In this document: piece by piece, positions 1 through 64,000 of the stretch
How positions within the stretch are numbered: position 1 is the first letter of the stretch
Layout of the letters: each line of letters begins with the position of its first letter
DNA from: Candidatus Zixiibacteriota bacterium
GTDB lineage: Bacteria; Zixibacteria; MSB-5A5; WJJR01; JAJRUJ01
Assembly: GCA_020051695.1 (NCBI GenBank)
Contig: JAGVQM010000041.1
Span: 1-64,000, forward strand
Direction of reading: 5' to 3'
Length of the DNA stretch: 64,000 nt
The notes under the pieces: model-generated
Seen by the model: only the letters and a program-made list of their open reading frames with translations
Database searches by the model: none
What the model was told of the DNA's origin: nothing
Position numbers and translations under genes: made by a program

Positions 1-905
1 ATCAACAATTCACCCAAAAAGCCCATCGCAAAAAACAAAATCCCCGATGTCGCCAACAACATCACCAGCGTCAGCAGCGGGCGATAGCCCTGTTCCATTA
101 TCCACCGCAGATATATCGCGACTGCCCCGGTCAGCCCCGCCAGGACCAGCATAATTAAACCCAGAGAACCGAAAAACAGCAGCGGCTTTTTCATGAACGA
201 CAGCTGGAATTTCACCGCCAGCAGGTCCAAAACGCCGATGGGGATACGGGATATGCCCGAGAACTTCGAGGCGCCGGAATGGCGGGGGTATAGGCGGACT
301 TTGACCTCCCCGATCCGATACCCCGCTTCCGCGGCCATCACCACCATATACCGGTGCCAGTCGCGCCGGAAGGTGAGGTTTTCCACGACCTCCCGGCGAA
401 ATGCCTTGACCGAATTAAGATCATGCACGCCGACCCGGAACAGCATCCGCGAAAATAAATTATATACTGTCGAAACAAACCGCCGGACCCCGTATGACCC
501 CTGTTTCCACCCCGTGACCACATCGAAGCCCTCCTGAATGCGCCGGACCATGTTGGGGATGTCCTCCGGCAGGTATTGCAAATCAGCGGGATAGAATACG
601 AAAATATCCCCGCGCGCCGCGGCAAACCCGGTCTCAAGCGCCGCGGTCAGGCCACGGTTGACCCGGTGCCGTTCCACTTTCCAGAAGGGATAGCGTTGGC
701 TGCACTCCAAAGCCACGGCGTGGGTCCGGTCGGTGGAACCGTCGTCCACGACGATCACTTCGCCGGCAAAATCGGCTGCGGCAAACATCGCCGCGAATTT
801 TTCGGCGAGCAGCGGCAGGTTCCCCTCTTCATTGAACGCGGGTACGACCACCGACACGGTGATACGTGTGTGCGCCGCTGTCGTTTTTTCGGCCGGTCCG
901 TTCAT
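1..905 (-). CDS. Family 2 glycosyltransferase with C-terminal membrane helices (3' end outside window)
   Basis: Reading leftwards from an ATG at 905, the product begins with a GT-A fold: VSVVVPAFNEEGNLP near residue 20, then VVDDGSTDRT, and a YPADLQY motif at the usual DXD position. This is the dolichyl-phosphate-mannose-synthase / undecaprenyl-phosphate sugar transferase layout. The last visible residues form two hydrophobic segments, as in membrane-anchored GT2 enzymes that load sugars on polyprenyl phosphate. The start codon overlaps the stop of the upstream membrane protein (ATGA at 905-902), so the two are probably translationally coupled. The upstream gene looks like a GT-C-type enzyme, which would fit a lipid-linked sugar donor and its user. 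The exact sugar cannot be told. The gene runs off the left edge. Confidence 0.85.
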   Translation of the reverse strand, partial: MNGPAEKTTAAHTRITVSVVVPAFNEEGNLPLLAEKFAAMFAAADFAGEVIVVDDGSTDRTHAVALECSQRYPFWKVERHRVNRGLTAALETGFAAARGDIFVFYPADLQYLPEDIPNMVRRIQEGFDVVTGWKQGSYGVRRFVSTVYNLFSRMLFRVGVHDLNSVKAFRREVVENLTFRRDWHRYMVVMAAEAGYRIGEVKVRLYPRHSGASKFSGISRIPIGVLDLLAVKFQLSFMKKPLLFFGSLGLIMLVLAGLTGAVAIYLRWIMEQGYRPLLTLVMLLATSGILFFAMGFLGELL

Positions 906-3100
906 CGCCCGATCACCGCCTCCAGCCGTGCGCGCAACGCCGGATCGTCCGGTTTCAACCGCAGGACCTCGGCAAAATGCTCGCGCGATTTCTGCAAATC
1001 GGCCGGATTGCCATTTTGCTCAAACGACAACATCGCGCAATGTCCCAGATTGTACTGTACCGCGTAATCGTCGGGGTACAACCGTGCGGCCTTTTCAAAA
1101 TAATATGATGCGGAATCAAACGTCGAATCGCGCATAAAATACAAACCCTTGAACCGCGCAACGCTGAAATTATCCGGGTGTTGCTGCGCGAACCGGTCGA
1201 TGTAAATCAGCATCGAATCTTCGTTGTATTGTTCATAGCAGCGCATGGCGTGTTCGTACGCCGTGGGCTGGTACGCCCGCGCCGTCTTATTGCGCGAGTG
1301 TTCGGCCACGCGGAAGATACCCACCGGGCGATTGCCGATGACATACGAACAGACCCGGCGGGAAATGCCGACAACATCGGGATAATCAGTAAACTCCCGG
1401 CCTTTCTTGCCGTCATCGATCACCGCCAGATGCGTGATTGGATAATCGTCAAACAGCGTGTAATTGACCTGGGCCACGCCGAACATATATACCACATTTT
1501 TATGCCGGTTTTCCAGAGTCAGCCCCGTGGCGTACGATCCCACCAGCACCGCATCCTGGCCGAGGACCTGCGCCAAATCACGGGAGGCGGAACTCATGGC
1601 CTGTTGCCCATGTGCCCACCAGCCGCGCAACAGGGGGATTTGCATGAACAGGGTGGCGAGCACGACCGACACTACAATAATCTCCGGGGTCCGCGTGCCC
1701 AGACGCAGCCGCCGCCAGGCATTGGTGATGCTGCGGTATCCGGCGCTAAATATAAACGATCCGGCCGCAGCAATTGCTATGGCCAGCAGCGCGCCCGTGC
1801 CGTAAGCCGTACCGGAGGGCGGCTTCCCCCAATGCCCGGTCACCAGATGATAGACCGGCAGAGCGAAGAACACGGTCCCCAGTGCCGTCGTCCAAGCCGC
1901 ATTTGGTTTTGCCGCTTGTTCCGGCATCGACTTCTGCCGGCGGACCAGATCACTCAGGACCATCGCCGCGGCCCCGGCCAGCGGGATCAGCAGGACAGTC
2001 TCATAACGCAATGGCCGGTAGTTCCAGGGCATTAATGCCAGATATGCCGCCCAAAACCATGAGCCCACCAGCAGATACTCCGGCGGCATACGTTTCAGAC
2101 GTTCGCTGAATTTTCCCGCGCCGCCCAAACGCATAAACGCCAGCGCCACACCGATGAACCCGATAATGGCCAGCACGGGCAGCCGCACAAACAACCGGGT
2201 ATCCGCACCAAAGGAAAACACCCGATTGAAAAAGCCGGCAAGCGATTGCAGACCCTCCGGCGAACCGTACAAGTCGGTTGATTTCTCCGCAAAATACGAT
2301 CCCTCAATTTGCAGATACAACAGCGGCAGCCAGAACGCCGCCACCAGGATCACTCCTGCTGTCAGGTACATTGCGGGCGTCAGCCATTTTTTCGTCTTGC
2401 CGTCACCTGCCGCACGCCGGCCGATAAACGCCGCGAAAATCAGAAAAACCGGCAAGGCGTGCAATGCGATCATCTTCCCGAAAAATGCGCCCAGCCCTAG
2501 TGCCACCCCCGACGCCAGTGCCCAGCGCGGGCGTTCGAGGCCGCGCGCGGCAAAATAAACAGCCAGCGCCAGCCAAAAATTCATCGCATTTTCCAGAAAC
2601 GGCACGCGGCCATAAATCAAGAAAAGATAGTTCACGCCCAGCAGGAAGGCCGCCAGCACGCCCGCGAAGCGGCCCTTCAACCTCGTGACCGCCAGCGTAA
2701 AAACAACAATTGTCGCCAGGTTGAGCAGCACTGCCGCCAAGTTGCTTTGCCAGAATCCCACCCCCGCCACCAGAAACACCAGGTAGGCCGCCACACCCAT
2801 CGAATTGCGGCGGAACGGCAAATACATGTTTTCGTTCAGCGGGTTCGTGTCGCCGAATAAAACAGCATTGCGGGCGTATGACGTGTACTGCGGCGGATCG
2901 GTCCACAAATCCTGGCTCCAGAAGACATCGACCGGCGGATCATAATTCAAATGATACAACCGGATGCCCGCCACGAACACCAGCACTACCGCCAGCGCGG
3001 CAAGATATGCCCAGCCGGGCAAACGGAGGTCAGTGAGCGCTGTCCTGGTCCGTGGCGCAGCGGCCGTCACGTTCTTTGGATGTTTTTGCTGCTTAGCCAA
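902..3100 (-). CDS. GT-C-like multi-pass membrane protein with C-terminal TPR region
   Basis: A 732-residue protein. After a short basic cytoplasmic tail there is a membrane helix (about residues 30-50) and then a loop with acidic/aromatic residues (VFWSQDLWTDPPQY), followed by about ten more hydrophobic segments to about residue 450. That is the plan of ArnT/PMT-type glycosyltransferases that use polyprenyl-phosphate sugars. The last 110 residues carry TPR-like helices (YYFEKAARLYPDDYAVQYNLGH). It overlaps the downstream GT2 gene by 4 bp and starts 22 bp after the DegT aminotransferase, so the three form one minus-strand operon for envelope glycan work. The family is inferred from topology and the first loop; no substrate can be assigned. 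Confidence 0.7.
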   Translation of the reverse strand: MAKQQKHPKNVTAAAPRTRTALTDLRLPGWAYLAALAVVLVFVAGIRLYHLNYDPPVDVFWSQDLWTDPPQYTSYARNAVLFGDTNPLNENMYLPFRRNSMGVAAYLVFLVAGVGFWQSNLAAVLLNLATIVVFTLAVTRLKGRFAGVLAAFLLGVNYLFLIYGRVPFLENAMNFWLALAVYFAARGLERPRWALASGVALGLGAFFGKMIALHALPVFLIFAAFIGRRAAGDGKTKKWLTPAMYLTAGVILVAAFWLPLLYLQIEGSYFAEKSTDLYGSPEGLQSLAGFFNRVFSFGADTRLFVRLPVLAIIGFIGVALAFMRLGGAGKFSERLKRMPPEYLLVGSWFWAAYLALMPWNYRPLRYETVLLIPLAGAAAMVLSDLVRRQKSMPEQAAKPNAAWTTALGTVFFALPVYHLVTGHWGKPPSGTAYGTGALLAIAIAAAGSFIFSAGYRSITNAWRRLRLGTRTPEIIVVSVVLATLFMQIPLLRGWWAHGQQAMSSASRDLAQVLGQDAVLVGSYATGLTLENRHKNVVYMFGVAQVNYTLFDDYPITHLAVIDDGKKGREFTDYPDVVGISRRVCSYVIGNRPVGIFRVAEHSRNKTARAYQPTAYEHAMRCYEQYNEDSMLIYIDRFAQQHPDNFSVARFKGLYFMRDSTFDSASYYFEKAARLYPDDYAVQYNLGHCAMLSFEQNGNPADLQKSREHFAEVLRLKPDDPALRARLEAVIGR

Positions 3101-3122
3101 TGGCCTTTACTTTCGCCTGTGA

Positions 3123-4226
3123 TTATGAACCGACGAATTCGCCGATGGCCGCAGTCACCTGCTCGATCTGATCGCCGGTCAGTTCGGCGAACATGGGCAG
3201 CGAGATAATTCGTTCCGCCCATTTTTCCGTCAGCGGAAAATCCCCTCGCGTATAACCCAGGTGCGCGTAGGCCTTCTGCAAATGCACCGGTACCGGATAA
3301 TGAATCCCGCAGTGGATGTCACGTTCTTTCAGGTAAGCCAAAAGCTCATCCCGTTTTTCCACGCCAAGGACAAATAAGTGCCAGATCGAGCGGCAATGGT
3401 CGTCGGCGGGGGGCAGCTTGACCGGAAGGTCCTTCAGGAGTTCGCGATACCGCGCGGCGTGTGCCCGGCGGGCGGTATTCCATTCCCCCAGGTACCGCAA
3501 TTTGACATTGAGCACCGCGCCCTGGATGCCCTCCAGCCGGTAGTTATATCCCACTTCATCATGGTAATATTTTTTGTCTGACCCGTGGTCGCGCAGCCGG
3601 CGCATGCGGGCAGCCAGCGCATCGGAATCGGTGACCACCGCGCCGCCCTCGCCGTACGCGCCGAGGTTTTTCCCTGGATAAAAACTGAAACACCCGGCCA
3701 CCCCCAGCGAACCGGCCTTGCGGCCGCGATAGACCGACCCATGCGCCTGCGCCGCGTCTTCCAGCACCGGGATCCCGGCGTCACCCGCGATTTTCAGAAT
3801 GTCGTCCATCTCTGCCGTCCGGCCGTACAGATGGACCGGCACGATGAGTTTGGTCTTATTGGATATTGCCTTTTTCAATTTCGCCGGGTCCATGGTATAC
3901 GTCTGCTCGTTGATGTCGACTAGGACCGGTTTTGCACCCTGATAGGAAATCGGTTCACAGGTGGCAATGAACGTGTTCGCCACGGTGATTACTTCATCAC
4001 CCGGTTTGATCTCCAACGCCAGCATCGCCAGGTGTAACGCCGAGGTGCCGGAATTTACCGCCACGCAATGTTTGGTTGTGCACAAAGCGGCGAAATTTTT
4101 CTCGAACTCGACAACATATTTCCCCAGTGCGAAGGCACAGTCATTGATCACGGCCTGGACCGTGCGGTCCATCTCCTGTTTGATCGTCTGGTATTGTGCG
4201 CGGAGATCCAAGAATGGTACACTCAT
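3123..4226 (-). CDS. DegT/DnrJ/EryC1/StrS-family sugar aminotransferase
   Basis: A 367-residue fold-type I PLP enzyme. Seen: N-terminal PFLDLRAQY, the VNSGTSALHLA substrate/PLP loop near residue 58, EDAAQAHG near 156, and SFYPGKNLGAYGEGG, where Lys186 is the expected Schiff-base lysine. The C-terminal IHYPVPVHLQKAY segment is typical for enzymes that aminate nucleotide-linked keto-sugars (for example 3- or 4-amino sugars of glycans). First gene of the minus-strand operon with the membrane protein and GT2. A start at 4226 follows a GGGGCTT ribosome-binding site, and a promoter candidate lies about 30-50 bp upstream. The exact sugar is unknown. Confidence 0.92.
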   Translation of the reverse strand: MSVPFLDLRAQYQTIKQEMDRTVQAVINDCAFALGKYVVEFEKNFAALCTTKHCVAVNSGTSALHLAMLALEIKPGDEVITVANTFIATCEPISYQGAKPVLVDINEQTYTMDPAKLKKAISNKTKLIVPVHLYGRTAEMDDILKIAGDAGIPVLEDAAQAHGSVYRGRKAGSLGVAGCFSFYPGKNLGAYGEGGAVVTDSDALAARMRRLRDHGSDKKYYHDEVGYNYRLEGIQGAVLNVKLRYLGEWNTARRAHAARYRELLKDLPVKLPPADDHCRSIWHLFVLGVEKRDELLAYLKERDIHCGIHYPVPVHLQKAYAHLGYTRGDFPLTEKWAERIISLPMFAELTGDQIEQVTAAIGEFVGS

Positions 4227-4252
4227 TACAAGCCCCTTTATTTTAACGGGTT

Positions 4253-4280
4253 AAGATACTCGCCGGAAAGCAGAAGTCAA
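4253..4280 (-). promoter_or_regulatory. Sigma70-like promoter for the DegT/GT operon
   Basis: On the minus strand TTGACT (4280-4275) is followed after 16 bp by TATCTT (4258-4253), about 30 bp upstream of the aminotransferase start at 4226. The same TTGACX-16-TATCTT arrangement is seen before the cysteine protease gene near 34.2 kb, which supports it as the housekeeping promoter form here. Identified by eye only. Confidence 0.5.
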
Positions 4281-4428
4281 GTCTGTCTCCGAGTTTCCCC
4301 GCTTTTGTTGATGTCGGATGGATCGGTATATTCATCAAGGGTTTATACCTGCTGAGCGGATAATCGATCTTCAAGATTAATCAAACCGTGGAGTCTCGGA
4401 ACCGTCCGGTGCGCAGAATATTCCGAAT

Positions 4429-6156
4429 TTACCGGGATTTGGCCCTTTTGAGAAAATCAGCAAACGCGGTCGCCGACAAGGTGTTAATCACATCCTCCGC
4501 CCGTAGCCAGCCCTTGCGGGCGATACCCAGCCCGTAGCGCAGATCTTCCATCCCGGCCGGCGAATGAGCATCGGGATTAATGGCAATTTTTATCCCCCGG
4601 TCCCGGGTGGCTTTGATATGGCGCCAGTCGATGTCCAGCCGGTGGGGTGAGGCGTTAAGCTCAATCGTCGTACCTGCCTCCGCTGCTGCCTCCAGCACCG
4701 CGTTCATCTCCAGCGGATAACCCTCCCGCGCGGTCAGCAACCGGCCGGTCAGATGTCCCACAATCGTGGTATAGGGGTTTTTGATGGCCCGGACCAGCCG
4801 CCGGGTGGCCTCCTGCTCCGTCATGGTCAGCTTCGAGTGGATCGAGGCGATAACAAAATCGAATTTTGCCAGAATTTTTTCCGGGTAATCGAGGCCGCCA
4901 TCCGCGGTGATATCCGATTCGATGCCTTTGAAGATTCTGAAATCGTCGAATTCTTCATTAAGCCGGTCGATTTCCTCATGCTGCCTGTTGATCTCCTCGG
5001 GTTTCAGCCCTCCGGCATAAGCCGCCGAAACTGAATGATCGCACAACCCGAGGTAGCCGAACCCATGGTCACGACACCACTCAGCCAGTTCCCGAATCGA
5101 ATGCGATCCGTCGGAGTAGTTCGAATGTACATGCAGGATTCCCCGGATATCTGTTTGTCCGATCAACACGGGCAGCCCGCCTGCCTCCGCAGCGGCGATT
5201 TCGCCGCGGTCTTCCCGCAATTCCGGCGGGATATACGGCAGTCCCAGATGATCGAATATGGCCGTCTCATCCCGGGCAGCCAGCAGCGCCTCACCATCGA
5301 ATAACCCGTATTCGCTGAGTTTCAAGCCGCGGCTGATCGCCCGCTGCCGCATGGCGATATTGTGCTCCTTCGAGCCGGTGAAATGCAACAGCGCGTATGG
5401 ATATTCTTTGTTCGTCACCAGCCGCAGATCGACGGCCGGCCCCGATGACAGCCGGACGCTCGTTTTGGTGTCTCCGGAGCCGGTGATAACATCCACCATC
5501 GGCAGCGCACAGAATTCCTCCGCCACCCGCTTCCGGTCCTTCTTGGCGCAGGCCGCGATCAGGTCGATATCCTTGACCGTTTCCATGCGGCGCCGCAGAC
5601 TTCCCGCAATGCTCGCCCGTTGTATGGCCGGATGGTTTTGCAGAAAGGTCAACAGCTCCTCGGCGACCATTAACGCCCGATGCTGCAGGTGCCGTCCGGC
5701 CTGCCGCCGGACAAAATCAATCCCCTGCAGCACCTTTTCCTGCGTCGCCGCGCCGAAACCACTCAATTCCAGCAGCCGGTTTTCCCGGCAGGCATATTCC
5801 AGTTCGCCAAGCGAGGAAACGCCCAGTTGATCATGCAGCGCGCGGATTTTTTTCGGCCCGAGGCCGGGGACGCGGAACAATTCAAAAATCGTATCCGGGA
5901 ACTCTGCCCGTAATTTGTCGAGCAGAGTAGAACGCCCCGTCGCCGACATCTCCTCAATTTTCTTGGCGAGGCCCTCGCCGATACCTTTAATCTCACGCAG
6001 CGTTCCGGTATCAATCAGTGCGGCAATGTTTTCCGAGGCCGTTTCCAGGGCCCGCGCCGCATTCTGGTGGGCGCGGACTTTGAATGGGTTTTCTCCCTTC
6101 AACTCCAGGAGTAGGGCGATTTCCTCGAGCGCGTCCTGAATTTCCTTCTTGTTCAT
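4429..6156 (-). CDS. polX: DNA polymerase/3'-5' exonuclease PolX
   Basis: A 575-residue bacterial family X polymerase with its fused PHP domain. Order seen: N-terminal 8-kDa-like helical domain with a helix-hairpin-helix (IKGIGEGLAKKIEEM), a second HhH (VPGLGPKKI), the nucleotidyltransferase block GSLRRRMETVKDIDLI holding catalytic carboxylates, then the PHP metal motifs HVHSNYSDGSH, LCDHS, GIESDI, ASIHSK and INPDAHS. It fills short gaps in base-excision-type repair, and the PHP domain supplies nuclease/phosphatase activity. I chose the ATG at 6156 (MNKKEIQDALEEI), the family start, not an in-frame upstream ATG at 6240. It stands alone, divergent from alr. Confidence 0.95.
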   Translation of the reverse strand: MNKKEIQDALEEIALLLELKGENPFKVRAHQNAARALETASENIAALIDTGTLREIKGIGEGLAKKIEEMSATGRSTLLDKLRAEFPDTIFELFRVPGLGPKKIRALHDQLGVSSLGELEYACRENRLLELSGFGAATQEKVLQGIDFVRRQAGRHLQHRALMVAEELLTFLQNHPAIQRASIAGSLRRRMETVKDIDLIAACAKKDRKRVAEEFCALPMVDVITGSGDTKTSVRLSSGPAVDLRLVTNKEYPYALLHFTGSKEHNIAMRQRAISRGLKLSEYGLFDGEALLAARDETAIFDHLGLPYIPPELREDRGEIAAAEAGGLPVLIGQTDIRGILHVHSNYSDGSHSIRELAEWCRDHGFGYLGLCDHSVSAAYAGGLKPEEINRQHEEIDRLNEEFDDFRIFKGIESDITADGGLDYPEKILAKFDFVIASIHSKLTMTEQEATRRLVRAIKNPYTTIVGHLTGRLLTAREGYPLEMNAVLEAAAEAGTTIELNASPHRLDIDWRHIKATRDRGIKIAINPDAHSPAGMEDLRYGLGIARKGWLRAEDVINTLSATAFADFLKRAKSR

Positions 6157-6398
6157 CACCGGCCTGTTTTGCTCTGGGTTGTCCCATATTCCCCGGAGAC
6201 AGACTCCGGTGAACATCGCCAACAATTTTCTACGGGGCAAGTAGAATCATGTGGGGGGCTTGCCGGGGAAACGGTTTCGGAGAATCGGTGAACCAATCAA
6301 TGATAATGACAGTATAAACCGTCAGGCGGGGCAAATTTATTCTTGTCTGCCACGGGTAAACGCCATACCATGCACCGCGAAAGTGTGGAAAACAACGG

Positions 6399-7589
6399 AT
6401 GATGACGCCGCGAGAAAAATTCTGGGTCGACATCGACATCGCCGCCTTGCGCCGCAACATTCGGCGCGTGCAGCAGCATATCGGCGCCTCCCGGCAGATT
6501 ATCTTCGTCGTCAAATCCGACGGGTATGGTCATGGCGCGGTGGAAGCCGCCCGGGCCGCGCTGGCCGAAGGGGTGGACACCTTAGGCGTGGCGACCCTGG
6601 CCGAGGGACTGATACTCCGGCGCGCAGGGATCTCCGAAAATATTGTCTTATTGCAGCCGTCGCTGGATGATGAGCTGGAAGAGGCGATCGCCGCCGGTCT
6701 GCAACTGTCCATATCCGATCTTGATACCGCGCGGCGGGTCTCCTCGCGGACCTTTGGCCGCCCGGTGAAGGTGCATGTGGAACTAAACACCGGGATGAAC
6801 CGGATGGGTTTCAACCCGCAGGAGGCCGTCACCGACATTCCCCAAATCGCCGCCCTGCCCGACATTCATCTGGCCGGCATCTTCACCCATTTCCGTCCCA
6901 CGGCTTCCGGAGCCAACGGCGAGGTCACCAGACAAATCCGGTTATTTAATTCCATCATTGACACATTGCGGCAGAGGGGAGTCGCCATTCCCCGTCTGCA
7001 TGCCGCTTCGTCATTGTCGGTCGTGCATTATCCCGAAGCCCATTTTGATCTGGTGCGCCCGGGGCTGTTGTTATATGGCGGATTTAACGGCAGCATGTCT
7101 GTCGGTGAACCGCGCACCGAACCGGTGATGTCGTGCCACTGCCGCGTTCTGTTCACCCGCCGGGTGCAGCAGGGGGAATGGGTGCACTACGGGGACACCT
7201 TCCAGGTGCCGCGGCCGATGAACCTGGCGGTCATTGCTGCCGGGTATGGCGCGGGATATCCCAAATCACTATCCAACAGCGGAGAGGTGTTGATTGCCGG
7301 CATGCGGGCTGGAATCTGCGGGGTGGTGGGAATGGATATGACTATCGTTGATATTTCTGCGCTTCCCTCGTGCACTCAGGGTGATGTCGTGACCCTGTTG
7401 GGGCGGGACGGCAACGATGAAATCACGGTCGGGGAACTGGCCGCCAGGGCGCAGACCATACCTTATGAAATTCTTTGCCGTCTGGGCCGCAATCTCCCGC
7501 GATATTATTCCTATCCCGAAATCCTGCCGCAGGGCAGCGCCAAGCGCCGCACAACTGTGGCAGTATCTGCCATCTCACATTCCGAATAG
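6399..7589 (+). CDS. alr: Alanine racemase
   Basis: A 396-residue fold-type III PLP enzyme that makes D-alanine for peptidoglycan in the cytosol. Lys39 in VVKSDGYGHG is the PLP lysine (family usual: VKANAYGHG). The barrel ends in the HFDLVRPGLLLYGG block. The C-terminal domain carries AGYGAGYPKSLSN (family GYADGYPR; the Tyr is kept, the usual Asp is Ala), VGMDMTIVD and PYEILCRLGRNLPRYY. Two adjacent ATGs occur at 6399/6402. It faces the DUF2723 gene end-to-end with 11 bp between the stops. Slightly longer than the usual 360-380 residues because of a short C-terminal tail. Confidence 0.95.
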   Translation: MMTPREKFWVDIDIAALRRNIRRVQQHIGASRQIIFVVKSDGYGHGAVEAARAALAEGVDTLGVATLAEGLILRRAGISENIVLLQPSLDDELEEAIAAGLQLSISDLDTARRVSSRTFGRPVKVHVELNTGMNRMGFNPQEAVTDIPQIAALPDIHLAGIFTHFRPTASGANGEVTRQIRLFNSIIDTLRQRGVAIPRLHAASSLSVVHYPEAHFDLVRPGLLLYGGFNGSMSVGEPRTEPVMSCHCRVLFTRRVQQGEWVHYGDTFQVPRPMNLAVIAAGYGAGYPKSLSNSGEVLIAGMRAGICGVVGMDMTIVDISALPSCTQGDVVTLLGRDGNDEITVGELAARAQTIPYEILCRLGRNLPRYYSYPEILPQGSAKRRTTVAVSAISHSE

Positions 7590-7600
7590 CGCACAGCCGG

Positions 7601-10153
7601 CTAGCGGACGCGGCCGACCGTAATAATCTGCCGGGCCAATTCGTCGTCAGGGAAATACTCCAGCCATTTGCGGCAGGCCGCCACGGCGGGCTCGTTAAGC
7701 CCATAATCGCGATAGAACAGCAGTAAGGGCTGATAACCGATGGGGTCGCTGGGATTGCTGTAAAACGCCCGCTCCAGATATTCCCGGGCCAGGTCGGTGC
7801 GGCCCAGTTGCTCGGTCAGCATGCCGTAAGACAACTGATAGTATCGGTTTTCCGGGTCGATATCCATCATATATTCCAGCGTTCCCACCCCGGCCAGCAA
7901 AACCGAATCCGCGGCCGCTGAATCTCCCTGCAACCTCCACAATGTCGCCTCCGCGGTGAATCCCCGCCAGTATTGCGGAAATTGCATCGCCGCGCGATGC
8001 GCCCAATCAATTGCCCTGACCGTGTCCCCCCGGCGGGAATAAACGTCGGAAAGCTGCAGGAATTTCTCCGGGTAAATCATCCAGTTGCCGACTGTGCTTT
8101 CACTGCGGAAGATCGTCGGGTCGCCCACGCCACGGTACCTGCAGGTATCGGCAAACAAGACGGCGTTGGTGTCCGGATCAAATGTGCCGGCCGCTTCGTA
8201 GGGGACCACTTTATACAAAATGCCCTGCTGGACATAATGCTTGTCCAGCTCCCAGCGTGACTTGTCGCCCACTGTGCCGGAAAAATACACCGGCCGCCGC
8301 CAGCGGTTGTTTTGCAGCACGTGCTCGACAACCATGTCCTGTACGCGCAGTGTTCCCCCGGTGAGTTGATTGAGCCGGGGGAAGAGGAACTCCTGAGTGT
8401 TGGTCATCGGGTCGAGGTAACGCTCTGCAGGACGCAACATCTGATGCCGTTTGCCGGTACGGTCGGTGATTTCCGTCGGCACCGTCCAGCGGATCTGCGC
8501 ATCGGTCCAGGTGACCGGCAAACCCCACACATCGCGCATCTGCAGGATGTACCAGTCGGTGTTGGCCAACGACAAATTGATCACACCGACGTCCCTGCGG
8601 ATACCGTAGGCATCCTGCAGACACCAGACAGGGAAAGTGTCGTTGTCGCCCGAGGTGAATAAAATGGCGTCACGTTCGCAGAAATTCAGAATATTATACG
8701 CATAATCCCAGGGCGTATAGTCCCGGGACCGGTCGCAGGATACGTAATTGGCTCTCAGGGAGTACAGCGGCAGCAGGACCAGCAGCAAACCCACCCATGC
8801 CGTGCGATTGCTCACGCCGTTTTTTAACCGGCCAAACAGCAGCGCCAGCAGTCCGGCCAAGCCAACCCCCATCATCATGCCGAAAACGATATACCCCGGC
8901 GTGAAAAAATAATCACGGTCGCGGACTTCAATATACGCATCACCGGTCAGCGGGTCATACCGCGTGCCATCGGCGAAATTCATATACAAGACCAGTCCCA
9001 CCGACCCTACCAGCAATAATGACCCGAGCAAAGTGCCGAAATTCTTGTTCCTGGCCCACAGCCACAGGCAGCCGAATATCCCCAGCGCGAAAAACGGCAG
9101 GAACCAGGCCCCGTTGAAGCCATACTGGATTTTGAAAAAGCGCCAGAAGCCCATCCGCGCATGGTCGCCGAACTGGTTTGCGGGATTACCGCGGCGGTGA
9201 AACATCCGCGTAACCATGTTTTCCGAACCATACTGCTTTCTGCCGAGGTAGTAACGGAAGGACTCGAATGTCTCCGGATTATTTTCGTCGATGTTTGGAT
9301 CATGCGCCGAACGAATCGGGATATACAGGTGGTTGCTGTATCCGGCAATTGACGCCCCCACAAGCAGCAGGATCAGCACCCACGATTTTTTTGCTTTGCT
9401 TCGGATTACGGCAATTGTCACAATAGCCAGCCACAACAGGATACTTACGCCAAAAAGCTCAAAACTTGCCGCCACAGTCAATAGGACCAGCCCCGTGACC
9501 CAAAACCGCCAATCTGTTCGTAATTGCTTGTCGATCAGCACGATAAAAAGAAAAATCGATGGCATGACCATGAAAGCCGTGAGGTGGAAGCCGATTGAGG
9601 CAAACCCGGTATACGCAATCGCAATTAAATACTTATCACCTTTTCCGGCCTCCCGAGTATCCATCCAGCGCAAAACCAACCACAAGACGGCCATGATGAT
9701 AAACATCGACGGTCCATAAACTTCCGTCTCCACCGCATTGTTCCAATGTGTATTGGAAAAGGCCATAAACAATGAGCCGCAAACCGCGCCGATATAGCAG
9801 ACCGGCCTTTTCCAGGACCCCGCCCGAGTGTCATCAAGCGCGCCGTGAATGATGCGGTACAGCACAAAAAAGGCGAGCATCGCCGCCCCGGCGGACGTCA
9901 GGGTCGAAATCACGTTGACGCGCGCGGCGACATCGGCGGACAATGGCAGCACGGTAAATACGCGGGCCACCAGGACAAACAGCGGGGTCCCCGGCGGGTG
10001 GGGGATGCCCAGTATTTTGGCACAGGCGATGAATTCGCCGCAATCCCAGAACGACAGCGTGGCGGCCCGGGTCGCGTTGTAGATGAGAAATGTGAATAAG
10101 CCGATGGTCCAGCCGGTGGCCAGACGCAGCCGATCGTTCTGCTTGTCAACCAT
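7601..10153 (-). CDS. DUF2723 multi-pass membrane protein (TMEM260-like) with TPR tail
   Basis: An 850-residue protein with the DUF2723 signature near the N terminus: FWDCGEFIACAKILGIPHPPGTPL (residues about 33-56). About a dozen hydrophobic segments run to about residue 470. A soluble region of about 150 residues contains RDYTPWDYAYNILNFC and FTSGDNDTFPVWCLQD, and the end is TPR-like (residues about 700-850). DUF2723 proteins are related to GT-C enzymes; the human relative TMEM260 is a protein O-mannosyltransferase. The inferred job is transfer of a lipid-linked sugar outside the membrane. Monocistronic, divergent from the small membrane protein at 10272. Confidence 0.85.
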   Translation of the reverse strand: MVDKQNDRLRLATGWTIGLFTFLIYNATRAATLSFWDCGEFIACAKILGIPHPPGTPLFVLVARVFTVLPLSADVAARVNVISTLTSAGAAMLAFFVLYRIIHGALDDTRAGSWKRPVCYIGAVCGSLFMAFSNTHWNNAVETEVYGPSMFIIMAVLWLVLRWMDTREAGKGDKYLIAIAYTGFASIGFHLTAFMVMPSIFLFIVLIDKQLRTDWRFWVTGLVLLTVAASFELFGVSILLWLAIVTIAVIRSKAKKSWVLILLLVGASIAGYSNHLYIPIRSAHDPNIDENNPETFESFRYYLGRKQYGSENMVTRMFHRRGNPANQFGDHARMGFWRFFKIQYGFNGAWFLPFFALGIFGCLWLWARNKNFGTLLGSLLLVGSVGLVLYMNFADGTRYDPLTGDAYIEVRDRDYFFTPGYIVFGMMMGVGLAGLLALLFGRLKNGVSNRTAWVGLLLVLLPLYSLRANYVSCDRSRDYTPWDYAYNILNFCERDAILFTSGDNDTFPVWCLQDAYGIRRDVGVINLSLANTDWYILQMRDVWGLPVTWTDAQIRWTVPTEITDRTGKRHQMLRPAERYLDPMTNTQEFLFPRLNQLTGGTLRVQDMVVEHVLQNNRWRRPVYFSGTVGDKSRWELDKHYVQQGILYKVVPYEAAGTFDPDTNAVLFADTCRYRGVGDPTIFRSESTVGNWMIYPEKFLQLSDVYSRRGDTVRAIDWAHRAAMQFPQYWRGFTAEATLWRLQGDSAAADSVLLAGVGTLEYMMDIDPENRYYQLSYGMLTEQLGRTDLAREYLERAFYSNPSDPIGYQPLLLFYRDYGLNEPAVAACRKWLEYFPDDELARQIITVGRVR

Positions 10154-10271
10154 TTGTGTTTATTTCCCGCCTTTTCACCCGATCAAGATAACATCCCGGT
10201 CATCCGATATCAAAAACAGGCGTCTAAGATAAATCACCCGTCCTTTCGGGACAACCGAAAAGGAGAGAGCC

Positions 10272-10547
10272 ATGTTTGTCTGGTGTACCATTTTGTTTTT
10301 GCTGGGGATCACGGCCTTTTTGGACAGTATGTTCAACTACGGCGAAATTTTCCGCCAAATCAATTCTGTCTTTTTCATGCTGGTCAGTCTGGGCTTGCTG
10401 GTCCGCACCACGATCAAGGCTCGGGGCCGGATTTTTGAGCGGCAAGTAGAGCGGATCAACGAGTTGGAAAACAAAGTCGCAGAACTCGAAGCGGAGTACC
10501 GTGATAACCCGGTTCCGCGGACGTCCGGGTCGATGGTCACCGGTTAA
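10272..10547 (+). CDS. Small membrane protein with C-terminal coiled coil, function unknown
   Basis: A 91-residue protein behind a strong AAAGGAGAGAGCC ribosome-binding site. Two hydrophobic segments (residues about 3-18 and 32-46) are followed by a charged helix, RIFERQVERINELENKVAELEAEY, with heptad-like spacing. It probably sits in the inner membrane with a cytoplasmic coiled coil. The stop codon shares the palindrome TTAA (10544-10547) with the stop of the convergent TPR gene. No family recognised; the strong RBS and clean composition make it likely to be real. Confidence 0.65.
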   Translation: MFVWCTILFLLGITAFLDSMFNYGEIFRQINSVFFMLVSLGLLVRTTIKARGRIFERQVERINELENKVAELEAEYRDNPVPRTSGSMVTG

Positions 10548-12406
10548 TTCGGTTCCACCGGGGGCGCCTCCAGCCCCTGCAATCGCCGGCGTGCCTCCTC
10601 CAGATAGGGACTGTCGGCATATTCGGTCAACACCCGCCGATAAGCCTCGCGGGCGGCGGCGGGTTGCCGCAATTTGTCGGCATATACCGTTCCCTGCGCG
10701 GTCAATGCTGCGGGCATCAAGAACCCGTCGGGGTACCGTTCCGTTAATATGCCATAACTGATTGCCGCGCTGTCCGGCCGGTCCAGTTCGGTATACAGTT
10801 GCCCCAGTTCATATAATGCGTCATCAGCCAGTGAATTTGCCGAATCGCGCGCCAATTCCCACAGGAGCAAGCGTGCCGAATCGAACTGCCGCCGTTTTTC
10901 CAGAAAAGCCGCAGTGGCGAACCTTTTTAACGACCAGTCGAGCGGTTCGCGGTTTTCCTCGATCCGCAGGCCGAGGATAATGGCGTCGTTGACGTAAAAA
11001 CCGTCGGGAAACCGGCGAGTCAAGCCGTCCAGGACCTGTTTTGCCGAATCAAACGCCTCGGCATAAAACAACGTTTCCGCCCGTTTGAACAGGATGATTT
11101 CCTGCTGGTCCTCGCGCAATCGAATCCGTTCGCACGATTCATAAATGGAATCGGCAGCGGCCAGATCATTCCGCAAAAGCATACAATCGGCCAGCCGGAC
11201 CGCCGCGCCGAACAGGTATTCGCGGTTGGCGCTCAGCGAAACGGCCTCACGGAAAAAAGCGTCCGCCGAGTCCGGTTCATGGAGTTCATCAAGGTACATA
11301 GCGCCGATTTCCAGATACAATTCCGCCTTATGCGGCAAATTGGGGAAGGCCGCCGCGATGTTCCGTAATATCGCCACCGCTGAATCGGCCTGCTGCAACC
11401 CCGCCAGGGCGCGCGCGGAGTAAATTCTCACATCCATGGCGCGTTGATGGTCGGGATAACGGTCCAAAAACGTGCCACACGCCCGCCGGGCCGCGGCATA
11501 GTGGCCATCCTGCAGACACCGCATGATGAAATAAAGGATGTCTTCACTGGGATTTTCCGAAAGGTCATCGGCGGCAAGATACTCCGGCCAGGCGGCCTCC
11601 GGGTCGCCCTGTTCTATCAGCAACTCGGCGTACAGCCGGTGGGCGTGAAAATTCTCCGGGTGGGCCGCCACGATTTCCTGCAGCGCTGCGGTCAGTTCCG
11701 TAGTGCCTTCTTCCATCCGGACAATGGCCGCGATTTTGTTTTGCACTACTTTCAGACCGCGGGGGTTTTCCTGGAGATCCCAGAAGTATTCCATGATCGC
11801 TTTGGCGTACTCCCGGCGCGATTCATACAAATCGGCCAACTGCCGCGAAAACAGCCGGGGCCGGCCGAAATGTGTGCGCGCTGTTTCATAGATGGCCACG
11901 GCCTGCTGATACCTGCCGTTCCGCAGGTAAGCCCGTGCCGCCTGGTCAAAATAATCCTCGGCAGCGGGGAGTGGCGTCAGCAAATCAGTCAGGGTACTCT
12001 CGGCGGCATCAACCTGCTCGAGTTTGAACCAGCAATCGGCGATCAGTCCCACATCCTCGGCGTACCGGTCGGAGGACGACAGCCCGGCCAACAGCAAATC
12101 CAGTAGTTTGCCGTAATTTTTCGACCGCTCATAGGCGCGCCGCAACAAGCGGTGTACCTCCGGCTCGCCGGGGTGGTCGCGGTCGAGTTTTTCCAAAAGC
12201 AGCAGCGCTTCTTCATGTTGCCCGTGATTGAGATATGATTCCGCCCGTTCCAGCGCAGCGGAAAACCGCTCCTGGATACTCACCTGGGCCGTTGCGTCAA
12301 CACCGGTGAAACCGGCCGTCAACACCAACGCCAGGCAGAGCGGCGCGAAGATTATTGCAGTCCTGTGTCTCATGTCGTGTGCCATGTCATTCTTTGTAAA
12401 CTCCAT
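10544..12406 (-). CDS. Exported TPR-repeat protein
   Basis: Up to 620 residues. A signal peptide is visible (RHRTAIIFAPLCLALVLTAGF, ending near DATAQ), followed by a chain of TPR helices over the whole length (for example SYLNHGQHEEALLLLEKLDRDHPGEPEVH, EDYFDQAARAYLRNGRYQQAVAIYE, and SLADDALYELGQLYTELDRPDSAAISYGIL). It is likely a periplasmic scaffold, with a YbgF/BamD-like repeat spacing at the end. The start is uncertain: ATGs at 12406, 12385 and 12373 are in frame and none has a clear Shine-Dalgarno; the signal peptide favours one of the last two. About 80 bp upstream on the same strand lies a promoter-plus-terminator unit (12486-12589) that may act as its attenuated leader. Confidence 0.85.
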   Translation of the reverse strand: MEFTKNDMAHDMRHRTAIIFAPLCLALVLTAGFTGVDATAQVSIQERFSAALERAESYLNHGQHEEALLLLEKLDRDHPGEPEVHRLLRRAYERSKNYGKLLDLLLAGLSSSDRYAEDVGLIADCWFKLEQVDAAESTLTDLLTPLPAAEDYFDQAARAYLRNGRYQQAVAIYETARTHFGRPRLFSRQLADLYESRREYAKAIMEYFWDLQENPRGLKVVQNKIAAIVRMEEGTTELTAALQEIVAAHPENFHAHRLYAELLIEQGDPEAAWPEYLAADDLSENPSEDILYFIMRCLQDGHYAAARRACGTFLDRYPDHQRAMDVRIYSARALAGLQQADSAVAILRNIAAAFPNLPHKAELYLEIGAMYLDELHEPDSADAFFREAVSLSANREYLFGAAVRLADCMLLRNDLAAADSIYESCERIRLREDQQEIILFKRAETLFYAEAFDSAKQVLDGLTRRFPDGFYVNDAIILGLRIEENREPLDWSLKRFATAAFLEKRRQFDSARLLLWELARDSANSLADDALYELGQLYTELDRPDSAAISYGILTERYPDGFLMPAALTAQGTVYADKLRQPAAAREAYRRVLTEYADSPYLEEARRRLQGLEAPPVEPN

Positions 12407-12485
12407 TATCGGTCAGGTTCCTCAGCCGGCGCATAATATGGCACTACGATTGAAAAACAAAGTTGTTGCTGCCTGCCGGATGTAC

Positions 12486-12556
12486 AAAAAAACGAGTGAG
12501 CCCAGACGAGGCAAAGGGGGTTGGAAAAACGCCTCGCCGAAACGAGACTCACTCAC
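12486..12556 (-). ncRNA. Putative ~70-nt hairpin RNA (small RNA or attenuated leader)
   Basis: Starting 6-8 bp after a near-consensus promoter, the minus-strand transcript would begin about 12555 and fold end to end. GAGTGAG (12554-12548) pairs perfectly with CTCACTC (12500-12494), and inside it GGCGAGGC-type bases pair as CGAGGC (12536-12531) with GCCTCG (12512-12507). A G and seven U follow (12493-12486). The intervening loop is pyrimidine-rich. There is no room for a convincing peptide. It could be a free-standing sRNA or a terminated leader of the TPR gene that starts 80 bp further on. It lacks the SRP-RNA tetraloop domain and does not resemble 6S or tmRNA. Confidence 0.5.
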
Positions 12557-12561
12557 CGCAT

Positions 12562-12589
12562 ATCATAAGTACCCGCCGGCTTTTGTCAA
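12562..12589 (-). promoter_or_regulatory. Near-consensus sigma70 promoter
   Basis: Minus strand: TTGACA (12589-12584), 16-bp spacer, TATGAT (12567-12562). This is the best-scoring promoter by eye in the window. It reads into the hairpin RNA at 12556-12486 and then towards the TPR gene. Confidence 0.65.
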
Positions 12590-12692
12590 GAGGCAAGTGC
12601 GGTGGCTGCCTGCACATTGTCCGCCGCCGGAAGGAAATCCGTTGCCCGTCCGCGCGCCACATGGTATTGTCTGCCAAACGGGGAGGGACCTG

Positions 12693-13247
12693 ATGCGGAT
12701 CAAGAGCATTGCCGAACACGAAGCCAAGGGACCGGTGAAAATAGAATATGATCGCCTGATTGAAAATTTCGGCATGGTGCCGAATGTGACCAAGGTGTTT
12801 TCGATCCACCCGGGAATCTTCCAGTTACACAACGATATGTACCGGAAAATTATGGTCGAATCCAGTCTGCTGCCCAAACCGATCAAACAGCTTATCGCTG
12901 TTTTGGTCTCGGTAGCGGATTGTTGTGATTACTGCCTGATCTGGCATTCGCGTTTTTTAATGCATCTTGGTGTGGATGATGAGCTTATTGATACGCTCCG
13001 CCAGGATTTCCATCGGGCGCCGGTGGATGACAAAACAATGGCGCTGCTGGAATTTGCCGATGCAGTTGCGCGCAATTCAGCGCAATTGTCCGATGGGCCG
13101 GTCAACTCACTTAAAAAACACGGATTTTCGGACGAAGAAATCCTGGAAGCGACCACGCTGGTCGGGTATATGAGTTTTGTCACACGCGTCGTCAACGCTC
13201 TGGGAGTGGAAATCGAGCCGTCCCAGGCTGACCGCCGCTCCTCCTGA
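12693..13247 (+). CDS. AhpD-like / carboxymuconolactone-decarboxylase-family protein
   Basis: A 184-residue all-helical protein. SVADCCDYCLIWHS (residues about 74-87) contains the CXXC and downstream His of the AhpD core, the redox pair of alkylhydroperoxidase-type enzymes. The rest (IKQLIAVLVS, FADAVARNSAQLSD, EEILEATTLVGYMSFVTRVVNALGVE) matches peroxidase-related CMD proteins. The start at 12693 is set by a GGGAGGGACC ribosome-binding site; an open frame continues upstream but crosses the promoter/hairpin region and is not credible. Probable role: peroxide or other thiol redox chemistry in the cytosol; substrate unknown. Confidence 0.85.
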   Translation: MRIKSIAEHEAKGPVKIEYDRLIENFGMVPNVTKVFSIHPGIFQLHNDMYRKIMVESSLLPKPIKQLIAVLVSVADCCDYCLIWHSRFLMHLGVDDELIDTLRQDFHRAPVDDKTMALLEFADAVARNSAQLSDGPVNSLKKHGFSDEEILEATTLVGYMSFVTRVVNALGVEIEPSQADRRSS

Positions 13248-13370
13248 TCGCTTTTGGCCGTTTTCGCCCCTTTTGGGCTTTAATTGGTTGAGGAGCGCGG
13301 AACCGGCGCCATTTTGTCTGTTGTTTTGTTTGCCTTTCCGGGATTAGGGGGGTACATTAGTAAGTTTTTG

Positions 13371-14060
13371 ATGGATACGGTGGCGGACAATCTGCGGCGG
13401 CTGAGAGGAAACATCGCGCAAGCCGCTGCCCAGGTGGGGCGAGACCCGAAGAGTATTACCCTTGTCGCCGTATCCAAACGGATGCCGGTTGGCCGGATTT
13501 GTGAAGCCCTGGCTGTCGGGCAGGTCGATTTTGGGGAGAACAGAGTGCAGGAAGCCCTGACAAAAATCCCAAGTGTCCCCACTGTCGCCCGGTGGCATAT
13601 GGTCGGTCATTTGCAAACGAATAAGGTGAAAGACGCGGTGGGTTTATTTGCTTTGATCCAGTCGGTGGACTCAGCGCGGCTGGCCGAGGAAATCGGCCGT
13701 CAGGCAGCACGGATCGGCAAAAACCAGGAGATTTTAATTCAAGTGAATACCTCCGGCGAACCACAAAAATCCGGTTGCAACCCCGAGGAGCTTGACGGGT
13801 TGGTGGAAAAAATCGGCGGTCTCCCGTCGCTGCGGTTGCGGGGCTTGATGACCATCGGGCCACTGACCGATGACCGCGCTTGCATCCGCGAGTCGTTCAA
13901 AAGCTTGAAAGTCGAATTCGACCGGCTTGCCGAAATTGGGGCGGGCCGGGAATGTATGAAGTATTTGTCGATGGGGATGAGCGGCGATTATGATCTGGCC
14001 CTGGCCGAAGGCGCCAATATGTTGCGGATCGGCACGGCGATATTCGGCCCGAGGCAGTAA
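13371..14060 (+). CDS. yggS: YggS-family PLP homeostasis protein
   Basis: A 229-residue single-domain PLP-binding barrel homologous to the N-terminal domain of alanine racemase. Seen: ITLVAVSKRMP with Lys36 as PLP lysine, FGENRVQEA, WHMVGHLQTNKVK, IQSVDS, VNTSGEPQKSG, RGLMTIGPL, and the end YLSMGMSGDYDLALAEGANMLRIGTAIFG. Family members handle pyridoxal phosphate supply and affect amino-acid pools. The ATG at 13371 gives the family length; the ribosome-binding site is poorly placed. It is first in the yggS-divIVA-PNP-ileS-dksA-lspA run, an order known from many bacteria near cell-division genes. Confidence 0.93.
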   Translation: MDTVADNLRRLRGNIAQAAAQVGRDPKSITLVAVSKRMPVGRICEALAVGQVDFGENRVQEALTKIPSVPTVARWHMVGHLQTNKVKDAVGLFALIQSVDSARLAEEIGRQAARIGKNQEILIQVNTSGEPQKSGCNPEELDGLVEKIGGLPSLRLRGLMTIGPLTDDRACIRESFKSLKVEFDRLAEIGAGRECMKYLSMGMSGDYDLALAEGANMLRIGTAIFGPRQ

Positions 14061-14092
14061 CCCGGCAGACAGGTGCCCGAACAAGGCGGTGG

Positions 14093-14827
14093 ATGATGAA
14101 TAAATCAGGGTCCATGACCCCCAACGATCTGCGAAACCAGGTGTTCGAGCGCAAGATGCGCGGTTATGACCCCGCTGTCGTAGCTGCGGTCCTGGAAGAG
14201 GCGGCGTCGCAATGGGAACGGCTGCTGGCCGAAGACCTGCATACAACTGAAAAGTGCGCGGCGCTCGAACAACAGGTGAAAAAGTACGCCGATCTGGAAC
14301 AGACAATCCGCGATACTCTAGTGCTGGCCCGCAAGGCCGCGGAGGACGAAGCAGATGCCGCCAAAAAAGAGGCGAAGCTGATCGTCGAACGCGCCCGTCT
14401 GGAAGCAGAAGGCATCATCAGGGAAGCACACGCCCGGACCGAAGATTTCCGGCGGCAGATCGAACAGCTGCACAGTATTCGCGATCGCTTGAAAGCCGAA
14501 ATGAAAGGGTTGTTGTATTCATACACCGAACAGATCAAAAAGCTGGATGAGGCGCACGCCGCAGTATCCCCGGGACCATTTGACGGGAGACGGCCGCTGG
14601 ACGATGAGTCTCCGGTTGTCGAGCTTTCCCCGGTAATGGATTTGCCGGAGAGCACGTTGCCTCCGGCGTTCGACGAAGCGGCGGAGGCCGATGACGATGC
14701 GTTTCTGGCCGCCGAACCGCAGGAGCGGCCGGACACGTCGGACGCTTTCGACACGGCGTTGAATAAAATTTTCGGCAGGGAATCGCGCGATGGCCGGGCG
14801 GACAAATCCGGACCGAAAGGCGCGTAG
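14093..14827 (+). CDS. DivIVA-domain coiled-coil protein
   Basis: A 244-residue protein. MTPNDLRNQVFERKMRGYDPAVVAAVLEEAASQWERL at the N terminus is the DivIVA/GpsB membrane-binding start (family: ITPLDIRNKEFKRKFRGYDP.EVDEFL). A long coiled coil rich in Ala/Glu/Arg follows (residues about 45-155), then an acidic, proline-containing tail and a short conserved-looking end (FDTALNKIFG). DivIVA proteins mark curved membranes and organise division or polar growth. Placement directly after yggS and before ileS is the classical divIVA position. Start at the first of two ATGs (14093) behind AAGGCGGTGG; 14114 is possible. Confidence 0.85.
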   Translation: MMNKSGSMTPNDLRNQVFERKMRGYDPAVVAAVLEEAASQWERLLAEDLHTTEKCAALEQQVKKYADLEQTIRDTLVLARKAAEDEADAAKKEAKLIVERARLEAEGIIREAHARTEDFRRQIEQLHSIRDRLKAEMKGLLYSYTEQIKKLDEAHAAVSPGPFDGRRPLDDESPVVELSPVMDLPESTLPPAFDEAAEADDDAFLAAEPQERPDTSDAFDTALNKIFGRESRDGRADKSGPKGA

Positions 14828-14858
14828 GGCGCGACTGGCAAAAGAAGGGTTGTCTGAG

Positions 14859-15680
14859 ATGGAGAAATTGCCGCAGAAGATTGCTGAGGCCGCGCAAGCG
14901 ATCCGTGGGAAAACCGATCTGGCGCCGGAAATCGGGATCATTCTCGGGACCGGTCTGGGCTCACTGGGAGATGGTATCGATGTTGCCACCGCCGTCGGGT
15001 ACGAACACATCCCGCATTTTCCCGTTTCCACCGTGGAAAGCCATGCCGGACGGCTCTTGTTTGGCTGGCTGGGCGGCAAGCCGGTGATGGCCATGCAGGG
15101 GCGGTTTCATTACTACGAGGGGTATTCGCTGACCGAGGTGACGTTCCCGGTCCGGGTGATGAAAGCGCTGGGCATGAAGATATTGATTGTCTCCAACGCC
15201 TGCGGCGGGATGAACCCGCAATTCGCGCGGGGAGACGTCATGATTATTTCCGATCATATCAATTTCCAAGGGGTCAACCCGTTGATCGGCCCGAATGACG
15301 ATGCGCTCGGCCCGCGGTTTCCGGACATGTGTCGTTGTTATGATCCGGAACTGATTGCCCTGGCCGAACAAGTTGCGCTGGAACGGAAAATCCCGGTCAA
15401 AAAAGGCGTCTATGTCGCTGTTTCCGGCCCCAACCTCGAAACGGCTGCCGAATACCGGTTTTTGCGCATTATCGGCGCGGACGTCGTGGGGATGTCCACA
15501 GTCCCGGAAGTGATCGTGGCGCGGCACCAGGGCACGCGGGTCGCCGGCTTTTCCATCATTACTGATATGGGTCTGCCCGATGCCCTGCGGCCGACCAGCC
15601 ATCAGGAGATCGTCCAGGTCGCCGGTCGTGCCGAACCCAAATTGAAAAACCTCATTGAGGGACTGGTGGAGCGTTTATGA
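14859..15680 (+). CDS. Purine-nucleoside phosphorylase (family 2 type)
   Basis: A 273-residue trimeric-type PNP that splits purine nucleosides with phosphate. Diagnostic blocks: IGIILGTGLGSLGD, STVESHAGRLLFG, MQGRFHYYEGYS, IVSNACGGMN, DHINFQGVNPLIGPN, and the signature GMSTVPEVIVARHQG. Residues YVAVSGPNLETAAEYRFLRI line the purine pocket. Start at ATG 14859 behind AAGAAGGG; an upstream in-frame start would lie inside the divIVA-like gene. Its presence between divIVA and ileS suggests co-transcription of purine salvage with the growth cluster. Confidence 0.95.
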   Translation: MEKLPQKIAEAAQAIRGKTDLAPEIGIILGTGLGSLGDGIDVATAVGYEHIPHFPVSTVESHAGRLLFGWLGGKPVMAMQGRFHYYEGYSLTEVTFPVRVMKALGMKILIVSNACGGMNPQFARGDVMIISDHINFQGVNPLIGPNDDALGPRFPDMCRCYDPELIALAEQVALERKIPVKKGVYVAVSGPNLETAAEYRFLRIIGADVVGMSTVPEVIVARHQGTRVAGFSIITDMGLPDALRPTSHQEIVQVAGRAEPKLKNLIEGLVERL

Positions 15681-15756
15681 TTTCGGCCTCCGACAGTGCA
15701 GCCGATCGACCGACGTAATACAGCAGGACGGACAAACCGTAAAAAAGCGGGACGAC

Positions 15757-18700
15757 ATGTTTGAAGCGTTGCCGAAAGACTTCTCCTTTCCCGAGGCCGA
15801 GAAAGCCGTCCTCGAGTTCTGGGGGAAAAACGACATATTTAAAAAATCGATTTCCCTTCGTGAGGGCAGCCGGCCGTTTGTGTTTTTTGAGGGGCCGCCG
15901 ACCGCCAACGGGAAACCGGGCATCCATCATGTACTCGCGCGGACGATCAAGGACACGGTCTGCCGCTATCAAACGATGCGCGGGCTGCAGGTCGCCCGTA
16001 AAGCCGGCTGGGACACGCACGGCTTGCCGGTGGAAATCGAAGTCGAAAAACAACTCGGGCTGGAAAGCAAGGCCAAAATCGAGGCCTATGGGATCGAGAA
16101 ATTCAATCAGCAGTGCCGCGAATCGGTTTTTCGATATTTGGAAGAGTGGAACAATCTGACCACCCGGATCGGTTACTGGCTGGATCTGGAACATCCATAT
16201 GTCACCCTCGATCGCGATTATATGGAGACGGTATGGTGGATTCTGGCCCAATTTTTCAACCGCGGGTTGTTATACGAGGGACATAAGATCGTTCCGTTCT
16301 GTCCGCGGTGCGAGACCGGGTTGTCCTCGCACGAAGTCGCGCAAGGTTATGCGGAAGTGGATGACCCCTCCGCGTTTGTGACCATGTCGCTGGAAGAGGA
16401 CCCTGATATCTCATTTCTGGTCTGGACCACCACGCCCTGGACATTGATTTCCAACACTGCGCTGGCGGTGGCTGCCGACAGCGAGTATGTCACCGTCCAA
16501 AAAGACGGGCGAAAGCTCATCCTGGCCGAGGCGCTTGCCCAGCAGGTCCTGGGTGGTGAATTTGAGATCCTCGACCGCTGCAAGGGCACGGCGCTGGCCG
16601 GCAAGCGGTATCGACCGTTATTCGATTTTTTTGCCGACCAGGCGGACCGGGCTTATTTCGTGATCACCGCGGATTTTGTTTCGATGGACGAGGGTACCGG
16701 GATTGTTCACATGGCCCCCGCGTTCGGCGCGGACGATTACGAAGCGGGGAAAAAGCACAACCTGCCGGTGTTTCAGCCGGTGAACATCAACGGCACCTTC
16801 AGCGAACGGATCACACCCTACGCCGGGATGTTTGTCAAACAGGCCGATCCCCGGATTACCGCCGATTTGCACAAGGCGGGCCGGCTGTTCCGTTCCGAGA
16901 AGTACCGCCATAATTATCCTTTCTGCTGGCGGTGCGATTCGCCGTTGATTCATTATGCCCGCAAATCATGGTACATTAAAACCTCGGAATTCCGGAACGA
17001 CCTCCTGGCCGCCAATCAGAAAATCTCCTGGTATCCACCGGAGATCGGCGCGGGGCGTTTCGGCGAATGGCTGGAAAATAACGTCGATTGGGCGCTCTCG
17101 CGCGAACGGTTTTGGGGTACGCCGCTGAACATCTGGGTCTGCGAAACATGCGGCAACAAGACCGCGGTCGACAGTGTGGCGATGCTCAGGGAGAAAGGCG
17201 ACAATCTTCCCGATCCGATCGATCTGCACCGGCCCTATGTCGACCAGGTCACATTGCGCTGCTCGTGTGGCGGGACGATGCGCCGGGTCCCGGAAGTCAT
17301 TGATGTCTGGTTCGATTCCGGGGCGATGCCGTTTGCCCAGTGGCATTATCCGTTCGAACATCAGGATGATTTCGACACACTCTTTCCGGCGGCGTTTATT
17401 TCCGAGGCGGTCGACCAGACGCGCGGGTGGTTTTACTCCCTGCTGGCGATTTCCACGCTGCTGCGCAATGAGCCAAGTTTTCTCAACTGTCTGGTCATGG
17501 AATTCGTGGTGGATAAAGACGGGCAGAAAATGAGTAAATCCAGGGGTAATGCCGCCGATCCGTGGGAAGCCGTCGGCGCTCACGGCGCGGACGCCCTGCG
17601 CTGGTATATGCTTTCGGTGTCGCAGCCCTGGCTGGCCACGCGCTATGACCTGGCCACGGTCGGTGAGGTGAAAAACAGGTTTTTCGACACCTGGAAAAAC
17701 ACGTACGCTTTTTTTGCGTTGTATGCCGGGATCGACGGTTTACACGCGGGCCAGATCATCGACCGGCCGCCATCGCCGGTCACGATCGACCGCTGGCTGC
17801 TTTCACGGATGCACACCGTCACGCGGCTGGTCGGCGAGGCCTTTGATAATTATGATCTGACCAAGGCCACGCGCGCGCTGGCGGATTTCCTGGTCGATGA
17901 TGTTTCCAACTGGTATGTGCGGCTGAACCGGCGGCGGTTCTGGGCGGGAGGACTGGGCGAAGATAAACTGGACGCCTATGCCACACTATACCGGGTGTTG
18001 ATGACCATCGGCAGGTTGTCGGCGCCCGTAGCGCCGTTTTTCTCGGAATATATCTTCCGACTGCTGACCGCGGGTTCAGCACGGCAACCGGAAAGCGTGC
18101 ATTTGACCGATTTCCCACGATCGGACACCGCGCACATCGACGACCAGCTTGAACTGACAGTCGCCGCAGTCCAGCGGATTGTGTCACTGGGCCGGGCCGC
18201 CCGGGTCAAGACTAATATCAAGGTCCGCCAACCCGTCGCCGATATCGTTGTTGTCCTGGCCCCCGGTATCGACCACGGCCTGCTGGAAAATGTCACCGCC
18301 GATATCCGTGGCGAATTGAATGTCAAGCAGGTCGATTTTCGCCAGTCCGGCGAGGGGTTTTTGCGGGTGACAGTCAAACCGAACTTTGCCAAAATCGGCC
18401 GGCGCGTGGGACCTAAAATGAAAGCCCTGACTGCTGTCCTGGCCGGTCTCCCGGTTGAACAGGCAGCCACCTTCCGTGACAGCGGGCGGCTGGACCTCGA
18501 GGTGGATGGAGAGACCTTCGTTTTCGAAGGCGATGATCTGGCCGTGACTGTCTCCGGGCCGGAGGGCTACCATGTCGAAGCCGACGGTGGGTATGCCGTG
18601 GGGTTGAATACGATACTGACCGGAGAACTGGTCACCGAGGGCTACTACCGGGAGTTGATCAACAAAATCCAGAATTTGCGCAAAGCCAGCGGCCTGGCGG

Positions 18701-18900
18701 TCACCGACCGGATCCGGCTGAGTATCCGGACGACGCCGCCGGTGTGGCTGGCGGTGGAAACCTTCAAGGAGAGAATCATTACTGAAACACTGTGTGATGA
18801 GTTGGGCCGTAACGGCAATCTGCAGTTCAGTACCGAACTCAAACTTAATGGTGAGCCGACCGTATTGAGTCTCGAAGTTACCGGACGTCCGGGGAGGTGA
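15757..18900 (+). CDS. ileS: Isoleucyl-tRNA synthetase, type 2 (eukaryote-like), GIHH signature
   Basis: A 1047-residue class I synthetase charging tRNA-Ile. Strong type 2 features: GWDTHGLPVEIEVEKQLGLESKAKIEAYGI, TRIGYWLDLEHPYVTLDRDY, the editing domain with VWTTTPWTLISNTALAV and DEGTGIVHMAPAFGADDY, the KMSKS loop at residues 591-595 (GQKMSKSRGN), and an anticodon/C-terminal region with no Cys4 zinc tail. Signature motif 1 reads PGIHHVL (residues 54-60): the normal HXGH order is swapped to GXHH. Type 2 enzymes are naturally mupirocin-resistant, and a swapped motif has been linked to very high resistance. Start at ATG 15757 (MFEALPKDFSFPEAEKAVLEFW). Confidence 0.97.
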   Translation: MFEALPKDFSFPEAEKAVLEFWGKNDIFKKSISLREGSRPFVFFEGPPTANGKPGIHHVLARTIKDTVCRYQTMRGLQVARKAGWDTHGLPVEIEVEKQLGLESKAKIEAYGIEKFNQQCRESVFRYLEEWNNLTTRIGYWLDLEHPYVTLDRDYMETVWWILAQFFNRGLLYEGHKIVPFCPRCETGLSSHEVAQGYAEVDDPSAFVTMSLEEDPDISFLVWTTTPWTLISNTALAVAADSEYVTVQKDGRKLILAEALAQQVLGGEFEILDRCKGTALAGKRYRPLFDFFADQADRAYFVITADFVSMDEGTGIVHMAPAFGADDYEAGKKHNLPVFQPVNINGTFSERITPYAGMFVKQADPRITADLHKAGRLFRSEKYRHNYPFCWRCDSPLIHYARKSWYIKTSEFRNDLLAANQKISWYPPEIGAGRFGEWLENNVDWALSRERFWGTPLNIWVCETCGNKTAVDSVAMLREKGDNLPDPIDLHRPYVDQVTLRCSCGGTMRRVPEVIDVWFDSGAMPFAQWHYPFEHQDDFDTLFPAAFISEAVDQTRGWFYSLLAISTLLRNEPSFLNCLVMEFVVDKDGQKMSKSRGNAADPWEAVGAHGADALRWYMLSVSQPWLATRYDLATVGEVKNRFFDTWKNTYAFFALYAGIDGLHAGQIIDRPPSPVTIDRWLLSRMHTVTRLVGEAFDNYDLTKATRALADFLVDDVSNWYVRLNRRRFWAGGLGEDKLDAYATLYRVLMTIGRLSAPVAPFFSEYIFRLLTAGSARQPESVHLTDFPRSDTAHIDDQLELTVAAVQRIVSLGRAARVKTNIKVRQPVADIVVVLAPGIDHGLLENVTADIRGELNVKQVDFRQSGEGFLRVTVKPNFAKIGRRVGPKMKALTAVLAGLPVEQAATFRDSGRLDLEVDGETFVFEGDDLAVTVSGPEGYHVEADGGYAVGLNTILTGELVTEGYYRELINKIQNLRKASGLAVTDRIRLSIRTTPPVWLAVETFKERIITETLCDELGRNGNLQFSTELKLNGEPTVLSLEVTGRPGR

Positions 18901-18907
18901 GACAGGC

Positions 18908-19294
18908 ATGAAGAAAAGAGAGCTGGAGAAATTCCGCAAGCTTCTATTGGCCCGGCGCAGTGCGATCCTTGAAGAACTGGGGCTGAAAAAGGGTTCACTA
19001 GGTTCGACGGTGAAAGAGGCCTCGGGTGATCTGTCGACATATTCCTACCATATGGCCGATCAGGGGACCGACGCGATGGAGCGCGAAAAATCGTTTTATT
19101 TCGCCTCGAAGACCGGCCGGTTCCTCTACCATATCGATGAAGCCCTGCGGCGCATCGAGGACAAGACCTACGGCAAGTGTCTGGGCTGCGACAAAGATAT
19201 TTCCCCCGAGCGCCTGGAAGCCGTGCCGCATGCCCGGTTTTGCATCACGTGCAAGGAGAAGGAGGAGCAACGAGAAGCAGCGGAGAATCGGTAA
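18908..19294 (+). CDS. DksA/TraR-family C4 zinc-finger protein
   Basis: A 128-residue regulator. N-terminal paired helices (KKRELEKFRKLLLARRSAILEELGL) contain the coiled-coil tip with acidic residues (MADQGTDAMEREKSFYFASK, family DxxDxA-like), then IEDKTYGKCLGCDKDISPERLEAVPHARFCITCKEKEEQ with four zinc Cys in CXXC...CXXC. DksA-type proteins enter the RNA polymerase secondary channel and tune rRNA and stress promoters, often with ppGpp. The gene starts 7 bp after ileS and overlaps the open frame of lspA, so it is in the same operon. Confidence 0.93.
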   Translation: MKKRELEKFRKLLLARRSAILEELGLKKGSLGSTVKEASGDLSTYSYHMADQGTDAMEREKSFYFASKTGRFLYHIDEALRRIEDKTYGKCLGCDKDISPERLEAVPHARFCITCKEKEEQREAAENR

Positions 19295-19908
19295 GCCGCC
19301 GCCGTTTGCTGCTTATCCTGGGCAGTGTGGGCGGCCTGTTAGTCGCTGCCGACCAACTGACCAAGCTTGCCGTACGGCAGTCGTTTGCTTTGGGTGAGTC
19401 GGTGCCGGTCTGGGGGGATTTTTTCCGCCTGACATATATCCATAATGTCGCCGGCGCGTTCGGCGTCTGGTTTGGGCATCCCGCAGTTTATTATATTGCC
19501 TCCATCATCATTTCTCTCATTATCATCCATACGATTTGCCGCCGTCCCGATCTGCGCAGCTGGTCGACCTGGGGTTTGACCCTGGTGCTGGGCGGGGCGA
19601 TCGGCAATCTGATCGACCGCGTGTTCGTGGGGGAGGTCGTCGATTTCCTGGACTTTGAATTTTTTGATCTGGATTTGCCGTCATTCAAGTTTTTGTTTAT
19701 TCATTTTCGCGGTTATACGATGACGCGCTGGCCGATTTTTAATCTTGCCGATTCCTCGATATTTTGCGGGATCTGGGTGCTGATCCTGTCGGTCTGGCTG
19801 GATCCGCCGGACAAGTCATTGTCGACAATTGAGGGTACAATGCCACAGCCGATTCCCGGCCCGCAGTTAAATGGGGCCGGAAAGCCGGATGATGCCGTAC
19901 CTATGTAA
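19249..19908 (+). CDS. lspA: Lipoprotein signal peptidase (signal peptidase II)
   Basis: Four-helix inner-membrane aspartyl peptidase that cleaves prolipoprotein signals. Seen: ADQLTKLAVRQSFALGESVPV, HNVAGAFGVWFG (family NXGAAFG), GGAIGNLIDRVFVGEVVDFLDF with the first catalytic Asp, and WPIFNLADSSIF with the second. A C-terminal 45-residue polar tail is extra. The start is a puzzle: no ATG exists at the right place. GTG 19249 (used here) lies inside the dksA-like gene, TTG 19306 would shorten helix 1, and the good AGGAGAAGGAGGAG Shine-Dalgarno at about 19254-19268 has no canonical start codon 5-10 bases downstream. Several lipobox proteins in the window are its likely substrates. Confidence 0.9.
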   Translation: MQGEGGATRSSGESVSRRRLLLILGSVGGLLVAADQLTKLAVRQSFALGESVPVWGDFFRLTYIHNVAGAFGVWFGHPAVYYIASIIISLIIIHTICRRPDLRSWSTWGLTLVLGGAIGNLIDRVFVGEVVDFLDFEFFDLDLPSFKFLFIHFRGYTMTRWPIFNLADSSIFCGIWVLILSVWLDPPDKSLSTIEGTMPQPIPGPQLNGAGKPDDAVPM

Positions 19909-19963
19909 TTCTTCAGGTCTACCGACAAGGTGGCCGGACGCCCCGGGATTTTCTTCCGTTATC

Positions 19964-20839
19964 CTACTCGACGCACGGATCGCAGGGCCCGCACGGATGT
20001 GATCGATATACATAATTGACCAGGTTGATCACATCCAATGGCGTGACCGCACCGTCGCAGTTCCAATCACCTTGTATGGCGTTACATCCGGTCGGCAACG
20101 GAATCGGAAACGGGACGCTCTTATATGTATAGTTCACGATATAGGGCAGATCGAGTGGATTAATCTGGCCGTCTCCCGACAGGTCTCCCCACGTCCCGCA
20201 CGAGCAGGGGACGATCGTAATGATGCCCTTGTTGAAAATGGCGTCATTTGTTCCGCTCGGACCATGTTCAATTATTGGCACGCCCGCCTCGATCATAAAA
20301 AGACAGGGGATAGTGGGAATAGAGCATGCAGTGTCGAACTCGAACTGGCCGGGGACTCCGGTGACATCAAACTCGATTTGCAAAATCGTGGTTCCATTTG
20401 GTTCAGGGGCCAATCCTGGGTCATTACCGTGCCCGAAAAAATGGAAGTTATCTGGCGATACACCGTCGTACATATTCCCGGGCGTCGCGCAACCCGCAGA
20501 GGATTTCAGGCCTTCGGCAATAGTGGCCCAATCAGGATCAGACCAAGACCATATGACCCGGTTGGATGAACGAATGGGGTTTGCTAAAAAGGCAACAGTA
20601 TCGTACGGGAGTCCTTTTGGACCAGGTGTCCAGAAAGACCCCGGGTCGATTTCACGCACCACAATGGGAACTGCAATGCAGGCCAACGGATTATCCCAAT
20701 AGGCCGTAACCTCCAATGTTATATTCTGCCGACCAGCGCCTGCTTGTTTGCTTTCAATATCTACCCGCCATTCTGCCATGGCCTGGGCGTTCATCACGAT
20801 CAAGCCGATGACGCTTATGATCCGGATGATTCTCTTCAT
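19964..20839 (-). CDS. Secreted protein with C-terminal dockerin-like repeats
   Basis: A 291-residue exported protein. A signal peptide (MKRIIRIISVIGLIVMNAQAMA) is followed by about 180 residues of probable beta-sandwich (ILQIEFDVTGVPGQFEFDTAC resembles the cohesin/Ig-like strands of these secreted families). It ends with two dockerin-type blocks: GDLSGDGQINPLDLPYIVNY and GDWNCDGAVTPLDVINLVNY, then Cys-Pro-rich CGPCDPC. In each block the DXNXDG-like loop can bind calcium. The start at 20839 follows GGGAGGGG. The same end motif occurs on the cysteine protease at 31.3 kb. Cargo function unknown. Confidence 0.8.
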   Translation of the reverse strand: MKRIIRIISVIGLIVMNAQAMAEWRVDIESKQAGAGRQNITLEVTAYWDNPLACIAVPIVVREIDPGSFWTPGPKGLPYDTVAFLANPIRSSNRVIWSWSDPDWATIAEGLKSSAGCATPGNMYDGVSPDNFHFFGHGNDPGLAPEPNGTTILQIEFDVTGVPGQFEFDTACSIPTIPCLFMIEAGVPIIEHGPSGTNDAIFNKGIITIVPCSCGTWGDLSGDGQINPLDLPYIVNYTYKSVPFPIPLPTGCNAIQGDWNCDGAVTPLDVINLVNYVYRSHPCGPCDPCVE

Positions 20840-20967
20840 GGTCAATCCCCTCCCGTTAACGTAGTACATCCCCTTGCCGACACGGGCCGAATTTGCTAAA
20901 CCGCGACAGGCAGAACGGAGAAAAATCAAGTCCGCGCCGATAATACCCTCATCAAAGATTCTATAAT

Positions 20968-20996
20968 TAAAATAAACCGCCCGGAACGGGTGTCAA
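20968..20996 (-). promoter_or_regulatory. Promoter candidate for the dockerin-like secreted protein
   Basis: Minus strand TTGACA (20996-20991), 17-bp spacer, ATTTTA (20973-20968) within an A+T-rich stretch that also offers TTATAG just downstream. It lies about 130 bp upstream of the start at 20839. The rest of the 305-bp gap 20840-21144 holds only the terminator at 21087-21113. Confidence 0.45.
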
Positions 20997-21084
20997 GCGA
21001 AATTCGACTGAATCTTGCGGATTGTTATTTTTTTTCGCTGCAATTCTGCAGTCTCCGCCTGGTAACTATCGGTATCATATATAA

Positions 21085-21115
21085 AAAAACCGGCGAACTC
21101 ACTGTCCACCGGTTA
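21085..21115 (-). terminator. Rho-independent terminator of the S9 peptidase gene
   Basis: On the minus strand AACCGG pairs with CCGGTT around a 15-nt loop and is followed by a run of T (seven A on the plus strand at about 21085-21091). It lies 30 bp after the peptidase stop at 21145. Confidence 0.75.
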
Positions 21116-21144
21116 CATACTCCTTCACGAATTCTCTGTGTTAC

Positions 21145-23067
21145 CTATTCTTCGACCCGTCCTCCCAGATACTTGGCGAGGAATTTTTCGGCGCGGCCAT
21201 AGAAATCCATGCGGTTTTCCGGACGAGCGAAACCATGACCTTCATCCGGGTACACGACGTATTCCACGTCTTTGCCCTTTTCGCGCAGGGCGGCAACAAT
21301 CTGTTCGGCCTCGGCCTGCTTGACCCGGGGATCATTGGCGCCCTGGCCGACCAACAACGGCATGACAAACTTGTCGGCGTGAGTCAGCGGCGAGCGTTCC
21401 ACAAGCATCATTGAATCGGCTACCGGGTCGCCCATGCGCACGGCGAATAACTTCAACAGTGGCGCCCAGTACGGCGGAACCGACGCGATCAACGTATGCA
21501 GATTCGACGGGCCTACGATGTCCACACCACACGTGAACAGATCGGGGGTGAAAGCGGCCGCTGCCAGCACGGCATACCCGCCATACGAGCCGCCGTAGAT
21601 GCAGGTGCGTTTGGGATCGGCAATGCCCTGGTCAATGGCCCATTTCACCGCGTCGGTAAGGTCATCCTGCATTTTGCGGCCCCATTCTTTGTCACCCGCA
21701 TGCAGGAATTTCTTGCCGAAGCCGGTTGAACCACGGAAGTTGACCTGTAATACAGCATAGCCGCGGTTGGCCATCCATTGCGCTTCGGAATTGTATCCCC
21801 AGTAATCACGTGCCCACGGCCCGCCGTGAACATTCAAAATCAACGGCAGGTTTTTCCCCGGCAAACCGACCGGCAGCGTCAAAAATGACGGGAGGGTCAA
21901 ACCATCGCGGGTCGGGATTTCGACATACGTCATCGGGGCCAGCGTATAGTCCGCCAGTTTCGGCCGGCTCGAGAAGATGAATTCGCCCTGTTTCGTTTCC
22001 CGGTGGTAGATGTAGAAATCCGCCGGGGAGATATCCGAGCCATACGCGACGATCCAATTGCGGTCGGCGCGATCCCGGCTGACAATGGCAAACTCGCCCT
22101 TGGCCAGGTTTTCCAGCGCCTGAAAATCAGGGACCAGGGACGAATCGAGAATTACCCAGCGGTCGCGGTCTTTATTGAAGGATACTGCCTCAAGGTGATA
22201 CGTGATGGGATTGATCATCACCGAACCAAGGTCTACTTCCGGATTAAACGCAACTTCGGTTTCGTTTTTGGTGGCGATGTCCACAATTTTCAAACGTGTC
22301 ACATCGGAGTTGCGCGAATCACCAATATACAGGCCTTTCCCATCGGGAGTGAAGCCGTAGGGACTGCCCTCATCCTCCGGACTCCAGGTGATGAATTCGC
22401 GGAACTGGTCTTGTTCGGTGTCGCGGACCAGCAATTGAAATCCGCCTTCGGGTGTTGAGGCAAACGCGCCGCGAAGCTTGAAGTTGTTATCGGTGAACCA
22501 GCCGACATAATTCCCGGGGTTTTCCGCAATCAACTGCATGTCATTGGTGTTCAAATCCAGGTGATACACGTCCATCAGTTGTGGGTTGCGTTTGTTCATC
22601 TGGATCAGGATTTCGTGCGGGAAATTGGGGTCAGTGGCGACAACACCGGCCTGGATATTTTCATGCGGTGTCAAATCGCCGACCGAGCCGTCCTGGAGGT
22701 TGACCGCATAAATGTGCCAGTTTTCATTTCCACCGACATCCTGCATGTAAAAAATGTGTTGATTGTCCTCGGCCCAGAAATGAATCCGAATGCCGCGCAG
22801 CGTGTCGGCGGTGATGACCTTATCATCGTTCTGACCGACAGTCTTGACCCAGACATTCAGTACACCGTTGTGCGGCGCCAGATACGACATCCGCATCCCG
22901 TCGGGCGAAATGCGGGCCTGGGCCTTTTCGGGATTGCCGAATAACTCGACCCGAGGGATGAGCGGCGGGAGTTCCTGCGCGTGGGCCAGACCCGCAAACG
23001 TCATGCTCAGCACCAATACGCAGATAACGCTGCTCAACACGGGCCGATGGTTTTTTCTGTACAACAT
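21145..23067 (-). CDS. Secreted S9-family prolyl oligopeptidase-like peptidase
   Basis: A 640-residue exported serine peptidase of the acylaminoacyl-peptidase/DPP branch. Signal peptide ending LAHAQ, then a WD40-like TolB-type propeller ([23 protein letters not shown] and similar blades) to about residue 370, then an alpha/beta hydrolase domain. Catalytic triad: Ser in GGSYGGY (about residue 494), Asp in GQGANDPRV, His in PDEGHGF. It trims short peptides in the periplasm or medium. The start at 23067 sits directly behind AAGGAGGAGT; an in-frame start 30 bp upstream lacks a signal advantage. A promoter lies about 150 bp upstream and a clear terminator follows. Confidence 0.92.
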
Positions 23068-23207
23068 ACTCCTCCTTCCAGAGTCCGGTCGCGTCAATGC
23101 GCCGGGTCTTGCACATCAATGGGTAGGAAATCGCGAATTGGCTACAATCGTAAAATTGCCTCTGGTCCCCAACCCTCAAAAATCCAGACATCCATCAATA
23201 TCGTCGA

Positions 23208-23236
23208 AAGTATGCAGGTGAATTCTTTTTTGTCAA
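23208..23236 (-). promoter_or_regulatory. Promoter candidate for the S9 peptidase gene
   Basis: Minus strand TTGACA (23236-23231) with CATACT (23214-23209) at 16 bp or ATACTT (23213-23208) at 17 bp. It gives a leader of roughly 130 nt before the start at 23067. Confidence 0.5.
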
Positions 23237-23317
23237 GCCGCTGCTCATAATAATTCCCGATTCCCACCGAATACAGCACGTGGGATTATCGCAATGAACG
23301 TGAACGAGTTGCGGTAT

Positions 23318-24454
23318 TCATCGGTCCATCGCCGCAATGTCCCTGTCACCCAGAATCCGGATCTGCGGAATTTCCATTGATGTGTGAACCATGATTTTCA
23401 GGGCTTCGTCAGGGATTTTTGCCAGATCCAAATCACCGAGATGCCGCCATTCCTTTTCCGGCAGCCAATCGCCGCCGCGCATCCCGATATTTTGAAAAAA
23501 TGGACGGTCCGGCTCAGCTAAATGTTGATAATCTGCGGGCGTGCCATAAATCACCGGACGGATACCCGCCGCTTGGGCGGCATCGTTCCGGATGGCGATC
23601 CCGTACGGCTCAAAACTCCAGCGCACATACCGTCTGCGCCAGCGCATGAGTTGCAGCGCCTCGTGCGGGGCAAGCGCGGTGAATGAAACGACGGGGAACC
23701 CACCACGGATATGAGCAGGCGAGGCCAGCAGCAGACGTTCGCGCAGGATGCGCTGCAGGGTGTCTATTGCGGATCGCGGATAATGATCGTTCGCCAATGT
23801 TATATCTCGATAGTACTCGGCACACGTCTCACCCGGCCATGTGCCGTTGGCGGCGCGAGTCCAGTGGGTCAGATAATCCCATGCAGCTACCCGCGTTGAG
23901 GTGGCCGTACTACAAGTGAACGGTTCGCTGGTGTGCCGTTGGTGTTGCTGCCGGTAGACTACGCGATACTTGTCGCATATATTTTTGGCTTTGCCGACCT
24001 CGGCAATCAACGTTGCCAGGTTCCCCCGGGGACGAATAGAAATTGGATAGAGGACGTCCGCCATCTCGATAAGCTTGCGGTCCCGTTCCGGCCAGAATGT
24101 CTTTTTCGTCCCGCGCCGTCTTTCAGGAGGTTGAAAAATAAATTCAACTCGCTGCGCCGGCAAAGCGAACTCACGGCAGATCAGGTTTTCCAGAGCCGGG
24201 CGACCGAGGGTTTCGGTTGCGCCGGCGGGACTCAGATTTTTCTCGTAGGGATATGGCACATACAGCAAAATTCTACCGTCAAAATGCCCCGCCGCCCATG
24301 TCACCAATTCCCAGGTGTTGAGCCCGACACTGCTGATTATTGTCAGATCATGATTGAGTGCATCCCTGACCGCGGCAAGCGTGGAAGTAATCCACGGATC
24401 GCTGCCCGCAGGCGCCTTTCCCTGGCGGGAATTGAGGATGGCCGCGTAACGCAT
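23318..24454 (-). CDS. Unfamiliar two-domain protein: SLOG/DprA-like N half, AbiGi/DUF2971-like C half
   Basis: About 378 residues from ATG 24454 (behind GGTCGGAG). The N half looks like a Rossmann-type SLOG fold: ILNSRQGKAP, then LTIISSVGLNTWELVTWAAG, then GRILLYVP, as in DprA/LOG proteins that bind nucleotides. Residues about 120-160 are basic (PPERRRGTKKTFW). The C half has WSFEPYGIAIRND, PVIYG and PEKEWRHLGDLDL, a pattern I know from DUF2971/AbiGi-type proteins linked to abortive phage infection. These matches are from memory of short motifs and are tentative. It follows P5C dehydrogenase by 135 bp on the same strand, with no evident toxin or nuclease partner beside it. Confidence 0.55.
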   Translation of the reverse strand: MRYAAILNSRQGKAPAGSDPWITSTLAAVRDALNHDLTIISSVGLNTWELVTWAAGHFDGRILLYVPYPYEKNLSPAGATETLGRPALENLICREFALPAQRVEFIFQPPERRRGTKKTFWPERDRKLIEMADVLYPISIRPRGNLATLIAEVGKAKNICDKYRVVYRQQHQRHTSEPFTCSTATSTRVAAWDYLTHWTRAANGTWPGETCAEYYRDITLANDHYPRSAIDTLQRILRERLLLASPAHIRGGFPVVSFTALAPHEALQLMRWRRRYVRWSFEPYGIAIRNDAAQAAGIRPVIYGTPADYQHLAEPDRPFFQNIGMRGGDWLPEKEWRHLGDLDLAKIPDEALKIMVHTSMEIPQIRILGDRDIAAMDR

Positions 24455-24589
24455 GAGCTCCGACCAAAACCGGTGGCCGCCGTCGCGGTTATCTTTTGTG
24501 ATACCTGATGACCGCAATCAACCCGGCCGCCGGGGTAAAACTTGATCTTCATTTGACTCCCGGAACACTGTGCCGCATCCGGGAAGGAT

Positions 24590-26221
24590 TCATTCCGCCC
24601 GCAAAAATGGATAGCGATAATCCGTGGGTGGGACAAACGTTTCTTTGATCGTCCGTTGCGAAATCCAGCGCAGCAGGTTGAATAGACTGCCGGCTTTGTC
24701 ATTGGTGCCCGAGGCCCGGCTGCCGCCAAACGGCTGCTGCCCGACTACCGCGCCGGTCGGTTTGTCGTTAATATAAAAGTTTCCGGCAGTATGGCGCAGG
24801 CGGTCGGCGATTTTCACAACCGCCCCGCGGTCCTGCGCGACTACCGCGCCGGTCAGCGCGTAGGGTGAGGCTGTGTCACATGCGTCTAGTGCCGCTTCGA
24901 GGTCCCGGTCGGCGTAGACAAATATAGTCAGTACCGGCCCGAAAATTTCCTCGCAGATCAGTTTGAATTTCGGGTCCGTGGTCTGGACAATCGTCGGCTC
25001 GATGAAATACCCCTTGCTGTCATCGCAGCGACCGCCGCAGAGTATCGTCGCGTCGGCAGAATGTTTCGCATAATCGATATATTCCCTGATACTTTCAAAG
25101 GCCGGTTTGTCGATCACCGCGTTCATGAAATTCGAGAAATCGCGCACATCGCCCATCTTGATCGTGGTGACTTCGGCCAATAGGCGCTCTTTCACTCCGG
25201 CCCAGATCGATGCGGGGACAAACATCCGCGAGGCGGCCGAACATTTTTGTCCCTGGTACTCGAAGGCGCCGCGAACCGCCGCGGTCACCAGCGCGGCCGG
25301 GTCGGCCGACGCATGGGCAAAAATGAAATCCTTGCCGCCGGTCTCCCCGACGATGCGGGGATAGGTCTTATAGTTCTTAATATTTGTTCCGACAGTTTCC
25401 CACATGCCCTGGAATACCGCGGTCGAGCCGGTAAAATGGATGCCGGCGAGTTCCGGAGAGGCCAGTACCGGGTTACCGACCTGTCCGCCCGAACCCGGCA
25501 CCATGTTGATCACGCCGGGGGGCAGCCCCGCCTCTTGCAGGAGTTGCATGATATAATATGCCGAATACACCGCCGAAGAGGCCGGTTTCCAGACCACCGT
25601 GCAGCCCATCAAAGCCGGGGCGGTCGGCAGGTTGCCGGCTATCGAAGTGAAATTAAACGGGGTCACGGCGAAAACAAAACCCTCCAGCGGCCGGTGTTCC
25701 ACCCGGTTCCAGCAGCCAGGTGAGGACCAGGGCTGCTGCTGGTATAGTTGCTGCATGTAATAGGGATTGAACCGGTAAAAATCGATCAGCTCGCAGGCCG
25801 AATCGATCTCGGCCTGGAATACATTTTTGCTTTGCCCCAGCATCGTCGCGGCGTTCAGCACATCGCGATATGGTCCGGCCAGCAGATCAGCGGCTTTCAG
25901 GAAGATCGAGGCCCGTGCCTCCCACGGCATCTCCGACCACGCGGCGAATGCCTCACCGGCGGACTTGATCGCCCGGGCAACTTCTTTGTGCCCGCCTTTA
26001 TGATACCGGCCCAGCAGCCGGCCGTGATCGTGCGGCATCCGGCAATCGGCAAAATTGCCGGTAGTCACCTCTTGGCCGCCGATAAATAAGGGAATTTCAA
26101 TCTGTTCACCGGCCTGTGCCTGTAATTGTTTTTTTAACGACTCACGTTCGGGTGAGTCGGGAATATACCCCTTGATCGGTTCGTTGCGGGGAAACGGGAC
26201 TTCGAAAAAAGCATTATGCAT
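24590..26221 (-). CDS. pruA: L-glutamate gamma-semialdehyde (1-pyrroline-5-carboxylate) dehydrogenase
   Basis: A 543-residue NAD-dependent aldehyde dehydrogenase that turns the proline breakdown product into glutamate. The N terminus (FEVPFPRNEPIKGYIPDSPER) is that of the monofunctional P5CDH family. VTPFNFTSIAGNLPTAPALMG and WKPASSA form the NAD site, VGETGGK holds general-base Glu293, and GQKCSAASR holds nucleophile Cys327. Start at 26221 with GGAGGT eight bases upstream. No proline dehydrogenase lies beside it. Together with four exported peptidases in the window it suggests peptide/proline use. Confidence 0.95.
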   Translation of the reverse strand: MHNAFFEVPFPRNEPIKGYIPDSPERESLKKQLQAQAGEQIEIPLFIGGQEVTTGNFADCRMPHDHGRLLGRYHKGGHKEVARAIKSAGEAFAAWSEMPWEARASIFLKAADLLAGPYRDVLNAATMLGQSKNVFQAEIDSACELIDFYRFNPYYMQQLYQQQPWSSPGCWNRVEHRPLEGFVFAVTPFNFTSIAGNLPTAPALMGCTVVWKPASSAVYSAYYIMQLLQEAGLPPGVINMVPGSGGQVGNPVLASPELAGIHFTGSTAVFQGMWETVGTNIKNYKTYPRIVGETGGKDFIFAHASADPAALVTAAVRGAFEYQGQKCSAASRMFVPASIWAGVKERLLAEVTTIKMGDVRDFSNFMNAVIDKPAFESIREYIDYAKHSADATILCGGRCDDSKGYFIEPTIVQTTDPKFKLICEEIFGPVLTIFVYADRDLEAALDACDTASPYALTGAVVAQDRGAVVKIADRLRHTAGNFYINDKPTGAVVGQQPFGGSRASGTNDKAGSLFNLLRWISQRTIKETFVPPTDYRYPFLRAE

Positions 26222-26397
26222 ATCGTCAGACCTCCGGCGGAATTTTCATCATCTGTTCGCCTCCGGCATAATAGCAGGATTCCGCAGGGGTTTCAATCTG
26301 CTTTTTGCAAATTCCCCGCCGTCGCCGTCTTTTTGCCGGTCGGCCGCCGAGCCGGCGCAGCCCGCGAAAAACCGCCTGATTTTGTCCGTAGTTTTCC

Positions 26398-26426
26398 TTG
26401 TCGGGCCGGCAAAAATCTTGTACCCT
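26398..26426 (+). promoter_or_regulatory. Promoter candidate for the DUF6599-DUF362-ferredoxin-AKR operon
   Basis: TTGTCG (26398-26403), 17-bp spacer, TACCCT (26421-26426), giving a leader of about 60 nt before the proposed TTG start at 26492. Weak -10; by eye only. Confidence 0.35.
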
Positions 26427-26491
26427 GTGGGCAGTGTCGGATTTGGGGCCCGACAAAACCGGCCATTGGCCTCGAGTGGGGGGAAACCGAG

Positions 26492-27478
26492 TTGGCCAAA
26501 AAGTATGACAACCGCGCTGCACGGTGGCTCCGGCTCGTTTTATTGCTCCCTTTGCCCATTATCGCCTTTCTCCTCTGGCGTTCCGGTGACGAAACACGCC
26601 GGGGATTATTTGAGTCGGCGTTGTCCGCTGCGGGAACACCCGCAACCATCCTGCCGAGCAAACTGTACCTGCCGGCCCATTTGCCCGGCGCCGGATTTAA
26701 CATGGCCGATACCAGCCAATATTACGACAAGGAAAATCTCTATGTCAAAATCGACGGCCATGATGTGGCGTTTTTCCGTTTCGGGTTTGTGTCATTGACT
26801 TTCGCCGCATATGCCGGAGAAAACGGCGGGGCGCTTGACGTGTACGCTTACCGGATGGACCGGCGGGAAAACGCGCTGGGCGTGTACGCTGCCGAACGGT
26901 CCGATGACCGAACGAATCTGTCAGTGGCCGAAGCCGGATATGAATCGGGCGGGGCACTATTTTTCTATTGCGGGCCGTGGTATGTACAAATCATCCCGTC
27001 CGGCGGGGTTGCGGGCCTTGCGGCAGCCACCAGGGAAATCCTCGATTCCCTGGGCCGCATCATCCCTGTGCCCGCCGCGCCGTCGGCCGCACTGGCCTGG
27101 TTTCCCGCTGCCGGGCGTGTGGAAAATTCCGACGGCTATTTCCCCGACAATGCCTTCGGCGTGGATTTCATTGGTGACGTATTCACCACCCAGTACCGCG
27201 CCGGCGGGGAGTTGATCACCGTATTCCGGCAGCGGTCCGACTCCGCGGTTGCCATGTATGATCGCTATTGTAATTTTCTGGCCGCCAATGCCGAACCGGA
27301 AGACGCAAAAAACGTGGCCGGTGTCGCCGTGGCGCGGTACATCGATTATGGCGAACGGATTTGGCTTTTCACGATTGATGATTCGTTTATCGGCCTGACC
27401 GGCTCCGCGCCGGAGGACGACATGAAAAAATTGGCGAATGAGTTGATCGCCGCCGGTCAGCGGGAACAGACGGAGTAA
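26492..27478 (+). CDS. DUF6599-like membrane-anchored protein
   Basis: About 328 residues from TTG 26492, chosen because a GGGGGGAAACC site lies eight bases before it; no ATG fits. A signal anchor (RLVLLLPLPIIAFLLW) is followed by an exported domain. DKENLYVKIDGHDVAFFRFGFVSLTFAAY matches the DUF6599 pattern (nLYeyiDGgAe.Yl.yGf), and a second half repeats the beta-rich plan (YGERIWLFTIDDSFIGLTG). DUF6599 genes are commonly found beside DUF362 and ferredoxin genes, as here, so it is probably a periplasmic part of the redox module. Molecular function unknown. Confidence 0.7.
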   Translation: MAKKYDNRAARWLRLVLLLPLPIIAFLLWRSGDETRRGLFESALSAAGTPATILPSKLYLPAHLPGAGFNMADTSQYYDKENLYVKIDGHDVAFFRFGFVSLTFAAYAGENGGALDVYAYRMDRRENALGVYAAERSDDRTNLSVAEAGYESGGALFFYCGPWYVQIIPSGGVAGLAAATREILDSLGRIIPVPAAPSAALAWFPAAGRVENSDGYFPDNAFGVDFIGDVFTTQYRAGGELITVFRQRSDSAVAMYDRYCNFLAANAEPEDAKNVAGVAVARYIDYGERIWLFTIDDSFIGLTGSAPEDDMKKLANELIAAGQREQTE

Positions 27479-27487
27479 TCGTTAGGG

Positions 27488-28444
27488 ATGCAGCGCAGAG
27501 AGTTCCTCATTCAGACTGCAAAAGCCGGCGCCGCGGCGCTGGCGGTGACCGGCGCGGGGATCTGGCTGGCCGGCCGCAGCGTAACGAAACGCGATTCAAT
27601 CTTCCATATTCCCGATTATTCGGTCGGCAAAGAAAAACTGGCGCGGGACGTTGTGGTGGCTCGGGGCGCAGATGCCCGCGCCATGATCGAAACCGGTTTG
27701 CGCGTGATGGGTGGGATCGAGAAATTTGTAACCGCCGGAGACAAAGTCCTGATCAAACCCAATGCCGGGTTTGACCGGCCGCCGATCCTAGGCGCAACGA
27801 CCTCGCCGCAGGTCGTCACGGCCATCGTCGAATTATGTCTGGCAGCCGGGGCGCGCGAGGTTATCGTCACCGATAACCCGATCAACTCCCCGCAGGCCAG
27901 TTTTGCCCGTTCGCAAATTGCCCCGGCCGCCGAACAAGCGGGCGGCAAAGTGTATTACCTGACCGGCCGCGACTTCGAGGAAACCGCCGTCGGCGGCATA
28001 GCGATCGGCAATTTTTCCGTCTGTGCCGGTGTGCTCCATGATGTGGACCGGGTTATCGGCGTGCCGACATTGAAAGACCACAACCTGTCGGGGATGTCGT
28101 TTGCGATGAAAAACTGGTATGGCCTGCTAGGGGAGGGGCGCAACCGCTTCCATCAGGATATCCACAACGTCATCGCCGACCTGGCGCTGATGATCAAGCC
28201 GACGCTGATTATCGGCGATGCCACCCGGATTCTCACCCGCCACGGTCCCACGGGCGGCTCACCGGCGGATGTCAAACCGGGGGCGACGATTATTCTCTCC
28301 ACCGATGCCGTGGCGGTTGATGCCCTCGGGATCGAATTGCTGGGCCGCACGCCGCAGCAATGCCGCAGCATTTTGCTGGCCGCCGAACGGGGGATCGGTT
28401 CGGCCGACCCGCGTGCCCTGCGGTATGAAGAGGTCGCCGTCTGA
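27488..28444 (+). CDS. Tat-exported DUF362 protein
   Basis: A 318-residue protein with a twin-arginine leader (MQRREFLIQTAKAGAAALAVTGAG). The body is the DUF362 fold: DKVLIKPNAGFDRPP, GAREVIVTDNPIN, DRVIGVPTLKDHNLSGMSFAMKNWYGLL, and a HGPTGG block. DUF362 is usually linked to iron-sulfur proteins; this version lacks the ferredoxin tail found in some members, and the next gene supplies clusters separately. Tat export implies folding, perhaps with a cofactor, before crossing the membrane. Stop and next start overlap (TGATG at 28442-28446). Role: probable periplasmic redox or cluster-handling partner. Confidence 0.85.
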   Translation: MQRREFLIQTAKAGAAALAVTGAGIWLAGRSVTKRDSIFHIPDYSVGKEKLARDVVVARGADARAMIETGLRVMGGIEKFVTAGDKVLIKPNAGFDRPPILGATTSPQVVTAIVELCLAAGAREVIVTDNPINSPQASFARSQIAPAAEQAGGKVYYLTGRDFEETAVGGIAIGNFSVCAGVLHDVDRVIGVPTLKDHNLSGMSFAMKNWYGLLGEGRNRFHQDIHNVIADLALMIKPTLIIGDATRILTRHGPTGGSPADVKPGATIILSTDAVAVDALGIELLGRTPQQCRSILLAAERGIGSADPRALRYEEVAV

Positions 28445-29943
28445 TGAAAACGGTCCGCACGATCTACCAATTGTTTTTCCTTGGGTTGTTTTTCTTCCTG
28501 TTATACGTGGCCACATATGACCGGTTGGCGGGATATCCGTTTCGATTGTTCCTCGATACCGATCCGCTTGTTGCTGTTTCCACGGTGTTGTCCACGGGGA
28601 CATTATACCGCGCGTTATGGTATGCCATGCCGCTGTTGGTGCTGACGATTTTTCTCGGACGGTTCTATTGCGGCTGGATCTGCCCCCTGGGCACGTTGCA
28701 GGACCTCACCGCTATGTTGCGCGGAATGAAGCTTAAAGATAAAATGCGGGTGAATACCTACCGGCCGTTTCAAAAGCTGAAATATCTGCTTTTATTGGCT
28801 TTCCTGGTTATGGCGTTGTTAGGCGTTTTGCAAATTGGTCTGCTCGACCCGATCGTCCTGTTGACCAGGGCTTTGACCACCTCGATATACCCCGCCATTG
28901 ATCGCGGCGATAGTCTGCTGTACCTGACCGGGCGGGATTTTCCTCTGGGATGGATCGCCGGACTGCTGCTCCTGGCCGTCCTTGTTGCCGCGTATCTGCA
29001 CCCGCGTTTGTGGTGCAAGATGCTGTGCCCGCTGGGCGCGCTGTTGGGATTGTTTTCGCGCTGGTCGATTTTTCATATCCGCCGCTCGGCAGACGGTTGT
29101 GATGATTGCCGGATCTGTGTCGGCCACTGCGCGGCCGGCGCCGCGCCCGATCAGCAGCTTCGCAAATCCGAATGTATGCTGTTATTGGGCTGTCTGGAAG
29201 AGTGCCCGAGCAAGGCGATCACGTACGGTCCGACAAATGTTGCGAGCATCCCACCAGTCGTCGGCCCGGACCTGACCCGCCGGCGCCTCGCGGGCGCCGT
29301 ATTGGCCGGCATCGCCGCGCCGATGATTTTTCGCGCACAACCAGCGGGCGTTGCTACCCCCCGCCCGCAGTTGATCCGGCCTCCCGGCTCGCTGCCCGAA
29401 CCGGAATTTTTGGCCCGGTGCATCAAATGCGACGAGTGTATGCATATTTGTCCGACGAACGTGTTGCAGCCGTCAATGACCGAAGCGGGTATCGAGGGTT
29501 TCTGGACCCCGGTATTGAACAACACCATTGGGTTTTGCGAGGTCAACTGCGTCTTGTGTGGTGAGGCCTGTCCCACCGGAGCGATCGGCCGGATCACCCT
29601 CGATCAAAAGCATGGCCGGGGGGAATTTGCCGGACATCCGATCGTACTGGGCACCGCGTTTTTCGATCAGGGCCGCTGCCTGCCGTGGGCGATGAACCGT
29701 CCCTGTGTGGTTTGCCAGGAAGTCTGTCCGACCTCGCCGAAAGCAATCAAGACTAATGAGGTGACGGTTGTCGAGGAGGGCCGGGAGATTCATTTGAAAC
29801 GCCCCCGCATTGACCCCGATCTATGCATCGGCTGCGGGATCTGCGAGCACGAATGTCCGGTAGTCGACCGACGCGCCGTATACGTCACCTCAGTGGGGGA
29901 AAGTCGTTCAAAAAGAAATGTTATGGTGCTGAAAAAAAACTGA
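28444..29943 (+). CDS. Membrane polyferredoxin (NapH/MauN-like) with multiple 4Fe-4S motifs
   Basis: A 499-residue protein. Four or five membrane helices fill residues about 1-210 with the NapH-type CGWICPLGTLQD and WCKMLCPLGALLG motifs on the inner face. After that come Cys-rich segments (CDDCRICVGHC, CLEECPSKAI), then a further hydrophobic segment near residue 280 and exported-style ferredoxin motifs: CIKCDECMHICPTNV, CEVNCVLCGEACPTGAI, CVVCQEVCPTSPKAI and CIGCGICEHECPV. It should pass electrons through or along the membrane, in the manner of NapH/NapG. It is joined to DUF362 upstream by a 1-bp overlap and followed by a Tat-exported oxidoreductase, the likely electron partner. Confidence 0.9.
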   Translation: MKTVRTIYQLFFLGLFFFLLYVATYDRLAGYPFRLFLDTDPLVAVSTVLSTGTLYRALWYAMPLLVLTIFLGRFYCGWICPLGTLQDLTAMLRGMKLKDKMRVNTYRPFQKLKYLLLLAFLVMALLGVLQIGLLDPIVLLTRALTTSIYPAIDRGDSLLYLTGRDFPLGWIAGLLLLAVLVAAYLHPRLWCKMLCPLGALLGLFSRWSIFHIRRSADGCDDCRICVGHCAAGAAPDQQLRKSECMLLLGCLEECPSKAITYGPTNVASIPPVVGPDLTRRRLAGAVLAGIAAPMIFRAQPAGVATPRPQLIRPPGSLPEPEFLARCIKCDECMHICPTNVLQPSMTEAGIEGFWTPVLNNTIGFCEVNCVLCGEACPTGAIGRITLDQKHGRGEFAGHPIVLGTAFFDQGRCLPWAMNRPCVVCQEVCPTSPKAIKTNEVTVVEEGREIHLKRPRIDPDLCIGCGICEHECPVVDRRAVYVTSVGESRSKRNVMVLKKN

Positions 29944-30029
29944 ACAAACCGGAACATAAGTTTCAGTCTGTGTCTTCGACCAGACCGGGCTGTGACCACC
30001 AGTCATTCGGGAAAGAGAAGGGGCATTTG

Positions 30030-31253
30030 ATGGAACGCCGCAGGTTTATCCGCAATCTGGGGATGGGCGCCGCCGCGGTCGCGGTCGCCGGTTGTGCTGG
30101 GGAAAAAGAAGAACAAAAAGCCGCGCCGGAAACCACGGCCAAACCGAAAGGTATTACTAAATATACCGCAATCGGCGGCACCGGCCTCAAGATGTCGGAT
30201 ATCTCCATGGGTTGCGGCGGCCTGGACAATCCCTATGTCGTCGAACGGGCGCTGGACCTGGGGATCAACTACTTTGATACCGCGCCGGACTATCAGAATG
30301 GCGAATCGGAAATTACGCTCGGCAAGGTTTTCAAAGACCCCGTAAAACGGGATAAGGCCATTATCTGCTCCAAATTCTGCAAACGGGGCGCTTACGGTCT
30401 GCATCTGGACCTGGGCTCACCCGAGGAGGATTTCATCGCAGCAGTCGAAGGCAGTCTCCAGCGGCTCAATACCGACCATATCGAATTCATGATGGTGCAC
30501 GCCATCGGCGAACGGCAAAACGACATGGCGCGACTGACCGACCCGCCGATGCTGGCGGCCGCGGCAAAACTGAAGGAACAGGGGAAAATCCTTCATCTGA
30601 ACGTTTCGTCCCACGGCCCGCATTGTATGGAAGACTGTCTGCTGGCGGCCATCGATTCCGGCCACTTTGCCTCATTCATGCCCGCGTTGAATTTTGCGCG
30701 GCATACACGTCTGGATGAGGTGCTGGCCCGCGCGGTGGAGAAAAACGTGGGGGTGGTGGCCATGAAGACCCTGAGCGGCGCGCGGGAAGAAGACTTGCAG
30801 GAATTTTCCGGCGAGGGTACCGACCTGGCCCAGGCGGCGTTTAAATGGGTGTTCACCAAACCCGGTGTTTCCGGCCTGGTCGTGACCATGAAGACCACGG
30901 CCGATGTCGAGAAATATGTCGCGGCTTCCGGCAAAGAATTCACCGAGCAGGACCAGCTCCTGCTGGATCGGTATGCCGCAAAAATGAACACCGGTTATTG
31001 CCGCACCGGTTGCGGCGATTGTCTGACTTCATGCCCGCATGAGGTCGCAATCGCCCACATCCTGCGGCTGGACATGTATTTTACCGCCTATCGCGACCAG
31101 CTAAAGGCCCTGCAGGAGTATCATCGCCTGCCGCAACGAATGAAGCCGTCGTTGTGCGCCACGTGCAGCGGTCCGTGCACGCAAAGTTGCAGTTATGGGC
31201 TGCCGGTCAAGGAACGGCTGCTTGATGCTTCAAGGCGGCTGCAACTGGCTTAG
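30030..31253 (+). CDS. Exported (Tat and lipobox) aldo/keto reductase with Cys-rich C terminus
   Basis: A 407-residue protein. The leader MERRRFIRNLGMGAAAVAVAGC combines a twin-arginine motif with a lipobox (VAGC), so it should be folded, exported and lipid-anchored. The body is an AKR barrel: SDISMGCGGL, GINYFDTAPDYQNGESEITLGK (catalytic Asp and Tyr), ICSKFCKRG with the Lys region, and MVHAIGE. The C-terminal 100 residues carry CRTGCGDCLTSCPHEV plus CATCSGPCTQSCSYGL, a ferredoxin-like ending known from some AKR families. Start at ATG 30030 behind GAGAAGGGG. An AKR outside the cytosol has no NADPH supply, so electrons probably come from the polyferredoxin. Confidence 0.88.
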   Translation: MERRRFIRNLGMGAAAVAVAGCAGEKEEQKAAPETTAKPKGITKYTAIGGTGLKMSDISMGCGGLDNPYVVERALDLGINYFDTAPDYQNGESEITLGKVFKDPVKRDKAIICSKFCKRGAYGLHLDLGSPEEDFIAAVEGSLQRLNTDHIEFMMVHAIGERQNDMARLTDPPMLAAAAKLKEQGKILHLNVSSHGPHCMEDCLLAAIDSGHFASFMPALNFARHTRLDEVLARAVEKNVGVVAMKTLSGAREEDLQEFSGEGTDLAQAAFKWVFTKPGVSGLVVTMKTTADVEKYVAASGKEFTEQDQLLLDRYAAKMNTGYCRTGCGDCLTSCPHEVAIAHILRLDMYFTAYRDQLKALQEYHRLPQRMKPSLCATCSGPCTQSCSYGLPVKERLLDASRRLQLA

Positions 31254-31268
31254 GCCACGCGCCGAGCG

Positions 31269-34181
31269 TCATTGTGCACACGGGTTGCAGGGTCCGACAC
31301 CGGAACTCCGGTACACGTATTGCACGCAGAACGCCACATCGATCGGCGTGATCCCGCCGCCGCAGGTCCAATCGCCGTTTTCCAGCGGACAAATCGGCAA
31401 TGGATGCCGTGAATCGAGACTCCGGAAAACATAATTGACCAAGACCGTAACATCCAATGGATTGATCGATCCATCGAACGCGACATCGCAGAAACCGGTG
31501 CAATCACAAAGATCGCAGACATCACCAATACTGTCGCCATCGGCGTCGGCCTGGTTGGGGTTGGTGGTGGTCGGGCAATTGTCGCAAACATCTCCATGTC
31601 CATCACCGTCGGCATCCTGTTGATTGGGATTGTATTTTGTGGGGCAATTGTCGTCAGGGCAGACATTGGCCGTCACCTCCGGGTCGCCGTACCCGTCGCT
31701 GTCGGTATCGAAACACTCATCGCATACATCACCGATGCCGTCGAGATCGCCGTCCTCCTGCCCGGTGTTGGCCGCCAGCGGGCAATTGTCTTCGGTATCG
31801 GGCACCATGTCGCCGTCATCATCGTCGTCACAGACATCCCCATACGCGTCGCCGTCAAAGTTGTCCTGTCCCGGGTTGGCCATCGTCGGGCAGTTATCGC
31901 TCAGGTCCGGCACGCCGTCGCCGTCATAGTCGTCATCGCACGCATCGCCAATGCCGTCGCCGTCAAAGTCTTCCTGCAGCGGGTTGTCCACCAACGGGCA
32001 GTTGTCGCAGGCGTTACCCCATAAGTCGCTGTCGTCGTTCTCCTGGCCCGGATTGGCGGTCAACTGACAATTGTCGAATTCGTCATAGATGCCGTCGTCA
32101 TCGTCGTCCCCGTCACAGGCGTCACCCAGGCCGTCGCCGTCGGTGTCCGTCTGGTCGGAATTGAACACGCCCGGGCAATTGTCGTCGGGACATTCGTTTT
32201 CGGGGTGTCCCGGATCACCATACCCGTCCCCGTCCGTATCGATACACAAACCCTTGAGCCAGCTGAAAACGCGCTTGAATACCTCGGCTCGCTTGGTATA
32301 ACCGGGTAATCCGTCGGCAATGGCTTCCGCGCCGAAACCGAAAAACGCCACGCGATAGCCGTTCGTGGCAATATGGACGCCCGCGACGTCCAAGGAGTTG
32401 TAATAGGTATAACAGGGGACCGCCACATCGTCCAGCGGCTCAAGCTTGTCCGGCGAATTCTGGTTGGCTGCCCCGCCCGGCCCGCCGAGGGGCAATGTAT
32501 GCCCGTCACTGATTGAATCGCCCGGGACCCCATTGGCCAGGATCATCGGCATCCCGGAGATAAAACGCAGATGCAAATAGTCCCGGAGAAAAGTCGAGTC
32601 GTCGTCATTAGCGAGGTCTTCGGCAATATCCTGTCCGGTCATAAACAATTTGCCGCCGCCGTCCAGGAAATCCCGGAGGTTGCCCACATCCTCCGCCGAA
32701 AGGATTTCACTGCGGGCATCACCGGTCACCCAGATGGCCAGCGGACACTGGGCCATTGTGTCTCCGGGCGGGGAAAACAGGGTAGTTTTGTCCCAGGTAA
32801 TGTAGGGGACGCGGGCGGTATCGAAATAATCGGCAAAATAGTGCTGAATTTCCTTGGAAGACGCTTCATCATCATCGACAATAAAACACTGCGGCTGCCC
32901 GATATTCATGGTGATCGTATCGTAGCGATTGAAAGCGCCGCCGTTGGCCGAGTAGGCCAATTCAAAATCCACAATGGTGGGCGGGAATGTTTCCTCTACC
33001 GCAAAGGTGATCGGGTCGGCGGCATTATCGGCCTGCGCCCAGCGGGCGAGGTCGCCGAAATCGGCAACCGGGTCGGTAAAGACGATTTCCGGGTGAACAG
33101 TCGATGCCATGACCGTCAACCCCCCCGCTTCCGCCCCGATATTGGAAACAGCAAATACCAATTCGAGACCCTGCTCGCCGGGGTCAGGACGTTTATTGTC
33201 ATTGCCCAGATTGTCGCTGATTGAAAAGCCCTCACGCGTCAGATAGGGGAAGTGGGGTCGCTGGTAATCGCAGTATGCGGCGCCCTCTTCGACGTGGTTA
33301 CAGCCGAAGGCGATGCGCATGTAGCCGTCTTCGCCCCAACCCGGTCCCCACGAATTGCGAAGAAACCACACCCCGTTCTCGCCCTGGTTGTCGTCCCAGC
33401 CGACCAGCACCACGACATGGTTGGTCCATTCTTCATTCTCGCAGGCATTGAAAATGCCCTCGGTATATGACTGGAAATATCCGCCGGCGTAGACAAAAAC
33501 AGTGATCGGCCCGTAATCGAGAATGGCCTGTTTCATCGCCTCAATATCCGGGTTGCTCCAGGGATCGATGCCGATCCAGTCCCAGCTCTCAATGCCGAAA
33601 ACATGGGGGTAGGGGCAGCCGCAGGGGAGGTCGCTTGCCGCGTACGGAAAATCCGCCTCAAAAACCGCCCCGTAGTCACCGCAAGGATCAGCATATTCCG
33701 GATATACGGGCACCTGGAAATATTCAAAACAGAGTCCGCCCCCGTCACATCCCATCTCCCACTGGTTGCAGCTGACCAGCCACTGTTCGGAAAGGTCGAC
33801 TTCGATGTGGTCGACGATCTTAATGGCGCATTCAAGCGCACCGACCGTGGCAAAGGCCCAGCAGCTGCCGCAACTGCCCTGGTTTTTAATCGAGGTGCAG
33901 CCGTCATAATCCCGCCAATCGTAACTTGCAGGGAGGGCCATTCGCGGTTTGATCGTGCTGGTGCCCCGAATTGACTGCCAGTTGTCCGGGCGCCGGGCGC
34001 CGGTAAGCTGTTCGAGAGGGATTAGCGTGGCCGGGTTGGGCCCGACTTTGAACGTCCATCCCTCATCGGCGATTTGTTGTTGCATCCGGGCGATATCTTC
34101 ATCAGTCAGTTGACCTTGGACCGGGGCTGCGCACAGCAGGATTGCGGCCGGGATGACAAGTAGTAAGCAAGAAACCCGCAT
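31269..34181 (-). CDS. Secreted papain-family (C1A) cysteine protease with TSP3 repeats and dockerin-like end
   Basis: A 970-residue exported protein. Signal peptide to VQGQ; a short propeptide; peptidase domain with QGSCGSCWAF (nucleophile Cys107), WTNHVVVLVGW (His255) and RNSWGPGWGEDGYMRI (Asn276). A beta-rich middle is followed by a GATase/ThuA-like region (residues about 440-640: FIVDDDEAS, LAIWVTG, LRDFLDGGGKLFMTGQD). About eight thrombospondin type 3 blocks (DTDGDGLGDACD, DNCP..NP.Q) span about 645-890 and should bind many calcium ions. Two dockerin-like blocks close the protein. Likely surface-held or released protease. Its stop lies 15 bp from the convergent AKR stop. Confidence 0.93.
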   Translation of the reverse strand: MRVSCLLLVIPAAILLCAAPVQGQLTDEDIARMQQQIADEGWTFKVGPNPATLIPLEQLTGARRPDNWQSIRGTSTIKPRMALPASYDWRDYDGCTSIKNQGSCGSCWAFATVGALECAIKIVDHIEVDLSEQWLVSCNQWEMGCDGGGLCFEYFQVPVYPEYADPCGDYGAVFEADFPYAASDLPCGCPYPHVFGIESWDWIGIDPWSNPDIEAMKQAILDYGPITVFVYAGGYFQSYTEGIFNACENEEWTNHVVVLVGWDDNQGENGVWFLRNSWGPGWGEDGYMRIAFGCNHVEEGAAYCDYQRPHFPYLTREGFSISDNLGNDNKRPDPGEQGLELVFAVSNIGAEAGGLTVMASTVHPEIVFTDPVADFGDLARWAQADNAADPITFAVEETFPPTIVDFELAYSANGGAFNRYDTITMNIGQPQCFIVDDDEASSKEIQHYFADYFDTARVPYITWDKTTLFSPPGDTMAQCPLAIWVTGDARSEILSAEDVGNLRDFLDGGGKLFMTGQDIAEDLANDDDSTFLRDYLHLRFISGMPMILANGVPGDSISDGHTLPLGGPGGAANQNSPDKLEPLDDVAVPCYTYYNSLDVAGVHIATNGYRVAFFGFGAEAIADGLPGYTKRAEVFKRVFSWLKGLCIDTDGDGYGDPGHPENECPDDNCPGVFNSDQTDTDGDGLGDACDGDDDDDGIYDEFDNCQLTANPGQENDDSDLWGNACDNCPLVDNPLQEDFDGDGIGDACDDDYDGDGVPDLSDNCPTMANPGQDNFDGDAYGDVCDDDDDGDMVPDTEDNCPLAANTGQEDGDLDGIGDVCDECFDTDSDGYGDPEVTANVCPDDNCPTKYNPNQQDADGDGHGDVCDNCPTTTNPNQADADGDSIGDVCDLCDCTGFCDVAFDGSINPLDVTVLVNYVFRSLDSRHPLPICPLENGDWTCGGGITPIDVAFCVQYVYRSSGVGPCNPCAQ

Positions 34182-34223
34182 TTAGACCTCCGCGGACGGA
34201 CATGACCAAGTACACCTAATCTT

Positions 34224-34251
34224 AAGATAAGTGATTACCATAAATGGTCAA
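34224..34251 (-). promoter_or_regulatory. Sigma70-like promoter for the cysteine protease gene
   Basis: Minus strand TTGACC (34251-34246), 16-bp spacer, TATCTT (34229-34224), about 40 bp before the start at 34181. Same spacing and -10 as the promoter at 4253-4280. Confidence 0.55.
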
Positions 34252-34335
34252 TGAAAATACGGTGAAATTAGGCGGTTCCGGGCCGAGTACAGCAAATGTG
34301 CTCCGGCAGCCTCAGGACGTCCGCCACGCACAGAT

Positions 34336-34390
34336 ACCGTGGCATGGGCATCCTGCCCATGCCGCACGGGCGAGACGCCCGTGCCACGGT
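34336..34390. repeat. Three-arm palindromic (cruciform) repeat
   Basis: Outer arms ACCGTGGCA (34336-34344) and TGCCACGGT (34382-34390) enclose two perfect hairpins: CATGGGCA/TGCCCATG (34343-34361) and GCACGGGCG/CGCCCGTGC (34364-34384). Similar motifs occur as dispersed intergenic repeats in several environmental bacterial genomes. Only one copy is in this window. Confidence 0.7.
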
Positions 34391-34440
34391 TAGGATTGGT
34401 TTCCCTGCTGTGACGGGGAATGATAGGGTTGGCGAGGTCC

Positions 34441-34554
34441 TTCTTGTCAACCCGGCCCCCGAGCCGGGGTCCAGTTTTTTGGATTCCCCGCCGTCCGGGG
34501 AATGACATGATTGCATCATATTCTTGTCACCCCGGCCTCCGAGCCGGGGTCCAG
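34441..34554. repeat. Two direct copies of a 34-bp palindrome-bearing repeat, 80 bp apart
   Basis: Copy 1 (34441-34474) and copy 2 (34521-34554) both run TTCTTGTCA..CCGGCC to GAGCCGGGGTCCAG and differ at two positions. Each contains a CCCGGC/GCCGGG hairpin. A TTCCCC..GGGGAA hairpin sits between them, and a CCCACCGCAAGCGGTGGG hairpin follows. Together with the cruciform they fill the 709-bp gap 34182-34890, which has no credible gene. Confidence 0.75.
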
Positions 34555-34629
34555 GATTTTACCGACCCACCGCAAGCGGTGGGGTACCATGTCTTCCCGC
34601 GCCGCGGGAATCCTTTCCCGGCGGTTGTA

Positions 34630-34696
34630 GTGGATGGCGGAGTCTTCGACGTGCGCCGGCAAATGGAAAGCTGGTGCACCGCGAGGTACACCAGCC
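34630..34696. repeat. Left copy of repeat bracketing the SIR2-like gene
   Basis: Contains GTGGATGGCG...GACGTGCGCC (34630-34657) and then a 30-bp block beginning AAAGCTGGTGCACC (34667-34696). The 30-bp block matches the right copy at 36124-36153 in 27 of 30 positions, same orientation. In this copy the hairpin GCTGGTG/CACCAGC has a poor T-run, so it looks like a displaced or decayed version of the functional terminator on the right. Confidence 0.65.
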
Positions 34697-34761
34697 CATA
34701 GAATTACGGACAACCGGCACAACGGTCAACACACAACGCGTCCAAACTCTTATAGACTTTC

Positions 34762-34790
34762 TGGACGGTCAAACCTCAAAATAGTATACT
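34762..34790 (+). promoter_or_regulatory. Promoter candidate for the SIR2-like gene
   Basis: TGGACG (34762-34767), 17-bp spacer, TATACT (34785-34790), in a locally A+T-rich stretch inside the bracketed segment. It gives a leader of about 95 nt. Confidence 0.45.
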
Positions 34791-34890
34791 TTCCGCTGTG
34801 CTAATAATCGACCTGCTTAAATAATTGTCGATTTTGGCGGGACGCAAAGACATATTGACAAGTATATTTACTTATGAAAAGGAGTTGACA

Positions 34891-36072
34891 ATGGAGAATA
34901 TTTCATTCTTGTTGGGTTCTGGTTTTTCGAAGCCAGCAGGTTATCCGCTCCTGAGTGAAATGAATGAGCGATTAGGCAATATTAAGGCAGACCAAATCCT
35001 TGTTGACGGAGCCATGACAGCGTTCTTTCTGAAAGGGGAAAATGACCCAAACGCTAAATGGATGGGACTGGATCAACGATTATTCGCCCAAGAATTTGTA
35101 TCGTTCTACAAGAACAAGATATTGCCCGATTCAGAGTCATTTAATTATGAAATGTTCTACGATTTCCTGCGGGAATTGTCTGATAGCAAAGAGTTTTCAA
35201 CCGAATTAAAGCATTTTTTTCAGGAATTTAAGCGGAGAAGAAAAACCCGCACGAGCGAGCACGATTTGCTCCTGCATTTCGATCTAATTTTCATGCAATT
35301 GATTGAAGGCCAGCTATGGAAAGACTTTGAAGTCGCAAGCGTAAGTAAATCATGTAATCCAAAATATCGCGAATTCCTTACATTGATCGAAGAGCTTATC
35401 GAGGGCTATCGCATACATTTTCACTCCCTTAACCATGATTTGTATTTTGAGCACTTGGGCAGATCTGATCAGTTGCCCATTGTCCCTGATGACGGATTCG
35501 ATGAACTTGGATCTTCATACTACGGACAAGTGACGCATGAGTTTGAACAATACCATGTGCGGTTACCGCGCTTTACAAACAAATATGAAAGTCAAATTTG
35601 TTTATACAAGCTTCACGGGAGTATTGATAATTATTGGTTTCGATGGGGACGCTTCACGGAAACCATTAAATCGAAAAGAGGATTAGATACCCAAATCCTT
35701 AAAGAGGAGAATGTGGACGGAAAACTCGCATACATCGGAGATGGTTTATACTATCATCCCGATATTCTTGCGGGAACGACCCAAAAAATTGAACGATACA
35801 CCCACGGTAATTATTATCCAGCAGTATTCAAACATTTTGAATCAAACTTGAAATATTCAATCGCGTTAATAATCATCGGGTACGGTTTTGGCGACGAAGG
35901 TATAAACGAACTCCTTGACAAAAACATCCTCAACAGGGAATCGATTCCTGTATTTGTTGTTGATGTCAAATCTCCTCCTGAATATTTCATGAAATATGAG
36001 AATATTTGTTTTGTTGCAGGAGGAGTATCCAATTTTGATCGAAAACAGATTCTCTCGAAACTTGCAAACTGA
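34891..36072 (+). CDS. SIR2-like NAD-binding protein, probable anti-phage defence effector
   Basis: A 393-residue soluble protein. Motifs in order fit the SIR2-like (SIR2_2) family: FLLGSGFSKPAGYPLL at the N terminus (NAD-binding GAGxS region), NHDLYFEHL near residue 180 (TxNYD position), LYKLHGSID (the HG catalytic region) and IIGYGFGDEGINELL near the end (sirtuin-like GYGfgD.hIN). Such proteins in defence systems hydrolyse NAD+ on phage sensing. Start ATG 34891 behind AAAAGGAG. The gene is visibly A+T-richer than its neighbours and has different codon use, and is flanked by direct repeats, so recent acquisition is likely. No partner gene is present, so it would act as a single-gene system or be an orphan. 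Confidence 0.75.
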   Translation: MENISFLLGSGFSKPAGYPLLSEMNERLGNIKADQILVDGAMTAFFLKGENDPNAKWMGLDQRLFAQEFVSFYKNKILPDSESFNYEMFYDFLRELSDSKEFSTELKHFFQEFKRRRKTRTSEHDLLLHFDLIFMQLIEGQLWKDFEVASVSKSCNPKYREFLTLIEELIEGYRIHFHSLNHDLYFEHLGRSDQLPIVPDDGFDELGSSYYGQVTHEFEQYHVRLPRFTNKYESQICLYKLHGSIDNYWFRWGRFTETIKSKRGLDTQILKEENVDGKLAYIGDGLYYHPDILAGTTQKIERYTHGNYYPAVFKHFESNLKYSIALIIIGYGFGDEGINELLDKNILNRESIPVFVVDVKSPPEYFMKYENICFVAGGVSNFDRKQILSKLAN

Positions 36073-36118
36073 GGCCGTGACTTTTTTGCCTCCCATGGGC
36101 CAGATGCCCCTGCGACAA

Positions 36119-36151
36119 TTAAAAAGCTGGTGCACCCGGAGATACACCAGC
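36119..36151 (-). terminator. Terminator of the M3-like peptidase gene; right copy of the bracketing repeat
   Basis: Minus strand GCTGGTG (36151-36145) pairs with CACCAGC (36132-36126) and is followed by five T. It ends the peptidase transcript 85 bp past its stop. The block 36124-36153 is the right-hand direct repeat around the SIR2-like gene. Confidence 0.7.
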
Positions 36152-36167
36152 CACACATCTGAATTCT

Positions 36168-36225
36168 GTGGATGGCGTGCGTCCTTCCCCGCACGTTGTG
36201 CGGGGATCTTCTACGTGCGCCATCC
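36168..36225. repeat. REP-like two-tier palindrome
   Basis: GGATGGCG (36170-36177) pairs with CGCCATCC (36218-36225); inside, CCCCGCA (36187-36193) pairs with TGCGGGG (36199-36205). A degenerate relative (GTGGATGGCG..GACGTGCGCC) lies outside the left copy at 34630-34657, so both edges of the SIR2 segment carry the same pair of elements. Confidence 0.6.
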
Positions 36226-36235
36226 AGTTCAACAT

Positions 36236-38380
36236 TTACTGCATCAGCAACCGCACCGCCTCCTCGGCCGCCTGCAGCAGCGGTTCGGTCGAGATCGGTC
36301 CGCCCACTGCGTTTTTCATCCAGAGATCGGGTGTGACCGAACCCATCTTGCACATGCGTTCCATCTCCGAGGCGAGGTTGCTTTGCTTCATGTGCTGTTC
36401 GACCTGGAAGGCGATGATATGTCCCAGCGGATAGCTCGGCAGATACAATGCGTATTCGATCATATGCGAATATATCGCGAGGATCTCGCAGTCCCGTATC
36501 CCGAACACCGGCGCGTAATATTCATTCCAGACATCTTTGGCGATTTGAATCACTGCGCCTTTCAAATCCGGCACTGTTGCTTGTGGATGGTCATACATCC
36601 AGCGCCAGACCCGCATATCCACCAGCGACACTCCGGCAATTTCATACGTGGACCAGAAATCGTCCAGCGCGGACAGGTGTTCGGCCGACTGGTCATCCGG
36701 TTGCAGCCCCAATAGCTGCAAATCGCGGGCCTGAAAAACGAAAGCGAAGCCCTCGGTAAATGCCGTGTTGGGCACACCGCGCAGCAGCGTGTGATCGACC
36801 CTGTTTAACGACAACACCTGCTCGACATTATGCCCCAACTCGTGCATGGCGATATTATACCCTTTATAATCCATGCCGGTTTTGCCGACACGTGTCCGCA
36901 GCCGCGCCTTGTCCTCCTTGCGCCCTGGGGCGGCCGCATGCCCGGCGCCGCGCGACGGGTCGATGGCAATATGTGACACCAGAAATTCCGTCGTCCGGCT
37001 GTCGAACCCCAGCGTAAGCAAAATATTCGGCAGATCATTCTGAAAGGCCTCGACAGTGGGGTACTTTTCCCGGACCACCCGGTCGCGTTCATCCTCGGAG
37101 ATCGCGCTCCGGGCTTTGAACCCGTCATACCAGATATCAAACGGTCGCAGTTCGCGTCCCAGCCGGTCTTGGACCATCCGCCCGATCTTGGCCGCCGTAG
37201 TCGAGCTCAGGACCGAGATGAACAGCCGTTCGACTTCCTCTTCGGGGATCTCGCTGTCGCGCTGGAACCGCCGGTCCATCACGGTCGGCATCGCCGGGTA
37301 GTAGGGATCGACGTCGCGCGCGGCAAGATACATGTTCAGCAGATGTTCGTAGCGTGTATCCGGTTCCCGGGCATTATCGACTTTGTCTCCCGGCCGGCCG
37401 GTCTGCGTCCAGTCGGCGGGCGCTTCGCCGTCGTTGACCGGGGAGAAGGTCACTTCGTTGGTCGATACCTGCCAGTCCACCGCCGGATTGTTGATCACCG
37501 CGGCCGGGATTTCCTGGTTGATGATCCTGCGCATGACGTCGTAAATCATTTCCTGCCGCGCCAGGCCGTCGGGTTCGGAGCACTGCGCTTTCAATTCGTC
37601 CCGCAGATTCCAGTGCGTAATCAGCTTTAACCCTGCGGGAAACAGCCGTCGGCTGTCCGGGGTCAGCAGGTGATGCATATGAATATTATACTGGCTGATA
37701 TAGGTGCTTGCCGCTGTATGGACCTCGTTGCTTTTCTGCGCTATTTCCGGCGGAATCCGCGCGTCAAATCCCTCGACCAGCCGGGCTTGCGCCCACTGCT
37801 CACGAGACCACTCCGGTCCGTACTCCAACCGCTCATCCAGGGTGAAGCGCGGGTAATTCAACAGCCCGATGAAGGCAATCCTGGTCTTGAACATATCTTC
37901 GGACAAATGAGCATACGGTGAATAACGGGCGAAGGCATAGTCGATGGGCAGGATCGGCCCGGTCTCGACGCTCAGATGCCAGTCGAGGTCCCGGCCCATT
38001 TCACTCAGGTGGCCGTACACACTGGCAAACGCCTCTTCATATCGTCCGGCGGTCAGCAGCCGGGTCTCCGGATCGGCGATATAGTTGTCTCGGCAGAACG
38101 CCACGAAGTCGTCCGGCGTGCCGTCCTCCCCGCGCCAGAATTCAGCCACCTGCCGCACACAGCGTTCCATGCGCGCCTGTTCGGCATTGCCGTGGTTTTC
38201 CACCAGTTCATTGACCACGGCCTTGATGTGGGCATCACCGATAAATTGACTTTGTGCCATGCTCGTCCCCTGCACAACAATTGCACTAATTGAAAGGAAA
38301 ATCAGCCACAACATTTGCGGCAGCGCAATTCTGGATCTCACGCGCTGCCGACTTCCAGTGTCGTTACCTTGAAGAAACAT
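36236..38380 (-). CDS. Exported HEXXH zinc metallopeptidase (M3-like gluzincin)
   Basis: About 714 residues from ATG 38380 behind AAAGGGG. Signal peptide: PQMLWLIFLSISAIVVQGTSMAQ. Mostly helical, with the zinc site MHELGHNVEQVL (HELGH near residue 512) and a Glu in NTAFTEGFAFVFQ about 26 residues later, the gluzincin arrangement of oligopeptidase-like M2/M3 enzymes. The C-terminal YPLGHIIAFQVEQHM resembles the M3 substrate-side helix containing conserved Tyr/His. It probably cuts oligopeptides in the periplasm or outside. It follows the C69 dipeptidase gene by 74 bp on the same strand, so both may be one peptide-scavenging operon, ended by the hairpin at 36119-36151. Confidence 0.8.
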   Translation of the reverse strand: MFLQGNDTGSRQRVRSRIALPQMLWLIFLSISAIVVQGTSMAQSQFIGDAHIKAVVNELVENHGNAEQARMERCVRQVAEFWRGEDGTPDDFVAFCRDNYIADPETRLLTAGRYEEAFASVYGHLSEMGRDLDWHLSVETGPILPIDYAFARYSPYAHLSEDMFKTRIAFIGLLNYPRFTLDERLEYGPEWSREQWAQARLVEGFDARIPPEIAQKSNEVHTAASTYISQYNIHMHHLLTPDSRRLFPAGLKLITHWNLRDELKAQCSEPDGLARQEMIYDVMRRIINQEIPAAVINNPAVDWQVSTNEVTFSPVNDGEAPADWTQTGRPGDKVDNAREPDTRYEHLLNMYLAARDVDPYYPAMPTVMDRRFQRDSEIPEEEVERLFISVLSSTTAAKIGRMVQDRLGRELRPFDIWYDGFKARSAISEDERDRVVREKYPTVEAFQNDLPNILLTLGFDSRTTEFLVSHIAIDPSRGAGHAAAPGRKEDKARLRTRVGKTGMDYKGYNIAMHELGHNVEQVLSLNRVDHTLLRGVPNTAFTEGFAFVFQARDLQLLGLQPDDQSAEHLSALDDFWSTYEIAGVSLVDMRVWRWMYDHPQATVPDLKGAVIQIAKDVWNEYYAPVFGIRDCEILAIYSHMIEYALYLPSYPLGHIIAFQVEQHMKQSNLASEMERMCKMGSVTPDLWMKNAVGGPISTEPLLQAAEEAVRLLMQ

Positions 38381-38454
38381 CGAATTCCCCTTTATCATCA
38401 TGCGGCCTGCTTTGACTTTGGTGTTCACGTCGCCGGCAAACCGCGGATTATTGC

Positions 38455-40107
38455 CTAATGCGCATATTCCGCATCCAGCGTATCACTCTCCCATTGGGGC
38501 AGTTTAAACTGTTCCGGCCGGCGGGTGATCACCTCGCGCAGCCACGACTCCGGATACCCTGATGGTTGCGGCCGGCCGTTCTCATCTTTGATAAACCCGT
38601 CGTTATATTTGCAAATCAGAAACTCGCCCAATTCTTTCCAGCGCCTGACCGCATCTTCAGCATGGACTACTGAATAATCGGTCAGATATTCAGTCAATTG
38701 TTCCGGATTGGATGCGGCCAGTTCCACTGCCGTTTTTTCCACAGTTGGCTGCAGCGCCAGAAAGCGCCCCTCAAGTTCCTGTTGGACTTTCTGGATGTCT
38801 TCTTTCATGTAGGAGTATTTCAAATTGGCGAAATTGGCGACGAAGTTGAACACCCACCACGCCGATTCCCAGGAAAACTCGCCAAGCCTGCCCACGGTGA
38901 ACGACTTCGGCAGGGAATTGATCCCACAGTACAAGGGCACGTAACAGGAAAAATATGTATCGTCCACGCCATACCAGTACACGCCGCCGACCGGATCAGG
39001 CAGCCACGACCGCGATTGCGAAATGAACGAATATCCCGTCTGCTGTGTGGAGATCGGCCGTTCCCAGGTGTATTTCACGCTGTCGACCAGCCAGTCCATC
39101 GGCCGCCAGCGGTTGGGCGTGCCGTACGGCCCGGCATCGACGCCCTGGGTCATGTCGTACGGCGTGCCTTCATAATGATCGCGCATGATGCTGATCACAT
39201 CAGGCAGCGAGAGTTTTTTGTCGGGCTTGATCCACAGGGGATAGGGTTCCGTGCCTTCGATCCCCCGATGATAATCCGTGGGCAACTCCCGGGAGGGCGC
39301 TGCGCGGCGGAACATGCTCCACACCCGCGTGGCCGAGTATCGCAGGTTCTCCGGTGTCGGTGGGCAATAGGCGTCGCAAAAGCGAAAGGGCTTGCCGGAA
39401 TCGGGATTATAATATCCCTTTTCAATCGCAAAATCGATGATGTTTGGTGAATACAGGCAATTTTCCGGATCGTCGAGTGGAAATTCTCCGATCCGCGCTT
39501 TATTGGCGTGTGCGCTGATATAACCGTCCGGCACCCGCAAGGCGACCCAGATGGCGCCCCGGCCGCCCTCGCCGGGCCCGATCATTTCCATGTACCACAC
39601 TTCCTGCGGATCGGCGATGGAAAACGATTCCCCCGTGCTGCGATATCCGTAATCGTCCACGAGCTGCGTCATTTCCTGTATGGCATCCCGGGCGGTTTTT
39701 GCACGTTGCAGGGCCAGTTGCATCAAATCCCAATAGTGGAGCAGCCCGTCCGGGTTTTCCAGTTCCTCGCGACCGCCGAAAGTGGTTTCGCCGATGGCCA
39801 ACTGGTGTTCGTTCATCAGATCCACGACGGCATAGGTATGGGCGACTTGGGCGACCCGGCCCCGCACTTCGCCGCTCCAGTTCGTGATAGCCAATGAATC
39901 GCCGGGTGCGTAATCGGCTGCGGGAAGATACTCCAGCTGCGGGACGAATTCACCGTCACAGGTATAGGTGATCATCGTCGACCCGTCAGCGGACGCGCCT
40001 CTGGTTACGAGGAAATTGCTGCAGGCCTGGGTCATTGTGCCGGCCAACCAGATAATACAACATGTCGTGCTTGCCGCCAGCCACACTCGCCATCTCACAA
40101 ACGCCAT
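38455..40107 (-). CDS. Secreted C69-family (U34) dipeptidase, Ntn hydrolase
   Basis: A 550-residue precursor. Start ATG 40107 has a textbook AAAGGAGGG site. Signal-like hydrophobic stretch to MTQA, then CSNFLVTRGASADGS: Cys29 would become the N-terminal nucleophile after cleavage, the hallmark of C69 dipeptidases. Further family blocks: VDLMNEHQLAIGETTFGGRE, GESFSIADPQEVWYMEMIG, and the VGGVYWYGVDDTYFSCYVPLY block late in the domain. Hydrolyses dipeptides released by the neighbouring peptidases. First gene of a probable two-gene operon. Confidence 0.92.
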   Translation of the reverse strand: MAFVRWRVWLAASTTCCIIWLAGTMTQACSNFLVTRGASADGSTMITYTCDGEFVPQLEYLPAADYAPGDSLAITNWSGEVRGRVAQVAHTYAVVDLMNEHQLAIGETTFGGREELENPDGLLHYWDLMQLALQRAKTARDAIQEMTQLVDDYGYRSTGESFSIADPQEVWYMEMIGPGEGGRGAIWVALRVPDGYISAHANKARIGEFPLDDPENCLYSPNIIDFAIEKGYYNPDSGKPFRFCDAYCPPTPENLRYSATRVWSMFRRAAPSRELPTDYHRGIEGTEPYPLWIKPDKKLSLPDVISIMRDHYEGTPYDMTQGVDAGPYGTPNRWRPMDWLVDSVKYTWERPISTQQTGYSFISQSRSWLPDPVGGVYWYGVDDTYFSCYVPLYCGINSLPKSFTVGRLGEFSWESAWWVFNFVANFANLKYSYMKEDIQKVQQELEGRFLALQPTVEKTAVELAASNPEQLTEYLTDYSVVHAEDAVRRWKELGEFLICKYNDGFIKDENGRPQPSGYPESWLREVITRRPEQFKLPQWESDTLDAEYAH

Positions 40108-40310
40108 CGTTCCCTCCTTTGAGCATACCTGTGGGCCAAGGTAATACATACGGAGGCATACAGTAAATACCTCCGCAGCGGAATTTGTCCGGTTTTCAGC
40201 GGAAGTCGCGGATTCCCCGGCGGCGGCCGTAGCGCCTCAGTCGCCCGTGAGGTATCGGCCGGAGATTGTTTGTGTTATGCGGCTATCATGGCCGCCGCGG
40301 GCAACGTAAT

Positions 40311-40326
40311 TACTATTAAAATAGTA
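40311..40326. promoter_or_regulatory. Inverted repeat upstream of the cupredoxin gene (possible operator)
   Basis: TACTATT (40311-40317) and AATAGTA (40320-40326) form a perfect 7-bp inverted repeat with a 2-bp centre, 81 bp before the cupredoxin start. This is the only notable element in the roughly 300-bp divergent gap 40108-40406, besides general A+T richness at 40310-40350. Confidence 0.35.
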
Positions 40327-40406
40327 TTGTTTTGTGAAAAAGGCGATATTCGGCAGATGACCAAAAGACACACCTGATTTTATCACCTGCACGAGGGGAG
40401 GAAGTG

Positions 40407-40856
40407 ATGCACCGCAAAACATGGGGCTTAGCCCTGATTTTAACCGTCTGCTGCGCCGTCGGCGCCCAGTCGGCAACGCACCTGGTCACCTTGTCCGGGA
40501 CCAGCTTCACCCCGGACAGCATTCTCATCCAGCCGGGAGATGTCGTTCGCTGGGAGGTGGTCAGCGGCGTTCATACGACCACCAGTGGGATCGGTTCGGC
40601 GGCGGCAAATGCGGGGGCCCGCTGGGATGTTCCACTTTCCGGAACCGGTGCCAGTTATGAACACACCTTTCCCAATGCGGGCGTGTTTCCCTATTTCTGC
40701 AGACCTCATGAAATGTTCGGCATGACCGGGGAAATTGTCGTAGCCGGCCGGGCATCGGCCATGTCCACGGCGGCTCAAGCCGGAATGGTCGTTTTGCTTT
40801 TGGTGCTCGGGGCCGTGTATATAAATAAGCGGCAAAACTCCCATCAGCCGGTGTAA
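40407..40856 (+). CDS. Membrane-anchored cupredoxin (plastocyanin/azurin-like)
   Basis: A 149-residue exported copper protein. Signal peptide ends near GAQSA; SGTSFTPDSILIQPGDVVRWEVVSGVHTTTSG supplies one His ligand; FPYFCRPHEMFGMTG supplies Cys, His and Met ligands in the CXXHXXXXM type 1 copper pattern. A C-terminal hydrophobic segment (AGMVVLLLVLGAVYI) then anchors it facing the periplasm. Start ATG 40407 behind GAGGGGAGGAAG. Probable one-electron carrier; no oxidase is next to it. A clean terminator follows at 40870. Confidence 0.85.
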   Translation: MHRKTWGLALILTVCCAVGAQSATHLVTLSGTSFTPDSILIQPGDVVRWEVVSGVHTTTSGIGSAAANAGARWDVPLSGTGASYEHTFPNAGVFPYFCRPHEMFGMTGEIVVAGRASAMSTAAQAGMVVLLLVLGAVYINKRQNSHQPV

Positions 40857-40869
40857 GGCGTGAATTGCC

Positions 40870-40910
40870 AACCGGGGACTGTTCGACCAATCCCCGGTTG
40901 CGTTTGATTT
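40870..40910 (+). terminator. Terminator after cupredoxin gene (possibly bidirectional)
   Basis: AACCGGGGA (40870-40878) and TCCCCGGTT (40891-40899) form a perfect 9-bp stem with a 12-nt loop, followed by a T-rich stretch (GCGTTTGATTTTC). The convergent GlpX-like gene ends at 40928. Confidence 0.65.
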
Positions 40911-40927
40911 TCATCAGTTGCGGTGAT

Positions 40928-42598
40928 CTACGTCGCGTAAAACCACTCGGGCGCACAATGCTGGACAATATCCACGATCTCGCGGTCGATTTCCTGTAAC
41001 GCCCCGCGTTCGATCAAAGACTCCAGCGATCGATGCAGTAGCACCATTTTCTCGCGCACCGGAATCAATGCCGGGTAATATTCGTTGTTGAAAAATATCC
41101 GCAAGCGCCGGCGCAGTGCGCTGTCTTCCAGCATCGTGGTGATCACCTGTTCCAAACCGCGCCCGGTCAATCCTTCCAGCCGCACTTTCGGCGAGGCCAG
41201 CAGGTTCGTGGTTTGCCCCACGCTCGTTAGGCAACGGAAACTCAGGCGCCACAATTCCACGATGCCCAGGGAATTGATGACGAGGGTGTCGGTGGTGATG
41301 AGGTTCTTGTCCGGGTTCGCGTTGGCCGCCCGCATGTCGGGAAAATGGTAATTATCGGTGATCGCCCCGAAAGCGCTGATGCCTCCGGCGAACGGATTAT
41401 CAATGATGTCCTCGATGGTGAAGAACGGCTTTTGCTCGAAGCGCGCATCCTGGATGAGCATGAACTCTTCTTCAGTGTAGTGAAACCGGTCTTTCCACAT
41501 TTGTTCCGGGGAAAGTTCCTTATTGGTCAGCGTCGATTGTGATGCCAGCATGCCCATGGCCTGGCCGCCACGCCAGACCAGCGGCAAAACACCGACTGCC
41601 CACTCCGCCGAGCCGCCGATCTCGCCGATCATCGAATGCAGACCCCGGCCGTTGGGATACTCCAGGCCATCCAGCCCCAAGACGATGCCGGGGAAGAGGT
41701 CGCCGTCTTTGTCGGTCGGCGTATAGACCCCTGACCGGTTCAGGATGTCCATTGCCGGATTATGCCGTGGGCGATCGAGGAAAAAAGCCGTCAGTTCGGA
41801 GAGGTCTTTCATCCCATACGAGTCGGCGATAATCCGGGCTGCTTCCAGCAGGTCGGTCTCCCGGGGATAGAACTCCGGGAAATGACGTCCGCTCATCCAG
41901 CGCTGGACATAAATGTCCGGCAGATGCCGCTTGGTGTACGACTCGGTTACGAACAGGGAGGTCAAGCTCGAATGCAGGCCCTTGATCGATTTGGTTGTTC
42001 CGTCGATGACGTCGTTACCCATCGTCAGCATCGTCACTGACGGGGGCAAAGACAAGCCGTATTGCCTGCGGTGATCTTCCTTGCCAAATAGTGCGCCGAC
42101 CGCAATGGTCGGGTTGCCGCCCGCCTCGTATCCCGGCTTGACCCGGACACCCTCGGTGATTGCCGATTGAATGACCACTTCCTCTCCGGGGGGGAGAGTC
42201 TCGGTGGTATTTTGCAGGACCTCGGCCATGATCTGCGCGGCCGTGCGGTCGTTGGCCCGTTTGAGGCCGTCGGCCCGTTCCTTGCGCTCAGGCTCCGGAA
42301 ACGCGTGGATACTGCCGCGTCCGTGAAGCGCGACCGCCGCCGCGGGCAGGGCCGCGGCCAGGATCACCGCCTCACGCAGTCTGCGGTTGCGCAGGACGCC
42401 GAGGTTTGACCGTCCATTGGACCGCCCGTCAATCGTATACACGTGCCCTTCGGCCAGAGATATTCGATAACCGTCAAGGACCGTCCCGTGCCGATGATTG
42501 AAGTCCGTGATGTCGTCCGGACCCATGCGTCGTTCTGCCCGGGAGCCGCGATAGACTGCCCGCTCATCGGAAATCGAAAACCGGATTGGATTTGCCAT
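40928..42598 (-). CDS. Enlarged, divergent class II fructose-1,6-bisphosphatase (GlpX) homologue
   Basis: A 556-residue protein against the usual 320-340. GlpX blocks in order: HGRGSIHAFPEPERKERADG (family GRGDKNAAD), NDVIDGTTKSIKGLHSSLTSLFV at 195-217 (family DPIDGTTLTAKG), IYVQRWMSG (family YMEKIAVG), AFFLDRPRHNPAMDILNRSGVYTPTDKDGDLFPG at 271-304, and IGEIGGSAEW at 324-333 (family GIGGAPEG). The GEGE metal motif is absent (VVIQSAITEG) and the Asp of GRGD is Ser. About 90 extra N-terminal and 130 extra C-terminal residues are unique. Third gene after two roadblock-like genes. It may act on another phosphate substrate or be non-catalytic. Confidence 0.7.
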   Translation of the reverse strand: MANPIRFSISDERAVYRGSRAERRMGPDDITDFNHRHGTVLDGYRISLAEGHVYTIDGRSNGRSNLGVLRNRRLREAVILAAALPAAAVALHGRGSIHAFPEPERKERADGLKRANDRTAAQIMAEVLQNTTETLPPGEEVVIQSAITEGVRVKPGYEAGGNPTIAVGALFGKEDHRRQYGLSLPPSVTMLTMGNDVIDGTTKSIKGLHSSLTSLFVTESYTKRHLPDIYVQRWMSGRHFPEFYPRETDLLEAARIIADSYGMKDLSELTAFFLDRPRHNPAMDILNRSGVYTPTDKDGDLFPGIVLGLDGLEYPNGRGLHSMIGEIGGSAEWAVGVLPLVWRGGQAMGMLASQSTLTNKELSPEQMWKDRFHYTEEEFMLIQDARFEQKPFFTIEDIIDNPFAGGISAFGAITDNYHFPDMRAANANPDKNLITTDTLVINSLGIVELWRLSFRCLTSVGQTTNLLASPKVRLEGLTGRGLEQVITTMLEDSALRRRLRIFFNNEYYPALIPVREKMVLLHRSLESLIERGALQEIDREIVDIVQHCAPEWFYAT

Positions 42599-42817
42599 GC
42601 CGCTCTACCTCTGGTTCGGTCCCGTACTGCGCCGTCCGCCGCCGCATTCATCCCAGTTTTGCGGCCGGATCTCTCAACCGGGCAAGGTAGATTCGCGGTG
42701 ACGTCCGGGCAACGACATTTTAACCGTCGTCCCGCACCCAATCAGACCGGGTCGGACCATGGGAGATGTCCGAATGCACAAAACGGCGGTTTGCCATGAT
42801 TGGGGGAGACCGCGGAG

Positions 42818-43588
42818 TTAACGGTGGGTTTTGACTTTGCCGGGGCGGTATGATTTCAAATGCTGCAAAAAGCAGGACCCTTCCAGATGATCATGATGGC
42901 GGGAAATAATTGCCTGCAATGCTTCCCGGCCCACCGGCTGCAGATTACCCAGTTTTTCCAGGAGCAACTCGGTGACTTTGGCCAGGGCCCGCCCGGCCTC
43001 GGATTCGCGCGGCCGCAAGCCGCCCTTGCGGATCGCCCAGTGACCGTTGGGGTCAACCGAAAACTGGGTTAAAACATCCGGTGCATGGGGTGTTGCTTTG
43101 CGCGCCTCCCACCAGCAATGGGTGACCCGCGCCCGGCCTGTTTCGGCGATCAGCCGGTCCGATAATTCGTTGAGTACGGCCAAAATCGCTTGCAGCGGCG
43201 CACCATCTGCCGCCGGCTGAGGGGATGTCTCCGGCGTGTTCTCGCCGATAATCGGGGTCATATCCAACATACGCTCCAGCGCCGAAAGCTTGGATTTGAC
43301 CACCATTTCAAAGACACGCTGGTCGACTTCGGGTTGAGTAGTCACCAGCAACAGGAACTCATTTTGGCTGAATACATGAATGGTCACCCGCTCGAAGGTC
43401 AGGTTCAGTCGGGAAAACCCGCGCAACCCGCGATATGCCCCGACCAGCATCTCGTATAACTGTTTGAAATGGTCTTCGGAAAATGCTGCGGGGAAAATAT
43501 GTTCGGTGAATCCGTCCCGTTTGCGCAGCACGACCACCCCGGTCACACCACCGACCGCCCGAATATCACGCAGGATCGGTTTAATCAT
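42818..43588 (-). CDS. Roadblock/LC7-like protein
   Basis: A 256-residue protein. N-terminal about 110 residues fit a roadblock fold: VGGVTGVVVLRKRDGFTEHIFPAAFSEDHFKQLYEMLVGAYRG, FERVTIHVFSQNEFLLLVTTQPEVDQRVFEMVVKSKLSALERML. The C half is mixed alpha/beta with no motif I recognise. Roadblock proteins dimerise and partner small GTPases (MglB-type) or stand in scaffold complexes; no GTPase gene is nearby. Start ATG 43588 lies inside the end of the upstream gene (8-bp overlap), so translation is coupled. Confidence 0.6.
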   Translation of the reverse strand: MIKPILRDIRAVGGVTGVVVLRKRDGFTEHIFPAAFSEDHFKQLYEMLVGAYRGLRGFSRLNLTFERVTIHVFSQNEFLLLVTTQPEVDQRVFEMVVKSKLSALERMLDMTPIIGENTPETSPQPAADGAPLQAILAVLNELSDRLIAETGRARVTHCWWEARKATPHAPDVLTQFSVDPNGHWAIRKGGLRPRESEAGRALAKVTELLLEKLGNLQPVGREALQAIISRHHDHLEGSCFLQHLKSYRPGKVKTHR

Positions 43589-44228
43589 GGAGGGCCTCGA
43601 ATAACTCCGGGAATTCGTGCTGAATCCGTTCAATTGAACCGGCCGGTTCGGTCATAATCGCGAAGAGTCTGCCGCGGAGATTGACCAGCACCACGTTGTC
43701 GGCCGAAAACCAGCAGCACCCGTGGCGGAATTCGCCGACGCGAATAATCCCGGCAAATGAAGAAATAAGCGTCCCGAATATCCGGAATTCACGGGATAAA
43801 TCAGTCTGGATATTGCGGAAATCGCGCGAAAAAACGACTGCCCCCGACTGGTCGACCTCATAGACGCCCGTGACATACGGCACCGAACCAAGAACCTCGA
43901 TCATGCTGTCGCGGTAGGACGGTTCCGGGTATGCGCCGGTCGATTCCTCGTCCGACCCCGGCTGTACGTACTCGTGGGCCTGGGTCTTGACCTGTTCCAG
44001 CGATTGCCGGTGCTGATCGGCCAGGTGGGTTTCCAGGGCATTCCGCAGTTCATCTGTGTCGACGCCGCGCTCCCAGAGGTAGTCGATCTTATGGACAATG
44101 CGGCCATCCAGGACTACCGACGTGGTCACTCGCGGGTGGGGCCGTGTGGCATACTCAGTTTGAACCTGGAATGTCTTCCCAGCATGTCTATGGCTGGAAA
44201 GACGCCCCGGCGGAATGAAATCAGCCAT
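43581..44228 (-). CDS. Roadblock/LC7-like protein with N-terminal extension
   Basis: A 215-residue protein, first in the minus-strand trio. Residues about 5-85 are a beta-hairpin-rich and charged segment (FQVQTEYATRPHPRVTTSVVLDGRIVHK). From residue 110 a roadblock-like half follows: VPYVTGVYEVDQSGAVVFSRDF, SREFRIFGTLISSFAGIIRVGEF, CCWFSADNVVLVNLRGRLFAIMTEPAGSIERIQHEF. The paralogous second halves suggest that the two proteins form a heterodimer. Function unknown; possible regulators of the GlpX-like protein made from the same transcript. Confidence 0.55.
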   Translation of the reverse strand: MADFIPPGRLSSHRHAGKTFQVQTEYATRPHPRVTTSVVLDGRIVHKIDYLWERGVDTDELRNALETHLADQHRQSLEQVKTQAHEYVQPGSDEESTGAYPEPSYRDSMIEVLGSVPYVTGVYEVDQSGAVVFSRDFRNIQTDLSREFRIFGTLISSFAGIIRVGEFRHGCCWFSADNVVLVNLRGRLFAIMTEPAGSIERIQHEFPELFEALHD

Positions 44229-44887
44229 GATACCTTCCCGCAGATGACATATATCCGCAAACGGGATCCCGTCGGTTTGTGCCGGCGGGCATTCTCCTCA
44301 CTATTGATATCGAACAATTTTCGATAAAGGTTTATCTGCGTGTGGCATAGACCATGCCCCCGTCGCGGGCGCTAATCTTTATCTTGAATTAAGCGGTTGG
44401 TGTAATATTAGTTACAGTAATTTTCGAAAGAACAGTTTGAACCAGTCAATGGTCCCATTTATGAATTCCTGTCCGCGGGGTTTATTTGCGTTAATCTATT
44501 ATGAGTCAATATGATAATATTAAAAATCCGGCGTCGGACTAATACGCCGAATAATCCTCGAAAATCGCCGAATCTGACGCTAACCTGTTGTAGAAAAAGT
44601 CTTACCGGGAATGGGGCCGATATCGGCAACAAAATGGGGAAAAAGAAATGATTAATCTTATGCGTTTGCAGTCGTATATTAAGATGGTGGTGCACAACAT
44701 ATTGATATTTATTTTTTTATCATCACAATATTTTGATTGACAACGTTTTTATCACGTCGCTTTTTCACGCCGGTTCTGCACCTTTCCTGAAACGGGGGGA
44801 GAGGGAAACGGCAACGCAAGAGGGGGCAGGCGGTCCAGCCGAAGCGGTCGGCTTGATGACCGGGCAACGTGCGATGAGGAGGATACT
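44229..44887. other. 659-bp A+T-rich divergent intergenic region upstream of nrdJ
   Basis: No credible gene. Contents: a perfect inverted repeat TATCGAA/TTCGATA (44308-44314 and 44320-44326), a TTGACA at 44737-44742 without a good -10 at the right distance, and just before nrdJ a G-rich leader with hairpin AGCCGA/TCGGCT (44837-44853). A B12 riboswitch would be attractive here, but its conserved core is not visible, and no clear pair of NrdR boxes is seen. Confidence 0.6.
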
Positions 44888-47170
44888 GTGGCAGCGGAAG
44901 CCATTCAACTAACTGGAAACGCTCTTAAGGTCTTGGAGCGGAGATACTTAAAGAAAGATCGCTATGGGCGCGTCGCTGAAAAACCGTCTGAATTATTCCG
45001 ACGGGTCGCCGATGGCATCGCCCGTCCCGATCTTGATTATGGCGTTACCGACGAGGAATATAAACGGACCTCGGACAAATTTTTCCAGGCGATGATCAAC
45101 CGCGAATTCATGCCGAATTCTCCCACGCTGATGAACGCCGGCCGCCCGTTGGGGCAGCTTTCGGCCTGTTTTGTCCTGCCTGTGGGCGATTCGATGGAAG
45201 AAATCTTTGAAACCATTAAACATGCGGCGTTGATCCACAAATCGGGTGGCGGCACCGGCTTTGCGTTTTCGCGCCTGCGCCCGCGCAATTCGGTTGTTGC
45301 CTCCACCTCCGGTGTGGCCTCCGGCCCGGTCTCGTTCATGCGGGTGTTCAACTCCGCCACCGAAGCGGTCAAGCAGGGCGGGACGCGGCGCGGTGCCAAT
45401 ATGGGGATCCTGCGTGTCGACCACCCGGATATCCTGGAGTTCATTTCCTGCAAGGACGACACCTCGCAGATCACCAATTTCAATATCTCGGTGGCGATCA
45501 CCGACGAGTTTATGCGTGCTGCGGAAAACGGCGAATCGTATGCGCTCAACGACCCCCGCACCAATCGGCCGTACGAACGGGAAGGCGTCGTGAAGACGCT
45601 GGATGCCCGCAAGGTCTTTAATGAAATCATCGAGCATGCCTGGAAGACCGGCGAACCGGGTGTTGTTTTCCTGGACCGCATCAACGACCAGAACCCGACG
45701 AGAGCTATCGAAACCATCGAGGCCACCAATCCCTGCGGCGAACAACCGCTGCCGGCCTATGATTCCTGCAACCTGGCGTCGTTGAATCTGGGGCGGTTTG
45801 TGCTGGATCCACTGCCGGATGATTATCATCCGCGCAAGAATTTCATGGCTGGCGTGGACTGGGAACGGCTGGCCGATGGGGTGCGGATGGGGGTCCATTT
45901 CCTGGACAATGTTATCGACGCCAACAAATACCCCATCCCCGAAATCGCCGCGCAAACCAAATCCAATCGCCGCATCGGGCTGGGCGTCATGGGCTGGGCC
46001 GATATGCTCGTGCAACTGGGCATTCCCTATGGTTCCGAGGAATCGCTGCAGTTGGGCGAGAAGCTGATGGAGCGGATCAATACCGAGGGGCATATGCACT
46101 CCTCCGAGCTGGCCAAGACCCGCGGCAAGTTCCCGCGCTGGGACGGCTCGGTATTTGCCGCCGAGGGGGTGGCCATGCGCAACGCTACGGTCACCACCAT
46201 TGCCCCGACCGGCACGATCTCCATCCTTGCCGGGTGTGCCTCCGGCATCGAACCGTACTTTGCCGTTTCCTTTGTGCGCAATGTCATGGAAGGGACCAAG
46301 CTCGTCGATGTGAATCCCTTTTTCGAAAAAATTGCCCGGGAACGCGGGTTCTATTCCGAAGCATTGATGGAAAAAATCGCCGGCGCCAACAGCATCAGGG
46401 ACTTCGCGGAAATCCCTCAGGATGTCCGCGATATTTTCCTGACCTCTGCCGATATCGCTCCGGAGCAGCATATCCGCATGCAGGCGGCTTTCCAGAAACA
46501 CTGTGATTCGGCGGTATCCAAGACGATCAACCTTCCGCACGAAGCCACTACCGACGATGTGCAGACTGCGTACTGGTTGGCGTACCGGCTGGGCTGCAAA
46601 GGCGTCACGATTTATCGGGACGGTTCGCGGCCCAACCAGGTGCTTTCGACCAAAAAGGAGCCGCCCAAACCTGCCGCGACTTTGCCCGCGCCCGCGCCGA
46701 CACCGGCCATCGCCCCGGAAAAAGTCATCGAGGACCGGCCCGACACGCTGTCCGGCATTACCGAAAAGATCAAAACCGGTTATGGCAATTTATATGTCAC
46801 GATCAATATGAAAGACGGCAAGCCGTTCGAGGTGTTTTCCACCATCGGCAAATCCGGGTATTCCACGATGGCCGATACCGAGGCCATCTGCCGCATGATT
46901 TCGTTGATGCTGCGTTCCAACATCCCGGTCAAGCATATCATCAACCAATTGCAGGGGATCGGCGGCGCCAACCCGATTTTCGGGCGCGGCGAGATTATTT
47001 CCTCAATCCCCGATGCGATCGCCAAAGTTCTGAAAAAGCATTTTGGCAACGGCATGAAAAAGAGTGTCAAACAGGACATCAGCTCGGTGCAGTGCCCCGA
47101 TTGCGGCGGGCGGCTGGAACACAAAGAGGGATGTGTCCTGTGTCCGGGGTGCGGATTTTCCAAGTGCTGA
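44888..47170 (+). CDS. nrdJ: B12-dependent (class II) ribonucleoside-diphosphate reductase
   Basis: A 760-residue enzyme reducing ribonucleotides with adenosylcobalamin, independent of oxygen. Blocks: FMPNSPTLMNAGRPLGQLSACFVLPVGDSMEEIF, HKSGGGTGFAFSRLRPR, GVASGPVSFMRVFNSATEAVKQGGTRRGANMGIL, NPCGEQPLPAYDSCNLASLNL with the active-site Cys/Glu, and ATVTTIAPTGTISILAGCASGIEP. The C terminus ends in a CPDCGGRLEHKEGCVLCPGCGFSKC zinc-ribbon-like/redox tail. GTG start behind GAGGAGG. A strong terminator follows. Typical of bacteria that live with variable oxygen; no class I or III enzyme is in the window. Confidence 0.96.
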   Translation: MAAEAIQLTGNALKVLERRYLKKDRYGRVAEKPSELFRRVADGIARPDLDYGVTDEEYKRTSDKFFQAMINREFMPNSPTLMNAGRPLGQLSACFVLPVGDSMEEIFETIKHAALIHKSGGGTGFAFSRLRPRNSVVASTSGVASGPVSFMRVFNSATEAVKQGGTRRGANMGILRVDHPDILEFISCKDDTSQITNFNISVAITDEFMRAAENGESYALNDPRTNRPYEREGVVKTLDARKVFNEIIEHAWKTGEPGVVFLDRINDQNPTRAIETIEATNPCGEQPLPAYDSCNLASLNLGRFVLDPLPDDYHPRKNFMAGVDWERLADGVRMGVHFLDNVIDANKYPIPEIAAQTKSNRRIGLGVMGWADMLVQLGIPYGSEESLQLGEKLMERINTEGHMHSSELAKTRGKFPRWDGSVFAAEGVAMRNATVTTIAPTGTISILAGCASGIEPYFAVSFVRNVMEGTKLVDVNPFFEKIARERGFYSEALMEKIAGANSIRDFAEIPQDVRDIFLTSADIAPEQHIRMQAAFQKHCDSAVSKTINLPHEATTDDVQTAYWLAYRLGCKGVTIYRDGSRPNQVLSTKKEPPKPAATLPAPAPTPAIAPEKVIEDRPDTLSGITEKIKTGYGNLYVTINMKDGKPFEVFSTIGKSGYSTMADTEAICRMISLMLRSNIPVKHIINQLQGIGGANPIFGRGEIISSIPDAIAKVLKKHFGNGMKKSVKQDISSVQCPDCGGRLEHKEGCVLCPGCGFSKC

Positions 47171-47203
47171 GGTAAGGGGAGCAAATTCCGAGAGCGGGGT
47201 TCT

Positions 47204-47237
47204 GCGGGGCCGGTCGACCCGGCCCCGCCGTTTTTTT
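47204..47237 (+). terminator. Strong terminator of nrdJ
   Basis: GCGGGGCCGG (47204-47213) and CCGGCCCCGC (47219-47228) form a perfect 10-bp stem with loop TCGAC, followed by CG and seven T. Confidence 0.9.
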
Positions 47238-47309
47238 GGACGCTTTTGCCGACAAACGTTTTGACTTCCGGCTCGTTTCTGATATATTCCGCGCGGCAAA
47301 TCACCCTGT

Positions 47310-47384
47310 GGGGGTGTAGCTCAGTGGTAGAGCATCTGCCTTTTAAGCAGGTGGTCGTAGGTTCGATCCCTACCACCCTCACCA
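47310..47384 (+). tRNA. tRNA-Lys (anticodon UUU)
   Basis: Full cloverleaf: acceptor GGGGGTG/CACCCTC (one G-U pair), D-arm GCTC/GAGC, anticodon stem TCTGC/GCAGG with loop CTTTTAA, T-arm GTAGG/CCTAC with TTCGATC, discriminator A and genomically encoded CCA. A terminator follows. Confidence 0.96.
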
Positions 47385-47391
47385 ACAATTT

Positions 47392-47423
47392 GCGACCGGC
47401 AAATTGCCGGTCGCTTTCATATT
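47392..47423 (+). terminator. Terminator after tRNA-Lys
   Basis: GCGACCGGC (47392-47400) and GCCGGTCGC (47406-47414) form a perfect 9-bp stem, then TTTCATATT. Confidence 0.75.
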
Positions 47424-47649
47424 AAGTGGATACCCGTCTCGACAGAATATCCCGCACGCCAGTTGTTTGTCGTCGCATGGTATATCGAGGCGGTTCGGTT
47501 CCAGTAATAGGTGAAGGAAAGGAGGCAAACACCATCGCCGCGGTGCGGAGATATGCTCGTTCTTCGTCCCTCGTTGATCACCGGTCGGCCTTATAAAGCA
47601 GCAATCGCCGGGCACTCCGGCAGGATACTCCCGTGTTGCACGCTTTGTC

Positions 47650-48012
47650 TCAGAACCGGGCGATTTCCGAATGTAGTTCCGGCCACGTCGCCAGCAGCTT
47701 GCGCAAACTCAGATGATCTTCCGCCGAGATGGCGTGGAATTGACAGCCCATCTGATAGGAGCCGCTGTTCTGGTCCCGCACGCACCACTTGCATTCTGCC
47801 TCGAAACCGAGTGTGTTTGCGGGGTTAATGCCGTTGGGCAGCAGCATCCTGCCCGCAATGCGCGTGTCCGGACGGACTGGTTTGTCCGCCAGCAGCATCA
47901 CCCCCTGCTCGGTCATGTTGGCTACCTGCCCGATTACGGCGCCGGTCCTGACGTCGCAAACAAACAGCGATTCGTCCGGCTGCTTGCGATCATGCTGTCT
48001 GCGATCTTCCAT
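47650..48012 (-). CDS. PilZ-domain protein (probable c-di-GMP receptor)
   Basis: A 120-residue single-domain protein. MEDRRQHDRKQPD supplies the RXXXR c-di-GMP clamp near the N terminus, VANMTEQGVMLLAD corresponds to the D/NXSXXG strand, and KWCVRDQNSGSYQMGCQFHAIS is the typical third block (GxQF). Start ATG 48012 behind GGGAGT. Stand-alone PilZ proteins relay c-di-GMP to motility or secretion machines; no such machine is nearby. The second motif has Thr for Ser, a mild deviation. Confidence 0.85.
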   Translation of the reverse strand: MEDRRQHDRKQPDESLFVCDVRTGAVIGQVANMTEQGVMLLADKPVRPDTRIAGRMLLPNGINPANTLGFEAECKWCVRDQNSGSYQMGCQFHAISAEDHLSLRKLLATWPELHSEIARF

Positions 48013-48341
48013 CGCAACTCCCTGGTTGGCGTGAGGGGGCACAACGCCCCTATGTCTTCTATCGTCAGGCGGAAGGGTATATATGCGTCCGAATTTCGCA
48101 GATCAGACTAAGTAATTCTATGAAACAACTCCGGCTTATATCCCGGGCAACTCCACGGCCATGAATTATACCATAATCAGATCAGAAGAGTCAGGGATTC
48201 CCTGATGACTTCAGGAAATGGATGAATGCTGCCTCAAGTCGTATGATCGATCAGGGGGGTACTGCCCAAGACGAGTTCCATAGCGGGAAGTCCACTTTAG
48301 GCCTTCGCATTTCGTAACATAATTAATGATGCCGTCTATAT

Positions 48342-48369
48342 TTGACAAAATGGGCTGCTTTATTATGAA
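48342..48369 (+). promoter_or_regulatory. Orphan sigma70-like promoter
   Basis: TTGACA (48342-48347), 16-bp spacer, TATGAA (48364-48369). About 30 bp downstream a seven-T run (48399-48405) follows a small, weak GC hairpin, so a very short transcript is possible, or the promoter serves the secreted protein gene at 48806 with a 430-nt leader. Confidence 0.4.
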
Positions 48370-48443
48370 GGTTACCGACCGAAGTCTGCACGCCTGCGTT
48401 TTTTTATCGTTTTGAATGACAGTACGTTAAACTTCTCCAGCGG

Positions 48444-48528
48444 GTAGGGCAGGAACCGAGCGCAGCGAAATACTCCTGCCAACGAAATTACATTGCCGTG
48501 GCAGGACCGCTAAAGGGTCCTGCCCTAC
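48444..48528. repeat. Interspersed ~85-bp palindromic repeat, copy 1
   Basis: Bounded by GTAGGGCAGGA and TCCTGCCCTAC, with internal blocks CGAGCGCAGCGAA, CCTGCCAACG and GGCAGGACCGCT.AAGGGTCCTGCC. The same unit recurs at 59595-59678. It is the main content of the 793-bp gap 48013-48805, which otherwise has an orphan promoter and no credible gene. Confidence 0.85.
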
Positions 48529-48805
48529 AAGAGCCCCACTTCCGGCGACCGGGGGTGTTTTTTCATCGGGGCCGTTTTCCCAGGTATCGGTTGAAAAACC
48601 TTGCCCTCCGGGCACGTATCCCTTATCATTTCAACAAAGTGCAGTAGTGCAGCAGTTCGGCCCCGGCGGACATTATGTCGAGTGTTTGGTTTAACTAATA
48701 GGGAGGGAAAGCTCCGGAGTCGGACCATGACCGGAAAGTCGATTTCATTCGGTGTCCGAATGCGAATCGAATAAGAACAATAACTATATTCTTCGGGAGG
48801 TCTTT

Positions 48806-49603
48806 ATGTCCTTGCGCATCGTGGTGTGTGCGTGCGCCGTGTTGATTGCTGCCGGCGTGGCGATGGCCGATGTGCCGCAACTGATCAACTACCAGGGTAT
48901 GCTTAAATCCGGCGAGGATCCGGTAACCACCCCCACCGCTGTCCTGTTCGCCATCTGGAACGACCCGACCGACGGCGATTCCCTCTGGTCGGAGATCCAG
49001 CCGGTTTCGCCGGATGATGACGGGCGGTTTTCCGTTCTTTTAGGGAGCGTCTCACCGATCCCCGATTCGGCGTTCAGCGGTGCGGACGTCTATCTCAGCA
49101 TGAAAGTCGATACCGATCCGGAAATGACCCCGCGCAGCCGGCTGGCCAGCGTCCCGTATGCCTATCTGGCGAACATGGTGGAACCGTCAACGCCCATCAT
49201 GTGGTCCGGCGGTTGCACGAACCACGGCACCGCTGCAGGTTGGAATAAGTATTGCACCAACGGCGTGGATTTCAACACCGCAAGCGGTTATTTGTCTGTT
49301 GCCGCAAACGGGACATTTACCGTCCTGATCGCCGGGTATTACAGAATTAACGCCTGGGCCGCCAATTTCTGCAATTCGCAAAGATTTATCAAGATCGACA
49401 GAAACGGTGTTCCGATACATTATGATTACCAGATAAACACTGGGAGCGATTGGCGTACAGTCAGCGCCGATGTGACCTGGCGTTTCAACGCCGGTGACAC
49501 GTTTGAAGTCTACTATTATAACGACGGCGGTGGTTATGCGTACCATTCCTGGAGCAGCCAGGGGCAGCACAGCCGCTTGCAGGTGACTTACGTCGGCCCC
49601 TGA
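48806..49603 (+). CDS. Secreted protein with C-terminal C1q/TNF-like jelly roll
   Basis: A 265-residue exported protein; start ATG 48806 behind CGGGAGG. Signal peptide to AMA, then a module seen in many FCB/KSB1-like secreted proteins: VPQLINYQGMLKSGED, LFAIWNDPTDGDSLWSEIQPV, GRFSVLLGSVSPIPDSAF, TPRSRLASVPYAYLAN. From about residue 150 a beta-rich C1q-like domain follows (SGYLSVAANGTFTVLIAGYYRINAWA, RFIKIDRNG, WRFNAGDTFEVYYYNDGG). Probably a cell-surface or appendage component that trimerises; binding partner unknown. Ends at a hairpin terminator (49704-49735). Confidence 0.8.
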   Translation: MSLRIVVCACAVLIAAGVAMADVPQLINYQGMLKSGEDPVTTPTAVLFAIWNDPTDGDSLWSEIQPVSPDDDGRFSVLLGSVSPIPDSAFSGADVYLSMKVDTDPEMTPRSRLASVPYAYLANMVEPSTPIMWSGGCTNHGTAAGWNKYCTNGVDFNTASGYLSVAANGTFTVLIAGYYRINAWAANFCNSQRFIKIDRNGVPIHYDYQINTGSDWRTVSADVTWRFNAGDTFEVYYYNDGGGYAYHSWSSQGQHSRLQVTYVGP

Positions 49604-49703
49604 AACGAAAGAAGTTTGTAGCGGTTCAGCCAAAGCGAGCAAGTCACCCCCCGTCCCCCGCACCGGCGGGGGACGGGGTTTCGACAATTCAATAATTCCT
49701 GTG

Positions 49704-49735
49704 GCTGGTGCACCTCAAGATGCACCGGCTTTTTA
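49704..49735 (+). terminator. Terminator of the C1q-like protein gene
   Basis: GCTGGTGCA (49704-49712) pairs with TGCACCGGC (49721-49729), one G-U pair, then five T. The loop and arms resemble the GCTGGTGCACC hairpins at 34667-34696 and 36124-36153. Confidence 0.8.
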
Positions 49736-49836
49736 TTATTTGATGGCGCATGTGGAGATGTTGTCTCAAAAGCGATCCTTTATAGTCAAGCCCGCGGAGG
49801 CGGGGAAGGACAAGAAGGGAAAGCATAAAGACGCCG

Positions 49837-49869
49837 CCGCCCCGGCGGTAGAAGACACCGCCGGGGCGG
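49837..49869 (-). terminator. G+C-rich hairpin after the propeller gene
   Basis: CCGCCCCGGCGGT (49837-49849) and ACCGCCGGGGCGG (49857-49869) form a perfect 13-bp stem with a 7-nt loop. The T-run on the minus strand is weak (CGGCGTCTTT). It lies 40 bp past the stop at 49910. Confidence 0.6.
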
Positions 49870-49909
49870 GGCAGGTTGTGCGCGAGGTATTTGGGGGATG
49901 GTGTCGTCA

Positions 49910-51010
49910 TCACATCAGCGTCAACAAGGTCCGAGGGATCTCCGGCATGCCATCAATCTGATATAACTGCTGCCACCGGCCCGCGCGGTGGACATAGACC
50001 CCCGCGTCCTCTGTGCCGACATACACATCATTGCGGAATACTTTGATGCACGTTATTGCCGAGCCCGCCAGTTCTTCCACCGGAGCAAAGGTTGAATCCA
50101 GCAGGGTCCACAAACCGTGCTCAACGGTGCCGATATACCAGCGATGGTTGGCGAAAGCCAGCGCGGTGACCTGACCGCCGGGAAAGGTCGAATCCTGGCC
50201 ATAATACATCTCCCATTTGCCGCCGTCATAGCGATACACGCCATCGGGCGTGCCCACCATGAGATGCGGCCAGCGATAGGCCAGCGCTGTGACGAAATCG
50301 AACGCGCCGGTGTCGGGATGCATGAACCGTCTTTGCCATTTGTGGCCGTCAAGCCGCCACAAGCCGTCGCCCTCGGTGCCCACCCATAAGCCATCTGAGC
50401 TGAAAGCCAGTGCGGTGACCAGAATATCATCTTTCAACAACACGGGGACCTCCGGCGTGTATTTGAACACGCCGTTTTCATATCCGGCGATATAACTCAG
50501 CGAATCGAAGGCATGGCAAAACGTAATTGGCGGAACTAACGGCAATTCCACGCGGCGAAAGACATCCGGCCCGAGATATTCATAACATGCATGGTCTGCC
50601 GCGAACAGCGTCCGGCCGGGGAGATCAACAATCTCCGTGATAGACTTCGGCTCCAGCCCTTTAGCGGTCTCGATTACCCGATAATATGTGCCGTTGCCGT
50701 CGGTCTGGATTAGACCGCCCGGCGTTGCCACCCAGACCCGGTCAGCGGTGATATGGATATCACGCACCTCGGCCAACCCCGACGATGCCGCCGACTCCGG
50801 CAGTTCGGATTCGTACTGCGGGGTTGATTCGTCCACAGTATCCGGCATAATTGTCTCGGCGGTGGCCGCCGGGAAAAGTGCCGACTCCGGCGGCGAAAAG
50901 CTTAACGCGTGTTCAGCTTCGGGGGAAAGCAGACTCCCCATCAACACAAATGCGGCCACGGCGACGATCACGGTGACCAGCCCGGCGATGATGTTGGTTT
51001 TGAAGCGCAT
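49910..51010 (-). CDS. Membrane-anchored beta-propeller (two-component-regulator-type) protein
   Basis: A 366-residue protein. One signal anchor (IIAGLVTVIVAVAAFVLMG, residues about 7-27), an acidic linker, then seven or so propeller blades of the Reg_prop type: VWVATPGGLIQTDGNGTYYRV, LWVGTEGDGLWRLDGHKWQRR, LMVGTPDGVYRYDGGKWEMYY, WYIGTVEHGLWTL, VYVGTEDAGVYVHRAGRWQQLY. Such propellers usually sit on histidine kinases as sensors; here no kinase domain follows, so it is a free-standing sensor-like or scaffold protein. It is divergent from the sigma factor gene, with palindromes in the shared 285-bp gap, which hints at linked control. Confidence 0.8.
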   Translation of the reverse strand: MRFKTNIIAGLVTVIVAVAAFVLMGSLLSPEAEHALSFSPPESALFPAATAETIMPDTVDESTPQYESELPESAASSGLAEVRDIHITADRVWVATPGGLIQTDGNGTYYRVIETAKGLEPKSITEIVDLPGRTLFAADHACYEYLGPDVFRRVELPLVPPITFCHAFDSLSYIAGYENGVFKYTPEVPVLLKDDILVTALAFSSDGLWVGTEGDGLWRLDGHKWQRRFMHPDTGAFDFVTALAYRWPHLMVGTPDGVYRYDGGKWEMYYGQDSTFPGGQVTALAFANHRWYIGTVEHGLWTLLDSTFAPVEELAGSAITCIKVFRNDVYVGTEDAGVYVHRAGRWQQLYQIDGMPEIPRTLLTLM

Positions 51011-51134
51011 TGCTGCCTCCTTCGGTTTGAGTTTTTTGTCCTGAACCGGGACAAGTCAAGAATCGTGCCGATCGGCATTACCTGTTGCGCCGCAAACAGA
51101 TGCAAAAAACGAATATAAATAGTGGGGAGAAGTT

Positions 51135-51152
51135 TGTGTCAGCCCTGACACA
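51135..51152. promoter_or_regulatory. 18-bp palindrome in divergent promoter region (possible operator)
   Basis: TGTGTCAG (51135-51142) and CTGACACA (51145-51152) are perfect 8-bp arms with a CC centre. It lies between the propeller gene and the sigma factor gene, 125 bp from the first and 144 bp from the second. Confidence 0.45.
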
Positions 51153-51167
51153 GTCGGACCCGGCGAA

Positions 51168-51181
51168 TTAACAACTGTTAA
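51168..51181. promoter_or_regulatory. 14-bp inverted repeat TTAACA-AC-TGTTAA
   Basis: Perfect 6-bp arms, 16 bp from the previous palindrome. The pair of sites suggests a regulated divergent promoter, though no -35/-10 set stands out by eye. Confidence 0.35.
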
Positions 51182-51295
51182 CATGAATCGCCGACACTAA
51201 ACGAAGTGCATGAAGTACAATATAGGCATGAGTAGCACAGCCAATTTAATCCGTCACCTTTTCCCGGCCCAGTTGTCATACAACCAGAGTTCCGC

Positions 51296-51937
51296 GTGGA
51301 ACCGAAAAAGGGCATGGGCACACAACTGACAGCACATCAGCGGGCGGCGTTTGCACGAATGCTGCACCCGCACCACCGGTACCTGGCGCGGTTTTGCCTG
51401 AACCTCACGGCATGCAGTGATGATGGGCAGGACCTGTACCAGCAGGCGATTTTAAAGGCGCTGGACAAATGGGACAGTTTGCGCGACCCCGACCGCTTTC
51501 GGCAATGGCTGTGTTCGATCATTGTCAACGAACACCGCAATCTCTGCCGCAAACGGCGGTTGCAACGGTTGTTCCTGCTGTCGGCGCAGCATGACGATAA
51601 TCTCGGTCGGTCGCATTCCGGCCCGTTCACGGAGCCCTCGGATGTGGCCCAAACCGTCCGCCTGCGCCGGTGTATGGCCCGGTTATCGGCCAAAAAACGC
51701 GAGGCCCTGGTGTTATTTGAAGTCGAAGGGTTTTCGCTGGCTGATGTCGCCGAGATTCAGGACTGTTCATTACAGGCAGTCAAAAAACGTGTGTCGCGTG
51801 CTCGCCAGGAACTACGCAACTCATTTTTAGGCGGGGATGCAACTTTAGTCATCCCTGCGCGAAGGCGGGAGGAGAGTCATGAGTATGTGGTCGGCCTGGA
51901 AACACTTAAACAAGCTCGCCGGACGGCCGGCAACTGA
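51296..51937 (+). CDS. ECF-type RNA polymerase sigma factor
   Basis: A 213-residue (or 207 from ATG 51314) sigma-70-family factor. Region 2 is at about 20-85 (YLARFCLNLTACSDDGQDLYQQAILKALDKWDSLRDPDRFRQWLCSIIVNEHRN) and region 4 at about 125-170 (ARLSAKKREALVLFEVEGFSLADVAEIQDCSLQAVKKRVSRARQELR). It lacks the sigma 1.1 and 3 domains. The GTG start is preceded by a weak CAGAG. The next gene begins 59 bp before this one ends, so they are co-translated, and that gene is a membrane protein of anti-sigma type. The signal sensed is unknown. Confidence 0.9.
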   Translation: MEPKKGMGTQLTAHQRAAFARMLHPHHRYLARFCLNLTACSDDGQDLYQQAILKALDKWDSLRDPDRFRQWLCSIIVNEHRNLCRKRRLQRLFLLSAQHDDNLGRSHSGPFTEPSDVAQTVRLRRCMARLSAKKREALVLFEVEGFSLADVAEIQDCSLQAVKKRVSRARQELRNSFLGGDATLVIPARRREESHEYVVGLETLKQARRTAGN

Positions 51938-52679
51938 GCTGCCGTTCCAGGCGGAAGAATCCGATGACCGGCTGACCCGCGCATTGCATTGCCTGCGCGA
52001 GGACCCGGCGGGGATTCCCTCCTGGAATGAAATTGAACGGGTGATCCGCACCGGAAAAAAGGAGCAATCGATGGCCATATCACGCGCCGCCATGTTTGCG
52101 TTCTCACGCAAAGCGGCATTGATCGCCGCCACCAGTTTTGTCGTACTGCTGGCGTTTTTCGCCGTACCGTTCTCACAAACCAGCGAACTTGGTTCGAATA
52201 TCATTTTCGCATTCGATCCGCCGGTGGAATATCCGCAATCGTCCTGCGATCAATTCGCCGAAGTCTGGGAGCGCATGGGCGTGGGGCACGATACCGGCGA
52301 GGCCATGTTCGGCATGGCGGTCAAAATCGGTGATGATGGTTTGGAACGTGTTGAGGTGACCCTGCTTGCCGAAAGCGGGATGACTGCTGACGAGTTAATC
52401 GCGAAATTGAGAGACTTGTATCCGGTTTTTGAACATGCCGCGATAACTATCAACCCGATCACTGAACACAGCACATCGACCATGTTTGGGCGGTTGTTGG
52501 GCAATGCCGGCGTCCGGATTGAATGCAAAGGAAAAACCGCCGAGGAAATCGAAGCCGAACTCGAAGCGCTGTTGGCGGCTCAGGGAGTGAACAACCCCAA
52601 CATCCTGGTGATTAAACCGGAAGAAAACGGCAAAACCAGAATTAAAATCTGTGTTCCGACCGAGGGGTGCGGCAAGTAA
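51879..52679 (+). CDS. Membrane protein paired with the sigma factor (probable anti-sigma factor)
   Basis: A 266-residue protein with GGAGGAGAG before ATG 51879, inside the end of the sigma gene. A cytoplasmic N-terminal 75 residues (WKHLNKLAGRPATE, DRLTRALHCLREDPAGIPSWNEIERVIRTGKKEQ) could bind the sigma factor; it has no HXXXCXXC zinc motif. One membrane helix is at about 79-98 (AALIAATSFVVLLAFFAVPF). The periplasmic half has two similar alpha/beta units (AVKIGDDGLERVEVTLLAESGMTADELIAKLRDLYP; IECKGKTAEEIEAELEALLAAQG). Function as anti-sigma is inferred from order and topology. Confidence 0.7.
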   Translation: MSMWSAWKHLNKLAGRPATELPFQAEESDDRLTRALHCLREDPAGIPSWNEIERVIRTGKKEQSMAISRAAMFAFSRKAALIAATSFVVLLAFFAVPFSQTSELGSNIIFAFDPPVEYPQSSCDQFAEVWERMGVGHDTGEAMFGMAVKIGDDGLERVEVTLLAESGMTADELIAKLRDLYPVFEHAAITINPITEHSTSTMFGRLLGNAGVRIECKGKTAEEIEAELEALLAAQGVNNPNILVIKPEENGKTRIKICVPTEGCGK

Positions 52680-52715
52680 CGCGCAAGCTCCACGACCCTC
52701 TGCGGCCGTTTTATC

Positions 52716-52750
52716 AAAATCGTCTTTCCTCCGGGGAAGGCGATTTTTTT
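52716..52750 (+). terminator. Terminator of the sigma/anti-sigma operon
   Basis: AAATCGTCTTTCC pairs with GGAAGGCGATTT (one bulge), followed by a T-run to 52750. The 206-bp gap 52680-52885 contains nothing else. Confidence 0.75.
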
Positions 52751-52885
52751 GCCTGGCTACTCCAAACATCAGGCGAGGAGTTCGCCACGGCTGCATCCTT
52801 GACCGCCGATGGTGTTTTGTTTTATATGCAGGGCACAACCGAAACAGCGGCGGGAAACGTAAATCCCGGTAAAGGGAGTTGACGC

Positions 52886-53617
52886 ATGGCAGGTAAAACA
52901 AAAACTTATGATATCCTCGCCATCGGCGCGCACCCGGATGATGTCGAAGTCGGCGCGGGGGGTGTGTTGATCCGGATGAAAGACATGGGGTATTCGACCG
53001 GGATCGTGTATCTCACGCAGGGTGAGATGGGCACCGGCGGGACCGCCGCGCTCCGCAAAAAAGAAGCCGCTGAAGCCGCGCGGATTATGGGCGCCGACCT
53101 GCTGGAGCGGCATGACCTCGGCGACACGAAGGTCTTTGATACTCCGCAAAGCCGCGCACTGGTTGCCCGAGCGTTGCGCAAGTACCGGCCTAAAATTGTC
53201 CTGGCCCCGCACTGGGACGGCCATTCCGGGAAACGACAGTCCCATGCCGATCATATTGCCACGGGACGGGTTGTCTTGAACGCGGCTAATCTCTGCCGCT
53301 TGAAAAAATTCGATCCTCGTTCGGCGCCGCACGAAGTGTTGTCGATTTTCCACTATTTCCTTCCGGTCGGTGCGCCCCCGACTTTTGTCGTCGATATCAC
53401 GCCATACTATGATCGCTGGGTGGCGGCGCTGAAAGCACACCGTTCGCAGTTTCTGAATCCGAAAAAATCCCGCGATTATTTGTGGACGCTGGAGACCCTG
53501 GCCCGGTCGTTTGGGGCCTTGATCGGGGTCAAATACGCCCAGGGGTTTGTCTCCTCCAGCCCGATGCACGTGGGTGACTTGTTTGCCGTCACCGGTCCGT
53601 TGCCCCGGACAGTGTAA
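52886..53617 (+). CDS. bshB1: PIG-L/LmbE deacetylase, BshB1-like (bacillithiol pathway)
   Basis: A 243-residue zinc N-acetylglucosaminylmalate deacetylase candidate. IGAHPDDVEVGAGG has the AHPDDXE zinc motif; LTQGEMGTGGT, EAARIMGADLLERHDLGD and HWDGHSGKRQSHADHIATGR (second His ligands) are as in BshB1, and MHVGDLFAVTGPL is the usual end. The enzyme frees the glucosamine amine before cysteine addition by BshC. No bshA or bshC lies nearby. Start ATG 52886 behind AAAGGGAG. Assignment to BshB1 over other PIG-L enzymes rests on the overall fit. Confidence 0.85.
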   Translation: MAGKTKTYDILAIGAHPDDVEVGAGGVLIRMKDMGYSTGIVYLTQGEMGTGGTAALRKKEAAEAARIMGADLLERHDLGDTKVFDTPQSRALVARALRKYRPKIVLAPHWDGHSGKRQSHADHIATGRVVLNAANLCRLKKFDPRSAPHEVLSIFHYFLPVGAPPTFVVDITPYYDRWVAALKAHRSQFLNPKKSRDYLWTLETLARSFGALIGVKYAQGFVSSSPMHVGDLFAVTGPLPRTV

Positions 53618-53775
53618 CATCTCTGCTGGCCGGGTTTTGAAAAAACTGTCATTTTGGCCGAGTTGCCATATTTCTGCCATATCTTCCACGTATAAGAATA
53701 TCAAGAGCAACGAAGCCCCGCGATTTGTGTATTATATTGCGGATGGCGCGGAAATAACGTACTGGAGCAGGACAT

Positions 53776-55047
53776 ATGAAAAAAATCATTTTTTGGTTAT
53801 GTGTGGTCATTGTGGCCGCCGCCGCCGGCTGGTGGTATTTCAGTCCCAGTGGCGATACCGCGGCCTCCCCCTCGGGCATCGTTCGGACCGGTGTGGCGAC
53901 GCGCGGTGACCTGACCGTTTCGATTTCCGCGGTAGGCGCCGTGGAACCGATACAGGATGTGGAAATTAAATCCAAGGCCTCCGGCGAAATCATCAAATTG
54001 ACTGCCGCTGAAGGCGATTTTGTTCATAAAGGCGACCTGCTGGTCCGGCTTGACCCGACGACTGTGCAAAACACATATGATCAAGCCCAGGCCGATTTTA
54101 ATGTTGCGCAAATCACGCTCGAACAGCGCAAAAAAGAACTGAAACGCCAGCAGGACCTGCTGGATAAGAAACTGATTTCCGAGAGTGATTATGATGCTGC
54201 GCGTCTGGCTTTCGAACAGGCCAATTCCCAGTTTGTCCAGGTGCGGGCGACTCTGTCGACTAGCTCCGAACAGCTTCAGGACACGGAAATCCGCTCCCCG
54301 ATCGACGGCTTGGTCCTGACCCGACAGGTCGAGGAAGGACAGATTATTTCCTCGGGGACCTCCTCGGTCACCGGCGGCACGCTGTTGTATCTTATCGCCG
54401 ATATGTCTCATGTGCATGTTATTGCCGACGTTGACGAAACCGATATCGGGCGTGTGCGTGCCGGGTTGGGGGCACGGGTTGTGGCCGATGCCTATCCCGA
54501 CAAGGAATTCGCCGGCGAAGTTACGCGGATCGCCCCCCTGGCCAAGGTGGAGCAGAATGTCACGATGTTCGAGGTCACAGTACTGGTCGACAACACCGAT
54601 GGCCTGCTCAAGGCGGGGATGAACGCCGATGTCGAAATGGTTATTGATGAAGCACTGGATGCGATATTGGTGCCGCTTCAAGCCGTACAGACTCGCCTGT
54701 CCGGCGCGGGGCCGGGGGCATCTTCACCCGGTAATGCGGGACGGCAGAGGGGCGACAGTGCAACTCCGAAACCGGCTGCTATGGCGCACGACGACAGTTT
54801 CCGGCCCATGAAGGGTTTGCCTGCCGGCGGATCGGTCAAGTATGTGGAAATCATCCGGGGCGGCGTGCCGGTCGAGCAGCCGGTCCGGGTGGGGCTGGCC
54901 AATCTGGATTATGTGCAGATTATCGACGGGGTCAATGCCGGTGATTCCTTGCAATGGTCGCTGACCTCCGGGGCGATGGCCGGCCGCGAACAATTCCGTG
55001 AGAACATGCGGGCACGAAGTGCCGTCCCCGGCATGAGTGGCAGGTAA
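53776..55047 (+). CDS. HlyD/MacA-type periplasmic adaptor
   Basis: A 423-residue membrane-fusion protein. N-terminal anchor (IIFWLCVVIVAAAAGWWYF); lipoyl half-motifs VEIKSKASGEIIKLTAAEGDFVHKGDLLVRLDP and DTEIRSPIDGLVLTRQVEEGQII around a coiled-coil hairpin (residues about 90-155, QITLEQRKKELKRQQDLL); beta-barrel ADMSHVHVIADVDETDIGRVRAG; and a Gly/Pro-rich insert near 310-335 before the membrane-proximal domain. It links an inner-membrane ABC permease to an outer-membrane channel. The permease gene follows with overlapping open frames. Confidence 0.92.
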   Translation: MKKIIFWLCVVIVAAAAGWWYFSPSGDTAASPSGIVRTGVATRGDLTVSISAVGAVEPIQDVEIKSKASGEIIKLTAAEGDFVHKGDLLVRLDPTTVQNTYDQAQADFNVAQITLEQRKKELKRQQDLLDKKLISESDYDAARLAFEQANSQFVQVRATLSTSSEQLQDTEIRSPIDGLVLTRQVEEGQIISSGTSSVTGGTLLYLIADMSHVHVIADVDETDIGRVRAGLGARVVADAYPDKEFAGEVTRIAPLAKVEQNVTMFEVTVLVDNTDGLLKAGMNADVEMVIDEALDAILVPLQAVQTRLSGAGPGASSPGNAGRQRGDSATPKPAAMAHDDSFRPMKGLPAGGSVKYVEIIRGGVPVEQPVRVGLANLDYVQIIDGVNAGDSLQWSLTSGAMAGREQFRENMRARSAVPGMSGR

Positions 55048-55075
55048 GATCAACCATGATAGTGGCCGACAGACG

Positions 55076-56386
55076 ATGAGCACCAGGACCCGGCAGATCG
55101 AGACGCTCGGCGACCGGCAGAGAACCGGCCGCGCATTCGGCTCACTCGAGGGGATGCCCCGAGGGGGGATGCATCTTTTCGAAGGCATGGTTGTTGCCTT
55201 TACCTCACTACATGCCAATAAACTTCGGGCGTTATTGACCATGCTCGGGATCATCATCGGCACCGGCGCAGTCATTACGATGATTGCCCTGGGCAGCGGT
55301 GCGCGCAAGGCGGTGGAGGAACGTATCTCCCAGCTCGGCGCCGATTTGCTGTTTGTCCGCGCCGGCGCCAGCCGGGGCGGCCCGGTGCACATGGGCGAGG
55401 GTTCGTCGGTGCGCCTCACCGAAAAAGACACCCAGGCCATCGCTACGGAATGCCCCTCGGTGCTGGCCGTCGCCCCGGAATTAAATGGCTCGGCGCAGGC
55501 AAAATTCGGTAATAATAACTGGAACACCCGGATCCTTGGCACTTATCCCGAATATGAGTGGCTGCGCAATTCGCCGACGAAATACGGCAAGTATTTTACA
55601 CATGCGGATGACAACGTCCGGCGGCGGGTATGCCTCCTGGGTCCGACCGTCGCGGAAAACCTGTTCGGGAAAGATGTCAATCCCGTCGGCCAGACGATCA
55701 AAATCCGCAATATCAATTTCGAGGTGCTGGGGTTGCTGCAGGAGAAGGGCTCGGAGGGGTGGCGCAATTCGGACGACCAGATCATCATCCCCCTGCGCAC
55801 CATGCAAAAACGTATTACCGGTCAGGACAACGTTTCCTCGATCGACGTCCGCGCTGTCAATCAGGCCGCCATGGATCGCGCGACGATCGAAATCGAATCG
55901 CTGCTGCGCCGGCGGCATAAGCTGCAGACTGGGCAGGAAAACGATTTTAATATCATGTCGATGACCGACGTGACCTCGACCCTCGGCGAGACCACCGAAA
56001 CGTTCACCATGCTCCTGGCCTCCATCGCGCTGGTCTCCCTGATCGTAGGCGGGATCGGGATTATGAATATCATGCTCGTGTCGGTGACCGAACGCACGCG
56101 CGAAATCGGTGTGCGCAAAGCGGTCGGCGGCCGCAGCCGCGACATTCTGCTCCAATTCCTCATCGAATCGATTACTCTGGCCATCGGCGGCGGCATCCTG
56201 GGCATTGCCGCCGGAGTGGGCGGCGCATATGCGCTGGCCTATTTCGCCGGCTGGAACACCCTGATTTCGCCCACGGCTGTTGCGCTGGCGTTCGGGTTTT
56301 CCTTCGCCGTGGGCGTGTTTTTCGGTTTCTACCCCGCCCGCAAGGCCTCGAGACTCGATCCAATCGAGGCCCTGCGTTACGAATAA
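55076..56386 (+). CDS. MacB-type FtsX-family ABC permease
   Basis: Up to 436 residues; ATGs at 55076 and 55169 (MHLFEGMVVAFTSLHANKLRALLTMLGIIIGTGAVI, the family start) are both possible. One N-terminal helix, a MacB periplasmic core domain (residues about 75-290: GADLLFVRAGASRGGP, VAPELNGSAQAKFGNNNW, LGPTVAENLFGKDVNPVGQTIKI), and three C-terminal helices with the FtsX block (SLIVGGIGIMNIMLVSVTERTREIGVRKAVG; YPARKASRLDPIEALRYE). It works with the MacA-like adaptor upstream. The ATP-binding subunit expected beside it is absent from this locus. Confidence 0.9.
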   Translation: MSTRTRQIETLGDRQRTGRAFGSLEGMPRGGMHLFEGMVVAFTSLHANKLRALLTMLGIIIGTGAVITMIALGSGARKAVEERISQLGADLLFVRAGASRGGPVHMGEGSSVRLTEKDTQAIATECPSVLAVAPELNGSAQAKFGNNNWNTRILGTYPEYEWLRNSPTKYGKYFTHADDNVRRRVCLLGPTVAENLFGKDVNPVGQTIKIRNINFEVLGLLQEKGSEGWRNSDDQIIIPLRTMQKRITGQDNVSSIDVRAVNQAAMDRATIEIESLLRRRHKLQTGQENDFNIMSMTDVTSTLGETTETFTMLLASIALVSLIVGGIGIMNIMLVSVTERTREIGVRKAVGGRSRDILLQFLIESITLAIGGGILGIAAGVGGAYALAYFAGWNTLISPTAVALAFGFSFAVGVFFGFYPARKASRLDPIEALRYE

Positions 56387-56469
56387 TCCACTTGTATAAA
56401 ATGAGTCCCGCTGTTAGTCTCGCTTGCTCCGGGCCATTGTCTGCCGTATGTTGCCGTCAACAGGAGCGG

Positions 56470-57450
56470 ATGGTGCAAGTATTTTACAGCAAAACTGCCG
56501 ACTTGCAGATATTGGCCGACTACAACATCGGCATTATCGGTTACGGTTCGCAGGGCCGGGCACAGGCCTTGAATATGCGGGATTCGGGGTTGATACCGCA
56601 GATCGGCCTGCCCTCGCGTTCGCGCACCCGTGATATCGCACGTGCTGATGGTTTTGCGGTGACCACCGCCCGGCGGCTCGTTCGCTCGTGTGATATCCTG
56701 TGTCTTCTGGCGCCCGACCATTTGCATGGCGACATTTTTGCTGCCGATCTTCGCGACAACCTGCGGCCGGGGCAGATGCTGGTGTTGGCCCATGCGGCCA
56801 GTGTTCATTTCGGCGCGGTCAGGCCGCCGGACACCATCGATATGGTATTGGTCGCCCCACTGGGGCCGGGCCGGCGGTTGCGCGAGTTGTTTCACAAAAA
56901 GCCGGGTGTGGCCTGTTTTTTTGCCGTGCATCATAATGCGACCGGACATGCGCAACAAGTTGGGCTGGCGCTGGCCAAAGCCATTGGTTGCCTGAACACC
57001 GGGGCGATCGAAACGACGTTTGCGGAAGAGGCGGTCGGCGATTTGTTCGGCGAACAAACCGTCCTGTGCGGCGGCCTGGCGCGGTTGATCAAATTCGGTT
57101 TTGATACCCTGGCCGATCACGGGCTTTCCCCGGAAAAGGCTTACCTCGAATGCGTCTATCAACTCGATTTGATCATTGATTTGATCAAGACCGGCGGCAT
57201 CGCCGGGATGTTGGACAAAATTTCGCGGACCGCGGCGCTCGGCGCAGTACAAAACGGCCCGGCGGTGCTCGATGATCGGCTGCGGAAAAACTTTGAACTG
57301 ATTTACCGGGAGATCGAAACCGGCCGCTTTTTTACCGAGTTGGTTCATCAGGCAACTGATCAGCGCATTGATGCATCACATTTGACCGATGACCGTTTTG
57401 AAAAAGCCGCACGACAGGTGGGCCGGCTGTTGGGGGACAGGGACGAGTGA
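56470..57450 (+). CDS. Divergent ketol-acid reductoisomerase (IlvC) homologue
   Basis: A 326-residue protein colinear with short-form KARI. NADPH loop GYGSQGRAQALN (24-35); LVLAHAASVHFG (His108 kept); VAPLGPGRRLR, where position 131 is Leu instead of the conserved Lys; IETTFAEEAVGDLFGEQTVLCGG with Asp191 and Glu195 kept; AYLECVYQLDLIIDL, where Glu227 is kept but the second conserved Glu (HELK position, 231) is Gln. IleRS-independent branched-chain genes (ilvB, ilvD, leu) are absent nearby. The changes make normal acetolactate reduction doubtful. Start ATG 56470 behind AGGAG; the GTGA overlap links it to the next gene. Confidence 0.75.
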   Translation: MVQVFYSKTADLQILADYNIGIIGYGSQGRAQALNMRDSGLIPQIGLPSRSRTRDIARADGFAVTTARRLVRSCDILCLLAPDHLHGDIFAADLRDNLRPGQMLVLAHAASVHFGAVRPPDTIDMVLVAPLGPGRRLRELFHKKPGVACFFAVHHNATGHAQQVGLALAKAIGCLNTGAIETTFAEEAVGDLFGEQTVLCGGLARLIKFGFDTLADHGLSPEKAYLECVYQLDLIIDLIKTGGIAGMLDKISRTAALGAVQNGPAVLDDRLRKNFELIYREIETGRFFTELVHQATDQRIDASHLTDDRFEKAARQVGRLLGDRDE

Positions 57451-58595
57451 GAAACGTATGGCATAACCCCTGCGCCTGCCGCAAGCCGGTTTCCGTCCTT
57501 CGTCCGCCGCGGCGGACGAAGAAAAGAAACCCGACAATCGTTCTCCCATCAATTGTCTTATTGTGTTTTCTAAGCATCGTGTCTGGTCCGAACGCCGTTG
57601 CGGCAATGGACGCCGAGCGTTTCCCCTCGATGTATGCCGATTCGGGGTTAAAACATACAATCCTGACCGGTATCGATCTGACTATCCGTGAAAAGTATGC
57701 CTCTGCCGACAGTGTTTTTGCTGCTATCTCAGACCAGCATCCCTTCAGCCCGATCGGCCCGTTGTTCCGCGCGGCGGCATTGCAAACGAAGATGATCGAC
57801 CGTGAAGACGACCGGCCCTGGCCGCAACTGAAAGTCATGATCGATGAGGCGATCCAAAAGTCCGAGAACTGGAAAAATGCCGAACCCGGCAACCCCGAAC
57901 CATACTTTATCCAGGGTGGGGCCTATGGCTACTGGGCGGTGCATGAATCGCACTGGGGCAGCTGGTTTGCCGCGTTGAAAACCGGCTTGAAAGCGGCCAA
58001 CCGTTTCAAGCATGCCGTCGAACTTGATCCGACCTTCATCGATGCCTACCTCGGGCTGGGCAGTTATCAGTACTGGAAATCAGCCAAAACGACTTTCATC
58101 AATTGGCTGCCCATCGTCTCCGATGACCGTGAGAAAGGGATCAACAACCTGCAGCGGGCCGTCGACAAGGGGACCCTCGTACAACAAACTGCGGCGACAG
58201 CGCTGATTTGGACGCTGATCGATTTCGGTTTGCCGGCCAAAGCGCTGGCGATTGCCCAACGGCTGCACGAGGAATACCCGGAGTCTAAAGTTTTCCTCTG
58301 GGGTATGGGATTGTCGTCGTTTGCGGCGTATCGCTGGACGGAATGTATCGAGGTGTTCGATACTCTGGAAGCGCGGATCATCCTTGAAGGCCCCGGAAAT
58401 TATTTCAATGTGATTGAATGTGCCTGCTACAAGGCCGAGGCGGCATACAACGCCGGTGATTACGATCGTTGCCGCGCCGAATGCCGCCGCGCGTTTGAGT
58501 ATCTCCCGTCCCGGGAAATCGAGGAACGGTTGCAGGACAAGCTCTCTGCGTTGGAAAAACGTTACCACGATTTGGAAAAACGAGCAGGGAAATAA
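57447..58595 (+). CDS. Exported TPR-like protein, function unknown
   Basis: A 382-residue protein from GTG 57447, which overlaps the previous stop (GTGA). A basic start (RPPRRTKKR) precedes a signal-like helix (IVLPSIVLLCFLSIVSGPNAVAA). The mature part is helical with TPR-like pairs: FKHAVELDPTFIDAYLGLGSYQYW, ALAIAQRLHEEYPESKVFLWGMGL, AEAAYNAGDYDRCRAECRRAFEYLP. A tryptophan-rich stretch (GAYGYWAVHESHWGSWFAALKTGLKAANR) is distinctive. Probably periplasmic. Co-transcription with a KARI-like gene is odd and gives no clue to function. Confidence 0.75.
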   Translation: MRNVWHNPCACRKPVSVLRPPRRTKKRNPTIVLPSIVLLCFLSIVSGPNAVAAMDAERFPSMYADSGLKHTILTGIDLTIREKYASADSVFAAISDQHPFSPIGPLFRAAALQTKMIDREDDRPWPQLKVMIDEAIQKSENWKNAEPGNPEPYFIQGGAYGYWAVHESHWGSWFAALKTGLKAANRFKHAVELDPTFIDAYLGLGSYQYWKSAKTTFINWLPIVSDDREKGINNLQRAVDKGTLVQQTAATALIWTLIDFGLPAKALAIAQRLHEEYPESKVFLWGMGLSSFAAYRWTECIEVFDTLEARIILEGPGNYFNVIECACYKAEAAYNAGDYDRCRAECRRAFEYLPSREIEERLQDKLSALEKRYHDLEKRAGK

Positions 58596-58655
58596 TCTGC
58601 GTAAGCGGCTCGTTGGTCCCCTTAGGTATATCAGTAAATGAAGGAGAATGATAAC

Positions 58656-59588
58656 ATGAGTACCGGCGCACATATCCTGCAGGCCATTGGCAACACTTCG
58701 TTAGTGCAACTGCGCAGAGTCGTTCCACCCGGTTCTGCGAGAGTTTTCGTGAAACTCGAATGGGAAAATCCGACCGGCAGCATGAAAGATCGAGCGGCTC
58801 AGGCGATGATATCAAAGGCGGAGGAGGACGGCCGCCTTCGCCCTGGGGATACCATCGTCGAGTATACGGGTGGCAGCACCGGCATCTCCCTGGCCCTGGT
58901 TTGCGTGGCGAAGGGATATCGCCTTCATATCGTCACTTCCGATGCATTTAGCCGGGATAAGTTGAATCAGATGTCGGCTTTCGGCGCGGAACTTACCCTG
59001 GTTCGCAGTGAGGGCGGCCGCACGACCAAAAAGCTAATTCAGGACATGATTGCTGCCGCCGGAGAATTCAGCCGGGAGCCGCATACCTATTGGACCGACC
59101 AACTCAACAATCATGACAGTATCGCCGGATACTACCGGCTGGCCGACGAAATCAAGGAGCAGACCGATGGAAAACTCGATGCGTTTGTTCAAAGTGTCGG
59201 TACCGCGGCCTCGTTGAGAGGTGTGGCGAGTGTGCTGAAGCGTTACAATTCCCGGCTTAAGATCGTTGCCGTCGAACCGGCCGAATCCGCCGTGTTGTCG
59301 GGCGGCCAGCCCGGATCGCACAAAATTGAAGGTGTCGGTATCGGTTACACTCCGCCTCTTTGGGAACCAAATCTGGTGGACGAGATTATTGCGGTGACAA
59401 CAACCGACGCCAAGACGATGGCGCGGCGCCTGGCCCGGGAAGAGGGTCTTTTTGCCGGCACATCCTCCGGGGCAAATGTCGTCGCCGCCCTGCGCGTGGC
59501 GGAGCATCTTGGACCGGAAGCCGGGGTCGTCACCTTAATGGTTGATTCCGGCTTGAAATACCTTAGTACGGATGTCTTTCAAGCGTAG
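58656..59588 (+). CDS. Cysteine-synthase-family PLP enzyme
   Basis: A 310-residue fold-type II PLP enzyme. IGNTSLVQLRRV; ENPTGSMKDRAA with Lys44 as the PLP lysine; EYTGGSTGISLALVC as the carboxylate loop; VGTAASLRGVASVLK as the phosphate loop (usually GTGGTI.G); GVGIGYTPPLWEPNLVDEI; and GLFAGTSSGANVVAAL. Start ATG 58656 behind AAGGAGAATG. Closest to O-acetylserine sulfhydrylase/CBS-like enzymes, but the loop sequences differ from CysK (TSGNTG is TGGSTG, GTGGT is GTAAS), so another beta-replacement or a threonine-type reaction is possible. Confidence 0.85.
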   Translation: MSTGAHILQAIGNTSLVQLRRVVPPGSARVFVKLEWENPTGSMKDRAAQAMISKAEEDGRLRPGDTIVEYTGGSTGISLALVCVAKGYRLHIVTSDAFSRDKLNQMSAFGAELTLVRSEGGRTTKKLIQDMIAAAGEFSREPHTYWTDQLNNHDSIAGYYRLADEIKEQTDGKLDAFVQSVGTAASLRGVASVLKRYNSRLKIVAVEPAESAVLSGGQPGSHKIEGVGIGYTPPLWEPNLVDEIIAVTTTDAKTMARRLAREEGLFAGTSSGANVVAALRVAEHLGPEAGVVTLMVDSGLKYLSTDVFQA

Positions 59589-59594
59589 CGTAAA

Positions 59595-59678
59595 GCAGGG
59601 CAGGATTCGAGCGCAGCGAAGTGATCCTGCCAACGGTCGCCCGAAAAGCGGCAGGACCGCTGAAGGGTCCTGCCCTAC
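59595..59678. repeat. Interspersed ~85-bp palindromic repeat, copy 2
   Basis: Runs from GCAGGGCAGGA to TCCTGCCCTAC with the same internal blocks as copy 1 (48444-48528): CGAGCGCAGCGAAGTGATCC, CCTGCCAACGG, and GGCAGGACCGCTGAAGGGTCC. Both copies lie directly in intergenic DNA in the same orientation. The last bases lie 25 bp from the end of the nucleosidase gene. Confidence 0.85.
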
Positions 59679-59702
59679 GAGAATATATCGAGAAGATTCC
59701 CC

Positions 59703-60572
59703 CTACGGATGCTCAAACCTCCGCTCATGCAGCATCCGGAAAAACGACGTTACCACCGCCGCCGAGTTGTCCGCGGCGATCTGGAAAAAATCCCGCAGTT
59801 CAGTGCTTGCGGTGGCCGAACCCGAGCCGCCGGCCAAATCGGAATTCGAACGGATAATCACACACGGCACCCCGTTGGCGATCGCAGTTTGCAGCACCGC
59901 CGCCGATTCCATATCGGTAATCTCGGCGTCAAAGGTTGCCGCCAGCCATTGCCGTTTCTCCACCTGGTCGATAAACTGGTTGCCGGTGACCCCAACTCCG
60001 CCGCAATGGATCTGCACGATCCGATCAACGATCGGCTGCAGGTCTTCCGCCGCCTTATATGCCGCCTGGCCCACCCAGTCGAATAATTGCGAATCGACCG
60101 GCAAATCGAACGCCGGAATAAATACCGAATCGCCGCGCCGTCCAATCCCCAGCGAATCAGGGAGAAAACCCTGCGCGCCGATGTACCCGAAATCATGCGT
60201 AATCCAACGTTCGGGGATCACGATATCGCCGATTTTGTTTCTTTCGGCGATCCCCCCGCAGATGCCGGTAAACAGCACCCCCCGCACCGGGTAGTGATCG
60301 AGCACATATTGCAGGGTAATCGCAGCGTTGGTCGTGCCGATCCCCGACCCGGCCAGGATGACCGACTCACCCTCCAGATACCCCGTGGCGATTGCCCGCC
60401 CCGCCCAGGGCACATACGACACCTCGGTCATGCGTGTCCGCAGAAGCTGCCCCTCATCGGCAAACGCATACAATACGACCCAGCGGGCCTTTGGCCCGCC
60501 GGCGCAGGAAAAAATTCCGGCCAGCAGGGTTGCCAGCACGGCCGAATACAGCAGTCGTTTTGTCAAATTCAT
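59703..60572 (-). CDS. Lipoprotein of the MTA/SAH nucleosidase (nucleoside phosphorylase) superfamily
   Basis: A 289-residue protein; the second of two ATGs (60572) has AAAGGAG at proper spacing. Signal with lipobox (LLAGIFSC), so it is exported and lipid-anchored, unlike the usual cytosolic enzyme. The fold is clear: [95 protein letters not shown] with the catalytic Asp in SNSDLAGG. It would cleave extracytoplasmic nucleosides or thioadenosines; substrate unproven. Monocistronic, divergent from pdxS. Confidence 0.85.
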
Positions 60573-60717
60573 CATCAGCTCCTTTTTTATCCGCCGCCCA
60601 AACTATAGTGCAAAGCCGGTGCGGTCAAATAGGATATGCGTTTTGCCGAATCAAACGTACAAATATCGGGTGGTAAGTCGCCCCGGTCCGGCTGGCGGAC
60701 CATGTACGGTAATTCCG

Positions 60718-60746
60718 TTGATTTTACCGTCACGGAACCGTACTAT
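60718..60746 (+). promoter_or_regulatory. Promoter candidate for pdxS-pdxT-lipA-ispG
   Basis: TTGATT (60718-60723), 17-bp spacer, TACTAT (60741-60746), placing transcription start about 25 bp before pdxS. Confidence 0.5.
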
Positions 60747-60777
60747 TTGTAGTTGGACGTTTTTGAGGGGAACAGCA

Positions 60778-61647
60778 ATGATAATGGATGAAGTAAAAAT
60801 AGGGTTGGCCGAGATGCTCAAAGGCGGGGTGATTATGGATGTCACCAACGCGGAGCAGGCCAAAATCGCCGAGGACGCCGGGGCGGTGGCGGTCATGGCG
60901 CTCGAACGGGTCCCGGCGGATATCCGCAAAGAAGGCGGCGTCGCGCGGATGGCCGACCCGCTGAAAATCGCGGAAATCCAGAAAGCAGTCACCATCCCGG
61001 TGATGGCCAAATGCCGGATCGGGCACTTTGCCGAGGCCCAGGTCCTTGAAGCCCTGGAAGTCGATTTTATCGATGAATCCGAAGTCCTCACGCCCGCCGA
61101 TGAAGCTAATCATGTCGATAAAGACAAATTCAAAGTCCCCTTTGTCTGCGGCTGCCGCAATCTGGGCGAGGCCCTGCGCCGGATCGGCGAGGGTGCGGCG
61201 CTGATCCGCACCAAAGGCGAGGCCGGTTCGGGAAATATTGTCGAGGCCGTACGGCACATGCGGATGGTGCAGGATGGGATCAAGCGGCTGACGATACTCC
61301 GTGACGAGCAACTGATGGCCGAAGCCAAAGAATTGCGCGCCCCGTACGATCTGGTCAAATGGGTCGCCGAAAACGGCAAACTTCCGGTGCCGAATTTTGC
61401 CGCCGGGGGGATTGCCACGCCGGCGGATGCGTCATTGATGATGCAGCTTGGCGCCGAGTCGGTCTTTGTCGGGTCGGGGATTTTCAAATCGGAAGACCCG
61501 GCGCCACGGGCCCGGGCGATCGTGCTGGCGACAACCCATTACCTCGATTTCAAAAAGATCGGTGAAATCTCCAAGGGGCTGGGTGAGGCCATGCGCGGCC
61601 TGGAAATCCGCGACATCCCGCAAGACCAGTTGTTACAGGTCCGTTGA
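60778..61647 (+). CDS. pdxS: Pyridoxal 5'-phosphate synthase, lyase subunit
   Basis: A 289-residue (beta/alpha)8 enzyme that builds PLP from ribose 5-phosphate, glyceraldehyde 3-phosphate and ammonia, in the DXP-independent pathway. Seen: [55 protein letters not shown] (Lys78 the first substrate lysine), [37 protein letters not shown] (second lysine) and [36 protein letters not shown]. Start ATG 60778 behind GAGGGG. Twelve PdxS with PdxT form the complex; pdxT follows. Confidence 0.97.
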
Positions 61648-61680
61648 GGGGGCCGGCATAAAAGATATCTGACGATCTCG

Positions 61681-61702
61681 GGGGCGCAGCATGCTGCGCC
61701 CC
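61681..61702 (+). other. Perfect 22-bp palindrome between pdxS and pdxT
   Basis: GGGGCGCAGC-AT-GCTGCGCCCC. It can form a 10-bp stem in mRNA and has only a weak T-run after it, so it may lower pdxT expression relative to pdxS or protect the 3' end, not end transcription fully. It could also be a dispersed repeat. Confidence 0.5.
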
Positions 61703-61725
61703 TGCGTATTTGAGCGTAAAAGAAC

Positions 61726-62373
61726 ATGATGAGGACGCACGCGACCATCGGTATTCTGGCCCTGCAGGGGGCTTTTGATCTGCACCGCCAGGCGCTCGAC
61801 CGGCTTGGTGTTCCGCACCGGCTGGTCAAGACCGCGGACGATTTGGGGCAGGTCGCCGCCCTGATTATCCCCGGCGGCGAATCGACAACCATGCGTTGGT
61901 TTTTCCAGACTGAAGGTTTGACTGCTGAGATGGCGCGTTTCGTCCGTACCCAGCCGGTCATGGGTACCTGCGCAGGGATGATTCTTTTGGCCGACCGTAT
62001 TGCCGATGACCTGGTCAATCACGGTTTCGCGGCTATCGACATCGATGTCCGCCGCAACGCTTACGGCCGCCAGGTGCATTCGCATACGGGGGAGGGCATG
62101 GTGGATCTGGGGGCCGGCCCGCGGCTGTTCCCCATGGTGTTTATCCGCGCCCCACGGATCGAACGGGTCGGCGAGGGTGTGCGTGTACTGGGACACCGCA
62201 ATGGGGAGCCGACGATGGTGGCCAACGACCATGTTCTGGCCCTGAGTTTTCATCCTGAATTGTCCGGTTCTGATGAGGTCCACCGTTTTTTTGTCGAGAC
62301 GTTTGTGGAAAGCCGGCGGCAACATCATCAACCGGACATTGCCCTGACCACGCACACAACAGGCGGCAACTGA
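61726..62373 (+). CDS. pdxT: Pyridoxal 5'-phosphate synthase, glutaminase subunit
   Basis: A 215-residue class I glutamine amidotransferase that passes ammonia to PdxS. IGILALQGAFDLHRQALDRLG at the N terminus, IIPGGESTTM (oxyanion), GTCAGMILLA with nucleophile Cys82, DIDVRRNAYGRQVHS, FIRAPRIERVG and SFHPELSGSDEVHRFF giving the His-X-Glu pair. A 25-residue polar tail is extra. Two adjacent ATGs at 61726/61729. The stop overlaps the lipA start by 1 bp. Confidence 0.97.
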   Translation: MMRTHATIGILALQGAFDLHRQALDRLGVPHRLVKTADDLGQVAALIIPGGESTTMRWFFQTEGLTAEMARFVRTQPVMGTCAGMILLADRIADDLVNHGFAAIDIDVRRNAYGRQVHSHTGEGMVDLGAGPRLFPMVFIRAPRIERVGEGVRVLGHRNGEPTMVANDHVLALSFHPELSGSDEVHRFFVETFVESRRQHHQPDIALTTHTTGGN

Positions 62374-63317
62374 TGGCGCATCTCCCACGACCTGACCGTT
62401 GCCGTCCCACGGCCGCACATCCGGCCGGGCGCAAACCCGTCTGGTTGAAATCCAGGGCCACATTCGGGCCGGAATATGTGAAAGTCAAAAAAACGCTTGC
62501 CGCCTGCGGTTTGCATTCGGTGTGCGAGGAGGCCAACTGCCCGAACATGCGGGAGTGTTTTTCGGCCGGGACTGCAACGTTCATCATCCTTGGCAATATT
62601 TGCACGCGCGGTTGCCGTTTTTGTGATGTCGCCGGGGGGATACCTTCCGGGCTGGACCGTGATGAACCCCGGCGGCTGGCCGAGAGTGTCGCGCAATTAA
62701 AATTAAAGCAGGTCGTGGTGACTTCGGTGACCCGTGATGATTTGCCCGATGGCGGCGCGTCGATTTTTGTCGAGGTCATCAACCAGTTGCGGGTGCGTGA
62801 TCCACAGGTGAAAATCGAGGTACTCATCCCTGATTTCGCCGGGAACAACACGGCATTACAGGCAGTTTTGGCCGCCGAGCCGGATGTACTCAATCATAAT
62901 ATCGAGACCGTACCTCGCCTGTATCGCCGGGTGCGGCCCAAAGCCGATTATGCCCGTTCGCTCGATATCCTGCGCGCTGCAGCGGACCATCCCGGCACGT
63001 TTCGGGTTAAATCGGGGATCATGGTCGGGCTGGGGGAGAGCTGGGACGAAGTGCTCGAAACAATGCGGGATATCCAGGCCGCCGGGTGCAATATCCTGAC
63101 AATTGGGCAATATCTCGCGCCGTCGGAGCGCCATCTCCCGGTCGAACGCTATTATCCCCCCGAGGAATTTATCGAACTGGCGCGGTTGGGTAAAAAAATG
63201 GGTTATGCCCATGTTGAGGCCGGGCCGCTGGTGCGCAGCTCGTATAAGGCCTTCGAGCAGGCCGCGCATGCCGAAGCCGTCGACGAAAGGCAAATGCCAG
63301 GTGATCGTCACGTTTGA
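62373..63317 (+). CDS. lipA: Lipoyl synthase
   Basis: A 314-residue radical SAM enzyme inserting two sulfurs into octanoyl-lipoyl domains. Auxiliary cluster CX4CX5C: Cys51, Cys56 and Cys62 (VCEEANCPNMRECF). Radical SAM CX3CX2C: Cys77, Cys81 and Cys84 (CTRGCRFC). Then VVTSVTRDDLPDGG, DVLNHNIETVPRLYRRVRP, KSGIMVGLGE, TIGQYLAPSERHLPV and VRSSYKA, the cluster Ser near the end. A 25-residue N-terminal extension is slightly long. No lipB is adjacent. Joined to pdxT and ispG by overlaps. Confidence 0.97.
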   Translation: MAHLPRPDRCRPTAAHPAGRKPVWLKSRATFGPEYVKVKKTLAACGLHSVCEEANCPNMRECFSAGTATFIILGNICTRGCRFCDVAGGIPSGLDRDEPRRLAESVAQLKLKQVVVTSVTRDDLPDGGASIFVEVINQLRVRDPQVKIEVLIPDFAGNNTALQAVLAAEPDVLNHNIETVPRLYRRVRPKADYARSLDILRAAADHPGTFRVKSGIMVGLGESWDEVLETMRDIQAAGCNILTIGQYLAPSERHLPVERYYPPEEFIELARLGKKMGYAHVEAGPLVRSSYKAFEQAAHAEAVDERQMPGDRHV

Positions 63318-64000
63318 TCGCAAACCGACGCGGGTCGTCAAGATCGGCGGCGTTAAAATCGGCGGTCAAAACCCGGTTGCCGTGCAGTCGATGTGTGATA
63401 CCGATACCCGCGATGTCACTGCCACCGTCAAACAGATTCATGCGCTCGAGGAAGCCGGCTGCGAAATCGTGCGCGTGGCCGTGCCGGACCAGCAGGCCGC
63501 CGCTGCTCTCCCGGAAATCAAAAAAGCCATCGCGCTGCCCCTGGTAGCTGATATTCATTTTGACTGGAAGCTTGCTGTCGCCTCGGCCAAAGCCGGGGTC
63601 GATAAGTTACGCATCAATCCCGGTAACATCGGGGGAAAAGAAAAAATAAAAGAAGTCGTTGCGGCCGCAAAAGATTGTGGTTTACCAATCCGGGTCGGAG
63701 TCAACCAGGGTTCAATCGAAAAAGACCTGCTTGATAAATACGGCGGCCCGAACCCACAGGCCCTCGTTGATTCCGCGCTGCGCAACGTCGAATATATTGC
63801 CGAGTTCGATTTCAACGACATCGTATTATCGCTGAAAGCATCGGACGCGTCGCAGACCATCGCCGCCTATCGGCTGGTTTCCCAAAAGTGTGATTTTCCG
63901 CTGCACCTTGGTGTCACCGAGGCCGGGCCGCAGTGGTCGGGGACGATCAAGACCGCCGTCGCCTTCGGCGCCCTGCTGGCCGAGGGAATCGGGGATACGA
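63301..64000 (+). CDS. ispG: 4-hydroxy-3-methylbut-2-en-1-yl diphosphate synthase (3' end outside window)
   Basis: GTG start at 63301, 17 bp inside the lipA end. The visible 233 residues give the GcpE/IspG TIM barrel: VVKIGGVKIGGQNPVAVQSMCDTDTRDVTATVKQI, CEIVRVAVPD, PLVADIHFDWKLA, DKLRINPGNIG, IRVGVNQGSIEKDLLDKYG and LHLGVTEAGPQWSGTIKTAVAFGALLAEGIGDT. It makes HMBPP in the MEP isoprenoid pathway using a 4Fe-4S cluster whose Cys ligands lie beyond the edge. Being downstream of lipA puts two iron-sulfur enzymes together. Confidence 0.95.
   Translation, partial: MIVTFDRKPTRVVKIGGVKIGGQNPVAVQSMCDTDTRDVTATVKQIHALEEAGCEIVRVAVPDQQAAAALPEIKKAIALPLVADIHFDWKLAVASAKAGVDKLRINPGNIGGKEKIKEVVAAAKDCGLPIRVGVNQGSIEKDLLDKYGGPNPQALVDSALRNVEYIAEFDFNDIVLSLKASDASQTIAAYRLVSQKCDFPLHLGVTEAGPQWSGTIKTAVAFGALLAEGIGDT

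Follow-up and report, generated by a model that had tools for sequence, protein, structure and literature searches.

How can an aldo/keto reductase (AKR) work outside the inner membrane? Aldo/keto reductases are known as cytoplasmic NAD(P)H enzymes. The window analysed here, a stretch of 64,000 nucleotides from a Candidatus Zixiibacteriota genome, encodes one with an export leader, together with a membrane polyferredoxin, a DUF362 protein and a DUF6599 protein. An earlier note on this DNA had read the four genes as an envelope redox module, and our analysis supports this reading well.

Gene arrangement and recurrence

The four genes lie on a single strand, and the coordinates and spacing given in the earlier note (9 bp, a 1-bp overlap and 86 bp) hold. 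The features are as follows:

26492-27478, + strand: DUF6599 gene, TTG start (Pfam PF20244)
27488-28444, + strand: DUF362 gene (Pfam PF04015), with the Tat motif MQRREFL
28444-29943, + strand: polyferredoxin gene, with matches to NapH/NapG models and Fer4 domains
29278-29286, + strand: internal twin-arginine motif of the polyferredoxin, TRRRLAGAVLAG, residues 279-281, from the alignment of homologues
30030-31253, + strand: AKR gene, a Tat lipoprotein (Pfam PF00248)
30999-31190, + strand: predicted double 4Fe-4S extension of the AKR, C324-x3-C-x2-C-x3-C and C376-x2-C-x3-C-x3-C387

The family assignments were borne out by Pfam (DUF6599, DUF362, Fer4 in the polyferredoxin and Aldo_ket_red). The promoter scan found nothing promoter-like on the + strand within the four genes, and terminator-like sites at the locus were about as frequent as chance. 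When loci were compared across genomes, the module genes elsewhere were mostly overlapping or tens of bases apart. Two neighbouring genes were rejected as module members. The divergent aldehyde dehydrogenase at 24590-26221 is syntenic in one relative only (G124), and neither an aldehyde dehydrogenase nor the downstream papain-like protease showed any sign of occurring at other module loci.

In Candidatus Zixiibacteriota, 76 of the 79 polyferredoxin genes adjoin DUF362 on the same strand, and at least 34 of the 79 also adjoin DUF6599. Tat-AKR genes lie near DUF6599 in 23 of 45 cases in this phylum, mostly at loci without a nearby polyferredoxin. Outside the phylum, the full four-gene set was found in Nitrospirota, Magnetococcales, Verrucomicrobiota, SAR324, Planctomycetota, Gemmatimonadota, Acidobacteriota, Hydrogenedentota and one gammaproteobacterium; two gene orders predominate, and the set is present in about ten phyla. 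The co-occurrence by which the earlier note proposed to check its reading is thus seen widely, but inside the phylum the order to which the window belongs (3 genomes) is the only one where the AKR joins the set. Because the four-gene arrangement is conserved both in relatives and in much more distant lineages, we consider it more than chance.

A GTDB-wide neighbour count covered the 45 loci having 4 kb on both sides. The polyferredoxin was present at 45/45, DUF6599 and the AKR both at 18, DUF6599 only at 3, the AKR only at 0, and neither at 24. This DUF6599-AKR association gave a Fisher p of 8e-10, ignoring relatedness. On the DUF362 tree, a sign test of DUF6599/AKR co-gain found about 3 concordant and 0 discordant among 5 independent pairs, and with only 5 such pairs we claim no significance for it. 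DUF362 and the polyferredoxin occur without the AKR at 27 of the 45 loci, and therefore this core has another role too. In the culturable commensal Parabacteroides distasonis, two Tat-lipoprotein Fe-S AKRs are flanked by polyferredoxin homologues (26-28%).

The polyferredoxin and its partner proteins

The third product had been described as a Cys-rich, NapH-like membrane protein. The NCBIfam profile search agreed and extended this (TIGR02163 and NF007012), being NapH-like N-terminally and NapG-like C-terminally, so that a NapH-like membrane half is fused to a NapG-like periplasmic half, with 27 Cys in total; all 27 are kept in 64-65 of 65 homologues. On the one hand, the protein resembles NapGH of E. 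coli and Wolinella in its NapH-like part (four TM segments, two CX3CP motifs and two cytoplasmic 4Fe-4S motifs) and in a NapG-like, Tat-dependent four-cluster domain. On the other hand, it is a single fused polypeptide scoring far under the NapH/NapG family cut-offs (75.6 vs 213 bits and 79.5 vs 269 bits), and its partners are DUF362, DUF6599 and an AKR rather than nitrate reductase proteins.

The hydrophobicity profile showed four strong segments and a weaker fifth, below the 1.4 threshold, which is preceded by the internal twin-arginine motif. This motif is an addition to the earlier note's list. Of the 65 homologues, 61 carry RR in the corresponding linker and the remaining 4 carry KR. The internal RR flags the NapG-like half for export by Tat; the same design was shown by reporter fusions for the MLMS-1 PFD (PMC5449189). 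The dual Sec/Tat polyferredoxins of Tooke et al. 2017 (PMC5449189) are NapH-NapG fusions with a conserved RR, a weak fifth TM segment and Cys-rich regions, and also occur in Nitrospirae and Latescibacteria. The window polyferredoxin has these features and is of this type. That work is an export study, and its passages on this family name neither partner genes nor a substrate.

The DUF362 protein (E 2e-47) has a Tat leader and no Fe-S motif. Its model (pLDDT 94) had 15 Foldseek matches at E < 1e-3, the named ones being LarA/malate racemases; the best 15 had probability 1.00, E of 1.6e-5 to 8.5e-4 and TM of 0.38-0.49. Judging from the model, DUF362 has a LarA-like fold. K196, H198, K208, N209, R218 and H222 are invariant in 55 DUF362 sequences, and H198 and K208 align, in a weak alignment, with the His and Lys of the LarA H...GGRK motif. 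DUF362 and the LarA superfamily (DUF2088) belong to a common Pfam clan, CL0471 (PMC11770544); unlike that superfamily, the protein here is Tat-exported. PDB sequence searches gave no useful relative of DUF362 or of DUF6599, and in the open-access literature we found no function for DUF6599 or for Tat-exported DUF362 proteins. LarC inserts nickel into the LarA cofactor. It is present in the window genome and absent from four module genomes, G020 (100% complete), G025, G027 and G028. The nickel-pincer cofactor would fit the fold, but since complete genomes with the module lack LarC, we rejected this cofactor as a requirement of DUF362.

The DUF6599 protein (E 9e-35, 120 bits vs a cut-off of 27) has a hydrophobic segment at residues 8-33, a single N-terminal transmembrane anchor, and its N-terminus has no Tat motif. 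This anchor, too, was not on the earlier note's list. Foldseek with the AlphaFold2 model (pLDDT 90.4) matched TP0453 and RseB, and TM1622/CyanoP/PsbP on one half (weak to moderate). In the model, the periplasmic domain looks like two tandem Mog1/PsbP-like repeats, and we regard the protein as a putative accessory subunit.

The exported aldo/keto reductase and its NADP site

The AKR has a TIM-barrel domain (E 4e-28, 98.8 bits vs a cut-off of 24) and weak Fer4 matches at its C-terminus. The twin-arginine leaders claimed for two products are present in DUF362 (MQRREFLIQ) and in the AKR (MERRRFIRN...VAGC22, including the lipobox), and such a leader is found on practically every module AKR whose start is complete. 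In the alignment with module and other Tat-AKRs, the catalytic tetrad is intact (D83, Y88, K115, H157). The Cys-rich end had also been seen correctly: eight C-terminal Cys, at 324, 328, 331, 335, 376, 379, 383 and 387, are conserved in 18/18 module AKRs having the extension (Fe-S+) and are predicted to hold two 4Fe-4S clusters. The AKR domain, tetrad and eight-Cys extension are common to AKRs with a C-terminal double 4Fe-4S domain, which we take to be the COG1453 type. Unlike those, the module members are Tat-exported, with Tyr/Phe/Val replacing Asn at the adenosine contact. The open-access literature yielded no biochemistry for any AKR of the module type.

In codeinone reductase, Lys263, Arg269 and Asn273 are the NADP(H) adenosine-phosphate contacts (PMC8524200). 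These contacts are not universal in the superfamily. The window AKR has T286, D292 and Y296 instead. Asn is found at the adenosine contact in 0/18 Fe-S+ module AKRs vs 11/13 of those lacking the extension (Fe-S-; Fisher p 9e-7, ignoring relatedness). Neither a cytosolic location nor a full NADPH site, the outcome that the earlier note had set against its own reading, is what we found, since the module AKRs carry Tat leaders and the adenosine end is altered. This alteration is suggestive of lost NADP binding in the Fe-S+ module AKRs, and suggestive only, because AKRtyl (8jwk) binds NADPH without the same Asn in the alignment. It is possible, though doubtful, that the AKR no longer uses NAD(P)H, and that its carbonyl/hydroxyl redox chemistry runs via 4Fe-4S clusters to or from the NapH-NapG membrane wire. 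The vacated site might then hold a flavin or a new cofactor that carries hydride, and the LarA-fold partner might bear a cofactor as well.

Alternatively, and in our view rather improbably, the AKR could be exported with tightly bound NAD(P), recycled internally or via the Fe-S domain, like glucose-fructose oxidoreductase of Zymomonas. The fold of that enzyme differs from the AKR fold; it is likewise a Tat-exported oxidoreductase, but with tightly bound NADP and no Fe-S. Its export by Tat with the cofactor bound (Halbig 1999, as cited in passages of PMC6708511) is a precedent. The intact tetrad and AKRtyl agree with such a state, as do the Fe-S- module AKRs, which keep E-N, and the exported Parabacteroides Fe-S AKRs, which keep Asn. 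However, the Lys and Asn contacts are lost together in 18/18 Fe-S+ module AKRs (T/S/A/G at 286 and no Asn at 296), whereas most cytosolic-type Fe-S AKRs, and those with an intact tetrad, retain Asn.

Proposed electron path and direction

We give an even chance to the reading that the four products make up a single quinone-linked oxidoreductase in the periplasm, whose Fe-S clusters carry electrons between the AKR and quinone, the oxidising direction being likelier. The polyferredoxin would be the membrane wire of such a complex. Its NapH-like half, in the inner membrane with two cytoplasmic-side 4Fe-4S clusters, may swap electrons with the quinone pool, and its NapG-like half would be exported by Tat and hold four 4Fe-4S clusters on the periplasmic side. 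The AKR would be exported folded by Tat, with a lipoprotein anchor in this lineage, for putative hydroxyl/carbonyl chemistry at the Asp-Tyr-Lys-His site. Its two C-terminal clusters would provide the contact with the wire and make soluble NADPH unnecessary; some module AKRs have no Fe-S extension, so this cannot be the electron route in every case. DUF362, almost always beside the wire, would be a core subunit, and both it and the anchored, PsbP-like DUF6599 would be dedicated partners. Where hydride-to-Fe-S transfer is known, it goes through a flavin or a comparable gate; the module would need such a two-electron gate, and none was identified in it. The genome search found TatC and complex I, in favour of this reading; against it, menaquinone biosynthesis was not identified in the organism's own genome (MqnA absent, MenD a weak match below the cut-off). 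A literature search found no study of such a pathway.

The earlier note had proposed that electrons flow from the polyferredoxin to the AKR. The wiring is plausible, but the direction is more likely the opposite. Carbonyl/alcohol couples lie near -190 to -200 mV. With the standard potential of menaquinol at -74 mV (PMC5928378), oxidation of a periplasmic hydroxyl compound feeding the quinone pool is more probable than the reverse. We accordingly think it unlikely that the same wiring works reductively, the polyferredoxin oxidising quinol and periplasmic aldehydes or ketones being reduced for detoxification or respiration. AKRs do work mostly as carbonyl reductases, which favours reduction. NapGH-type modules, according to passages of PMC5449189 and PMC5928378, are quinol dehydrogenases; menaquinol would nevertheless be a poor donor for these couples. 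Least probable by far is a maturation or repair module, in which electrons from polyferredoxin-DUF362 serve to mature envelope proteins or restore their activity, with a regulatory or structural part for the AKR and DUF6599: the 24/45 loci with neither of these two, the assembly role suggested by the PsbP-like DUF6599 and one Tat-AKR paralogue with NYSY in place of the tetrad would fit it, but almost all module AKRs retain D-Y-K-H although they have diverged widely, and this points to catalysis.

Read as a quinone-linked oxidoreductase, the module probably links chemistry outside the inner membrane to the respiratory electron pool. If this is true, a conserved exported AKR wired to respiration in about ten phyla would represent a new type of periplasmic dehydrogenase/reductase, and the module would provide the first functional setting for DUF6599 and Tat-exported DUF362 proteins.

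Genes of the set and predicted folds of the products

The earlier note had described a four-gene module in the window, and its coordinates, spacings and family assignments were borne out by gene positions, Pfam and NCBIfam.

Genes of the four-gene set, each with Pfam/NCBIfam support
26492-27478, + strand: DUF6599 gene, TTG start
27488-28444, + strand: DUF362 gene, twin-arginine leader at the N-terminus
28444-29943, + strand: polyferredoxin gene
30030-31253, + strand: aldo/keto reductase (AKR) gene, twin-arginine leader with lipobox end VAGC22

The first two genes are 9 bp apart, the next two overlap by 1 bp, and 86 bp precede the AKR gene; TatC is encoded in the window's genome. Convergent with the AKR gene lies a gene (31269-34181, - strand) for a secreted protease of the papain family, 970 aa long, which carries thrombospondin type 3 repeats and has a dockerin-like end. 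A further gene (34825-36072, + strand) encodes a 415-aa protein that appears SIR2-like by eye (FLLGSGFSKPAGYPL) and is possibly a defence gene.

NapH models match polyferredoxin residues 2-261 and NapG models match residues 279-482. Each of the 27 cysteines is retained in 64-65 of 65 homologues. The linker, which follows four strong hydrophobic segments and precedes a fifth that is weakly hydrophobic, carries a twin-arginine motif in 61 of the 65 and KR in the remaining 4. In Tooke et al. 2017 (PMC5449189), the MLMS-1 polyferredoxin homologue is Tat-dependent by reporter fusions and is described as a NapH fusion, with cytoplasmic-face clusters, to NapG, with four periplasmic clusters; NapH and NapG together form a quinol dehydrogenase. 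The window polyferredoxin has the same architecture, and thus, by analogy with the tested homologue, would be expected to share its topology.

A Foldseek search with the predicted DUF362 model (pLDDT 94) gave lactate and malate racemases from the LarA superfamily as matches (E 1.6e-5 to 8.5e-4), and this modelled fold is in line with their shared Pfam clan CL0471 (PMC11770544). In a weak profile alignment (P 0.02), the invariant residues H198 and K208 fall on the LarA motif H...GGRK, at its His and its Lys. In LarA these two are the catalytic His and the cofactor Lys. LarC, which is needed for the LarA nickel cofactor, is present in the window's genome; it is missing from complete module-bearing genomes, so this cofactor was ruled out as a requirement for the module. 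LarC adjoins DUF6599 in one genome (G023:C1:1906163-1908014) and a Tat-AKR in another (G043:C85:31927-34330), which may point to cofactor chemistry of the LarA type.

The predicted DUF6599 model (pLDDT 90) consists of an anchor helix and two similar alpha/beta halves. By Foldseek, one half matches small proteins of the Mog1/PsbP-like kind, among them TM1622, CyanoP and PsbP, and the whole model matches TP0453 and RseB weakly. We infer an accessory, non-catalytic role for DUF6599.

Co-occurrence of the four families

DUF6599 and the DUF362, polyferredoxin and AKR of the window were used as queries against 132 genomes of the phylum, and the positions were compared; the adjacency counts are lower bounds from the matches listed. 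Among these matches, DUF362 adjoins the polyferredoxin on the same strand in at least 76 of 79 polyferredoxin loci, and DUF6599 adjoins it in at least 34 of 79. Close matches to the window's polyferredoxin were absent from the other six genomes of its order. Among the matches listed, 23 of 45 phylum Tat-AKR genes lie near a DUF6599 gene, often convergent with it and often where there is no polyferredoxin; DUF6599 therefore partners both DUF362/polyferredoxin and Tat-AKRs.

Several related loci were observed in the phylum. The window's genome (G000) has two more DUF6599-DUF362 pairs, G000:C39 (L036:8921-11310) and G000:C24 (L037:8367-10120), one DUF362 having a Pfam Tat-signal match, and no polyferredoxin or AKR match was found beside either pair. 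It also encodes a second Tat-exported Fe-S AKR (G000:C6:192708-193886; L039:8691-9947), and beside it lies a TPR protein of 525 aa, which is also found next to Tat-AKRs in two other genomes (L046, L050). In two phylum genomes (L043:6424-12211 and L044:2328-8095), the direct neighbours of DUF362-polyferredoxin are a Memo-AMMECR1 fusion, a further DUF362, a radical SAM protein and an uncharacterised protein of 710 aa.

Beyond the phylum, a DUF362 alignment was scanned against one genome per GTDB species, the best 80 loci were taken with flanks, and the four families were mapped with custom profiles. The polyferredoxin is present in all 45 of these loci with at least 4 kb either side of DUF362; DUF6599 and AKR are both there in 18, DUF6599 without AKR in 3, neither in 24, and AKR without DUF6599 in none. 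Complete sets among the best 80 occur in Nitrospirota (8), Magnetococcales (4), Verrucomicrobiota (2), SAR324 (2), Planctomycetota (2, AKR divergently oriented), Gemmatimonadota (2, different arrangement), Acidobacteriota (1 good, 1 divergent), Hydrogenedentota, a gammaproteobacterium and one further bacterium. The genes mostly overlap or lie tens of bases apart; one Nitrospirota locus (L072, PEAB01000080.1, 6038-11306) has about 1.9 and 2.3 kb inserted at DUF6599/DUF362 and DUF362/polyferredoxin, respectively.

Two gene orders dominate, in step with two clades on the DUF362 tree. DUF6599-DUF362-polyferredoxin-AKR is the order in the window, Verrucomicrobiota, SAR324, Acidobacteriota and Hydrogenedentota; AKR-DUF6599-DUF362-polyferredoxin is the order in Nitrospirota, Magnetococcales and the gammaproteobacterium. 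The four-gene label needs 6 changes on this tree, of which well-supported branches force at least 3, and therefore the set is not one single recent event; independent pairs on the tree are too few for a claim of significance. Thus, the set is more widespread than the earlier note could know. On the one hand, the grouping that it proposed recurs across many phyla; on the other hand, inside the window's phylum the AKR lies beside the polyferredoxin, among the matches listed, in 3 genomes only: the window's, one of the same family (G124) and one of the same order with the set split over two contigs (G131).

Cofactor site of the aldo/keto reductase

The catalytic tetrad of the window AKR (D83, Y88, K115, H157) is intact, as in almost all module AKRs, and its C-terminus has eight cysteines, fitting two predicted 4Fe-4S clusters. 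Where the start is complete, module AKRs essentially always carry a Tat leader, and a convincing lipobox occurs only in the window lineage. One Tat-AKR paralogue (L046:9284-10525) has lost the tetrad (N-Y-S-Y) and stands in tandem with an intact Tat-AKR beside DUF6599.

Codeinone reductase and other AKRs contact the pyrophosphate through Lys263 and the adenosine monophosphate through Arg269 and Asn273 (PMC8524200); the same spacing puts T286, D292 and Y296 at these positions in the window AKR. None of 18 module AKRs with the cluster-binding extension has Asn at the last position (mostly Tyr or Phe), whereas 11 of 13 module AKRs without it do, as do 6 of 7 control AKRs with it. Five of these six, all with an intact tetrad, are of the cytosolic type and have no leader; the sixth is an exported Parabacteroides protein, and the seventh control has lost the tetrad. 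So the adenosine contact has gone from those module AKRs that carry clusters of their own. However, AKRtyl has Ala at the aligned position and was solved with NADPH (8jwk; PMC10923870), so Asn loss is no proof of NADP loss.

Proposed electron path and a related pairing

We found no published function for the four-gene set, and its best reading is an exported Fe-S aldo/keto reductase coupled to an electron wire of the NapGH type. Electrons would pass between the quinone pool and the AKR active site by way of the NapH-like half, the NapG-like half and the AKR clusters. This path has weak points: we know of no two-electron gate, some module AKRs lack the Fe-S end, and at over half of the loci the DUF362/polyferredoxin core pair has no AKR beside it. 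Carbonyl/alcohol couples lie at about -190 to -200 mV. Menaquinol (-74 mV; PMC5928378) is a weak donor for them, so the more likely reaction is the oxidation of a hydroxyl compound in the periplasm rather than the reduction of a carbonyl. A further weak point is that a search of the window organism identified no quinone pathway, although its genome encodes NuoH, a subunit of complex I, twice. The earlier interpretation, with electrons from the polyferredoxin as a reasonable alternative to NADPH, is partly supported: the case for an envelope redox module is good, electron supply by the polyferredoxin is plausible, and NADP loss is suggested by the Asn loss but not proven.

A cluster in Parabacteroides distasonis (NZ_OY725762.1, L150:6206-12203) reads polyferredoxin, two Tat-lipoprotein Fe-S AKRs, polyferredoxin. 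Both AKRs keep Asn, and the flanking polyferredoxins have an internal RR and 26-28% identity to the window's. Neither DUF362 nor DUF6599 is annotated at this cluster, and therefore the polyferredoxin-AKR pairing recurs outside the four-gene set. P. distasonis is a culturable gut commensal, and its cluster is a relative of the window system that lends itself to genetic work.
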